Source: a virus
Direction: 5' to 3' (one strand)
Length of the DNA stretch: 34,650 bases
Virus record (IMG/VR): IMGVR_UViG_3300037558_003017
Coordinates: 1-34,650 of that record
Shown here: positions 1 to 34,650 of the stretch, piece by piece
Position numbering within the stretch: position 1 is the stretch's first letter
Layout: each line of letters begins with the position of its first letter
The notes under the pieces: model-generated
Databases searched by the model: none
What the model was told of the DNA's origin: nothing
The model's input: only the letters and a program-made list of their open reading frames with translations
Translations under genes and position numbers: made by a program

Positions 1-504
1 TCAAGGCGGCGCCATCCTGTTCTCTCGGATAAATGCCTGTGCCGCGCGGGCGGCGCCGGCGGCCTCCTCGGCCTGGCCGATCAGCGCGCGAACAGCGCTG
101 TCCAGCTCTGGAGAAAGTAACCCGCTGGCGGCACCGGCTGCATTGCCGCCGCTGGTGCCACTGGCTTGGGCGCGTCCGGGAGTGCCACCGTCGCACCAGG
201 CTGCGCCGAGGCGCAGCCGCTCAGAATTGCGCAGATCAGCGCGCACTTTTGCCATTTCATCATCGTGACCTTTCTCGATCTGGGCCGACTTGAGCGCCTG
301 CTCGGCACCGATGGCCCGGTTTTGTTCGCGCCGCAGCTCCAGCGCGGCCTCAGCGGCGGCTGCCTGCTGCTTCACCTGCGCGTCCCACTTCGCCTGCACG
401 CGGCCGGCACCGTGAATCTCGCAGCCAAGGCACAGCGCCACCAAGGCCAGGATCCAGTAGCACCAGGACGGGACGATGCGCAGCATGCTGAGGACGGCCA
501 TCAT
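1..504 (-). CDS. Rz: Rz-like i-spanin (inner-membrane lysis protein)
   Basis: 167 aa. Residues about 12-29 form one hydrophobic N-terminal segment, followed by a long Ala/Glu/Gln/Arg-rich stretch (about 38-100) that looks coiled-coil, the arrangement of lambda Rz. The i-spanin is anchored in the inner membrane and pairs with Rz1 in the outer membrane to fuse the two after endolysin has cut the wall. The gene starts 4 bp inside the endolysin gene (ATGA overlap at 501-504), so translation is probably coupled. A second small gene with a lipobox is embedded in another frame (81-263), which strongly supports the Rz/Rz1 call. The window ends at its stop codon. Sequence identity to lambda Rz is not obvious; the call rests on architecture and position. 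Confidence 0.85.
   Translation of the reverse strand: MMAVLSMLRIVPSWCYWILALVALCLGCEIHGAGRVQAKWDAQVKQQAAAAEAALELRREQNRAIGAEQALKSAQIEKGHDDEMAKVRADLRNSERLRLGAAWCDGGTPGRAQASGTSGGNAAGAASGLLSPELDSAVRALIGQAEEAAGAARAAQAFIRENRMAPP
81..263 (-). CDS. Rz1: Rz1-like o-spanin lipoprotein, embedded in Rz
   Basis: 60 aa, wholly inside Rz in a different frame. The start is one of two tandem ATGs (263 or 260) preceded by an AGAAAGG ribosome site at about 268-275. Residues 8-16 are hydrophobic and end in LSGC with Cys17 as the lipidation site; the mature part is about 44 aa and proline-rich, as in Rz1 proteins. It would be lipidated, sent to the outer membrane and bind the periplasmic end of Rz. A longer in-frame ORF begins at 308, but the lipobox would then be too far from the N-terminus and there is no ribosome site there. 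Confidence 0.85.
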   Translation of the reverse strand: MMKWQKCALICAILSGCASAQPGATVALPDAPKPVAPAAAMQPVPPAGYFLQSWTALFAR

Positions 505-1154
505 GACAGCACCTGCTTCGCGTTCTTGTACAGCGCCAGGCGCTTGGCGTAGTCCATCGAATCACCTACGGCTGCAGTTTTCCGCCCGATGTTGATGATG
601 TCGCACACCCCGTCGAAGTCGCCGGCGTCGGCATACTCGCTCAAGTCGTTGGCATGCCAGTAGTACGCGGCGGCCCGCGCGGCGCCGTCCGGCTGCTCCA
701 GCAGTTCAGGGTGCACAGCACAGTCAATGCCGAGGGCCATCATCAGGGCCACGTAATTCGTCTTGCCGGTGGTCTGCAGCAGGCCCCGGCCGCGATACAA
801 GAATCCTTCCCCGCTGGCCTCGTCGCCGTTGCCCATCCGGTTGCAGTAGACCGCGTTGCCCATGTGCTCGGGATTTCCGGCCAGCTCGGCCGCGCGCGGC
901 ACCAGCGAGCGCCAGCGCGAACCTGCCGGCGAGGCATTCCCGATCTGGCGAATCCGGTCGGCGCTATAGTTCAGGTTTTCCACCAGGGTGGAGAGCTGGC
1001 CGGACTCGGCGCCGACGTTGGCCAGGAACATGCCCTGGCGCTGGGCGGTATCGATGCCGAACTCTCGCATCGCGGCGTTCAGCGGCCCCAGAAAAGACGA
1101 TGCCCGCATCGAGGCGGGCATGATCTGGCGCAGCTGGTCTATTGTGAGGTCCAT
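501..1154 (-). CDS. Endolysin, glycoside hydrolase family 19
   Basis: 217 aa. Start at 1154 chosen because GAAAGGA lies just upstream and the protein then begins at the usual N-terminus of this family; the reading frame stays open to 1370 but has no sign of coding there. Glu50 in the AESG motif is the expected catalytic acid of family 19 chitinase/lysozyme-like endolysins, followed by ENLNYSA and the GRGLLQTTGKTNY substrate-groove motif near residues 118-130. It cleaves glycosidic bonds in peptidoglycan. There is no signal peptide or membrane segment, so release should depend on the holin encoded just upstream, whose gene overlaps this one by 16 bp. Confidence 0.93.
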   Translation of the reverse strand: MDLTIDQLRQIMPASMRASSFLGPLNAAMREFGIDTAQRQGMFLANVGAESGQLSTLVENLNYSADRIRQIGNASPAGSRWRSLVPRAAELAGNPEHMGNAVYCNRMGNGDEASGEGFLYRGRGLLQTTGKTNYVALMMALGIDCAVHPELLEQPDGAARAAAYYWHANDLSEYADAGDFDGVCDIINIGRKTAAVGDSMDYAKRLALYKNAKQVLS

Positions 1155-1432
1155 GGAATTCGTCCTTTCAATCGGTCGCGCGTGACGACGTACAGCCAGG
1201 GAACAGCGTAGAGGCCGGCAAAGCCGACATTCAGCACCACAAGCTCTGGTGCTGTGATGTGACCGAACAGCGGGCCCAGCAGGATGCCGCTCTCGCCGGC
1301 GGCCACCAATGAAATAAAAAGCCGATCCAGATGGTGCTCGGCACCGGCGGTCATCTCGTTGAGAGCACACACGGCGCGCGCCAGCATTAGGCCGGCGGCG
1401 ATCAGGTTGATGATCATCAGGTAGTTGTTCAT
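1139..1432 (-). CDS. Small membrane protein, holin or antiholin
   Basis: 97 aa with two or three hydrophobic segments (about 3-24, 36-56 and 62-84) and a charged C-terminus (RDRLKGR). It lies between another holin-like gene, overlapping it by 4 bp (ATGA), and the endolysin. A small multi-span protein here fits a holin that times lysis, or its antiholin partner. The sequence cannot show which of the two tandem membrane proteins is the pore former. Confidence 0.7.
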   Translation of the reverse strand: MNNYLMIINLIAAGLMLARAVCALNEMTAGAEHHLDRLFISLVAAGESGILLGPLFGHITAPELVVLNVGFAGLYAVPWLYVVTRDRLKGRIPWTSQ

Positions 1433-1824
1433 TGGGAGGCTCCTGGTTGCGGATTACCCCCTCCGAATCGACTTTGCAGCTGCTGCAGCGCCAGTGGCAC
1501 CAAGGTCTGCGAACACACCCCGATGGCGAAAGCGCTGAAGAAGCGCATTTGTTCTGGAATCTTGGCCGTCCATTCGAAATAGGACGACTGCGCCGCCCAG
1601 GCCATCGCCACCGGGCCGCCGTAGGCCGCCACCAAGGCGCTGGTAATCAGCGTGATGGCCATGCGCAGCAGCGGCGTCTGCCGCGTGAACGAGAGCGCTA
1701 CGCAGCCCCCGAAGATTCCGGCCAGCAGCAGGTCATACTGCAGGCCAAGAAAAGCACCTGTCAGAGTCACTGTGCCGATTGAGACGGCATACCCTGCCGC
1801 CGCGCTGGTTGTTGGTTCTGGCAT
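1429..1824 (-). CDS. Phage holin family protein
   Basis: 131 aa. Hydrophobic segments at about 12-30, 33-47, 55-75 and 92-115 give a small multi-span protein with a hydrophilic Gly/Pro/Gln tail. AGGGGAA upstream of the ATG is a good ribosome site. It is the first gene of the lysis cassette and is followed with a 4-bp overlap by a second small membrane protein. The family resemblance is to holins of Burkholderiales phages; forming the membrane lesion that lets endolysin out is the expected role. Pore and antiholin roles could be swapped with the next gene. Confidence 0.72.
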   Translation of the reverse strand: MPEPTTSAAAGYAVSIGTVTLTGAFLGLQYDLLLAGIFGGCVALSFTRQTPLLRMAITLITSALVAAYGGPVAMAWAAQSSYFEWTAKIPEQMRFFSAFAIGVCSQTLVPLALQQLQSRFGGGNPQPGASQ

Positions 1825-1897
1825 TGATTCCCCTGAGAAAGATTAAAAACCCAAAATTCGCCGGTCTATGCTTTTTTACTGACCGTAGAAACTATTA

Positions 1898-1918
1898 GGG
1901 CCACCTATTCGGTGGCCC
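1898..1918 (-). terminator. Hairpin at the end of the tail-fibre block
   Basis: A perfect 8-bp stem (GGGCCACC/GGTGGCCC) with a 5-nt loop spans the stop codon of the fibre-assembly gene. The - strand tract after it (TAATAGTTTC) is only weakly U-rich, so it may be a weak terminator or a 3'-protecting structure separating tail from lysis genes. Confidence 0.45.
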
Positions 1919-2444
1919 CTGCTGGCTCGTCCTGTGCAGAATTCGGTGGTGCCGATGCTGCAGTCGGCAGCTGGTCGGGCGTCTCCGGCCAGGCCACGGT
2001 CTCGGGGTAGCCCTCCTGAGTAGCGATGCGCCCCAAAATCACTCGATACTGCTTCCACCGCACCAGCAGTGCCTGCTCTGATTCGGTGGCCACGCCGAGG
2101 TCAAAGGCGTCCTGCAGAGGGGCGATTCGCAAGCCGGCCACCTGCAGCAGCATGTCTCGCTTCAATTCCGCGGAGGCAGCAAGTTCAGCCGGCGAGGATT
2201 CGCCGAGGGCCGGTGTCGGCTCAACGCTGCCCGAGGGGAGATCGACGTATTCCCATTCCTGAGCGTCCAGGTCAATCACCTGGTACTTGCCCTCGACATC
2301 AGGGCCAGGCTTCGCGTCGGTCGCATTTCCTGGGAACAGCCAATTGCCCTCGACGAGTGGGTCCGGGTCTGCATAGCAGGGCTCGGCGGTTCGGATCAGC
2401 GCGCGAGTGATCGGGTGGAAGTTCCAAAATTCGGGTGCGTTCAT
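1905..2444 (-). CDS. Tail fibre assembly protein (Tfa/Caudo_TAP type)
   Basis: 179 aa from the ATG at 2444, chosen because AAGG lies 6 nt upstream; ATGs at 2450 and 2468 are less well placed. The N-terminal part carries the collar-like EGKYQVIDLDAQEW region and the C-terminal part contains LLVRWKQYRVILGRI, the typical helix of tail-fibre assembly chaperones. Such proteins help the fibre trimerise and may stay on its tip. It sits directly after the collar-domain fibre gene. The last 25 residues are low-complexity Pro/Ala/Glu. Confidence 0.8.
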   Translation of the reverse strand: MNAPEFWNFHPITRALIRTAEPCYADPDPLVEGNWLFPGNATDAKPGPDVEGKYQVIDLDAQEWEYVDLPSGSVEPTPALGESSPAELAASAELKRDMLLQVAGLRIAPLQDAFDLGVATESEQALLVRWKQYRVILGRIATQEGYPETVAWPETPDQLPTAASAPPNSAQDEPAGATE

Positions 2445-2452
2445 GGCCATCC

Positions 2453-3175
2453 TTAGTATTTGATGCAAATAAGCGCCGCGAGGTTTCGAGTCAAGTTCTC
2501 CGCCCCACCAGTGGCATTCACCGTGATGGCGTGGCTGTGCGTTCCAGCAGCGGTCGTCTCTGTGTACTGGTCAATTTCACGCGGCTGGTTTTGGCTTCCA
2601 ATACCAAAGCCGGAACCAGCTAAGCGACCGGTATTCGCCTGGTGAGTGTGATTTCCGTCGACCTGCGCAGATGCAGTGTGACTGTGCAACAGGAGCGCAC
2701 CAGCCTGCCAACTCCACAAAGACCGCGAACTGTCTATCCCTCGACCATCATCCCACCCACGCATATACTCAGCCCGAGCATCGGGAAGAACGATATAGGC
2801 GCCTACAGTGCTGCGACTGCCGGAGGGATTGGCGGGGTTGGTGCACCGATAGCCCCATGCTGCGGTGGCATTCGCGGCATCGCCGCAGTAGATAGCTGTG
2901 GAGAGGTCGACGTAGGGGTCGGAGGGCACTACCGCGCCGTTTGCCTTGAGCCAACCCGTGGGCGCAAACTTCGTGAAGAACATCCCTCCCATACCAGGCG
3001 GGATAATGGTATTGATAACGCCCAAAACGCTTCTCGCCCCCGCTTTATCGTCACTATCCTCGCCGAGCAGGCCAGCGAGGTAATCTCGAAGCGCACCAAG
3101 CGCGATACGCATTTCGGCAGTCGTCGTAGCCGGCGACTTGGTGCCATTAAACAACTCTTTACTTGGAAGTAACAT
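2453..3175 (-). CDS. Tail fibre protein with tail-collar domain
   Basis: 240 aa from the ATG at 3175, which has GAGGAG 6-7 nt upstream; an ATG-free extension to 3187 is unlikely. The middle has the tail-collar signature (PTGWLKANGAVV, then DLSTAIYCGD), a His-rich stretch (HSHTASAQVDGNHTHQ) and the terminal ENLTRNLAALICIKY that closes many collar-domain fibres. The HxH repeats are typical of metal-binding fibre tips. It should form the distal receptor-binding part attached to J, and its immediate neighbour is the assembly protein. Confidence 0.85.
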   Translation of the reverse strand: MLLPSKELFNGTKSPATTTAEMRIALGALRDYLAGLLGEDSDDKAGARSVLGVINTIIPPGMGGMFFTKFAPTGWLKANGAVVPSDPYVDLSTAIYCGDAANATAAWGYRCTNPANPSGSRSTVGAYIVLPDARAEYMRGWDDGRGIDSSRSLWSWQAGALLLHSHTASAQVDGNHTHQANTGRLAGSGFGIGSQNQPREIDQYTETTAAGTHSHAITVNATGGAENLTRNLAALICIKY

Positions 3176-3183
3176 AATTCTCC

Positions 3184-6100
3184 TCAATATCCTTGGATTC
3201 GGGCGTCCAACGAGCCGATAACGGCACGGCCATCGGCGTCAAAACACTGCACTAGAGGACCCAACGTGGGGCTCTTATCGACATAGCGAGCGATCAGCGC
3301 AGTTCCTCCGTCAGCTTGCAAGGTGAGCTGCACATTCTTGATGACTAGGTATTTCTGGGTGATAGGCAGCCGTATACCAGCCGGGGGAACTACGACATCA
3401 TCGAACGACTCCTCAATATCCGGCACATCGATGACAGCCTTGCAGGCGCTGATTACGCCCTGCTCCGGTCCCGCATCAACGATAAACCGGAGCTGGTACT
3501 GAATTAACTGCGCCGAAAGCGAGCCAGGCCATGGCTGATATCCTGACAATGGCGTGAAGAACTCCGTATCGTCTGAGCCGAAGAAGGTATTGCCATCCGG
3601 CGCGAAGAACGGGTCACCTCCACCCGACCGATATTCAATCGTCCGGACGCCACCCTGGAAATCGACGTCCAAGGTCATCGTCAAGCCCATCGCAATCACC
3701 GATGGCGTAAAGATCGGTGTCTCGTACACCATGCGCTTGTAGTTATCGGTGAAGAACTCGCGACCCTCATCCAACGGCCAATAGTCCGCCAAGTCGTTCC
3801 CCCAGAACGCCTGCGAGCCTTCAGCCCGCAGATCGCCATCCACGGCAATTCCACCAGACACGTTGCCGGGATAACCATCGCCGTGAAAATCAAACTCCTC
3901 CACGACGTTGGCCACCAAGGCGTCCCCTATCTCGGTCATGATGTAGGTAGGCGCATTGGACTGCAGTCCGGCCTTGTTCTCGGCCTTGACCATGAGTGTC
4001 AGCGCCCCCTGCGGGCGAGAGAGGATCTGATAAGGACTGCTCTGTACAACGCCGCTGACGAGTTCGCTGGCATCGCCCCAGCTGCGATTCGAGCCGTAGT
4101 GGTATCGCAGGCGATAGCCAGCCAGCTCTGCATCAGGAACAGCTCCCCACGAGAGGACATCGCCATTGATCGAGAACCAAGGAACATCAGGTGGCGAGCC
4201 CTGATTACCCGCAAAGGGCACCACGGCACTACTCACCTGGGTTGACGCGATCTCGATGCTGTTGAAGGCCCGGACTCTCGCCTCATAGGCCCCGCCATAG
4301 ATTCCGGGCACCTCGATGTTGAGCGAACCAGTACGCGGCAACGACGTCCAGTCGCCGCTATCCCGCCGCCACTCGACCTGGTACTGACTTGCCCGAGGCG
4401 CGGCATCCCACGCAATCACAAGCGTTGTTACCAGGGCGCGATTTATCGAGGCGGTATAGCTCGACAGCCTGACGTTGGTTGGTGGAGGCTGGAACCGCAT
4501 TGGCACCACGCTTGTGGGACGGTCGCCAATCACGGTCCCCTGCTCCACATAATCAAATTTCCCCGGCTCGTGCTGAAGGGCAGTGATCTCGAAAATGAGG
4601 CCATCTTTCTGCGTCACCGACATCACTTTGTAGGTCGGCGCGACCAGGTCAACACTGCCGACATACCAGATAGACTGCGGCTCCGGTGCAACCGAGAATG
4701 CTTGTGTGACGGTCACATCATCCCCATCCACCGACTCCACCAAGCGGTCTTCTGAGATCGCTGTCGGCAGAATGACCGTGAACGTATCGCCGGCCGCCAC
4801 TGTCGGCGCCTTGTCCAACGTGATCGTGCGCCCATTGACCGCTCGGATACGGCCACCGTTACGGCGCCCCATCTTCTTGGGATCGGCGACCCGGACAATC
4901 TGGCCAGGCGCAGCAATCGCCCCTTCCATGCCCACCTGGAAGGTGATGGTTTCAGTCTCCAGACGTGACGTGGCGAGCGCCCACCGCCCCGCCCGCTGGG
5001 CTTGTCCTTGGGAGGTGCAGCCAAATGCAGTCAACTCCAACGGGCGGTAGCCATAGCGCTCGATGCCAATGGAATCTTCGACGTACTCATTTTTCGCGCG
5101 ATAGAAGTCAGCCGGATCATTCCAGCTCACCAGCGCCGTGGTGTAGCGAGTACGACGACTGCTCCCCACTCGTGTGAATTTGCCGTCGACCACGTTGGCA
5201 GCGGTATACACATACATCGGCTCGCCGGGCATATCGGCCGAGGTCATCATCTTGCCGCCACCCCAGTACACGATGCCACGGAAGATCGACGCCAGATCTT
5301 GCAGCACTCGATATGCCGCAGCCTCCTTCTGGATGTAGACGTTGCAGGCAAAGCGCGGCTCATAGCCGCCCTTCCCGTCAGGCACGAGCTCGTCGCAGTA
5401 TCGCGCGATGCGATATAACTCCCACTTGTCGATCTGCGAAGCGTCTACCCGCTTGCCTGCGCCGTACCGCTTGTGCAACACCAGGTCGTAGTAGATCCAG
5501 ACGGGATTATCGGTCCAGGCTGGCTTGAAGGTGCCGTCCCAGATTCCCGAGTAGGTCCGAGTGTCCGGATCATAGTTCGATGGCACCTGGATGATCCGCA
5601 GCTTCATCAAGTATGACCGCGATGGGACGCTCTGGAACTGCGAGGCGTCCACCATCAATGCCATCAACGCCGACATCGGATACCGCAGCTTCGCGTCGAT
5701 CAACTCGGTGTACGACTCGATCATTGTGATATCGACGATGCGCGCACTATTGGCGTTCGGAGTAAGGCGACGCACGCGCACGCGCCAGCCGGATACTGTC
5801 GCGCGCGGCAGATTGAATCGATGGCTCCGGCTGTACTTGCTCGTGGTCTTTCCATCGAAAGCAGAACTAACCACCACCTGGAACGGACCGCCGTCAGTCG
5901 AGAGCTCAATCACATATTCGACCCTGTATCCCTTGACGTCGCCGTTCGAGTTGTCGGTCTGACTGAGCCCCGAGACCGATAAGCGAACCCGCAGACCCGA
6001 CAATTGCAGGTTGGTGACGCCGCGAGTCCAGGGCGTATCGGAGCGCAGCTCACTGGAAGCCGCCAGCTCGTTGGCAACCTCCGGAAAGCCGGGAATGTAA

Positions 6101-6354
6101 GACTGATCTTGTGTGCCGGGCCGGAACTGCCATTGGAAGCCGGAGAAGTTGTAGGAGCCATCCGCGTTCTGTAGCGGCGTTTCGTTGAGGTAGATCGACT
6201 GAGCACCGGCTACCAAGCCAACAATTGGGCCCTCGGAGATCAGGTCTACCACCTTGGCATATGAAATGCTCTTGAGACTGTCGGGCGCCTCGACGGCCGC
6301 GTGCCCTTGGTCACCACCTTTTCCACCACCACCAAATCCGACAAGACCTCTCAT
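3184..6354 (-). CDS. J: Tail tip / host-specificity protein, lambda J family
   Basis: 1056 aa, the usual size for J. The N-terminus has the glycine-rich start and DSLKSISYAKVVDLISEGPIVGLV typical of the family, split here as first the Gly-rich residues 1-20 and then the DLISEGPIVGL motif near 37-47. The body contains the LRIIQVPSNYDP and DNPVWIYYDLV regions, and a fibronectin type III-like segment lies at about 620-705. The C-terminal quarter is more divergent, as expected for the receptor-binding end. J forms the central tail tip and contacts the host receptor. It overlaps gene I by 4 bp. Confidence 0.95.
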   Translation of the reverse strand: MRGLVGFGGGGKGGDQGHAAVEAPDSLKSISYAKVVDLISEGPIVGLVAGAQSIYLNETPLQNADGSYNFSGFQWQFRPGTQDQSYIPGFPEVANELAASSELRSDTPWTRGVTNLQLSGLRVRLSVSGLSQTDNSNGDVKGYRVEYVIELSTDGGPFQVVVSSAFDGKTTSKYSRSHRFNLPRATVSGWRVRVRRLTPNANSARIVDITMIESYTELIDAKLRYPMSALMALMVDASQFQSVPSRSYLMKLRIIQVPSNYDPDTRTYSGIWDGTFKPAWTDNPVWIYYDLVLHKRYGAGKRVDASQIDKWELYRIARYCDELVPDGKGGYEPRFACNVYIQKEAAAYRVLQDLASIFRGIVYWGGGKMMTSADMPGEPMYVYTAANVVDGKFTRVGSSRRTRYTTALVSWNDPADFYRAKNEYVEDSIGIERYGYRPLELTAFGCTSQGQAQRAGRWALATSRLETETITFQVGMEGAIAAPGQIVRVADPKKMGRRNGGRIRAVNGRTITLDKAPTVAAGDTFTVILPTAISEDRLVESVDGDDVTVTQAFSVAPEPQSIWYVGSVDLVAPTYKVMSVTQKDGLIFEITALQHEPGKFDYVEQGTVIGDRPTSVVPMRFQPPPTNVRLSSYTASINRALVTTLVIAWDAAPRASQYQVEWRRDSGDWTSLPRTGSLNIEVPGIYGGAYEARVRAFNSIEIASTQVSSAVVPFAGNQGSPPDVPWFSINGDVLSWGAVPDAELAGYRLRYHYGSNRSWGDASELVSGVVQSSPYQILSRPQGALTLMVKAENKAGLQSNAPTYIMTEIGDALVANVVEEFDFHGDGYPGNVSGGIAVDGDLRAEGSQAFWGNDLADYWPLDEGREFFTDNYKRMVYETPIFTPSVIAMGLTMTLDVDFQGGVRTIEYRSGGGDPFFAPDGNTFFGSDDTEFFTPLSGYQPWPGSLSAQLIQYQLRFIVDAGPEQGVISACKAVIDVPDIEESFDDVVVPPAGIRLPITQKYLVIKNVQLTLQADGGTALIARYVDKSPTLGPLVQCFDADGRAVIGSLDARIQGY

Positions 6355-6938
6355 GCCTGATCCTCCGCAAAAATCCCGGCCGAGATAACGGCAGATCCCG
6401 CCATGATCGTTCCGTAGCCCAGCGGAACAGGATTCCCTTGGGCACTCGTGTTCACCGCCCCGTTGAAGTTGTAACTGGCCGTGTTGTCTGCCTGGTCCTG
6501 CGTGGAAGTGCCGCCTTTCTGCGGCACTAACATCTGCACGACACCGCCTGCCATCATGGCCAGGCCAAATTGCATGATGGGCACGCCAGATCCAGGGAAG
6601 AAGTAGTTGACGACTGCGCCCACGATCACAATGATTGCCCCGACAATGGTCTGGAGCGCTCCTGCCTGCTTACTGCCTTGCAGGATCGGCGCTATACGGA
6701 TGTCATCGCTCCCAGCGGGATAGGCCAATTGCTCCGCAGAGATATTGGATTTGCCAAGAAAGACCGAATAGACGACGCCTCGGGTGTGCGCAGTCATCAG
6801 CTCACGCTCGAATCCTGGGAGCAGAACGCACAGGGCCTTGACCGCCTCGCGGGCGCTCGACACAGCTAGGTGATGAACACGGCCAAATCTGCTGCCCAAG
6901 GCACCGTAAAGCCGGATTGTCTTTAAGCTTTCGTTCAT
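6351..6938 (-). CDS. I: Tail assembly protein, lambda I family
   Basis: 195 aa. The N-terminal 85 residues look like the ubiquitin-like fold of lambda I proteins (LYGALGSRFGR, then DDIRIAPIL); two hydrophobic Gly/Val-rich segments lie at about 93-113 and 120-137; the C-terminus has the PVPLGYGTIMAGS motif common to this family. It acts in assembly of the tail tip with J, L and K. The start has only a weak ribosome site and sits directly after an intrinsic terminator, so its output may be kept low. Confidence 0.88.
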   Translation of the reverse strand: MNESLKTIRLYGALGSRFGRVHHLAVSSAREAVKALCVLLPGFERELMTAHTRGVVYSVFLGKSNISAEQLAYPAGSDDIRIAPILQGSKQAGALQTIVGAIIVIVGAVVNYFFPGSGVPIMQFGLAMMAGGVVQMLVPQKGGTSTQDQADNTASYNFNGAVNTSAQGNPVPLGYGTIMAGSAVISAGIFAEDQA

Positions 6939-6946
6939 GTGAGACC

Positions 6947-6970
6947 AAAAAAATGCCGGCTTACGCCGGC
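6947..6970 (-). terminator. Intrinsic terminator between K and I
   Basis: On the - strand a GCCGGC-GTAA-GCCGGC hairpin is followed by A and then seven T. It overlaps the last base of the K stop codon and ends about 9 bp before the ATG of I. It is a textbook intrinsic terminator placed within the tail operon. Confidence 0.8.
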
Positions 6971-7710
6971 TAGGTTCCCCGGTAGCGAACTACCAGGCGA
7001 GTAACATCGCGCCAATAGCCCCCATAAATATCGTGCCTGGATGGCCTGCCATAAAGGTGGTGCAGGATCTTGCCATCGCCAACGTACACCGCTGCGTGGT
7101 TCACGACCTTGGCACGTACCTGCATCAAGAAGCAGTCACCCACTCGGAGATCTTCCAACTCGACGGGCTCGAATCCAGCCGAGCGGAAGTGCTTCATGTA
7201 GAGATCTTCGCCACTCCCGTCACCCCACCAGTTATCGCGGCGGACAAAATCAGGCAGAGTGACGCCGCGCTCCTGTTCAAACCAATCCCGCACGAGCGCG
7301 TAACAGTCGAGAACACCATGGTAGAACTCGCGGCCTTCCAACGGCGCCCTGTAGCCTGAGGGCGATAGCTTCTCAATCTCACCCGTCTCCACAGCCCCAT
7401 CAACTCCATCGACCCGCACGATGAACCAGGTGATACCCGATGCCTCACAACTGACCCGGTCAGCCTGCGTCGGCCGCGCCGGCATGTCCGGATGGGAATG
7501 CACCAGGGCGAGCAGCTCGCCTCGATCAGCAGCAGCGAAGTAATCGGCCTTGGCCATCACGAAGTGATCTCCCTGGCGCCCGCCAGCGGCCACGTTACGA
7601 CAGCGGAGATACACCTCGCACCCTCCTTCATTGATGACCAGGCCGCAGCACTCGCGTGGATATTCTGCGACCGCGTGCGCGCGGATCGCAGTTTCGATTT
7701 CAGGATTCAT
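6970..7710 (-). CDS. K: Tail tip protein, JAMM peptidase plus NlpC/P60 (lambda K family)
   Basis: 246 aa from the ATG at 7710; the frame is open to 7776 but that stretch lies inside gene L. The N-terminal half is a Mov34/JAMM domain: Glu20 in PRECCG, then His71-Ser-His73 with Asp84 eleven residues on, the exact HxHx10D zinc motif. The C-terminal half is NlpC/P60-like with Cys136 (LDCYAL), His205 (NHAAVYV) and a His-His at 217-218. The two-domain form matches lambda K, thought to act on peptidoglycan or in tip maturation during infection. No strong ribosome site is seen; coupling to L is likely. Confidence 0.92.
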   Translation of the reverse strand: MNPEIETAIRAHAVAEYPRECCGLVINEGGCEVYLRCRNVAAGGRQGDHFVMAKADYFAAADRGELLALVHSHPDMPARPTQADRVSCEASGITWFIVRVDGVDGAVETGEIEKLSPSGYRAPLEGREFYHGVLDCYALVRDWFEQERGVTLPDFVRRDNWWGDGSGEDLYMKHFRSAGFEPVELEDLRVGDCFLMQVRAKVVNHAAVYVGDGKILHHLYGRPSRHDIYGGYWRDVTRLVVRYRGT

Positions 7711-7711
7711 A

Positions 7712-8404
7712 TCAGTTTGCTCGTATGATGTCAGCGGCCGGAAACCCGCCATACGGCAGTTCCGAGTAGTCACCAAATCGACAGCGGCAAGAGGAAAGAC
7801 GCTTTCCGCAGCGGTCGAGGTTCGCGTCCGTTACCGGCTGATCCTTCGAATTGAAGAACGCAACACCAGTCCAGCCGCATTCGGCACTGCGATATTCCCA
7901 GGCACAGAGGTTGGCAATGATCCGCCGAGCAGGTAGCTGCAGGCCATCGAAGTCCAACGGACTGGAAAGCTCAAACTCGATCACCTCATTGGTTTCGGAG
8001 GTCTTCTGCTCGACGTACCAGATCTCCGGGGGGAATTCTTCGTCCGGATCCGCATCAGGATTCCCATCTGGGAAGTTCCGAGCATCGAGGTATTTCCCGA
8101 GCGTGGTGCACCTGGTGAGCTTGGCGCCTACGAAATCGTCCAGATAGAGGCAGGCGGCACCGATGGACCCGTCGATATTGGCCACCGTCAGCTTGGGCGT
8201 CGGTGGCTGGCCGTCACTGGTCTTTGCGAAGCCTTCCGCCTTGATGGGCCAGGCCGAGTATTCGTTCCCCTGCCACCAGATCGACCCATCCTGGGCGTAC
8301 CCATGGAACCGCAAGAAATCGCCGCTGATCGCTGTCGCATCCAGCTCGAATAGCTCCACCACCGCACCCAGCTCTAGCTTCTGGACGTCACTGCGGATAC
8401 TCAT
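7712..8404 (-). CDS. L: Minor tail protein L
   Basis: 230 aa. It has the N-terminal LELGAVVELFELDAT, the ISSPLDFDGLQLPARR-like central motif and a cysteine-rich C-terminus (Cys in LCAWEYRSAECGW, then RCGKRLSSCRCRFGD). In the lambda L family the C-terminal cysteines bind an iron-sulfur cluster, and enough cysteines are present here for that. L is part of the tail tip that nucleates tube assembly. It overlaps M by 4 bp (ATGA). Confidence 0.93.
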   Translation of the reverse strand: MSIRSDVQKLELGAVVELFELDATAISGDFLRFHGYAQDGSIWWQGNEYSAWPIKAEGFAKTSDGQPPTPKLTVANIDGSIGAACLYLDDFVGAKLTRCTTLGKYLDARNFPDGNPDADPDEEFPPEIWYVEQKTSETNEVIEFELSSPLDFDGLQLPARRIIANLCAWEYRSAECGWTGVAFFNSKDQPVTDANLDRCGKRLSSCRCRFGDYSELPYGGFPAADIIRAN

Positions 8405-8748
8405 GGTGTGTTTGCCTTCTTGAATGTCACAGTCACTGTCGATACTCCACCGCCGGCATCAGCGGTGGAGTATCCACCTTCGGTCACGCGAACCAGTACG
8501 CGACCTTTACGAGGGGCATTCCAGTAAAAGGCCTTGGCGGCTCCGCCGTTGCGATCCAGGAATTCTTCCACCTCTGCGACCAGATCTTCCGGGCCGGACA
8601 CGCTGATCGTCCAGGTGTCCTGAACAGGATTTAAGCCAGCCGCACCGACCTGCTCGTAACCGTCTCCGAGGCTGACCGTAAGCAAACTGAACTTTGCCTG
8701 CCGAGTTCGCGCCCCGGATTGCTGCCAGGTGAAGGTCTCAATCGTCAT
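8401..8748 (-). CDS. M: Minor tail protein M
   Basis: 115 aa. The sequence (LTVSLGDGYEQVGAAGLNP in the N-terminal third, FYWNAPRKGRVLVRV in the C-terminal half) is typical of the lambda M family of tip proteins. It lies between the tape measure (1-bp overlap) and L, as in lambda. M joins the tail-tip complex after H and before tube polymerisation. Confidence 0.93.
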   Translation of the reverse strand: MTIETFTWQQSGARTRQAKFSLLTVSLGDGYEQVGAAGLNPVQDTWTISVSGPEDLVAEVEEFLDRNGGAAKAFYWNAPRKGRVLVRVTEGGYSTADAGGGVSTVTVTFKKANTP

Positions 8749-11700
8749 CAGCTTGGTACTCCGTTACGAATTTTCCAGATCACACCGTTCTGTCGCTGCT
8801 CGGCCATGAAGCGCTGGCTGATAAGCTGGTTCACCAGCTCCCCGAGTTCCTTGGCCGAGGCATCACTCTGGGACTTGGTCGAACTATCGCTGGAGCCGTC
8901 CCCGTAGAAGTTGACGGTAGTGGCCACCGAGATCGGGGCGCCGGCGCCGTAAGCCTGCACGCCGAGCGCACCATTGGGTCCACGCTTCAATGGGAAGATG
9001 CCCTCCGGCCCTGCCTCACCCATCAACCCCGCTCCCTTCGCAAAGGCAAAGAGAGTCGGGCGCGAGACGACCTGGCCGCTGTATGCACTCAGCGAAGGCG
9101 ATTCATAGACTCCGCCCAAGGCGTTCGCCTTGAAGCCCAAACTGCCACCAGCGGTGGATTGCCAGTAGTCAGCAGTGCTCGATGCCGAGGCTGCTCCCGA
9201 GGAACTAGGTCCGAACGCCGACGCGGCCGCAGAGATCGCCATATTGAACAGACCGGAGATAGCTGCCCGCGCTTGCATACGCGCGATGTCCGCGATGACG
9301 GACTTGGCCAAGTCGCTGAAGCTCAACTTGCCGCTGGTGGCAAAATTGGCGAAAGCATCCTCCATCCCGCGCGCAGCAGATCCGAAAAGGCTCTCCACCT
9401 GTCCCGCGACGTTTGCTGCCTGGTTGGCGTAGTTCTGCATGAAGCGACTTGCACCGACCCAGCCATCCTGCTGGACCTTCTTGGTCTGCTCGGAATAGTC
9501 GCGCTCCAGCTGCAATCGCGCCTCCAGATTTGACTGCAGCGCGACCAGCTCCTGGTCATACTGCGACTGGCTAAGTCCACCGTGAGCCTCACCCTTCTCC
9601 CGAGACTTACGCAAGGCCTCGGCCGCCCGATCAAACTCCTGCTGCACCTGGTTGAGACGATTGAGCTCATCACGGGCAGCATCCCCCAGGCCGGCGCCAT
9701 CAACCAGATTGCGAATCGCAGCTGCCCGTGTGTTGTACGACGCGTTGAGGGACTCGACGTAAGCCTGGACGTCGCGAGCATTCTTTTCTTCCAGAGATCG
9801 CGTGTCATTGACGAACTTTTGCTCATTCTGCAACTGCTCATCGCGGATCTTGCGCTGCTGATTCTTCGCCTCTTCCAGCGCACTCAGGTTCTTCTTTCGA
9901 CCAGCGATTGCTTCCTGCTGCTGCGCCAGCGCCATCTCTTTATCCAGAGCCGCGCGACGAGCTTCATAGTCGGCCCGCAGATACTCCTGCGTGTTGACCA
10001 AGCCTACGTCATAGGTGGCCTTGTTGTTCTGCAGCGTGGCCCGAAGGTTCCGCTCAGCCTCCTGCATCTGCCCCTGGATGGCCTTGATCTGCGCGTTCAG
10101 GGCGTTGTCGGCGCCGGATGGCGCCTTTTCCTTGTACTTGTCCTCGATGTCCTTTTGCAGCTTCGCATACAAGCCGCCCGACAACGGATTGCCTGACTCA
10201 CTGAAAACTACCCCATCGAGACGGTCGTTCGCATTCCCAGTACGGTTTGCCTCCCGCATCATTGCCGTGAATTGCTGCGACAACTTTGCCAGCTCGTTCC
10301 GTTTCCGGATATTTTTGTCGACCGATTCGGTCAGCTGATCAATAGCCCGAGCGGCCTGGATCGAAGCGCCCTCGCTCTTGGTACCCTCCTCACGTTGCGC
10401 CGCAAGTTCCTTTTCCGCAGCGAGCTGCTTCTTCATACCGTCGACGCGGGCCTGCAGCACATCACGATCCGACTTGATCATCGGCGTGGCCAGGCGCTTC
10501 TCATACTCTGCGATGTCGTGCTCAAGCAGGTCGGTACGACCGTTGTTCATCACGGTATCCCAGAAGCCCATCACAGCATTTTTTGCGCGCTTCCAGGCGT
10601 TCTCGATGGTGCCGATATGCTCATTGATTGAGCGCGCACGAGCCCCCATCGCATCTGCATAGGTGCGTTCAGCCAGGTCAATAGCCGCTTGAGTGTCACC
10701 CTGCCGCTGCAATGCCGCGATCTGGTCATACACCGACTGCGTAAGGTAGTGGTACTGCTCATTCAGTTTGGCACTGGCATCGACGGGCGAACGGGCCAGC
10801 TCCTCAAACTCACGCACTGTGTCTTTCACGGCGCGGCCGGTAGCCGTCTGCATGTCCACAGCGACGGTGGCGATCATGCCAATCTGCTCGGCGGAGTACT
10901 TTCCGCTGTTCGCCAGCTCCAGGACCACCTCTTTCGCCGCAGACAAGCTGCCGAGCGTTCCAGCGGCCTGCACAGACATATCGTGCAGGCTGGCCGCAGT
11001 GGTGCCGGCAGCGTTCCCGGTCACCACCAGGGCGTCTGCGAACTTCTTTTCTTCGGCATGCCCTTGGAGGTAAGCCGCAGCCAGGCCACCGACTGCGGCA
11101 ACCAGGCCACCAATCGCCAGCGTTGCCGGCGACAACAGTGCCGGCATCAGACCGGACTGCTCAGCAAAGATCGAAAACGAGCGGCTGGCGCCGCTGAAGT
11201 TGCCACTTGCAATTTCCCGCGCCAGGACACCCAGCTCACGGCGGCTCCCGCTGGTAGCGAGGCTGAAGCCGTGCATGCCCTTTTCGGCCTTCTCGATTTG
11301 CTCGATCAGCGGCGCGGCCTGGCTGGTAACGCCAAGCTGCGCCGCGCGGTATTCCAGCAACTCCTTCGCGCTCTTGCCGGCAGTAGCCGCCTGATCCTTC
11401 AGGCGCGCGATGAACGCGTCAGCCTTTGCCGCAGCCTCGGTACTGGTCTTGTTCAGCTGCGCTTCACTCAGGTCAAGCTGCTTGACAGCTGCAGCGTACT
11501 GCTCGGCGGAGATCCGACCTTGCCCCCAAAGGTTTACCAGCTTGTCCGTCTGGGCTTGGAGCTCCTTCTGACTGCTCGCACCCCGGCCGATCGATCCGAG
11601 TGCACGGTTCACCTCTGCGACCCGGTCAGCAGTCTCCTGCAGGGCTCGATTCTGCAGAGACGCATCGATCCGGTCGGTGCCGGCCGGAGCATTGCGGCCG

Positions 11701-12245
11701 CCTGCCTCCCGAGCTGCTGAGGCAGCGGCTCGCGATGCCTCAATTTCCTTATTGAGGGCGGCGGTCTTCTCCAAGGACGCAGCCACCGACGTCCGGATAC
11801 GGGCTGCAGCATCCTCTTCGCTTTCAGCGTGAGCCTTGACCGCGACAGACGCAGCTACTGCTGCCTCGGCGTTTTTGCGCTGAGTTGCTTCGAGCTGTCG
11901 AAAAGTTTCAAGTAGTGCAGTAACTTTTTCATTCCCAGCCAGGCCGAGCTGTGCAGCACGCAACTCTTCCACGGCGGCCTTCCCGCCGCGCATTGCGGCG
12001 TTCTGGCGCTCCAGTCTTTCAAGATAGCGTTGCTGCGCAGCATTCAGCTCATTAGTGCCCGCCGTGCCAGCTGCTGAGATCTTATTCAAGGCTGGCACAA
12101 CCGCTGCTGCCGCCGACGTTGTTTCGTTCTTGACCTCGCGAACGGCCTGGGCACTTTCGCGCATACCGGCCGTGAACTGATCCATCTCGGCAGTCAGGCC
12201 GACCGTTACACTGCCAGCCAGGTCGCCCGCACCAGATTTAGCCAT
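8748..12245 (-). CDS. H: Tape measure protein, lambda H family
   Basis: 1165 aa, mostly predicted helical, rich in Ala, Gln, Glu and Lys, with extended coiled-coil stretches (about 60-290 and 590-930). A Gly/Ala-rich hydrophobic segment near 360-395 is a likely membrane-active region, as usual in tape measures. The C-terminal part (SLGFKANALGGVYESPSLSA region, then AGPEGIFPLKRG) matches the lambda tape-measure C-terminal module. It sets tail length and is ejected during DNA entry; at the usual 0.15 nm per residue it would predict a tail of about 170 nm. The start ATG lies 37 bp after the T stop codon. Confidence 0.95.
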   Translation of the reverse strand: MAKSGAGDLAGSVTVGLTAEMDQFTAGMRESAQAVREVKNETTSAAAAVVPALNKISAAGTAGTNELNAAQQRYLERLERQNAAMRGGKAAVEELRAAQLGLAGNEKVTALLETFRQLEATQRKNAEAAVAASVAVKAHAESEEDAAARIRTSVAASLEKTAALNKEIEASRAAASAAREAGGRNAPAGTDRIDASLQNRALQETADRVAEVNRALGSIGRGASSQKELQAQTDKLVNLWGQGRISAEQYAAAVKQLDLSEAQLNKTSTEAAAKADAFIARLKDQAATAGKSAKELLEYRAAQLGVTSQAAPLIEQIEKAEKGMHGFSLATSGSRRELGVLAREIASGNFSGASRSFSIFAEQSGLMPALLSPATLAIGGLVAAVGGLAAAYLQGHAEEKKFADALVVTGNAAGTTAASLHDMSVQAAGTLGSLSAAKEVVLELANSGKYSAEQIGMIATVAVDMQTATGRAVKDTVREFEELARSPVDASAKLNEQYHYLTQSVYDQIAALQRQGDTQAAIDLAERTYADAMGARARSINEHIGTIENAWKRAKNAVMGFWDTVMNNGRTDLLEHDIAEYEKRLATPMIKSDRDVLQARVDGMKKQLAAEKELAAQREEGTKSEGASIQAARAIDQLTESVDKNIRKRNELAKLSQQFTAMMREANRTGNANDRLDGVVFSESGNPLSGGLYAKLQKDIEDKYKEKAPSGADNALNAQIKAIQGQMQEAERNLRATLQNNKATYDVGLVNTQEYLRADYEARRAALDKEMALAQQQEAIAGRKKNLSALEEAKNQQRKIRDEQLQNEQKFVNDTRSLEEKNARDVQAYVESLNASYNTRAAAIRNLVDGAGLGDAARDELNRLNQVQQEFDRAAEALRKSREKGEAHGGLSQSQYDQELVALQSNLEARLQLERDYSEQTKKVQQDGWVGASRFMQNYANQAANVAGQVESLFGSAARGMEDAFANFATSGKLSFSDLAKSVIADIARMQARAAISGLFNMAISAAASAFGPSSSGAASASSTADYWQSTAGGSLGFKANALGGVYESPSLSAYSGQVVSRPTLFAFAKGAGLMGEAGPEGIFPLKRGPNGALGVQAYGAGAPISVATTVNFYGDGSSDSSTKSQSDASAKELGELVNQLISQRFMAEQRQNGVIWKIRNGVPS

Positions 12246-12266
12246 ATCACATTGCCCTGAAGAAGC

Positions 12267-12282
12267 GCCGCCCGAGGGCGGC
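12267..12282 (-). other. GC hairpin between T and H
   Basis: A 7-bp perfect inverted repeat (GCCGCCC/GGGCGGC) around 2 bp touches the T stop codon. The downstream - strand tract (GCTTCTTC) is only mildly U-rich. It could be a weak attenuator or an mRNA stabiliser ahead of H. Confidence 0.4.
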
Positions 12283-12907
12283 TATTGCTGTTCACGCATC
12301 AAGCAAATCGCTGCGTGTTCCATTACCCTCACGTCGTCAAACACCCGCCTGCGCCGGGCAGCAGGAACACCAAACAGGCGCATGACGGATGGGAGCGCCG
12401 CGTAGTCCAGTCCAATCGGCACCCCCATATCTGTGCGCCACTGCGTGCGCATGGCGTTGAAGACCTCGACCGACGTGTAATTCTCGGGAAAGACATCAAA
12501 AGAAGACTTGTCGCCGAGATCCTCCGGAGTCAGCCCAAGGGCTGCGAGCTGCGCAGCGTCCGGCTCCAGGGTATAGAGGAACTCCGCAGCGGCTATCAGT
12601 TTCCCTGGGCGGCCTTGTACACTTCGGCGAAGTAGGCCCTGTGAATCACCAGGGCCAGACCGTGGTAGTTGCGCAGCAGCTCCCGCAGTCCGTCTTCGCT
12701 GAAAGTACCCTCGACGCCATCCCAGCCGACGACATTGGCTTGCACGAATTCATCGATGGTCATCTTCTGGTTCTCATCCAGCAGCGCCTTCAATTCGTCG
12801 GGCTTGTGATAGCGGGCGGTCACTTTGATTTTGGTCGGCTGTGGTTCGCCGGCCACTGGAACATCCACGGGCAGGATGAACGTGGGGTTAGGTTGCAGTT
12901 TGAGCAT
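12282..12907 (-). CDS. GT: G-T fusion tail assembly chaperone (-1 frameshift product)
   Basis: Ribosomes that slip back one base at the GGGAAAC heptamer (12599-12605) leave the G frame and read a further 105 codons (12599 down to 12285, stop TAG 12282-12284), giving a 208-aa protein. The T part contains GVPIGLDYAALPSVMRLFGV and ends VMEHAAICLMREQQ, resembling the DUF1799 proteins found at this place in lambda-like phages. It has no ATG near its beginning, so frameshifting is the natural way to make it. In lambda the rare GT fusion and abundant G coat the tape measure before tube assembly. Confidence 0.88.
12596..12907 (-). CDS. G: Tail assembly chaperone, G-like
   Basis: 103 aa in the zero frame, ending at TGA immediately after the slippery site. 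The sequence has MLKLQPNPTFILPVDVPVAG at its start and a helical C-terminal half (DGLRELLRNYHGLALVIHRA), typical of the small chaperones between the major tail protein and the tape measure. It is the abundant partner of the G-T fusion and is absent from mature virions in lambda. The assignment is by position, size and the frameshift signal. Confidence 0.85.
   Translation of the reverse strand: MLKLQPNPTFILPVDVPVAGEPQPTKIKVTARYHKPDELKALLDENQKMTIDEFVQANVVGWDGVEGTFSEDGLRELLRNYHGLALVIHRAYFAEVYKAAQGN
12599..12605 (-). promoter_or_regulatory. -1 ribosomal frameshift site GGGAAAC
   Basis: The heptamer G-GGA-AAC is in the correct X-XXY-YYZ phase relative to the G reading frame, and the next zero-frame codon is the TGA stop. 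It differs from the lambda slippery site (GGGAAAG) only in the last base. Confidence 0.88.
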
Positions 12908-12915
12908 GCATCACC

Positions 12916-13569
12916 TTAGGTCTGGTAGCGGGTGGGACGCGACACCAGGGCCAGGGATGCCTTGGTGGTCATGATGTTGCCCTTCGACAGCGTCGGCGTC
13001 GGGTTGTACGACACATAACCGTTGTAGAAGATCTTCGGGCCGCTGGGCAGCGCCAGTTGCAGCGGGCGAATGGCGCGAGCTTCATCAGCGGCCGACAGGA
13101 CGTCACCATGGGGGGACGTCGGATCGTCAGCTGCCGTGATCGAGAGGGTCTGCGGCGATTTGGTCGTGGGGACCTGGCGCTGCTGGTCATCGTCCAAGAA
13201 CTCGACGGTGGCGAAGTTCTGATCACCGCCCGACGATTCGAACGCAGTCACCTGCGGGATCTGCTGCCAGGTCAACACCTTTTGCAAGCTGCCGAGGCCA
13301 TTCCCAGCGGGGAATTTGTCGGTACTGGAGGTATCGATACCCTCCAACGTGACCGCGCCAGCGTTGAAGTTCTTGATGCGCGCAACACGGCGATCAAGCT
13401 TCAGCCAGCCTGGAGCGTTGACGACCACGATATCGCCAGCAGCCAGAGCAGCACCGGCTGCGACAGTGGCAACACCTTCCGATGCGTTGGAGAGTGCAGT
13501 CGTGTTCACCACGGGACCGAGAGTGGCTGCGATGGAGAGTTTGGAGCCGTCGGGCAAGTTGTAGGCCAT
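12916..13569 (-). CDS. Major tail (tube) protein, V-like
   Basis: 217 aa from the ATG at 13569, which has GAAAGGG 8 nt upstream. Position just before the chaperone genes, size, and a beta-rich sequence with LVSRPTRYQT at the end fit a siphovirus tail-tube protein. Many copies polymerise into the tube around the tape measure. The region 95-160 (FATVEFLDDDQQRQVPTTKS) is the best conserved-looking part. Its ribosome site starts directly after the U-tract of an intrinsic terminator. Confidence 0.82.
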   Translation of the reverse strand: MAYNLPDGSKLSIAATLGPVVNTTALSNASEGVATVAAGAALAAGDIVVVNAPGWLKLDRRVARIKNFNAGAVTLEGIDTSSTDKFPAGNGLGSLQKVLTWQQIPQVTAFESSGGDQNFATVEFLDDDQQRQVPTTKSPQTLSITAADDPTSPHGDVLSAADEARAIRPLQLALPSGPKIFYNGYVSYNPTPTLSKGNIMTTKASLALVSRPTRYQT

Positions 13570-13582
13570 GATGAGCCCTTTC

Positions 13583-13609
13583 AAAAAAAATGGCCCCAAA
13601 AATGGGGCC
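13583..13609 (-). terminator. Intrinsic terminator just upstream of the tail tube gene
   Basis: On the - strand GGCCCC-ATTTTT-GGGGCC is followed by A and eight T. It ends 14 bp before the major tail protein ATG and lies 20 bp after the stop of the preceding gene. There is no room for a promoter between it and the next gene. Confidence 0.85.
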
Positions 13610-13629
13610 TGTTAGTAGATAGATGGTAC

Positions 13630-13971
13630 CTAAGCTGCTGCCAAGATTCGGAAATCACAGCTGCGCCGATAAAGCGCTACTGCGCTCTCGTACAAACTGA
13701 CTGGAGCACCGACAGGGGAGGCCTGCAATGGATGCAAGCGGGTCCGCACCTGCGACATTAGCTCGTTTGCAGAGGTACGCGTTTCTGCATAAACGTCAAT
13801 TTGCAAGCGGACTAGATCCATGGAAGAGGGTCCGTCCAAGAACTCGACCGGATCGCCACCGACTTGGAGCAGAACGATATAGGGCCGCTCAACTTTGTCG
13901 GGCGCGCGATCAAAATAGACACGACTTCCAACCAAGTCGGCTAGAAAGTCCATAACCAACTTTTCGATCAT
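13630..13971 (-). CDS. Tail completion/terminator protein (DUF3168, gp17-like)
   Basis: 113 aa. Motifs RVYFDRAPDKVERPYIVL and LQIDVYAET are typical of DUF3168 proteins, which correspond to the SPP1 gp17 tail-to-head joining family and fill the role of lambda U. It caps the tail end that meets the head. It overlaps the HK97 gp10-like gene by 4 bp (ATGA). Confidence 0.82.
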   Translation of the reverse strand: MIEKLVMDFLADLVGSRVYFDRAPDKVERPYIVLLQVGGDPVEFLDGPSSMDLVRLQIDVYAETRTSANELMSQVRTRLHPLQASPVGAPVSLYESAVALYRRSCDFRILAAA

Positions 13972-14444
13972 TTCCCTCCCCTCAGCGCCTCGGCTACACG
14001 TTCCTTCAATTTATCTCGCATCGCCGTGAGCGCGGCGTCCTTCTTTGCCTCATAGCCTGGGCGGAGGAAAGGGTGAGCCGCGACGAAGATCGGCTTGGAG
14101 TCAGCGCGATGCTTCTTCCAGGTGATTCCATCTGGCTTGGGCGGGATATACCAATGACCGTATTCCACCCACATCCCGTAGAACGGCACATCATCCTTAC
14201 CTTTTTTGCGCCAGGACACATGGTAGGTCTGCGATGTCACTGAGGAGACTTCCTCGATGTGCTTCTGGTAGATGTTATCAGCGAGAATTCCGCGCTTCCG
14301 AGGGGCGCGAGCAATAATCTCAGCCTTAATAATCGAAGCCCCAGCATTCGCAGCTGATCGTAGCGTATCGGATCCTACCTTCTCTGGAAGGCCTTCCAGT
14401 AGGCGAATTACCTCATCAAAGCCATCGACCTCCATCCTAGCCAT
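13968..14444 (-). CDS. HK97 gp10-family tail-component protein
   Basis: 158 aa. GFDEVIRLLEGLPEKV at the N-terminus, RAPRKRGILADNI and the central FYGMWVEYGHW followed by HPFLRPGYE are hallmarks of the HK97 gp10 family, which acts at the head-tail joint. It overlaps the adaptor gene by 8 bp upstream and the completion gene by 4 bp downstream, so the block is translationally coupled. Confidence 0.9.
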   Translation of the reverse strand: MARMEVDGFDEVIRLLEGLPEKVGSDTLRSAANAGASIIKAEIIARAPRKRGILADNIYQKHIEEVSSVTSQTYHVSWRKKGKDDVPFYGMWVEYGHWYIPPKPDGITWKKHRADSKPIFVAAHPFLRPGYEAKKDAALTAMRDKLKERVAEALRGGK

Positions 14445-14763
14445 CGATCAGACCTTTGGAGCAATAGATCTGCAATTCGTCGCGATCACCCCGCTTATCC
14501 AGCGCGGCTATCACGTGATAAGACTCACTGGCCAGCACAATCCGCATACCTTGCTCAACATCCGTGCGATAGCGCACCAGGAACTTGACTGATATTTCCT
14601 GACTGATGGACATGGCCACTTCAAGCTCACGACCAGCGAGGTCGACTTTTCGCGCCCACGGCCTTGCAAACTCAGTCCAGGACCTGGCAAGGTCCCCGTC
14701 ATCATTTTTTGCCTCAGCTTTTCTTTGCAGAGAAATGAGGCGATTTAGTTGACCGGCGCGCAT
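14437..14763 (-). CDS. Head-tail adaptor (phage head-tail joining protein family)
   Basis: 108 aa from the ATG at 14763; the frame continues to 14841 but that is inside the preceding gene. MRAGQLNRLISLQRK at the start, the RPWARKVDLAGRE middle and the C-terminal beta-strands (RIVLASESYHVIAALD) match the small HK97 gp7/SPP1 gp16-like head-completion adaptor family. It should form a ring below the connector. The ribosome site is poor and the start lies 2 bp beyond the previous stop codon. Confidence 0.85.
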   Translation of the reverse strand: MRAGQLNRLISLQRKAEAKNDDGDLARSWTEFARPWARKVDLAGRELEVAMSISQEISVKFLVRYRTDVEQGMRIVLASESYHVIAALDKRGDRDELQIYCSKGLIDG

Positions 14764-14764
14764 T

Positions 14765-15109
14765 CTATGGCCCCATGTTGCTGCGTTTCGGGCGCAGCAG
14801 CGCTTGCGCTCCGTTGGGAAGAGCCACTGCGCTCGCGCCAATCACCACATCCTCCCGATTGGCGTACAAATGCCCGCAGGTCAGCAAGATCGCGGCCTTG
14901 ATGGCAGCATCCACCACGATGGGCTCGACGCCGCCGGTGCCGGCCGCCACCGCAGCATCAAGCGCAGCCTGATCCGCAAAGATTTGCCGGTTGAGATAAT
15001 CCGCTGCCGCCTGCTCCGCTGCAGCCAGATAGATATCCATCAGCTCATCTTCGGCGCCCGAATCTGCCTTGCAATGCTGGAGCGCAATGTCCCTGCTGAC
15101 CAGGCCCAT
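14765..15109 (-). CDS. Head-tail connector, HK97 gp6-like
   Basis: 114 aa, mainly helical, with EDELMDIYLAAAEQAAADYL followed by a Pro/Ile/Val helix (VVDAAIKAAILLTCGHLYANRE), the pattern of gp6-type connector proteins that bind the portal ring. It overlaps the preceding small gene by one base. Family assignment rests on the second helix with its HLYANRE ending. Confidence 0.87.
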   Translation of the reverse strand: MGLVSRDIALQHCKADSGAEDELMDIYLAAAEQAAADYLNRQIFADQAALDAAVAAGTGGVEPIVVDAAIKAAILLTCGHLYANREDVVIGASAVALPNGAQALLRPKRSNMGP

Positions 15110-15384
15110 CAGTTCGCCTCTGCCGCCTTCGATTGCTCGGCCGCCTTCAACTGCTCGACCAGCTCTTCCTTCTTGGCGTTCTGGGCGTAGGTGATCTTCA
15201 GATCGTCCAGCGCCGCCTTCAACTGCGGGACGGTCATTTCGTCGATGGAACGATCCAGCGCGCCGAGCGCAAGTGCGCCGGCTACCAGCTCAGGCGGGCA
15301 CTCATCGCCCTTCGAGAACTGCGACGGATAGATCTCGCCATCGCGCACACCTTCGAACGCCTTCGCAAAAACTCGCAAACTCAT
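15109..15384 (-). CDS. Small protein with HeH/LEM-like C-terminal motif
   Basis: 91 aa. The first half (VFAKAFEGVRDGEIYPSQFS, then GDECPPELVAGAL) resembles short phage proteins found between capsid and connector genes. Residues about 50-82 (TVPQLKAALDDLKI, then AKKEELVEQLKAAE) look like a helix-extended loop-helix motif, which in other proteins contacts DNA. Role unknown; position suggests head completion or packaging. Confidence 0.7.
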   Translation of the reverse strand: MSLRVFAKAFEGVRDGEIYPSQFSKGDECPPELVAGALALGALDRSIDEMTVPQLKAALDDLKITYAQNAKKEELVEQLKAAEQSKAAEAN

Positions 15385-15449
15385 AAATTTCTCCCAGGAA
15401 GGGGAAGAGCACGACCCGCGCCCTCCCCCTCAGATTGACCCAGCGCAGA

Positions 15450-16694
15450 TTAAGCCGAAACCTTCAGGCCTTTCAGCGACTCGGGGTTCAGCAGGCCACC
15501 GCCGACACGCTTGGTGGTGTAGAACTGCACGTAGGGCTTGTTGGTGTAGGGATCGCGCAGCACGCGGATGCCGATACGGTCGATGATCTGGTAACCCTGC
15601 TTGAAGTCACCAAACAGGATCGGCACCGCATTGGCGGCCACGTTGGGCATATCCGGGACTTCGATCAGCGGGTAGCCGTTCAAGGTCGCCGGCTGGCCAG
15701 CAACGTAGGACGGTTGCCACAGGTAGTTGCCCTGGCCGTCCTTCAGCTTGCGCACGGCGCCCTGGGTGTTGCGGTTCATAATGAACTGCGCATTGCCAGC
15801 AAACGCCGAGGGCAGGCTGTAGATCAGGTCGATGATGCCGTCGGAAGTCAGCGCGGCGGCGGAGCCGCTGTTGACCAGGGCAATGGCGCCCAGCGGGTGA
15901 ACGGCAGCATTGGCACCGCCGGTCACGTAGGTCAGCAGGCCCATGGGCTTCTTGTTGCCGTCGCCCGAGACGAAGGCTGCACCTTCCTGCTTCGCGAACT
16001 CGGTTTCGACTTCGGAAGCCAGCCACTTCTCGATATCGATCTCAGAATCGTCGAGGAGCTGCTGGGTGGCCGAGGGATTGGCATAGATCTCGCCATGCGA
16101 GAAGGCCAGGGGCTTCAGCTTCGAGCCGCTGGTTTCCGGGCGGGCGTCCGTCTCACCGACCCAGCCACTGCCGGTGCCGTGCACGTTGAACAGCTTGCTG
16201 AAGCCGGCCTTGGAGGTCGACATCACCGAGGCGATGGCACGGATGGGAGAGATGAGAACCAGCTTGTCGATGATCGTGCGATCCCACTCCACGGGCGTGG
16301 TATAGCCGCCGTCTTCCGCCGAGCCCTTGCTGAGCGCTGCCTGCACGTCGCCGGAGCGGATGTGTGCCTGGAAGGCGCCGGTATATTCAGCGTCGCGGAG
16401 CTTCTTCTCGCCGCCGTTCATCTGGGAGGCGGCGATCTTGGTGTGGGCGTCGGCGATTTGCTTCTGCAGCTCGTCCATGAAGGCGCCGATCTTTTCGACC
16501 TTGGCAGTCTGGTCAGCGGACGGCAGCCCCTTGCGGATGTCGTCCAGCTGCTTGGTGTGCTCGGCCTTGAAGTCCGAGAAAGCCTTGTTCATGGCCTCCA
16601 CGGACTGGCGCAGCTCGGGCGGCAGGGAGCCGGTATCAGCGCGCACGCCGATGATGCCGCGACGACGGGTGATGATGTTCGATTGTTGCATCAT
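15450..16694 (-). CDS. Major capsid protein, HK97 fold, with scaffolding domain
   Basis: 414 aa from ATG 16694, which overlaps the protease stop as ATGA; a second ATG at 16691 has better spacing to the GAAAGG site. Residues about 29-92 are a charged coiled coil like the HK97 gp5 delta domain, which serves as internal scaffold and is removed by the prohead protease. The remainder has the HK97 fold signatures (GYTTPVEWDRTIIDKL, then GTGSGWVGETDARPET, and the C-terminal RVLRDPYTNKPYVQFYTTKR). Whether it forms covalent crosslinks cannot be judged by eye. Confidence 0.95.
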   Translation of the reverse strand: MMQQSNIITRRRGIIGVRADTGSLPPELRQSVEAMNKAFSDFKAEHTKQLDDIRKGLPSADQTAKVEKIGAFMDELQKQIADAHTKIAASQMNGGEKKLRDAEYTGAFQAHIRSGDVQAALSKGSAEDGGYTTPVEWDRTIIDKLVLISPIRAIASVMSTSKAGFSKLFNVHGTGSGWVGETDARPETSGSKLKPLAFSHGEIYANPSATQQLLDDSEIDIEKWLASEVETEFAKQEGAAFVSGDGNKKPMGLLTYVTGGANAAVHPLGAIALVNSGSAAALTSDGIIDLIYSLPSAFAGNAQFIMNRNTQGAVRKLKDGQGNYLWQPSYVAGQPATLNGYPLIEVPDMPNVAANAVPILFGDFKQGYQIIDRIGIRVLRDPYTNKPYVQFYTTKRVGGGLLNPESLKGLKVSA

Positions 16695-17536
16695 TGACCT
16701 TTCAGAGTTTGGATAGTGGATTGCAGCAGCGCTGCGATTTCATTGGTGCCAGCGCTGGGCGTGGCCGGTGGGTCGGCAGCGCCAGGCGTACCGGAAAACA
16801 GATTCTTGAACACGTCCTTGCGAACCGAGCGGGAATGCCCGGCCTTCGCCATCGCCACATCGATGAGCGCCTTGGCGCGCTGCTGGCTATTGGCCTTCGG
16901 ATCGGACTTGATATCGGCGGCCGAGAGCATGCCGGTGGCAAACCCGTCCCGGATCGCGTCTGCCGGCGTCAGCCAGGTTTCCTTGTCCATCATGTCCGCC
17001 ACGGTCTCCGACGAAAGACCGGTGCGGGCGGCGTACAAGCTCGCCATGGAGGCGTCAAACGTCGCCATGACCTCAGCCGAATCGGCCAGGTCGTGACGAT
17101 TGCCGACGACGACAGCCCAGGCGTTGTGGATCATCAGGTGAGTCCCCTCACCCATCCGGATCTCATCACCGGCCATGGTGATGATGGAGCCGGCGGACGC
17201 GGCCAGACCCAGCACATTGACGGTCACCTTGGCCTTGTGCTCGCGCAGCAGGTTGTAAATCGCCACGCCCTCGAAGAAGTCACCGCCCGGCGAATTCACG
17301 TTGACCGTAACATCGCGCTCGCCGATGGCGCGCAGGGCAGCCGAGATACGACGAGCGGTCACGCCGTTGCCGTCCCAGGTGTCACCGATAGCGCCATAGA
17401 TGGAAATCGACGTGTCAACGTCCTCCTTGGCGGCGCGAATCTCGGGATTCCAGCGTTCCAGCGCATCCGCAGGCATTTCGAATTCGCCGCTCAGCCGGTG
17501 GTCAGCCTTGATTTCAGGGAGCTTTAGGTGGCTCAT
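16691..17536 (-). CDS. Prohead maturation protease, ClpP (S14) family
   Basis: 281 aa. The ClpP core spans about 40-215: NSPGGDFFEGVAIYNLL (81-97), nucleophile Ser114 in LAASAG, and His137 in MIHNAW; the acid residue is probably Asp184 or Glu186 in MMDKETWLT. It should cut the delta domain off the capsid protein during head maturation. The C-terminal 60 residues are hydrophilic and may be lost by self-cleavage. It overlaps the portal gene by 23 bp and the capsid gene by 4 bp. Confidence 0.95.
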   Translation of the reverse strand: MSHLKLPEIKADHRLSGEFEMPADALERWNPEIRAAKEDVDTSISIYGAIGDTWDGNGVTARRISAALRAIGERDVTVNVNSPGGDFFEGVAIYNLLREHKAKVTVNVLGLAASAGSIITMAGDEIRMGEGTHLMIHNAWAVVVGNRHDLADSAEVMATFDASMASLYAARTGLSSETVADMMDKETWLTPADAIRDGFATGMLSAADIKSDPKANSQQRAKALIDVAMAKAGHSRSVRKDVFKNLFSGTPGAADPPATPSAGTNEIAALLQSTIQTLKGQ

Positions 17537-18770
17537 TGTTGGGTGCCTTTGACATTTGGTTCTTCAGTGAATTGGCTTGCGGCTCGTCCGACTCAGGCAG
17601 GTCGCTGAGCTTTCTCACCTCGTTTTGCGTCATCCATGGGGCCTGGCCGCCTGCGCCCAGCGCCTTGGTGAAGAAGTTCGCTTGTGCCTCCAAGGTGCCG
17701 CGCAGCAGAGCGCGCTCGTTGAACTTGAACTGCAGCTGATCGAGTTCGGATTCGGTCAGCAGGACGCGGGCGGCCGACTGTTCCCAGTTCGTGAATCGGA
17801 AGGCCAGTGCGTACTGCACAAAGAAAATAGCCAGCTGCTCAATGCCGCTGCCCCAGGCGGTGTCATCCATCATCATCAGCGGGCGCGGCACACCGAAAGC
17901 GCGGGCGACCTCCTCGATCTGCATGCCGCGATTCTCGACATGCTGGGCGGCGGATGCCGTATCGGAGAACTTGCCGGCCTTGCCGCCGCCTTCCAGGATC
18001 ATGAATTTCCCAGAGTTCTCGGCGCCGCTGTGCTCGTCGCGCAAGGAATTCTTGATGCGGTCATAGGCCCGATCCGACAACTCATGCGGAAATTCAAGAG
18101 CCCCACCGGCCATGACGCCCGATTCGAAGGTGCGAGACGCCGCCTGCTCGGCCTTCAAGGCCAGATCGATGGCGCCACCCGCGAGGCGAACGCGAGACTT
18201 CCCCTTGATGCCATCCTCGCTGAGGTCACGCAGATGGAAGACCTCATTGGCGGGAAGGACGACGCGCTGGCCGTCTGGCCGCGTGAAGACATAGGTCATT
18301 TCCCATGCGTTCGAGAGCTGCGGCTCTACGCGATCCGGATGCATCGGAATCAATGCCACCGGCCGCGTACCAGACTTGATGACGCGGGCATAAGCATTGC
18401 CCTTGAACATCAAGTGAAACTCCATCAGCCGCTTGAATTCCAGCGGCGTCTGCCAGCTGTTCGGGCGATACTTGAGCAGGCGGAAGGCTGGGTGATCTGT
18501 CGCATAGCCCCGACCGGGGTCGCTGTACATCAGATTGAACGGCAGCATGCCGATGGCTTCGGAAATCAGCGTCACGCAGCGCAGCACCGCCATATTGCGC
18601 AATGCCTTCAGCGCGCCTGGCCCGCCGGTCGCCTGCGAACCCCTCACATACTCCAGAAAGGCCGGATCATTTAGCCCGTTGAATACCAGGCCGCCCACTG
18701 GATCTTCGGCGCGCGGGCGCACTGCTCCCCCGCTCGAACTCGCCGAGCGAAAAATTTTGAACAGATCCAT
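17514..18770 (-). CDS. Portal protein, HK97 family
   Basis: 418 aa. The N-terminal LRNMAVLRCVTLISEAIGMLP, the central GNAYARVIKSGTRPVALIPM and the FGVPRPLMMMDDTAWGSGIE region are characteristic of HK97 gp3-type portals. Twelve copies form the DNA channel at one capsid vertex, bind the terminase and later the connector proteins. The C-terminus (about 395-418) is hydrophilic and low in complexity. It starts 8 bp after the TerL stop. Confidence 0.95.
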   Translation of the reverse strand: MDLFKIFRSASSSGGAVRPRAEDPVGGLVFNGLNDPAFLEYVRGSQATGGPGALKALRNMAVLRCVTLISEAIGMLPFNLMYSDPGRGYATDHPAFRLLKYRPNSWQTPLEFKRLMEFHLMFKGNAYARVIKSGTRPVALIPMHPDRVEPQLSNAWEMTYVFTRPDGQRVVLPANEVFHLRDLSEDGIKGKSRVRLAGGAIDLALKAEQAASRTFESGVMAGGALEFPHELSDRAYDRIKNSLRDEHSGAENSGKFMILEGGGKAGKFSDTASAAQHVENRGMQIEEVARAFGVPRPLMMMDDTAWGSGIEQLAIFFVQYALAFRFTNWEQSAARVLLTESELDQLQFKFNERALLRGTLEAQANFFTKALGAGGQAPWMTQNEVRKLSDLPESDEPQANSLKNQMSKAPNNEPPKAP

Positions 18771-18777
18771 GGATTCC

Positions 18778-20451
18778 TTACGCGTAGCGAATGCCGCGCC
18801 GCTCGTAGATTGTGTTGATTGCCGGCGCCGGGTTCAGCGACAGCAAGGAAATTGCGTTGAAGGTAGCCATCAGTGGGTCGATCTTCGCGGTACCAGAGGC
18901 CTGCTTGGTGATCAGAATGGCGTTTCCTTTGGGCTCTACCTTGGCATTGCTGACGCAGTAATTCATCATCTTCTGCCCGCCATGCACCAGCACGCCCTCC
19001 GCCAGCTTGCGCTCGGTAGTCTTGATGGCGCCGCCAAGCTTCCAGCCCTGCGAAATACCTACGATCTTGTCCTGCGGCACACCGGCCTCGATCAGCGCAT
19101 CCAGAATGCCGCCCATGCCGCCAGGATCGACGCCGACCTTGTCCAGGAGACCGGCTTGCTCGATGGATGCAACCATTTCTGCCATCTCGATCACGTCGGG
19201 GCCGACCGAATCACATATCGTCAGCTCGCCCTGGGCCGCATAGTCCCGCCAGGCCGGGACTTCGGATTTACGCAACTCAAGAGCTGGCGGATTCACCCAG
19301 GCATGCGTCCAGAGCAACCATTCACGGGTTTCCTTGTGACGCCCAGCGGCCGCAAGCCCGAGCCAGTCGTCATTGCCGCCGCCGTCAGCGCCGACATCGA
19401 TCACCTCGCACTCTTCCAGCAAGTCCCTCAGTGTCAAGCCTGGGCGCTTGGCCTGACACTCCCATTGGTCCGCGCCGGCCCACCGATCCGACCGCAGGGA
19501 CAATCCAATCTCTACATTCAGGTGCTTCGCCAGGAATTTCTGCAGCGCCCCGTCCAGCTTGCCCTTGACCTTGTTCAACTGGTCAAGTAGCCACTCAGCA
19601 TTTACTGAGCGCCCGATATTCGGGTTCGTAATGTAAAAATTGGCAGGATCGAGATAGGCCTTACTCCTGATCATCGCGGGCGGGAATTCATACAGCACGC
19701 CCAGAGATTTAGGATCGTGGATCACCCCGTCCCGCACGTTGCGGAAGTAATTAAGCTTCTCCAGGTAGACGCCGGCCGGCGGCTCATCGCTTTGCGTGGT
19801 CAGGAAAATCACCCACCCCTCGTCGCGAGAGACCTGGCCGCCCAGCGCCTCCATGAACATGGCCTCTGCATTGGCTCGCTTGCCAAACAGCCAGTGCTCG
19901 TCGACCAGGATCCGCCCGGACTTCTTCCCTGACACGGTATCCGTATCGGCTGCCACCACTTTCAGCGATGCTCGGGACACCCGATGGGTGATGGTCCGGA
20001 TATGATCCTGGATATGGAACATGGCCGAGAGCTCATCATCGGCGCGGATCATGCCCGCTGCCGGCTTGAAACTGTTATCGGCGACTTCCTTGGTCGGCGC
20101 CAGAATCAGGTGCTCTTCTTCCTCCCGCCAGCACAATAAGACCGCCGTCAGCATGATCCCCGCTGCGATGGTGGACTTCGTGTTCTTCTTGCTGATCAGC
20201 AAATAGAATTCACGAATGAGCTGCTGGCCTGTGTCGGCGTCATAGGCACCGAAGATGGCGGAGACGTAGTCAAACACCCATTGCTCACTGCATTCGCCGA
20301 AGGTGGGCTTGCCGGGAATGTCCACCACGCGCAGCTGCTTGAAAATCGACAGCGCATGCTCGGCTTGGTCACGGAAAATCGGCGGCGGGATGATCGACCG
20401 CCCTTGGACTATCCGCTCCTCCCAGTCAGGTACCGCAGTAGACCACTTCAT
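18778..20451 (-). CDS. terL: Terminase large subunit (Terminase_1 type)
   Basis: 557 aa. ATPase half: deviant Walker A at 86-95 (ISKKNTKSTI, as usual for this family), APTKEVADNSF at 118-128, Walker B ILVDEHWLF at 171-179 with Asp174-Glu175, and the coupling motif FLTTQS at 216-221. Nuclease half: acidic cluster around IDVGADGGGNDDW (351-363) and DPGGMGG further on, giving the RNase H-like metal site. It cuts concatemers and pumps DNA into proheads with TerS. It overlaps TerS by 4 bp. Confidence 0.95.
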   Translation of the reverse strand: MKWSTAVPDWEERIVQGRSIIPPPIFRDQAEHALSIFKQLRVVDIPGKPTFGECSEQWVFDYVSAIFGAYDADTGQQLIREFYLLISKKNTKSTIAAGIMLTAVLLCWREEEEHLILAPTKEVADNSFKPAAGMIRADDELSAMFHIQDHIRTITHRVSRASLKVVAADTDTVSGKKSGRILVDEHWLFGKRANAEAMFMEALGGQVSRDEGWVIFLTTQSDEPPAGVYLEKLNYFRNVRDGVIHDPKSLGVLYEFPPAMIRSKAYLDPANFYITNPNIGRSVNAEWLLDQLNKVKGKLDGALQKFLAKHLNVEIGLSLRSDRWAGADQWECQAKRPGLTLRDLLEECEVIDVGADGGGNDDWLGLAAAGRHKETREWLLWTHAWVNPPALELRKSEVPAWRDYAAQGELTICDSVGPDVIEMAEMVASIEQAGLLDKVGVDPGGMGGILDALIEAGVPQDKIVGISQGWKLGGAIKTTERKLAEGVLVHGGQKMMNYCVSNAKVEPKGNAILITKQASGTAKIDPLMATFNAISLLSLNPAPAINTIYERRGIRYA

Positions 20452-20900
20452 AGCTTCTTACCGCCGGACGCTGCCAGGCGCGGAGGCGCGGCGGTCGGGA
20501 AACGGCTGGCCACTTTCTTGGCTTCCTCGTCCCGAGCATCCTTCTTGCCGCCCTCGCCCAGCTTTTTGTGCATGAACGGCAGCAGCGCCTTGGCTGCATC
20601 GACCCGCAGCTTGTCCTCAGTCAGCGGGTCATTCATTGTTGCCAACAAGAACGAACGAGGATCGCTGTATTGTAATGCGCGGCTAATATCGAAGGGGTTG
20701 CTCGCGACCTCCCCGCCCGGCGCTTTGGTTGCCTCGCGGCACTTTTTCAGATATTCAGCGACCGCAGGGTCTTTAACAAGTCGCGAGCCTGCTGCCGAGG
20801 CAGTCGCGGCACTGTAACCGGCCTCGATAGCCGCGTCCCTGTTGGACTTCCCGCGCATCACCGCATCGGCAAACAGCTTCTTTTTAGCTGTTAATGCCAT
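20448..20900 (-). CDS. terS: Terminase small subunit (Terminase_2 type)
   Basis: 150 aa from the ATG at 20900, which has AGGAG 8 nt upstream; a TTG at 20906 is less likely. LTAKKKLFADAVMRGKSNRDAAIEAGYS at the N-terminus is the DNA-binding helix-turn-helix of the family, split over residues about 3-30, followed by the oligomerisation helices. It recognises the packaging site for TerL. The Lys-rich C-terminus (DARDEEAKKVASRF) is typical. Confidence 0.93.
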   Translation of the reverse strand: MALTAKKKLFADAVMRGKSNRDAAIEAGYSAATASAAGSRLVKDPAVAEYLKKCREATKAPGGEVASNPFDISRALQYSDPRSFLLATMNDPLTEDKLRVDAAKALLPFMHKKLGEGGKKDARDEEAKKVASRFPTAAPPRLAASGGKKL

Positions 20901-21006
20901 TAACAAAACTCCTAAAAGGGGATTTTTTCTGCGCGTGGGAAGGCAAGCGGTTTCCGAGGTTTTACCTCATCAACTTTCGATACCCCCGGCAGGCTTCGCC
21001 GCCGGA

Positions 21007-21327
21007 TCAACCTCCCCTGGCCCGTTCCGCAGCCTCACGCGCCGTCTTCTCGTCATGGTGATCCTTGCAAAGCCCTTGCAAGTTGTCCTGATCGTTGGAG
21101 CCGCCACGCCACAATGGCGTCTTGTGATCGACCTCTACTGCTATGGTCTGTCTGCCTTCTGCTAGGCATGCCACACACCAATGGTCCGATGCGACCAAAG
21201 CATCGGTCTTCATCTTCATCCACTGACGCCCTCGGATGCGCAGCGTCGTGCTAGCCGTAGGCTTATGCATCTGGACGCGGCTAGTCTGGGCTTCATGCAA
21301 GCGCGGTTTCAGGGTTCTCAAACGCAT
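21007..21327 (-). CDS. HNH endonuclease (terminase-associated)
   Basis: 106 aa from the ATG at 21327; a GTG at 21336 is possible. The zinc-binding HNH core is complete: CVACLAEG, then VEVDHKTPLWRGGS with the paired catalytic Asp-His, NLQGLCKDHHDEKT. A short HNH gene next to terS is usual in HK97-like phages, where it is needed with terminase for cos cleavage. That makes a cos site close to this gene likely, though none is identified by eye. GGGAGG precedes the start. Confidence 0.92.
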   Translation of the reverse strand: MRLRTLKPRLHEAQTSRVQMHKPTASTTLRIRGRQWMKMKTDALVASDHWCVACLAEGRQTIAVEVDHKTPLWRGGSNDQDNLQGLCKDHHDEKTAREAAERARGG

Positions 21328-21347
21328 GATAGCCACGCCTCCCTATA

Positions 21348-23288
21348 TCAAAAACCCAACAAAGTCGGAAGTTTGCTAGCAAGATCGGCGGCGACGTATG
21401 TGTGGATTGCTGCCTGCGGATGAGTCGAGTCGAAATAGCCTGCCTGAGCAGTACCATTACAAGGGATCTTCCCGTCTATCACATCGGTAAAGCCAGCTGC
21501 GCCGGCACCCGCGTAGATCGCGTTGTACATATCGTATGCAGCCGTCGGGTCGGCCGCAGTGAACACACCGGCACGCAGATACGGATTGTACGAATCGTAG
21601 CCCGGCGTACCTGGACCCATGAGCGATGTCTGATTTGCCGTTGTCTCCCATGAGTCAGTTGAGCTCGCCTGTGGCGCGAACGTCACTGCGATCAGCGGTA
21701 GTGAGCTAGAGCGGGCCGCGGCACGGATTTTCGCCCAATGATCACGCTGTGTCGCAAGCAAACCTGTCCCGACGGGGCCTGACCATGGGAGGCTACGGTT
21801 GTTGTTGCCCATATTCGTGATCGCAGCATCAGCAAATTGACCTTGCAGAAGACGCTGCGAAAAACCACCATAGAGAGCCGGCACTGTGGCGTTCGTACCG
21901 CTGACTGCTGCCCGCGTCCAGCTATATTTCCCAGTGTTCAGTGCACGATTTACAAAGGCTGTGCAGCCATCTGCATCACCGTACAGCGCGCCGTTCGGCG
22001 TTATGCGGTCTGAATTTTCACGGCCGATGCTGTCGCCGTGATTGATCAGGGACTTCTCGCCGTATGCACCACTTCCATAAACGTTACACGGGCCGCACAC
22101 AACCTGGCCGGCTGTCACACCGCTCAACGTTGTCCAGTCTTTCAGGAAGACTGCAGTACCAGCCCCCGCTTGATCCTTCATCATATCGCCCAGGTCAGTA
22201 CGACCGGATGATACTGGCTGGCTCGGATATTTCGCACCAACAGCCGGCGCGATTTCCCAGCTGACCATGTACCAGGCATCTTTGAGGATGGTGAAGCCAT
22301 AGGCGCGATCTGAGCGAACACGCCAGCCATCCGGAACTGTCAGCGTGTAACCGTCACCAGAAATCGCGCCGCCAGCTGCAGAAAATTCCGCTGTCGTCGG
22401 CTGAGTACCATCCAACTTGAAAATATAGCCCGCCTGGCATGCGGCGGCTCTTGTCCACTTGAGCTGCACCAGAACTGCCGACGATTGATTCTGCCCGGAA
22501 CCCGAAGTATTCAAGAGCAGCGCGGCGCGGATTGGGACAACGTTACCAACACCCTTCTCTTGGGGAGCATTGCTTGTGGCAGCGTCCACATAACCGTTCC
22601 ACCACTCCACCCACGGATCAGTGACGGTCTTGTTTGATCGATCCGCCAGGCGCGAACTCCGGACATTGTTTGCTCCTGCGGTAAGAGCCATGTAAGGCAA
22701 AACCGTCCGCTTCGATGCCGACAAGACCGGCAAGCAGTTCGTACTGCTACCTGTGAGACTGTGCGTGGAACCGCTGGCATTGGTGCCAACCGAATCCAGC
22801 GTTAACGACTTGTTCAGGTCGGAGGGCATCACAACATACGGCAGCGTACCCACCAGCACGCCATTCGCATAGACGTTCGTCGTCACCGACGAGGCGCCGC
22901 TAAAGCTGCCGGCAGTAGCATCCAAGACCTCGAATACCTTCGGCGCTGAGTTGATGGTGGGGGACGCAACAACTGTGGGTGCACCAGAAGGAACGGGCAC
23001 GCTAACGCCATACGGAAGACGAAATACCAGGCCAGTAACGCGGGGAGTGACTGTATAGCCAATATCCGCGCTAGTCAGGGCATAGGATGCTCCTGTAGCA
23101 CCAGCAATATCAGTCGTAGCACCACCAGCAGTCGGGGTACGAGTCCACTGAATAGCAGAATAGTCCCAACCAAAACTCTTGGTCACTGTAACTACGCTTC
23201 CGACCGTATTTCCACTAGAAGTAAAGCCGATGGGGCCACGTCCAAGTCCGAGAATTCCGGCTTCAATCATCGCAGAAGTAACGCTCAT
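21348..23288 (-). CDS. SGNH/GDSL-type hydrolase with N-terminal Ig-like region
   Basis: 646 aa from the ATG at 23288, which overlaps the preceding stop as ATGA. Residues about 30-115 look like one or more Ig-like beta domains (YSAIQWTRTP, then SYALTSADIGYTVTPRV). The C-terminal half carries SGNH blocks: NHGDS with Ser420, MGNNN with Asn496 in the GxND position, and DSTHPQ with Asp620 and His623, giving a complete Ser-His-Asp set. No signal peptide is seen. SGNH enzymes remove acyl or acetyl groups; a virion-borne capsule or O-antigen deacetylase is the best guess. Its place before HNH/terS, away from the tail genes, is unusual. Confidence 0.75.
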   Translation of the reverse strand: MSVTSAMIEAGILGLGRGPIGFTSSGNTVGSVVTVTKSFGWDYSAIQWTRTPTAGGATTDIAGATGASYALTSADIGYTVTPRVTGLVFRLPYGVSVPVPSGAPTVVASPTINSAPKVFEVLDATAGSFSGASSVTTNVYANGVLVGTLPYVVMPSDLNKSLTLDSVGTNASGSTHSLTGSSTNCLPVLSASKRTVLPYMALTAGANNVRSSRLADRSNKTVTDPWVEWWNGYVDAATSNAPQEKGVGNVVPIRAALLLNTSGSGQNQSSAVLVQLKWTRAAACQAGYIFKLDGTQPTTAEFSAAGGAISGDGYTLTVPDGWRVRSDRAYGFTILKDAWYMVSWEIAPAVGAKYPSQPVSSGRTDLGDMMKDQAGAGTAVFLKDWTTLSGVTAGQVVCGPCNVYGSGAYGEKSLINHGDSIGRENSDRITPNGALYGDADGCTAFVNRALNTGKYSWTRAAVSGTNATVPALYGGFSQRLLQGQFADAAITNMGNNNRSLPWSGPVGTGLLATQRDHWAKIRAAARSSSLPLIAVTFAPQASSTDSWETTANQTSLMGPGTPGYDSYNPYLRAGVFTAADPTAAYDMYNAIYAGAGAAGFTDVIDGKIPCNGTAQAGYFDSTHPQAAIHTYVAADLASKLPTLLGF

Positions 23289-23485
23289 GCTGTCCTCGTC
23301 CACTTCGAGATGTTGGTCTTGCTTCCGTTGTAGGCGATGGTCTTGGTGAACACCGCGCCATCGGGACGAGACGCAATGATGCTCACCACTCGATCACTGC
23401 TGTCTTTGGTGATCTCGACATCGCACCACTCCGTCCAGGTATCCGACAAACCCAGCGGGCTATTCAAACCGACATCAGCGAGCAT
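23285..23485 (-). CDS. Hypothetical 66-aa protein coupled to the SGNH hydrolase
   Basis: 66 aa, no family recognised. It is rich in beta-type residues, with WTEWCDVEI and DRVVSIIASRPDG, and looks like a small soluble domain. It overlaps the hydrolase gene by 4 bp and is the first gene after an intrinsic terminator, so it is the first gene of the late block as seen here. The ribosome site is weak (CCGGTG region). It could be a chaperone or attachment partner of the hydrolase. Confidence 0.6.
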   Translation of the reverse strand: MLADVGLNSPLGLSDTWTEWCDVEITKDSSDRVVSIIASRPDGAVFTKTIAYNGSKTNISKWTRTA

Positions 23486-23496
23486 ATGAGCACCGG

Positions 23497-23523
23497 AAAT
23501 AAAAAAGCCCGCACATGGCGGGC
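23497..23523 (-). terminator. Intrinsic terminator in front of the late operon
   Basis: On the - strand GCCCGC-CATGT-GCGGGC is followed by TTTTTTATTT. It ends 11 bp before the 66-aa gene. In lambda a terminator downstream of the late promoter is overcome by Q; this could be its counterpart. The 200 bp to the right (23524-23724) contain short GAGG/CCTC inverted repeats and an AT-rich part near 23590-23615, but no convincing leftward promoter. Confidence 0.8.
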
Positions 23524-23724
23524 AAACCCTCGAGAGAGGCGGGAGGACCTAAAAACCTCGGCGCGCATACACACGCCAATTTCCACAAGACAAGAAAATT
23601 AATAAAAATTTATTAGCTCTTGACTAACTCACTTCTGTGTACAAATCTGTTTGCGCAGTGCGTCAAAAAAGGGGTTTTGAGCAGCTTCTACCAACGAATA
23701 AAACTAGAATTGAAAGGGGTAAAG

Positions 23725-24363
23725 ATGTTACTGAAAAACAAGGTATCCAAGTTCCTTCGCGCTACACTTTTTACCGGAGCGGTTGCATTGTCAGCTCCAT
23801 CGTATGCCGGTCCAGTTTTAGTTTGGGCCACTCAACTTGACTCTGATAACCTTGTTCTCTATGAGTCAGGTCTTTATGGCCCTACCTATGGATCAGTGGT
23901 GCAACACTTTAATTGGCAACAGCAGCAAGATCAGACAACGGTTTTCTCAGCACTCGCAACGGTAAATAGCTTCGCCCTAAGGTGGCTGCCAGACAAACCT
24001 TCCTCCAGCAGCTTAGTGGTAAAGCTCTATCATGCAGACTTACCAACTCTTCCTGACCTTTCCAACCCGATTCGGATTTTGACTTTCAATGACCCAATAC
24101 CTAGCTACAGCTCGCCATATACGACGATAAACTTGTCATCAGGAATCAACGCAATCTCTTTTAGCCTCACCAACCCTGACCCATCCAAGTCCTACAGTTT
24201 CGGGTTCACGCTTGGACTCTCAGAGTTCAACCCAACGTCTGCGGTCCCTGAAGCACCTGCATCAGCAATGTTTCTGGGAGGACTCGGTCTGGTAGGAGTG
24301 GCCGCCTGGCGTCGTAAGCGATTTGCAACGCCAGAAGCTTCCTCGCGACAGGCCTTTGCGTAA
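23725..24363 (+). CDS. PEP-CTERM sorting-domain protein (moron)
   Basis: 212 aa from the ATG at 23725, which follows AAAGGGG and gives a clean signal peptide (1-28, cleavage after SYA). The C-terminus has VPE at 174-176, a hydrophobic segment (about 179-194, SAMFLGGLGLVGVAAW) and RRKR at 196-199: the PEP-CTERM tripartite signal recognised by exosortase in exopolysaccharide-making Gram-negatives. The motif reads VPEAPAS rather than the usual VPEPAS, and 13 residues follow the basic cluster. The middle is not recognised. It is on the strand opposite to the phage genes and visibly more AT-rich, with TTGACT at 23620 as a possible -35. A lysogenic-conversion cargo gene is the best reading. Confidence 0.82.
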   Translation: MLLKNKVSKFLRATLFTGAVALSAPSYAGPVLVWATQLDSDNLVLYESGLYGPTYGSVVQHFNWQQQQDQTTVFSALATVNSFALRWLPDKPSSSSLVVKLYHADLPTLPDLSNPIRILTFNDPIPSYSSPYTTINLSSGINAISFSLTNPDPSKSYSFGFTLGLSEFNPTSAVPEAPASAMFLGGLGLVGVAAWRRKRFATPEASSRQAFA

Positions 24364-24376
24364 AAACATGAAGAAT

Positions 24377-24402
24377 GCCCGCATGCTCTTGTAGCTGCGG
24401 GC
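24377..24402. terminator. Hairpin after the PEP-CTERM gene
   Basis: GCCCGCA/TGCGGGC arms (7 bp) enclose a further GCT/AGC pairing. It is 14 bp beyond the + strand stop codon. Neither side has a strong U-tract (the - side has ATTCTTCATGTTTTT), so it is a plausible but weak bidirectional terminator. Confidence 0.45.
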
Positions 24403-24435
24403 AACATCTAGCACCCCGAAAAAGATTTGAAGCCT

Positions 24436-24510
24436 GGAGCGTCAGGGGAGAATCGAACTCCTCTTCATCTGTTTGGAAGGCAGCGGCTCTGCCATTGAGC
24501 TACAGACGCG
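24436..24510 (-). tRNA. tRNA-Gly(TCC), degenerate
   Basis: 75 nt including an encoded CCA. The order is acceptor GCGTCTG, D arm GCTC/GAGC, anticodon loop CTTCCAA (anticodon TCC), T loop TTCGATT and discriminator T as expected for glycine. Mismatches are visible at 6-67 (T-T), 27-43 (G-A), 31-39 (C-A) and 49-65 (A-C). The anticodon stem keeps only three central pairs. It may be a phage tRNA tolerating mismatches or one decaying. It lies after a strong terminator, so it needs read-through or its own promoter. Confidence 0.75.
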
Positions 24511-24518
24511 CAAAAAGA

Positions 24519-24550
24519 AAAAGCCTCGTTCGGATGATCGAGGCTTTTTG
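24519..24550. terminator. Strong bidirectional terminator
   Basis: An 11-bp perfect inverted repeat (AAAAAGCCTCG/CGAGGCTTTTT) has a 10-nt loop. On the - strand it runs into T5-C-T5. It lies 17 bp after the stop of the 144-aa leftward gene and just upstream of the tRNA. Confidence 0.88.
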
Positions 24551-24567
24551 AAGTGTCTTATCGGGCT

Positions 24568-25002
24568 TCACACCAGCAGCTGCGTGAAGTGCTCCACCTG
24601 GTGCGCGGGCACAACGAAAGGAACGAATTCTGCACCGTTCGTTGCCAGCCAATAGGAACGATGACGACCATTCATAAATTCGTACAAGCCTGGCACCTTT
24701 TCATACACCACACCCATGTCTAGCGCTCTTCCTTGGCCTTCCCTGAGCGAATCCAAACGCGCCAACTTGTCGGGGTACGGATTAAATCCGCGTGGGGGAT
24801 CGCCGTAGCTGCCGTTTGCGAACTCCGCGTCTTTGAGCCAAGCCAAAACCTTCTCAGGCGTCGCCTTGAGAATTGCCCAACCTTTGCCGGACTCAGCTTG
24901 GCCGTTATAAGTCCTGACGTTATGTAATGCATCTTCATACATCACGACCTTGCCGCCAGCAGCCCCAGTAGCGAACACTTCCATTTTATCGCCATATGCC
25001 AT
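24568..25002 (-). CDS. Hypothetical protein with GRHR motif, self-contained cassette
   Basis: 144 aa from the ATG at 25002, with GAGGAG 7 nt upstream. No family is recognised with confidence. The C-terminal NGRHRSYWLATNGAEFVPFV resembles the GxxR-type motif of ParB/sulfiredoxin-like domains and of plasmid fertility-inhibition-type proteins, but this is only a hint. The gene has its own likely promoter (25028-25036), a terminator upstream (25066-25092) and a strong terminator downstream (24519-24550). This is the classic insulated arrangement of a moron, although it reads in the lytic direction. Confidence 0.65.
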   Translation of the reverse strand: MAYGDKMEVFATGAAGGKVVMYEDALHNVRTYNGQAESGKGWAILKATPEKVLAWLKDAEFANGSYGDPPRGFNPYPDKLARLDSLREGQGRALDMGVVYEKVPGLYEFMNGRHRSYWLATNGAEFVPFVVPAHQVEHFTQLLV

Positions 25003-25027
25003 GGATATTCTCCTCAGTTGAGAATAA

Positions 25028-25036
25028 ATATTACCA
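25028..25036 (-). promoter_or_regulatory. Extended -10 promoter for the 144-aa gene
   Basis: TGGTAATAT on the - strand matches an extended -10 (TGn plus TAATAT, 4 of 6). It lies 26 bp upstream of the start codon. No good -35 is seen (TTCATT at 17-bp spacing). Confidence 0.5.
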
Positions 25037-25065
25037 CACGGCAAAAATCAATGAATTCTTGCACC

Positions 25066-25092
25066 AAAATAAAAACCCGCCGAAGCGGGTTT
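25066..25092 (-). terminator. Intrinsic terminator upstream of the 144-aa gene
   Basis: An 8-bp stem AAACCCGC/GCGGGTTT with a TTCG loop on the - strand is followed by TTATTTT. It would stop leftward transcripts arriving from the Q side. The next 237 bp (25093-25329) hold no gene; a CCCGA/TCGGG inverted repeat lies at about 25270-25287 and weak promoter-like AT-rich sequence precedes it. Confidence 0.75.
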
Positions 25093-25329
25093 AGGATGAT
25101 GCTCGATACTTGAGGAAATTCGCGACAGTCCAGAGCTATCTGCCAAGTGACCTCGCTTCCGTGAATGCCTTCAAATATCAACACTCGTTTCATTAGCTTG
25201 AAAAGGTCCAAGCTATATGAACAGAGTCGATTTTGAGGGGTAAAAGTCCGGTCGTCAATAAATTTTTTCCCGACCGCACATTCGGGAATTAGATGTTAGA
25301 GAATTCATGCCATCGATTTCGAGGATGTC

Positions 25330-26592
25330 ATGCCCGCACCTACCTTTTTCCTTTCTTCGACCATATACGATTTCCATGATCTTCGCAGCGCTATTAAATT
25401 CTACTTGGAGCAGCAAGGTTGCTTAGTTCTTGCCTCAGAATACAGCGATTTTGCGCCATCCTTGGCAGAGCACTCCTACGATGCATGTCTGGAAGCAATT
25501 GGCAGGGCTGACTACTATGTTCTCCTGATCGGCACCAGGGTTGGCGGCCTGGTCAATAAAGATCAGAAAGTTAGCATCACTCGGCAAGAATACCGCGCGG
25601 CGTATGAACTCCATAAACGAGGTAAATTGAAGCTACTCAACTTCGTCAGGCGTCAAGTCTGGGACTACCGTGAAACGCGAAATGAACTCATCAGCTATTT
25701 GAAGCAGGTCGCAATTGCTGAGACGGAACGAGAAGCCGTCGGGAATCATCCAACGAAGTTTGCTAACGATGCTGAGTTCATCTCTGGATTCATTAACGAG
25801 GTCGCTCGAAATCAGGAAACAAAAGAAGCACTTGCTTGCGCGGGTGACATGCCCACTAACAACTGGATATATCAATTCGATACATTTAGAGACGTAATTG
25901 ATGCACTGCGAAGCCAAGTATTCAAAGGAAGTCCCCTTGAACATGCCGTTCTGAGGAAACATCTCCAAAGTGAACTGAAGGAGATCGCCAAACTTTGTCT
26001 AATTAAGAGTAGAGGCATGCTATTCCCGCCTACGATGTTGATTAACGGCTTCAGGGACAATTACCCTCTCAATTGGCCCACAGAACCTGATGAAGTCAAA
26101 GTTATTGTCGGAGAAGATTGGAAATATATTCGCCTCTGCGCGGCACACCTCCCAGCTATGAGTTTTGGGAATATTCCTATCTTGCGAAAAGTACTTGAAT
26201 CAGATCTCATGCTGGAGTTTTCCCCGGCTAACTCTGACTTCATAGAAAGCGCCCCCTATAAACTTCTGTACCAACTTGTGCGTACCATTGACATCTTCAA
26301 ATTGGAAGATCGCCAAGAGTTACTTAGAATTATCCTGCCCCGTCAGGGCAACGACGACGAACTGATAAACGTTAAAACGGAGGATCTGATTCGGATTGCC
26401 CATCTATTTGACAGATGGGATGACATTTTTGCGCTCTCGACTGCTTTGCTCATTTACTTAAAAACAGGGGAAAACAAGTCGCCCAATCTCCGGCCGAAAT
26501 CCCCGATTCAAGCCGACAATGAGGAATTCGAGCGGGAGACGATCAGTGATGCAGAGCTTTATCAGCTTTTAGATGAGATCAATTCACAATGA
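25330..26592 (+). CDS. DUF4062-domain protein, candidate anti-phage defence moron
   Basis: 420 aa. Start ATG 25330 has GAGG 5 nt upstream. Residues 6-19 (FFLSSTIYDFHDLR) match the FVSSTxxDxxxER start of DUF4062; CLEAIGRADYYVLLIGTRVG (53-72) and SITRQEYRAA (82-91) complete the domain, a Rossmann-like, TIR-related N-terminal module often fused to NTPase or repeat domains in defence proteins. Residues 170-420 are not recognised and show no Walker motif. It stands alone, opposite to the lytic genes and convergent with the Q-position gene, and is more AT-rich than its neighbours. Prophages often carry defence genes here. Function is inference. Confidence 0.8.
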   Translation: MPAPTFFLSSTIYDFHDLRSAIKFYLEQQGCLVLASEYSDFAPSLAEHSYDACLEAIGRADYYVLLIGTRVGGLVNKDQKVSITRQEYRAAYELHKRGKLKLLNFVRRQVWDYRETRNELISYLKQVAIAETEREAVGNHPTKFANDAEFISGFINEVARNQETKEALACAGDMPTNNWIYQFDTFRDVIDALRSQVFKGSPLEHAVLRKHLQSELKEIAKLCLIKSRGMLFPPTMLINGFRDNYPLNWPTEPDEVKVIVGEDWKYIRLCAAHLPAMSFGNIPILRKVLESDLMLEFSPANSDFIESAPYKLLYQLVRTIDIFKLEDRQELLRIILPRQGNDDELINVKTEDLIRIAHLFDRWDDIFALSTALLIYLKTGENKSPNLRPKSPIQADNEEFERETISDAELYQLLDEINSQ

Positions 26593-26606
26593 TCATCCTA
26601 CCGATA

Positions 26607-27173
26607 TCAACCTTTATGTAGATCGTATTTTCGTAGGACTATGTTGTGAGCTTGGGCGACGATCTCGTGATACCGCGATTTGCCGACCGCCAGCAACCGG
26701 GCCTTCATGTCGCGACCGCGGACGATCACGATGGTTTGCCGGACCGCGGCACGCTCCAGGTGATGCATCACGAACGCCTGACGATGCTTGTCAGGCAGCG
26801 AAACCACGATGCGTTCGAACATCACAGCGGCACGCTCGTCGCAAGGCTCAGCGTAACCGGGCGACGCGCCCTTGTAAGCAAAACCGAGGGGGCATTTAAA
26901 ACCCGTTGGCAACCAGTCCCGCTTACGCCCCCAGCGAATCCAATTTTCAATCTCGTAGTGCAAGATAGCTTCCACCTCGCGCGTCTTCAGTTCCGCATCT
27001 TCCATCAGGCCTCCTGCCTTTACGCTTTGAAATTCAACATGGTTTGCCGGATCGCCATACCGGCCGTAGTACTTCGATTCAAGCGCCCTGCTCTTCTCTT
27101 TTCCCTCACGCACTAACATGGCCTCTAAGCGCAATGCGAGGCGTTGTTTGCGATCATCCTTCTCTGCGCTCAT
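26607..27173 (-). CDS. Putative late-gene antiterminator (Q-position, sigma-r4-like)
   Basis: 188 aa from ATG 27173, with GAAAGGA 7-8 nt upstream. The C-terminal third (IVVSLPDKHRQAFVMHHL, then ARLLAVGKSRYHEIVAQA) has the layout of sigma-70 region 4-like helix-turn-helix found in phage antitermination Q proteins. It is the last gene of the replication block, where lambda has Q. If so, it would modify RNA polymerase near the late promoter so that it reads through the terminators placed in the late region. Family identity is not certain; a DNA-binding late activator is the alternative. Confidence 0.65.
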   Translation of the reverse strand: MSAEKDDRKQRLALRLEAMLVREGKEKSRALESKYYGRYGDPANHVEFQSVKAGGLMEDAELKTREVEAILHYEIENWIRWGRKRDWLPTGFKCPLGFAYKGASPGYAEPCDERAAVMFERIVVSLPDKHRQAFVMHHLERAAVRQTIVIVRGRDMKARLLAVGKSRYHEIVAQAHNIVLRKYDLHKG

Positions 27174-27469
27174 GCATGTTCCTTTCGTGGATTTACGGCC
27201 ATGGAGTCCAGGGCCGCGAGATCGAAGCCTGGAGCGAAGGGATCACCAAGATGCTTTTCAAGACACCATGCCCGCAGACGTATGAAGCCGTTCGCTGCGC
27301 ACTGCTCGTATCCGGCCCGATGAGCAGCTGCCAAGACCGTGAAAAAGTTGACCATCTCCGGGCAGTCAGTGAAGGCTGCACGCACCTCGGCCTTGTCCTC
27401 ACCATTCCACTGATAGCGCTTGGCCAGATACTGCAGGTCGGCGGATAGGCTGGCTGGATAAAACATCAT
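27170..27469 (-). CDS. Hypothetical phage protein
   Basis: 99 aa, not recognised. Tandem ATGs at 27469 and 27466 follow the helicase stop as TGATG; the end overlaps the Q-position gene by 4 bp. It is a compact, mostly helical sequence (LQYLAKRYQWNGEDKAEVRA, then CPEMVNFFTVLAAAHRAGYE) with no membrane segment. Tight overlap on both sides suggests a role with replication or late-gene control. Confidence 0.75.
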   Translation of the reverse strand: MMFYPASLSADLQYLAKRYQWNGEDKAEVRAAFTDCPEMVNFFTVLAAAHRAGYEQCAANGFIRLRAWCLEKHLGDPFAPGFDLAALDSMAVNPRKEHA

Positions 27470-28407
27470 CAGAACTCCACTTCTTCCGCCGTGATGGTCG
27501 GCTCAATGCGATAGACCTTCGGCCGGTCGTGGCGCGACTCCAAGTACTGCATGGAGCCAGGGTGGAACCAAAGCCGATACGAGCCCTCGGTTTCGCCGTG
27601 CCGTTGCTTCTCCATCTTCAACAGGCAGTCGGGATCGTCGGCGTGCTCGTGGTTCCCTTCGCGAAATTCTTCTTCCTTGGCCTTGTTCCGCCAGACGACG
27701 AAAATGTTGTCGACCAGGTCGGCGATCGCGCCCGATCCCTTGATGTCGAACTTCCCAGGGACCTTGTGCTCCGATTCGCCCTTTTTCACGTGTAGCACCA
27801 GGTGGATGTGTACGCCGGTGTCCTTTGCCACGGTGCAAAGGCTGTTCACGAAGGCCTTCTGGCCGTTGTAGTCGTCTTCTTTCTCGATCACCTTGGCCAG
27901 GTTGTCCACGACAAAATGCTGGATCCCGAATTTCTCGACTGAGTAGCGAATCACTGCCAAGATCGTGCGCGGATCGGTGCTGCCCATGTGGTCATAGAGC
28001 CAGAGCCGACCGTCGGTCCAGCGGTGGAAGGCCCTCAAGAATGGAACCGTCACATCGAGGCGCCCACCGGCCTGGCGAGCCATACGCGCCATCACCTTCG
28101 CCACCGCCATTTCCAACGACGAGACGCAGACGCGCTGCGATTGGTCCATCAGGTCCAGTGCCACCTGCCCGATGACCTGGCTCTTTCCATGGCCGTTGAT
28201 GCCTGCCCACAGGCTCACCTCGGCGGGCCGGAACTCGAAGTCGCCATGTGTCTTGCGCCAGCCCATCTGCACCTGCGGCGCATCGGAAGGCTTGAAAAAG
28301 TGGTCGATAACCGAGTCCAGGAGGGAGCTGGCCGGCACCACGCGGTGCTCTGCTGGCGGCTCGTCCATGTACGCGGAAAAGTCGATGTGGTCGGGTATCA
28401 GGTGCAT
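27469..28407 (-). CDS. DnaB-like replicative helicase (RecA-fold ATPase)
   Basis: 312 aa. Walker A GINGHGKS at 69-76, Glu99 in the SSLEM strand, Walker B HFVVDNL with Asp168, sensor His206 in LVLHVKK, and KGSGAIADLVDNIFVVWRN (223-241) with a likely arginine finger. These are the DnaB/gp4-type helicase motifs. The protein lacks the N-terminal primase-binding domain of bacterial DnaB, so it corresponds to the helicase core alone. It should unwind the origin opened by the O-like protein. Overlaps its upstream neighbour by 1 bp. Confidence 0.9.
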   Translation of the reverse strand: MHLIPDHIDFSAYMDEPPAEHRVVPASSLLDSVIDHFFKPSDAPQVQMGWRKTHGDFEFRPAEVSLWAGINGHGKSQVIGQVALDLMDQSQRVCVSSLEMAVAKVMARMARQAGGRLDVTVPFLRAFHRWTDGRLWLYDHMGSTDPRTILAVIRYSVEKFGIQHFVVDNLAKVIEKEDDYNGQKAFVNSLCTVAKDTGVHIHLVLHVKKGESEHKVPGKFDIKGSGAIADLVDNIFVVWRNKAKEEEFREGNHEHADDPDCLLKMEKQRHGETEGSYRLWFHPGSMQYLESRHDRPKVYRIEPTITAEEVEF

Positions 28408-28814
28408 CAGGGGCTCCAGGCAAAATTCTCGTTATCGAAGTCTGACCACGGGTCGAAATCCATGGCCCACCGCCAGCTAGCGCGGGGCATCTCGATGTCA
28501 GCGGGGTTCGGCAGCACGACGACGCGCGCGCCCTTGAACTGGTCGACGTTCCACACGTGGAGCTGGGCCGGCGAGTCTTTGCCGATGGCCAGCAAGACGT
28601 CGCGGGCGGCTTGGCGCGTCTGAGCGTTGACCATAGCGCACAGCTGCAGGCCGATCACCCAGCGCCAGTCGTAGGCACCGGTCGGGTTCACGAACACGGT
28701 GTGGTTTGCCTCGGCCAGCGGCCCGATCAGCGAGACCAGGATCAGCTCGTTAGGCTTCTGGCCGCGCATGCGGGCATCGAGAATGGCCTGGGCGCCTTTG
28801 GCGATTCGCGTCAT
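28407..28814 (-). CDS. Hypothetical protein of the replication block
   Basis: 135 aa, no family recognised. It contains GPLAEANHTVFVNPTGAYDW and ARVVVLPNPADIE, suggesting an alpha/beta fold. It overlaps the initiator gene by 4 bp and the helicase gene by 1 bp. A role as helicase loader would fit the position (lambda P), but there is no Walker motif, so this is only a guess. Confidence 0.75.
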   Translation of the reverse strand: MTRIAKGAQAILDARMRGQKPNELILVSLIGPLAEANHTVFVNPTGAYDWRWVIGLQLCAMVNAQTRQAARDVLLAIGKDSPAQLHVWNVDQFKGARVVVLPNPADIEMPRASWRWAMDFDPWSDFDNENFAWSP

Positions 28815-29692
28815 TTCGCGCCCCTGAATCGCTGGTCATCGTAGCCACGCTCTGCCCCGCCGTCAGGCCCACTGCCCTTGGCATTCGTGTCGGCCACATC
28901 GTCCAACCAGCGCCGCTGGTTCAGGAACGTGAGGGGAGCAGGATCGTAGCCGTCCTGCCATTTTTTCGTCAGCTTTTGGGCATTCACGGCACTCACGATC
29001 ACTGCCGCATCCGCCTCCAAGCCTTTGGCCTTCCACCGCTTGAGGCATTCCGCCTTTGCTGCCTTGCGCTCACCTCGCGGCCAAGCCGCCCAGAACTCGG
29101 CGAAGCCGGGAGGCATTTCGTCCGGGCCACCGGACAAGGGTTTTAGGTTCTTTGTTTTTATTGAAGATGAAGATGAAGATGAAGGCAAATCACTTTTGGG
29201 GGGCATTGGTGCTGCACCCGACAATTCACCCATGGGGGGCATGGGTGAATTGTCTTCCTCATCACCAATGGGGGGCATGGGTGAATAGCTAGGTGAATCC
29301 TTGTACAACTCACGGTTAGCTTTTTTCTGACGGATATACTCGTCCCGAACCATGCGAGATGAGAACCAAATCGGCCCTTGGGTGACGGGAATCAGTGTGA
29401 CTGTCGGGCCGGCCTGGCGACCAGAGCGCGGGGTATATTCGAGCGCAGCGCACTCGCCCTTGTCGGTGCCTTTCAGCACGCTCTTGTCCACAAGCTCCTT
29501 CAAGAGCGCTATAGGGCAGCCAATAGCCTGGGCAATTTCCTTGAGTGGCCACCGGAGTATTCCGTATTCGTCCGAATCGTGGAGCAAGCACATGACGTCG
29601 GCCCAGACACCACGGCCCCCCCAAGAGCAGCGGCGCAGCTTGGCGTTATTCCGCCAGTCCGCGGGATAAAACTGAAAGGATGGGCGAGTCAT
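28811..29692 (-). CDS. O-like replication initiator (DUF1376-type N-terminus)
   Basis: 293 aa. The N-terminus (FQFYPADWRNNAKLRRCSW) and the winged-helix-like region to about 100 resemble DUF1376 replication proteins. The linker at 136-175 holds three 12-residue repeats beginning SPMPPIG, SPMPPMG and APMPPKS, then a seven-serine run. The C-terminal part (GFAEFWAAWPRGERKAAKAE) is the domain usually found in such initiators. The repeats are encoded by iteron-like DNA (29198-29283), as in lambda O where the origin lies in the gene. GGAGGG provides the ribosome site, inside a hairpin. Confidence 0.87.
   Translation of the reverse strand: MTRPSFQFYPADWRNNAKLRRCSWGGRGVWADVMCLLHDSDEYGILRWPLKEIAQAIGCPIALLKELVDKSVLKGTDKGECAALEYTPRSGRQAGPTVTLIPVTQGPIWFSSRMVRDEYIRQKKANRELYKDSPSYSPMPPIGDEEDNSPMPPMGELSGAAPMPPKSDLPSSSSSSSIKTKNLKPLSGGPDEMPPGFAEFWAAWPRGERKAAKAECLKRWKAKGLEADAAVIVSAVNAQKLTKKWQDGYDPAPLTFLNQRRWLDDVADTNAKGSGPDGGAERGYDDQRFRGAK
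29143..29290. other. Candidate replication origin inside the initiator gene
   Basis: Three copies of GGGGGGCATKGGTG start at 29198, 29234 and 29270, exactly 36 bp apart. The middle copy lies in a perfect 13-bp inverted repeat (29222-29234 and 29240-29252) around five G. Next to the repeats, 29143-29192 is AT-rich and strand-asymmetric with four GAAGAT-type repeats. Iterons beside an AT-rich tract within the O gene is the lambda ori layout. Confidence 0.72.
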
Positions 29693-29695
29693 ACA

Positions 29696-29717
29696 CTCCC
29701 TCCGGCATAGGAGGGAG
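29696..29717 (-). promoter_or_regulatory. Hairpin sequestering the initiator ribosome site
   Basis: A perfect 8-bp inverted repeat (CTCCCTCC/GGAGGGAG) with a 6-nt loop. The arm nearer the gene contains the GGAGGG ribosome site 4-5 nt from the ATG at 29692. In the mRNA it would hide that site and limit initiator synthesis. Confidence 0.55.
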
Positions 29718-29787
29718 CAGATCCAGAGGTGCTTAACCGTTGCTCGCTGCCTGTATGAAGATGGGCGGCAGTTCCGTTGTGGGTGGC

Positions 29788-29793
29788 TATAAT
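29788..29793 (+). promoter_or_regulatory. TATAAT -10 element for the 165-aa gene
   Basis: A perfect TATAAT lies 43 bp upstream of the GTG start, preceded by TGGC. No recognisable -35 is found at 16-18 bp, so it may need an activator or be weak. Confidence 0.5.
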
Positions 29794-29835
29794 CGGATTT
29801 CCGGACCCGAAAAAACTAATCACAAGGAGCTGCCA

Positions 29836-30333
29836 GTGAAGCTGGATAGAGGATTGCAACTCTCGCTTCTGAGAAGCGCCGCCGAGGCTTACCCTCGTAC
29901 ATTTGACGATTACCTTCCGCGCTTTGGGCCAGAATTCATGCCCGAAGACGTTGTTGCCAACGCTCTCTACCTTCAAGAACATGGACTGGTAGACGCGGGC
30001 CTGGTCACATACATGGACGGTGACTTCTACACAACGGGAATGAAGATCACTGCGCGTGGCCTGGACTTCCTTGCGGACGATGGTGGTCTCTCGGCCATCC
30101 TGGGAGTGGTTACGATCAAACTGCACGAGGAGACCCTCCTGCAGTTGATTGGAGACAAGATTGATCAGTCAGATCTCCCCCCTCCAGAAAAGAAGAAATG
30201 GACCGATGCGCTTCGATCGCTGCCCGCCGATTCCATAAAACACCTGACAATGAAATTACTGGATAAGGGGCTGGAGAACCTGCCGGCAGTACTTCCAGTA
30301 ATTCAAACGTACCTACAGTCGTACCTGAAATAG
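29836..30333 (+). CDS. Hypothetical prophage protein, opposed to lytic genes
   Basis: 165 aa. The GTG start at 29836 is chosen because AAGGAG ends 8 nt before it and the protein then begins VKLDRGLQLSLL; an ATG at 29740 lies upstream of the likely promoter's transcript start. Residues 1-75 look like a winged helix (LRSAAEAYPRTFDDYL, then ITARGLDFLADDGG). The second half is amphipathic helices (LLQLIGDKIDQSDLPPPEKK). Similar-looking proteins are common in Burkholderiales and Pseudomonas prophages, but no function is known to me. It is divergent from the replication operon. Confidence 0.75.
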   Translation: MKLDRGLQLSLLRSAAEAYPRTFDDYLPRFGPEFMPEDVVANALYLQEHGLVDAGLVTYMDGDFYTTGMKITARGLDFLADDGGLSAILGVVTIKLHEETLLQLIGDKIDQSDLPPPEKKKWTDALRSLPADSIKHLTMKLLDKGLENLPAVLPVIQTYLQSYLK

Positions 30334-30505
30334 TCTCTTCGCCGGCCCGTCCGAAATGGAGGTATCCGAGCATTCCTCTGGGCTCTGCGCCAACAAGAGC
30401 AACGCAGAATTCCGTTAGGTCTGTCTTTACCAAGACGAACATCTCGGTCGACTCAGGAAGGCAGCGGTCCGCCAGAAATACAGTTGCAGTAGGTAGATAG
30501 GCCAT
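30116..30505 (-). CDS. Doubtful leftward ORF, possibly a gene remnant
   Basis: 129 aa if started at ATG 30505, but the 3' 218 bp run antisense through the well-supported + strand gene ending at 30333, and no ribosome site precedes it. The first 57 residues (FVLVKTDLTEFCVALV, then MLGYLHFGRAGEE) look protein-like. A former leftward phage gene truncated when the + strand gene arrived would explain this. The 201-bp gap 30334-30534 otherwise shows no feature. Confidence 0.2.
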   Translation of the reverse strand: MAYLPTATVFLADRCLPESTEMFVLVKTDLTEFCVALVGAEPRGMLGYLHFGRAGEETISGTTVGTFELLEVLPAGSPAPYPVISLSGVLWNRRAAIEAHRSISSFLEGGDLTDQSCLQSTAGGSPRAV

Positions 30506-30534
30506 TTTCAAAAATCTCTAAAGGGGGGGATGCG

Positions 30535-30741
30535 ATGAACATGCAACCAGTCAGGTCCAGTGCTATCGCCGCAGTTGGTTACGATCCATCTAAGCGCGAA
30601 CTCTTTATTCAATTCACCAGCCACCCCAAGATCTACACGTTTGTAGGTGTTCCCATTACCGTCTATACGGACTTCATGAATTCCACTAGCAAGGGCCGGT
30701 ATTACGATCTCTTCATCAAGGACCGCTATTCGATTCGATGA
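30535..30741 (+). CDS. KTSC-domain protein
   Basis: 68 aa. AAGGGGGGG precedes the ATG at 30535. The sequence has SSAIAAVGYDPSKRELFIQF, YTFVGVPITVYTDFMNSTSKGRYYDLFIKDRY; the S-S-x-I-x-x-V-x-Y-D start and SKGRYYDxxIK end are the signature of the KTSC domain (residues about 8-64). KTSC proteins are small, found in many prophages and fused to RNA-related enzymes such as lysyl-tRNA synthetase; the function is unknown. It is oriented against the lytic genes and is followed by another + gene. Confidence 0.85.
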   Translation: MNMQPVRSSAIAAVGYDPSKRELFIQFTSHPKIYTFVGVPITVYTDFMNSTSKGRYYDLFIKDRYSIR

Positions 30742-30763
30742 GGAACAAAGTCCTTTCGCGGGG

Positions 30764-30779
30764 GTGATAAAGTAATCAC
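30764..30779. promoter_or_regulatory. GTGAT-N6-ATCAC palindrome, possible operator
   Basis: A 16-bp inverted repeat lies 30 bp upstream of the coiled-coil gene, over a TGATAAAGT that could serve as an extended -10. Its sequence differs from the immunity operators, so a different regulator would be involved. Confidence 0.4.
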
Positions 30780-30808
30780 TACCCGCCTTGCCTGGGAGAA
30801 CTAGAAAA

Positions 30809-31312
30809 ATGATCGCGACTATCAGCTCCGCTCTCGGTTCGCTCAAAACCGCGCTGGAATTGGCTAAAACCGCCGTCGCCGTTCGTGACGACAATAAGAT
30901 CGCCGAGGCGACACAGCTCCTGAACGACCGAATCATTGACGTCCAGAATGCCGCGCTGCATTTGCAAGAGAAGCTGTCGACGCAGCGCGAGGATATTGAG
31001 GCGCTCAAAGACGAAAAAAGAGAACTCAGTGCAAAAATCGCCGAGCTTGAACAGCGGAAAGCGGAGCGGGGCCAGTACAAATTGCATGAGCTTTCGCCCA
31101 ATGTTTTTGTGCTCGCGAGCATTGAAACGGGCCAAGGCGGCACCCCAGCGCACTATCTTTGCCAGCCCTGCATGGACAACAAAGCGCAAAAGGTAATACT
31201 CCAGGCGCACAGCTCGCACGGAAAGCGCTACGCGAAATGCACCGTATGCGGCGTTCCGTACTTCACCGGGGAAACCTACGACTACTCGCCTGTCCGATTC
31301 ATGAACTATTAG
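30809..31312 (+). CDS. Coiled-coil protein with C-terminal zinc ribbon
   Basis: 167 aa from the ATG at 30809 with GGGAG upstream. Residues 1-95 are helical, with a heptad-like coiled coil at about 45-90 (LHLQEKLSTQREDIEALKDE). The C-terminal part holds CQPC and CTVC about 27 residues apart, a four-Cys zinc site, and ends YSPVRFMNY. Proteins of this design occur in many prophages without a known role. It is opposed to the lytic direction and may be controlled by the palindrome upstream. Confidence 0.82.
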   Translation: MIATISSALGSLKTALELAKTAVAVRDDNKIAEATQLLNDRIIDVQNAALHLQEKLSTQREDIEALKDEKRELSAKIAELEQRKAERGQYKLHELSPNVFVLASIETGQGGTPAHYLCQPCMDNKAQKVILQAHSSHGKRYAKCTVCGVPYFTGETYDYSPVRFMNY

Positions 31313-31329
31313 GAGGAGTGCGGGGCCCT

Positions 31330-31593
31330 TCATTGCGTCTCTCCAGCACCACTGAACGGATGCAGCACCCTCGATTCCATCAAGCGGGCGCGCATCATTG
31401 CGCTGGCCTGGCGGTCGCGCTGAATCGCGGCCGCCCTTTTCTCCTGCTCTTCATTCAAGCGCGCCGCCTCTTGCTGGGCTCGCTCCTTCGTCATTCCCGT
31501 CGATACGACAGTCATTACCGAGCAGCCAGGTGTGGGGTAGCCGACGGCATAGCTGCCATCACGAAATGGGCCGTAGAGATCGTGCGTCAGCAT
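31330..31593 (-). CDS. Hypothetical small early phage protein
   Basis: 87 aa. The N-terminal half (DLYGPFRDGSYAVGYPTPG) is beta-like, the second half a charged helix (KERAQQEAARLNEEQEKRAA). It resembles small early proteins of Burkholderiales phages; function unknown. Its ATG overlaps the end of the 58-aa gene by 7 bp, so the two form a leftward pair in the early transcript from the cro promoter. GAGG precedes the start. Confidence 0.7.
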   Translation of the reverse strand: MLTHDLYGPFRDGSYAVGYPTPGCSVMTVVSTGMTKERAQQEAARLNEEQEKRAAAIQRDRQASAMMRARLMESRVLHPFSGAGETQ

Positions 31594-31763
31594 TTCCCGC
31601 CTCGCTTGGCCAAAACAACGAGCTTTGCCGCCATGGCCGTGACGAATGCCGGGCGGTCATAGGCAATCTGGTATTCTTGAACAATCAGGCGGATCGCTTC
31701 TGAGGGTGGGGATTCGAGGAACCGATCCAATTTCGAATCAATAACTACAAGGTCATTAGCCAT
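31587..31763 (-). CDS. Hypothetical 58-aa early phage protein
   Basis: 58 aa, reading MANDLVVIDSKLDRF at the start and VLAKRGGKC at the end. GAGGAC lies 5-6 nt before the ATG. The end overlaps the 87-aa gene by 7 bp, supporting a coupled leftward pair. Its start codon shares the palindrome CATG (31761-31764) with the start codon of the divergent DUF4145 gene. No family is recognised. Confidence 0.6.
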   Translation of the reverse strand: MANDLVVIDSKLDRFLESPPSEAIRLIVQEYQIAYDRPAFVTAMAAKLVVLAKRGGKC

Positions 31764-32397
31764 GGCTGTCCTCGTTCATGATTGCCCGCATTGCGGCGCT
31801 CGAAATGCTAGTTTCGATTGCAGTCGCGCCTCCATGCACCCTCGGCACAACCACAGGTGGAACGTGTTGGGTAGCTGCCCAGCTTGCGATGGACCCATAT
31901 GTTTCGTCGCAGAGGTAGTGACACTTATCTCTCCCACTGACCTGAAAGGAAACTTGGCTGATCACACGAGAATCGATGTGAGAATTTGTAGCCAAGTATT
32001 CCCAATCAGGGGAAAGTCTCTTGCTCCTAAAGATGTGCCAGACGCGGCCGCCGATGCCTTTGTAGAAGGCTGCGAGAACGCTAAAGACGGTCGCTATAGT
32101 TCCGCTGTTATGATGTTTCGACGGGCGATTGACGTCGGAACCAAAGTCTTTGAGCCGACTATTGACGTTCACAACCTCGGCAAGCGAATTGACAAGCTTG
32201 AAAAGGACGGTCTTATCACAAAGGACCTGAAAGACTGGGCACACAAGATCCGCCTTGAAGGTAATGAAGCGGTCCACGACTTGCCCAAGCCAACGAAAGA
32301 GCAGACCGAAGAACTCCAGCTCTTCACCGAGCTGGTTCTGACTTACCTCTTCACTTTGCCTGCGAAGATCAAGGCGAATCTGCCCGCCACTGAGTAA
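31762..32397 (+). CDS. Zinc-ribbon/DUF4145-domain protein
   Basis: 211 aa. CPHCGARNAS at 8-17 and CPACDGPICF near 39-48 form an N-terminal zinc ribbon. The C-terminal domain (about 90-195) has GRYSSAVMMFRRAIDVGTK and DWAHKIRLEGNEAVHDLPKP, the signature of DUF4145. This domain is found alone in prophages and fused to restriction-type nucleases, which suggests but does not prove a defence link. It is opposed to the lytic genes, divergent from and touching the 58-aa gene, and has AAGG 9 nt before its ATG. Confidence 0.85.
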   Translation: MAVLVHDCPHCGARNASFDCSRASMHPRHNHRWNVLGSCPACDGPICFVAEVVTLISPTDLKGNLADHTRIDVRICSQVFPIRGKSLAPKDVPDAAADAFVEGCENAKDGRYSSAVMMFRRAIDVGTKVFEPTIDVHNLGKRIDKLEKDGLITKDLKDWAHKIRLEGNEAVHDLPKPTKEQTEELQLFTELVLTYLFTLPAKIKANLPATE

Positions 32398-32429
32398 TCT
32401 GTCTGGCATGGGGCCGATGGGGTAATGGG

Positions 32430-32636
32430 TCAGCATGCGTCATCACCGGCTGCGATTGCCGCGCCAGCTTCGTCAAACAAATCAGGCCGCACCAACCTTA
32501 TGTACATAAGGCGCGCTTTAGGGATCCCGGTTTTGCGCCAACCTGACACCGATGCAGGATCAATGTCGAACATCAGCGCAGTCTTAGAGGTTCCGCCGAG
32601 AGCATCGATGATCTGGGAGTGGAGTGGATTTTCCAT
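32430..32636 (-). CDS. Cro-like regulator (YdaS/Cro helix-turn-helix)
   Basis: 68 aa. The helix-turn-helix runs about 12-45: DALGGTSKTALMFDIDPASV, SGWRKTGIPKARLMYI. This is the YdaS/Cro form usual for lambdoid Cro-position proteins in Gram-negatives. It is divergent from the repressor gene across the operator region and is the first gene of the leftward early transcript. The promoter -10 ends 6 nt before the ATG, so the mRNA is predicted to be leaderless, and no ribosome site is present. Confidence 0.85.
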   Translation of the reverse strand: MENPLHSQIIDALGGTSKTALMFDIDPASVSGWRKTGIPKARLMYIRLVRPDLFDEAGAAIAAGDDAC

Positions 32637-32642
32637 TCCATA

Positions 32643-32671
32643 ATTTTAGGCTCGCCTAATTTTTGACGCAA
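32643..32671 (-). promoter_or_regulatory. Early leftward promoter (PR-like) of cro
   Basis: On the - strand TTGCGT, 17 bp, TAAAAT. The predicted start of transcription is at or next to 32636, the first base of the cro ATG. The first operator (32646-32659) overlaps the -10 and the spacer, so repressor binding there would block it. Confidence 0.65.
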
Positions 32672-32738
32672 TGTTTATTTTAGGCATGCCTAACATCCTA
32701 AATGTTAGGATTGCCTAACTTTTATTAGGAGCGCCTTA
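32646..32738. promoter_or_regulatory. Immunity operator region (four operators)
   Basis: Four 14-bp sites of the TTAGGCNNGCCTAA type: 32646-32659 (TTAGGCTCGCCTAA), 32680-32693 (TTAGGCATGCCTAA), 32705-32718 (TTAGGATTGCCTAA) and a weaker one at 32725-32738 (TTAGGAGCGCCTTA) that overlaps the ribosome site and start of the repressor gene. The last site suits negative autoregulation. Confidence 0.85.
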
Positions 32739-33058
32739 TGACCTGGAATGACCGACTCAAAGAAGCACGTGCCAAACGCGGGATTACCAAGTCGGATTTA
32801 GCAAAGACGGTGGGGGTCAGCGCCCCAACCATGACCGACTGGGAAAGCGGCGAAATTAAACGTATTGATGGTGAAAACTTACTGAAACTATCTGATGCTC
32901 TTGGCGTTTCGCCACACTGGCTGATATGGGGAAAACAGACAGCGACATCGGCCGATACCGAATCTAATGAAATTGCACTAGCTATCTCACGATTAACGGA
33001 CACAGCTCAACGAGATGCAATTGTCACTCAATTGAAGGCATTTGGAGTTCTCCAATAA
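32738..33058 (+). CDS. Immunity repressor (CI-position), XRE family
   Basis: 106 aa. The XRE helix-turn-helix covers about 5-60: RLKEARAKRGITKSDLAKTV, then SAPTMTDWESGEIKRI. The last 40 residues are a short helical tail; there is no LexA-like Ser/Lys peptidase domain, so RecA-driven self-cleavage is not expected. AGGAG lies 6 nt before the ATG, within operator 4. It diverges from the Cro-like gene, and its probable operators recur at the PL-like promoter. It should hold the prophage silent by blocking both. Confidence 0.85.
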   Translation: MTWNDRLKEARAKRGITKSDLAKTVGVSAPTMTDWESGEIKRIDGENLLKLSDALGVSPHWLIWGKQTATSADTESNEIALAISRLTDTAQRDAIVTQLKAFGVLQ

Positions 33059-33083
33059 AGCCTACTGCCAAGGGGAAATAATC

Positions 33084-33716
33084 ATGCTTGCTCAAAAACG
33101 AGGCTCCCGGCTCCCGAGGTTAGGGCGAAGAAAAAGGAACCATCCTGCCCATAGTCAATACGCTGAACAAATTGAGTTGCTACAGGGAATAATTTTTGCC
33201 GGGATGGAGAGGCTCGGGATAGACACCAATGACTCAGAGTTGATTGCGCATCTTATGGCAGAAAATAGCTTATCAGATTGCCAACCCCGGGAAGGCGATG
33301 GATTAAGACGACACTGCGAATGGCTTGTTGCTCAGGCGATGATCAACCTGACAGAGATGGTCACTGGCGAATTGGACGATTCGATGACTGTTGCCAAGCT
33401 TTGCAGGTCGTTTTTATATGTTGGAATGGCCGCGAGCGTGCGTGACCTGGACCAAAACCCAATGTGTCCAACTTGCATCGTCAAGCAATATTCTTCGCAA
33501 AATGGAGCATCAGGAGCAAAAGTTAGGCATGCAGGAATGCGAGATTTAAAAGCATGGGCCATCAAAAAATACAAAGCAAAAGAATGGAGGTCGGCAAATC
33601 ACGCAGCCCAGCAACTAATGCCAGAAATCATCGAACACGGTAAAGCTATCGGAGCGGTATTGATGGAATCAAACGCCCAAAGAACTATTGCAGAGTGGTT
33701 TCGGAAGTCGGTCTAG
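33084..33716 (+). CDS. Unknown protein in the rex position
   Basis: 210 aa from ATG 33084, with AGGGG about 9 nt upstream; the start at 33042 lies inside the repressor gene. It begins with a basic tail (QKRGSRLPRLGRRKR), then helical segments, a CPTC pair near residue 130, and a basic-helical C-terminus. No family is recognised. It is 25 bp after the repressor stop in the same direction, so it is probably co-transcribed in the lysogen, where lambda has rexA/rexB. Superinfection exclusion is a fair hypothesis only. Confidence 0.7.
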   Translation: MLAQKRGSRLPRLGRRKRNHPAHSQYAEQIELLQGIIFAGMERLGIDTNDSELIAHLMAENSLSDCQPREGDGLRRHCEWLVAQAMINLTEMVTGELDDSMTVAKLCRSFLYVGMAASVRDLDQNPMCPTCIVKQYSSQNGASGAKVRHAGMRDLKAWAIKKYKAKEWRSANHAAQQLMPEIIEHGKAIGAVLMESNAQRTIAEWFRKSV

Positions 33717-33768
33717 CCGCTAGGCCGACACGTCTAGTCGCCACGATGATACGTCTAGCAGCTAGACG
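33711..33768. repeat. Three GTCTAG repeats with 21-bp spacing
   Basis: GTCTAG occurs at 33711, 33732 and 33753, exactly two helical turns apart. The outer two are palindromic (GTCTAGCCGCTAGGC and GTCTAGCAGCTAGAC), the middle one is a half site. They begin at the end of the rex-position gene and lie upstream of the AlpA-like gene, suggesting regulator or excisionase binding sites. No other feature is seen in the 132-bp gap. Confidence 0.6.
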
Positions 33769-33848
33769 ATACAGACTCGCACTCTCCTATTTGCGAACCT
33801 TGCACCACCCCGCCAAATCGTGGCGACAACGTGCAAGGATTGGTGAAC

Positions 33849-34106
33849 ATGGAAAACGCAGTCTCCAAAAACAAGACCCTTCCAGCTGACGGTATGAGTC
33901 GCTGGAAGCAGATCGAACCCTTCTCCCCTTTCTCACGCGAAAAATTCCGGCAACTGGTCATTGCCGGCAAAGCGCCTCAGCCGGTGAAGTTCTCCGAACG
34001 ATGCACGGCCTACTCTAACCGCGAGCTACACAAGTTCTTTGCTGACCCCTTGAATTATCGTGCGAAGAGCAGCGGACACTCGGTCCATGCATCTGACAAC
34101 AATTAA
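33849..34106 (+). CDS. AlpA/excisionase-like DNA-binding protein
   Basis: 85 aa from ATG 33849, with AAGGA upstream. Residues about 18-65 (WKQIEPFSPFSREKFRQLVI, then GKAPQPVKFSERCTAYSNRE) have the winged helix-turn-helix layout of AlpA-type regulators and small excisionases: a strand, a helix pair, a GxxPxPVK turn and an xxxY/W-xxxE helix. It may bind the triple repeats just upstream and act in excision control. It precedes the PL-like promoter. Confidence 0.7.
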   Translation: MENAVSKNKTLPADGMSRWKQIEPFSPFSREKFRQLVIAGKAPQPVKFSERCTAYSNRELHKFFADPLNYRAKSSGHSVHASDNN

Positions 34107-34153
34107 GGTCTGCCTAAATATTTCTTGACGGCGAAATTAGGCATACCTAATAT
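34104..34153 (+). promoter_or_regulatory. PL-like promoter with two operators
   Basis: TTGACG (34125-34130), 17 bp, TAATAT (34148-34153) is a strong sigma-70 promoter reading right. Operators flank and overlap it: 34104-34117 (TAAGGTCTGCCTAA, 12 of 14) and 34137-34150 (TTAGGCATACCTAA, 13 of 14), the latter in spacer and -10. The shared operator ties it to the repressor at 32738. Confidence 0.85.
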
Positions 34154-34187
34154 TGAAGGCACTTTGAAAACGAATCAGGAGTTGATG

Positions 34188-34397
34188 ATGGAAGAAAAAT
34201 TAGAAATCGTGACCGAAGCCGTCGCGAAAGACGAGGTTGAAGAAAATTTGTCTAGCGCCGCGGCAATTATCGACTGCGTCAGAGCGTTGACAGAAAGCGG
34301 AGCGACTTTTTCCTGCAAAGACAGCAGTATCTCGCTGGCATTACATCAAGCTCTTCGGAACATTGAGAAATCCCGATCACAGATATCCGACCTCTGA
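34188..34397 (+). CDS. Small acidic protein, first gene of the PL-like operon
   Basis: 69 aa. Tandem ATGs at 34185 and 34188; the second has better spacing (6 nt) to AGGAG. The sequence is acidic (EEKLEIVTEAVAKDEVEENL) and helical, with SISLALHQALRNIEKSRSQI towards the end. No family is recognised. Its place immediately after the repressor-controlled promoter means it should be made at once after induction or infection, where host-takeover and anti-defence proteins are often found. Confidence 0.65.
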   Translation: MEEKLEIVTEAVAKDEVEENLSSAAAIIDCVRALTESGATFSCKDSSISLALHQALRNIEKSRSQISDL

Positions 34398-34404
34398 AAA
34401 TTTT

Positions 34405-34435
34405 GGCCACCAAGTGCGGCAAACACTTGATGGCC
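34405..34435. other. Inverted repeat between two PL-operon genes
   Basis: GGCCACCAAGTG and CACTTGATGGCC form 12-nt arms with one mismatch and a 7-nt loop, 7 bp after the stop of the small acidic gene. No U-tract follows, so it is not a standard terminator. It could be an RNase-processing site, an antitermination element or a protein-binding site. Confidence 0.5.
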
Positions 34436-34467
34436 CGATGAAACTCACCCTGTCAGGAGTTAATTTC

Positions 34468-34650
34468 ATGAGCAGAAATAGTAGCATAGGCGCGTCCAGC
34501 GTCAAGGTGGCGGCGTCCTCCTCCAGCCCTGCGCCCAAAGATATGGGTTATCTGGCCCACCAGGCAGAGCAGATCGTCGCGCAGCTGGAAATCCTGCATG
34601 TCTTTGCGACGCAGAACCCCGAAGCATGCAAGCCGGCTGTCACCGGTGCC
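34468..34650 (+). CDS. Hypothetical protein, cut by the window edge
   Basis: At least 61 codons, open to the right edge. AGGAG lies 8 nt before the ATG. The start is a Ser/Ala-rich tail (MSRNSSIGASSVKVAASSSS) followed by a helical part (GYLAHQAEQIVAQLEILHVF). Too little is present for a family call. It belongs to the rightward PL-like operon. Confidence 0.65.
   Translation, partial: MSRNSSIGASSVKVAASSSSPAPKDMGYLAHQAEQIVAQLEILHVFATQNPEACKPAVTGA

Follow-up and report, generated by a model that had tools for sequence, protein, structure and literature searches.

The gene at 23725-24363, which encodes a PEP-CTERM protein, is probably a moron (a lysogenic-conversion gene) located in the tRNA-Gly/late-operon interval of a temperate phage of Herbaspirillum, a bacterium of soil and water, and its product would be sorted into the exopolysaccharide layer by the exosortase of the host. 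The window, i.e. the whole stretch of DNA analysed, is an IMG/VR record of 34.65 kb that comes with no host genome, and comprises a late operon running from lysis to terminase (minus strand), a cargo region, replication genes (a DnaB-type helicase and an initiator), and repressor-side genes. The phage is Stanholtvirus-like (phiE125/Bcep176-type): the nearest cultured relative, Burkholderia phage Bcep176 (Stanholtvirus), exhibits 69.5% DNA identity in the packaging/head module and has the gene order HNH-terS-terL-portal in common with the window, but its equivalent interval, unlike that of the window, lacks an annotated PEP-CTERM gene.

Table 1. Features of the PEP-CTERM gene, its insert and the exchanged cassette (positions in the window)
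Feature	Position	Strand	Remarks
PEP-CTERM gene	23725..24363	+	212 aa, monocistronic; identical protein in H. aquaticum IEH 4430
Signal peptide, residues 1-28	23725..23808	+	cut expected after SYA; by inspection and hydropathy
Ectodomain, about 145 aa	23809..24243	+	without convincing relative in searches
Exosortase sorting tag VPEAPASAMFLGGLGLVGVAAWRRKR	24244..24321	+	PF07589, residues 173-198, 22.0 bits
13-residue tail FATPEASSRQAFA after basic cluster	24322..24360	+	host proteins with similar tails
Moron insert	23537..24434		inner edge at 23537-23550; missing from three close relatives
Noncoding leader, 239 nt	23486..23724	+	upstream of PEP-CTERM gene
G+C-rich hairpin GCCCGCA-12 nt-TGCGGGC	24377..24402	+	after stop, no U run; by inspection
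tRNA-Gly (TCC)	24435..24509	-	conserved landmark of cargo interval in related phages
Intrinsic terminator, head of late operon	23507..23523	-	in relatives within about 30 nt after tRNA
HNH-SGNH-PEP-tRNA cassette	20767..24657		one SNP in 3,891 bp relative to H. aquaticum prophage

The open reading frame starts with an ATG at 23725, directly preceded by an AAGGGG-type ribosome site, and stops at 24361-24363. By inspection, the Sec-type leader of the protein reads MLLKNKVSKFLRATLFTGAVALSAPSYA, with G as the first residue after the cut. No convincing relatives of the ectodomain were found in INPHARED phages, in plasmids, or in 392 family, 399 order and 369 class genomes; the matches recorded outside H. 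aquaticum were all weak, and those inspected were partial and without a PEP-CTERM end. Judged by its sequence, the ectodomain is consequently what is new about the phage protein. A single-sequence AlphaFold2 model returned a pLDDT of 33 and was discarded.

Ownership of the gene was addressed with 40 relatives of the window phage gathered through the small terminase. In three close relatives (L032, L034 and L037), the 3' end of tRNA-Gly(TCC) is followed by about 14 nt and then by the conserved late-operon leader and terminator, and the same empty site is present in G007, a complete genome containing the L037 prophage. The window has about 890 bp between tRNA-Gly and the late leader, with the PEP-CTERM gene as the sole gene, placed on the plus strand between the late operon and tRNA-Gly, both on the minus strand, as the first-pass annotation had described. 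Because tRNA-Gly joins the late leader directly in the three close relatives, the insert is a clean one and the gene is part of the phage; to be inserted among phage genes and absent from close relatives is also one of the marks of a moron.

A protein 100% identical to that of the window is encoded in NZ_NJGV01000040 (L003), a prophage of Herbaspirillum aquaticum IEH 4430. Throughout the HNH-SGNH-PEP-tRNA cassette, the sole SNP between the two is located at 23904 and leaves the PEP-CTERM protein unchanged, whereas the 2.0 kb to the left of the cassette contains 121 differences (about 6% divergence) and to the right divergence sets in shortly beyond the boundary; the cassette was therefore recently exchanged as a block. 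The earlier claim that the gene is carried by a prophage thus gains support both from the clean empty site in relatives and from movement within a recently exchanged phage cassette. Relative to the window, large deletions affect the lysis, tail and head genes of the H. aquaticum prophage but leave the cassette intact: four internal deletions, with overlaps of 2-5 nt at the joins, have removed most of its head and tail genes.

The immediate surroundings of the PEP-CTERM gene suggest a link with the cell surface. Its neighbour at 21348-23303 (-), at the head of the late operon beside HNH, encodes an SGNH/lysophospholipase L1-like esterase (phrog_8480) that may act on surface sugars; it had no match in INPHARED. 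The slot that it occupies varies among relatives, where fn3-like and deacetylase-like genes are found, that of L032 giving a sub-threshold polysaccharide-deacetylase match. Other genes recorded in the window include a DUF4062 gene in the same cargo region (25330-26592, +; 55.9 bits; G+C 46%), which had no match in PADLOC and is absent from the H. aquaticum prophage contig; a gene at 24568-25005 (-) with a sub-threshold match to the plasmid fertility inhibition factor PFIN (24.7 against 27 bits), found elsewhere in IMG/VR in the H. aquaticum prophage only; and a small KTSC-domain gene at 30535-30738 (+, 70 bits).

The pathway proposed takes as its template the Haft model of PEP-CTERM/exosortase sorting (PMC1569441). 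The lysogen would express the gene from its own promoter, Sec would export the product, and the C-terminal helix would anchor it in the inner membrane, whereupon a host exosortase of the XrtB type would cut at the VPEA motif and the ectodomain would pass outside to join the exopolysaccharide layer, where it might alter aggregation, EPS retention or receptor access. On this scheme, the phage would supply the substrate and the host the sorting enzyme, and the outer coat of the lysogen could be altered by a phage protein. For another PEP-CTERM protein, PepA, overexpression restored flocs and moved EPS from the soluble to the bound form (PMC9850573). The window gene resembles the established EpsH substrates (PMC1569441) in its signal peptide and C-terminal motif-helix-basic tag, as a single-gene unit with more than 200 nt of noncoding DNA upstream, and in the presence of an exosortase in the H. 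aquaticum genome; it differs from them in being phage-encoded, in having PEA as its motif, and in the lack of a sigma-54/PEP-CTERM box upstream. A scan for that box upstream of the phage gene performed no better than on shuffled sequences, and the host PEP-CTERM genes were likewise without a clear box. No sigma-70 or sigma-54 consensus promoter was found on the plus strand of the leader, a result that counts against the proposed reading. As an extra, self-contained prophage gene aimed at the cell surface, it is comparable to the P22 gtrABC and TP-J34 ltp morons, from which it would differ in that its product is placed by a host exosortase.

The sorted protein might instead serve superinfection exclusion, coating or masking the receptor of the window phage and its relatives with any change in EPS as a side effect. 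There is a precedent in the surface lipoprotein Ltp of Streptococcus thermophilus phages, which excludes superinfection (PMC3952083), and the gene does adjoin the variable esterase gene within the exchanged cassette. The protein has, however, no homology to known exclusion proteins, and its sole match in a defence library, to the PADLOC model DruL4 (a Druantia protein of unknown function), was weak at 20.6 bits and was treated as chance. Exclusion as the principal function is considered unlikely.

Base composition sets the insert apart from the phage genes, the G+C content of the ORF being 49.5% and that of the insert 47.3%, compared with 57.4% for the window, which bears out the earlier description of the gene as more AT-rich. 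The longest ATG-initiated ORF in the insert extends to 212 codons, whereas in 1000 shuffles it reached 173 at most and averaged 66. A single insert of foreign composition, not found in close relatives, would also be expected if a host or foreign surface gene had been acquired by illegitimate recombination with no benefit to either phage or host. It is doubtful that the gene is such a neutral passenger: it has remained intact in two prophages, one of which has undergone large deletions elsewhere, and unrelated PEP-CTERM genes recur in other phages.

The signal peptide, VPE motif, membrane segment and RRKR noted in the first-pass annotation are all present, and the protein ends in VPEAPASAMFLGGLGLVGVAAWRRKR followed by FATPEASSRQAFA, that is, a VPEA motif, a helix and RRKR, then 13 residues. 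With the Pfam PEP-CTERM model PF07589, the protein scored 22.0 bits, above the gathering threshold of 20.7. In NCBIfam, the best match lay in the tag portion of the FxDxF PEP-CTERM family (NF038126; 33.5 bits, 4e-8); the family's full-length cut-off is 50 bits, so that the phage protein falls below it and matches in the tag region alone. The phage protein is thus like the FxDxF family of Herbaspirillum in its tag and C-terminal tail, while its ectodomain lies outside that family. The generic NCBI model TIGR02595 did not list the phage protein at E values up to 1, which counts against the reading proposed here; nor, at E values up to 0.001, did it list an accepted FxDxF protein of G007.

It is quite improbable that the product is a plain membrane-anchored exported protein with a C-terminus that merely resembles a PEP-CTERM tag and is no exosortase substrate. 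The A at the third position of the motif and the missing TIGR02595 listing would fit such a protein; against it, PF07589 is exceeded, and accepted host FxDxF PEP-CTERM members share the VPEA motif, among them the G007 gene with a full-length score of 113 bits. The chromosomal FxDxF proteins of Herbaspirillum end in VPEASTTAMMLGGLGLVGFAAYRRRR plus 13-17 aa, and the phage tag is identical at 16-18 of 26 positions to the host FxDxF-type tags compared and at 14-15 of 26 to the other two H. aquaticum tags. From these alignments, the VPEA motif and the C-terminal tail of the phage protein are ordinary for Herbaspirillum, and the previous view of both as unusual is not sustained.

The host enzyme that exosortase sorting calls for was found in the same genome as the identical gene. 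The H. aquaticum genome has four further PEP-CTERM genes and a single EpsH protein (G001:C25:89039-89812), which the family scan assigned to XrtB (346 bits; cut-off 275); a B-type EpsI half and an EpsG kinase are encoded next to it. The XrtA model (TIGR03109) scored only 121 bits against a cut-off of 208. The expectation of an exosortase of the EpsH/XrtA kind in the host thus held for EpsH and failed as to type. The exosortase of the window phage's own host we infer from that of H. aquaticum. Across Herbaspirillum, an exosortase is present in 19 of 34 genomes; the 16 genomes with a tag match to the phage protein all fall among these 19, and none among the 15 exosortase-negative genomes, so that the tag tracks the exosortase.

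That a chromosomal neighbour was wrongly assigned to the prophage, as might be suspected from G007, where about 4 kb separate the related prophage from a chromosomal PEP-CTERM gene that borders the exosortase locus, is extremely improbable, the window gene being interior, between terminase and replication genes and away from the attachment end, and that chromosomal gene encoding an FxDxF protein with another ectodomain. For the same two reasons, an origin by aberrant excision from the chromosomal gene near the G007 attachment site was rejected. The G007 prophage itself (G007:C1:2279464-2326234; L123-L125) is integrated at tRNA-Pro(GGG) beside the host exosortase exopolysaccharide locus, with about 20 kb between it and the exosortase gene; its integrase-distal end encodes an Acyl_transf_3 protein and a glycosyltransferase.

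A PEP-CTERM gene in a phage had been presented as an exception, a view that the finding of further phage cases does not support. In a relative with 59% identity in the small terminase (L042), the same interval, between the replication side and HNH/terminase, encodes a PEP-CTERM protein unrelated to that of the window. Two IMG/VR scans with narrow PEP-CTERM patterns returned 25 and 77 contigs (union 96), of which the second contributed 71 new ones, 62 of these passing when checked for a helix and a basic end at the C-terminus. Because IMG/VR boundaries can include host genes, the 96 contigs set a ceiling on how many true phage genes these patterns match, and firm cases were taken to be loci whose phage genes were checked by PHROGs. 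All 15 of the proteins tested from the pattern-scan loci, that of L042 included, passed PF07589. Among the firm cases, the PEP-CTERM gene lies between portal and major head protein in L074 and within the head module in L160; in L188 it is flanked by helicase and terminase and, as in the window, runs on the opposite strand; and it adjoins an endolysin gene in L072, L085 and L193.

A wider possibility, put forward tentatively, is that exosortase substrates carried by temperate phages form a class of conversion genes in its own right, so far undescribed and spread across Proteobacteria, the host exosortase decorating the exopolysaccharide layer with the products and thereby excluding competing phages or changing the biofilm of the lysogen. 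No description of phage-encoded exosortase substrates was identified in searches of 5.39 million open papers. To our knowledge, little is understood so far of the roles of PEP-CTERM proteins outside the cell; a substrate carried by a phage amounts to a natural on/off switch for one of them, and lysogens with and without it would provide a clean test. As such genes recur in phage contigs, the idea could be tested in several hosts. If phages gain from these genes, the conflict between phage and host would have the exosortase system as one of its targets, and the reach of lysogenic conversion would extend beyond sugar-modifying enzymes and lipoproteins to the cargo of exosortases.

Among the phage PEP-CTERM proteins, two recurring groups of look-alikes were apparent, one comprising those of L150, L170, L184 and L193, and the other those of L072, L076, L085, L147, L154, L174 and L196. 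In L193, L170, L072 and L085, the gene lies beside an endolysin gene or an endolysin look-alike.

What the first reader, a model, noticed from the sequence alone, without database searches (positions are those of the whole stretch)
25330..26592. Stand-alone DUF4062 gene in an opposing moron slot: candidate prophage defence system
The 420-aa product starts with a clear DUF4062 module (FLSST at 7-11, LLIGTRVG at 65-72, SITRQEY at 82-88). In known cases this TIR-like module is an N-terminal sensor or effector domain in defence and NLR-type proteins. Here about 250 residues of unrecognised sequence follow, without a Walker A motif, so it is not a standard NTPase fusion. The gene is convergent with the Q-position gene, has its own ribosome site and is more AT-rich than the phage genes: signs of cargo expressed in the lysogen. 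The defence role is inference.
Basis: partly seen in the sequence, partly recalled or inferred. Interest (0 to 1): 0.75.

Follow-up and report, generated by a model that had tools for sequence, protein, structure and literature searches.

The report
Prophage-carried TIR-like NADase defence gene
A dormant bacterial virus carries, in a swappable cargo slot, one gene for a protein with an NAD-destroying-type enzyme head and an unfamiliar tail that probably senses rival viruses; its nearest studied relatives kill infected cells to stop phage spread, but this version's own trigger is unknown and untested.

Summary
Window 25330-26592 (+) is a real 420-aa gene: PF13271/DUF4062 at aa 7-91 (E 5e-15), with full-length homologues at 25-43% identity in several phyla. 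The N-terminal ~200 residues are predicted to fold as a TIR-like domain. E87 is invariant in all 27 aligned sequences and sits at the catalytic Glu (E97) of KpSwz, the DUF4062 NADase of the Swarozyc antiphage system (preprint PMC13174449, May 2026). The C-terminal ~220 residues form a confident helical domain with no sequence or fold match found, and no sequence similarity to the portal-binding AUX domain of KpSwz. The gene has no conserved partner; the gene alone is shared between unrelated genomes. Homologues lie beside Pycsar, Gabija, type II R-M, AbiH and PDC-M54A genes, and in a second phage beside bSEFIR. In the window it occupies a moron slot of a lambda-like temperate phage, antisense to the lytic genes. 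A sister prophage, 97.8% identical up to 178 bp before the start codon, carries different (HEPN-like) cargo there. Best reading: a prophage-encoded, stand-alone abortive-infection NADase, a distinct clade and new sensor variant of the DUF4062/Swarozyc kind. Trigger, enzyme activity and expression in the lysogen are untested.

The parts
25330..26592 (+). Stand-alone DUF4062 gene, 420 aa
   Evidence: 27-member full-length alignment
25330..25932 (+). TIR-like N-terminal domain (aa 1-201), probable NADase effector
   Evidence: PF13271 aa 7-91; AF2 model, VIA Z 14.0 to SPARTA TIR, 12.4 to SARM1 TIR
25588..25590 (+). Codon of E87, predicted catalytic Glu (equivalent of KpSwz E97)
   Evidence: invariant in 27/27; aligned with the mutated E97A position of the PDB 10wc chain and with Glu in KpSwz relatives
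25933..26589 (+). C-terminal helical domain (aa 202-420), likely sensor/oligomerisation part, no known match
   Evidence: AF2 of aa 173-420 pLDDT 88.7, pTM 0.81; no PDB or viral fold match
25321..25325 (+). GAGGA ribosome-binding-like sequence, 4 nt before the ATG
   Evidence: sequence
25152..25153 (.). Cargo junction: 97.8% identity to sister prophage L052 ends here and different cargo begins
   Evidence: blastn
25073..25092 (-). Terminator-like hairpin + T-run between the PFIN-like gene and the DUF4062 gene
   Evidence: 5 terminator-like sites found, 3.1 expected by shuffle; this one has the longest stem
24568..25044 (-). Slot neighbour: 158-aa gene, weak PFIN (plasmid fertility inhibition) similarity
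   Evidence: E 4.1e-5, below Pfam cut-off; 98.7% in L052
24435..24509 (-). Slot neighbour: tRNA-Gly (tcc), conserved at the same place in L052, L050, L054
23620..24363 (+). Slot neighbour: PEP-CTERM-motif surface protein gene
   Evidence: PF07589 E 2e-4, above cut-off; 100% in L052
26607..27173 (-). Q-position gene on the early side of the slot, convergent with the DUF4062 gene
   Evidence: no family match
17514..20906 (-). Portal, large and small terminase genes (phage head module on the late side)
   Evidence: PHROG matches
32430..33058 (.). Cro-like (32430-32636, -) and CI-like (32738-33058, +) helix-turn-helix genes: temperate phage
   Evidence: read from the translations; not family-tested

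Best explanation
It is a single-gene abortive-infection defence carried by a temperate phage. The N-terminal TIR-like DUF4062 domain is an NAD+ hydrolase held inactive in the lysogen. The C-terminal domain recognises a component of an incoming phage and gathers the protein into an active assembly. NAD+ is then depleted and the infected cell stops before new phage is released, protecting the sister lysogens and so the prophage. Shown here: gene, domain, predicted fold, conserved catalytic Glu, stand-alone nature, defence-gene neighbours, swappable slot. Inferred from the experimentally studied relative KpSwz (PMC13174449): NADase chemistry and abortive outcome. Inferred with little direct evidence: that the C-terminal domain is the sensor, what it senses, and that antisense lytic transcription keeps the gene off during the phage's own induction.
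For: DUF4062 match. TIR fold at Z 11-14 to SPARTA, SARM1, AbTir and plant TIRs. E87 and the SST, GxRxGG and ITxxE motifs invariant or nearly so in 27 homologues; E87 aligned with KpSwz E97, which is needed for defence and NADase activity (PMC13174449). Homologues beside Pycsar PycC + 2TM (L012), GajA/GajB (L019), type II R-M (L015), PDC-M54A (L027) and bSEFIR in another phage (L037); AbiH next to it and a CBASS phospholipase within about 8 kb on an Agrobacterium plasmid. No recurring partner gene. Gene-only sharing between Synechococcus and Ideonella (82% DNA identity over the gene, no flank) and between Thermomonas and Pseudoxanthomonas. Sister prophage L052 is 97.8% identical up to 25152 and then has other cargo; L050 and L051 have other antisense genes there.
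Against: No activity test. The C-terminal domain is unrelated in sequence to KpSwz AUX, so the trigger cannot be transferred. No promoter above chance. Only two viral contigs (the window and L037) were found to carry this clade, so phage carriage is rare. Many homologues sit next to housekeeping genes, and no control rate for defence-gene neighbours was measured.
Confidence: 0.72

Rival explanations
1. A nucleotide N-glycosidase (NDT/DNPH1/MilB-like) that hydrolyses or exchanges (deoxy)nucleotides, either as phage nucleotide metabolism or as a dNTP-depleting defence.
For: The N-terminal model matches DNPH1 and MilB (Z 12.8-13.0) about as well as TIR domains. NDT enzymes also use a Glu in this fold (established knowledge; PMC13174449 reports the distant NDT similarity of DUF4062).
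Against: The two DUF4062 proteins with demonstrated activity in PMC13174449 (KpSwz, TEP1) hydrolyse NAD(P)+. Recognisable special neighbours are defence genes, not nucleotide metabolism.
Confidence: 0.1
2. A moron for another lysogenic trait (host fitness or signalling) in which the TIR-like domain is a non-enzymatic interaction module.
For: The same slot holds a PEP-CTERM surface protein gene, i.e. not only defence cargo. Three of four human DUF4062 proteins tested (NWD1, NWD2, NPHP3) showed no NADase activity (PMC13174449).
Against: E87 and its motif are invariant across phyla. Defence-gene neighbours, gene-only transfer.
Confidence: 0.1
3. An anti-defence or superinfection-interference factor that works during lytic growth against host or rival TIR/NAD systems.
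For: It lies in a phage genome.
Against: It is antisense to the lytic genes; most homologues are on chromosomes and plasmids, not phages.
Confidence: 0.05
4. A decayed or silent passenger gene without present function.
For: No promoter found. One relative (L033) is split into two frames.
Against: The frame is intact over 420 codons, with all invariant residues of the family kept.
Confidence: 0.03

Closest known systems
Swarozyc (KpSwz; PDB 10wc, 11cq, 11cv; PMC13174449)
   Same: N-terminal DUF4062 TIR-like domain with the catalytic Glu at the same place; single gene; auxiliary C-terminal domain; found in defence loci; KpSwz relatives also on 35 viral contigs
   Different: Separate clade (99/88 support); C-terminal domain without sequence similarity to AUX; 420 aa against 284 aa for the A. 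junii relative and a 326-aa solved KpSwz chain; trigger unknown
SARM1 / SPARTA / AbTir TIR NADases
   Same: TIR fold of the N-terminal part (Z 12-14)
   Different: Only 12-18% identity over the structural alignment; no APAZ/Ago or ARM/SAM parts; single protein
Tha of staphylococcal prophages (PMC11087260)
   Same: Works-like comparison: a prophage-encoded, phage-protein-triggered defence placed antisense to a lytic transcript
   Different: Tha is a HEPN RNase with an overlapping inhibitor gene (ith-1); no such inhibitor gene was identified here
Variable defence slots of P2-like phages and P4-like satellites (PMC9122126, title and abstract only)
   Same: One locus of a phage lineage holds different antiphage or cargo genes
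   Different: Different phage type (lambda-like, HK97-type head) and position (between the Q-position gene and the terminase side)

Membership tests
DUF4062 (PF13271) | Match to the Pfam profile above the curated cut-off | tested here: met
   55.9 bits against 24.7; 27 of 27 homologues match
TIR-like domain superfamily | Parallel beta-alpha TIR/flavodoxin-like fold | tested here: met
   AF2 model, Z 10-14 to many TIR domains; NDT-type enzymes score alike
DUF4062 NADases | Catalytic Glu (KpSwz E97, TEP1 E1008) | tested here: met
   E87 invariant and aligned with the E97 position
DUF4062 NADases | NAD+ hydrolysis to ADP-ribose and nicotinamide | not testable with these tools
   needs enzyme assay
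Swarozyc (KpSwz-type) | C-terminal AUX domain homologous in sequence | tested here: not met
   Profile of the family matches the KpSwz chain only over the DUF4062 part (5-107); C-terminal stretch -1.4 bits; BLAST with a KpSwz relative stops at aa 197
Swarozyc (KpSwz-type) | AUX winged-helix/HTH fold | tested here: inconclusive
   The AUX structure is not known to be in the structure library (cut-off April 2026); the model shows helices with beta hairpins, no match
Swarozyc (KpSwz-type) | Same DUF4062 clade as KpSwz | tested here: not met
   The window family is one side of a 99/88-supported branch, KpSwz on the other; long branches elsewhere in the tree
Swarozyc (KpSwz-type) | Activated by phage portal protein | not testable with these tools
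   needs co-expression or escaper sequencing
Swarozyc (KpSwz-type) | Single-gene system | tested here: met
   no recurring partner among neighbours of about 30 homologues; gene-only sharing
NLR/STAND proteins with DUF4062 | NACHT/NB-ARC ATPase with Walker A | tested here: not met
   no GK[ST] in the sequence; no ATPase family match
Catalogued defence systems (PADLOC 2.0.0) | Match to a model | tested here: not met
   only AbiEi E 0.034; PADLOC 2023 predates Swarozyc

The most novel reading that the evidence does not exclude
A clade of stand-alone DUF4062 NADases distinct from Swarozyc, whose C-terminal domain is a so far undescribed sensor fold reading a phage component other than the portal stalk, and which in prophages is coupled to the life cycle by lying antisense to lytic transcription, so that it guards the lysogen but is shut off on induction.
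Probability: 0.3. Interest if true: 0.68.

Novelty: new variant of a known kind. Interest (0 to 1): 0.52.

Why it matters
DUF4062 became an antiphage NADase only in 2026, with one C-terminal sensor type studied in depth. This protein and its roughly 30 relatives pair the same catalytic head with a different C-terminal domain, spread across phyla as a single mobile gene, and here ride on a prophage. That makes a direct test possible of whether DUF4062 is a general effector joined to different sensors, and of how a prophage avoids its own virion-triggered defence. It also marks a cargo slot of this phage lineage as a place to look for further defence genes.

Tried and rejected
Close relatives in IMG/VR with the protein alone: none. 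INPHARED phages: only a weak 22% match on two Acinetobacter contigs; the one looked at carries bacterial genes. PADLOC match to AbiEi, E 0.034 over 46 aa: rejected as chance. Coatomer hits of the family and C-terminal profiles, E 0.27-0.3: rejected. C-terminal fold: PDB Foldseek best E 0.48, viral library best E 0.075, VIA best Z 9.8 to designed helical bundles, which is within the noise for helical models. C-terminal domain without DUF4062: none in 398 genomes of the phylum, where DUF4062 itself is in 33. Rfam: only the tRNA. Promoter scan: at chance. Repeats flanking the cargo that could mark an insertion: only weak repeats; the inverted repeat 25092-25113/26579-26600 brackets the gene but is only 73% complementary and I take it as chance. 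Related-phage cargo: no Pfam match and no PADLOC match beyond a weak Csm6 hit (E 0.036) for the L052 HEPN-like protein; L050 has only sub-threshold Pfam hits; no PDB match for the L050 and L052 proteins. The Swarozyc supplement could not be read, so it is not known whether this architecture is listed there.

Full report
OBSERVATION. The ORF 25330-26592 (+) encodes 420 aa from an ATG with GAGGA 4 nt upstream and ends 14 nt before the convergent gene 26607-27173 (-). Pfam gives DUF4062 at aa 7-91, E 5.1e-15, and nothing else. PADLOC 2023 gives nothing credible. The gene has GC 46.2% and GC3 0.49, against GC3 0.70-0.85 for tail, portal, terminase and capsid genes. The window is a virus record of 34,650 bases. 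It carries endolysin, J-type tail fibre, tape measure, major head protein, head protease, portal, both terminase subunits, HNH nuclease, helicase and replication-initiation genes, and CI-like and Cro-like genes near its right end (read from the translation). It is therefore a lambda-like temperate phage; no integrase was identified, and the record may be cut.

FAMILY. Full-length homologues are on plasmids of Methylomonas (42%), Agrobacterium (39%) and Rhizobium (33%). A scan of 84,980 genomes found 30 loci in Pseudomonadota, Planctomycetota, Cyanobacteriota, Bacteroidota, Myxococcota, Acidobacteriota and others. One further viral contig, L037, carries it. Twenty-seven sequences align over the whole length. 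Invariant residues are concentrated in the first ~190 positions: S9 S10 T11, G68, R70, G72 G73, T84, E87, Y92, N178 W179. In 399 genomes of the order of Ideonella, chosen because it holds the gene, only that genome had a full-length match, while 12 others matched only the DUF4062 part. In 398 genomes of its phylum DUF4062 is in 33, and the C-terminal profile only in the same one genome. The architecture is rare, and in this sample the C-terminal domain was not seen without DUF4062.

STRUCTURE. AlphaFold2 with the 27-row alignment gives pLDDT 86. The N-terminal part (2-201) matches TIR domains: SPARTA TIR-APAZ Z 14.0 (132 aligned, 2.6 A), AbTir 12.5, SARM1 12.4, plant TIRs 10-13. It also matches DNPH1/MilB and NDT enzymes at Z 10-13. 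The C-terminal part predicted alone (aa 173-420) has pLDDT 88.7 and pTM 0.81: helices with two beta hairpins. It matches nothing credible in the PDB or the viral library.

LINK TO SWAROZYC. A 2026 preprint (PMC13174449) shows that DUF4062 is a TIR-like NADase. KpSwz defends E. coli by NAD+ depletion and abortive infection, needs E97 and its auxiliary domain, and is activated by the Bas14 portal, to which the AUX domain binds. The window protein matches the solved KpSwz chain over aa 6-88 (E 0.0042; family profile E 4e-4). E87 of the window falls on an Ala of that chain. I infer that the chain is the E97A mutant used for the structures: the closest natural relatives have Glu there (L146 SYTEKEF, A. 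junii YTEMEY), and a numbering offset of 13 gives residue 97. BLAST with the A. junii relative runs over aa 7-197 and then stops. In a tree of DUF4062 domains the window family is one group apart from KpSwz (99/88). So it is the same effector type in a different clade with a different C-terminal part. It is not filed as Swarozyc proper.

STAND-ALONE MOBILE UNIT. No neighbour gene recurs beside the homologues except integrases and plasmid replication or plasmid-borne genes. Synechococcus (Cyanobacteriota) and Ideonella (Betaproteobacteria) share only the gene, 1.3 kb at 82% DNA identity, with unrelated flanks; Thermomonas and Pseudoxanthomonas likewise, at 78%. The tree agrees. The gene therefore moves and presumably works alone.

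NEIGHBOURHOOD. PADLOC hits next to homologues: a PycC cyclase and 2TM effector upstream in Thermomonas (L012), GajA/GajB beside it in a Rhodospirillaceae MAG (L019), type II restriction enzyme and methyltransferase in Synechococcus (L015), PDC-M54A nearby on a Rhizobium contig (L027) and, in phage L037, bSEFIR directly downstream. On the Agrobacterium plasmid AbiH is adjacent and a CBASS phospholipase is about 7 kb away. In Morganella the gene follows a tyrosine integrase downstream of an SmpB-like gene (by inspection). L037 holds small and large terminase-like and portal-like genes upstream of the homologue (by inspection). Other homologues lie among housekeeping genes, and I have no control rate, so this is supportive and not a measured enrichment. 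PMC13174449 reports about 20% of bacterial DUF4062 genes in defence islands and over half beside a defence gene.

SLOT. Related prophages were found through the terminase and the Q-position gene. L052 is 97.8% identical to the window from 18868 to 25152, including the PEP-CTERM gene, tRNA-Gly and PFIN-like gene, and then differs. In place of DUF4062 it has two genes, the second with a HEPN-type RHWLAH motif. L050 (97% terminase) has a 392-aa gene and L051 (95%) a 397-aa membrane-type gene there, both antisense to the late genes as in the window; L038 has a 125-aa one. L054 has none of comparable size. The slot between the Q-position gene and the terminase side is thus a real cargo slot, and the DUF4062 gene is exchangeable cargo. 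The tRNA-Gly is part of the phage lineage.

MECHANISM. Shown: gene, fold prediction, catalytic Glu, stand-alone nature, slot. Inferred from KpSwz: NAD+ hydrolysis and abortive infection. Inferred only: that the C-terminal domain senses an incoming phage protein and drives assembly. The gene lies antisense to the lytic genes, so transcription running from the Q-position side towards the late genes would cross it. By comparison with the antisense-regulated Tha system of staphylococcal prophages (PMC11087260) this could keep it silent during the phage's own induction. No promoter above chance was found on either strand, so this remains a proposal.

VERDICT. The finding is a new variant (distinct clade, unknown sensor domain, prophage-borne) of the newly described DUF4062 NADase defences.

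Noticed in passing
window 23620-24363 (+): A PEP-CTERM-motif (exosortase-type) surface protein gene inside the phage slot, identical in sister prophage L052; a sortable surface protein as phage cargo.
   Followed up: partly
window 24435-24509 (-): tRNA-Gly(tcc) in the slot, conserved at the same place in L050, L052 and L054 (and as a diverged copy in L038): a lineage-specific phage tRNA at the cargo slot.
   Followed up: partly
window 24568-25044 (-): 158-aa gene with weak similarity to PFIN (plasmid fertility inhibition), below the Pfam cut-off; possible inter-element competition gene.
   Followed up: no
window 31762-32397 (+): DUF4145 gene on the opposite strand in the early region, weak PADLOC match to PD-T7-4 (E 4.8e-4); a second candidate defence moron, with a 75% identical relative in L038.
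   Followed up: no
L052:2079-3165: Two-gene cargo in the same slot of a near-identical prophage; second protein has a HEPN RHWLAH motif, no database match: candidate new HEPN defence pair.
   Followed up: partly
L050:4860-6038 (-): 392-aa antisense cargo gene with an RVVAKH (Rx4H) motif and no family match in the same slot.
   Followed up: partly
L051:7783-8976 (-): 397-aa antisense cargo gene with membrane-helix-like segments in the same slot, no family match.
   Followed up: partly
L037:10001-12920: In another phage a DUF4062 homologue and a bSEFIR gene sit between the portal-like gene and the next head-region genes, on the late strand: two NAD-type defence genes inside the head operon.
   Followed up: partly
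L175-L209: KpSwz-type (Swarozyc) relatives occur on 35 viral contigs, one 88% identical to the Acinetobacter junii plasmid copy; Swarozyc itself appears to be common prophage cargo.
   Followed up: no
window 21348-23303 (-): 651-aa esterase-like protein (PHROG lysophospholipase L1-like) located upstream of the terminase genes, with different proteins that start alike at the same place in L050 and L054.
   Followed up: no
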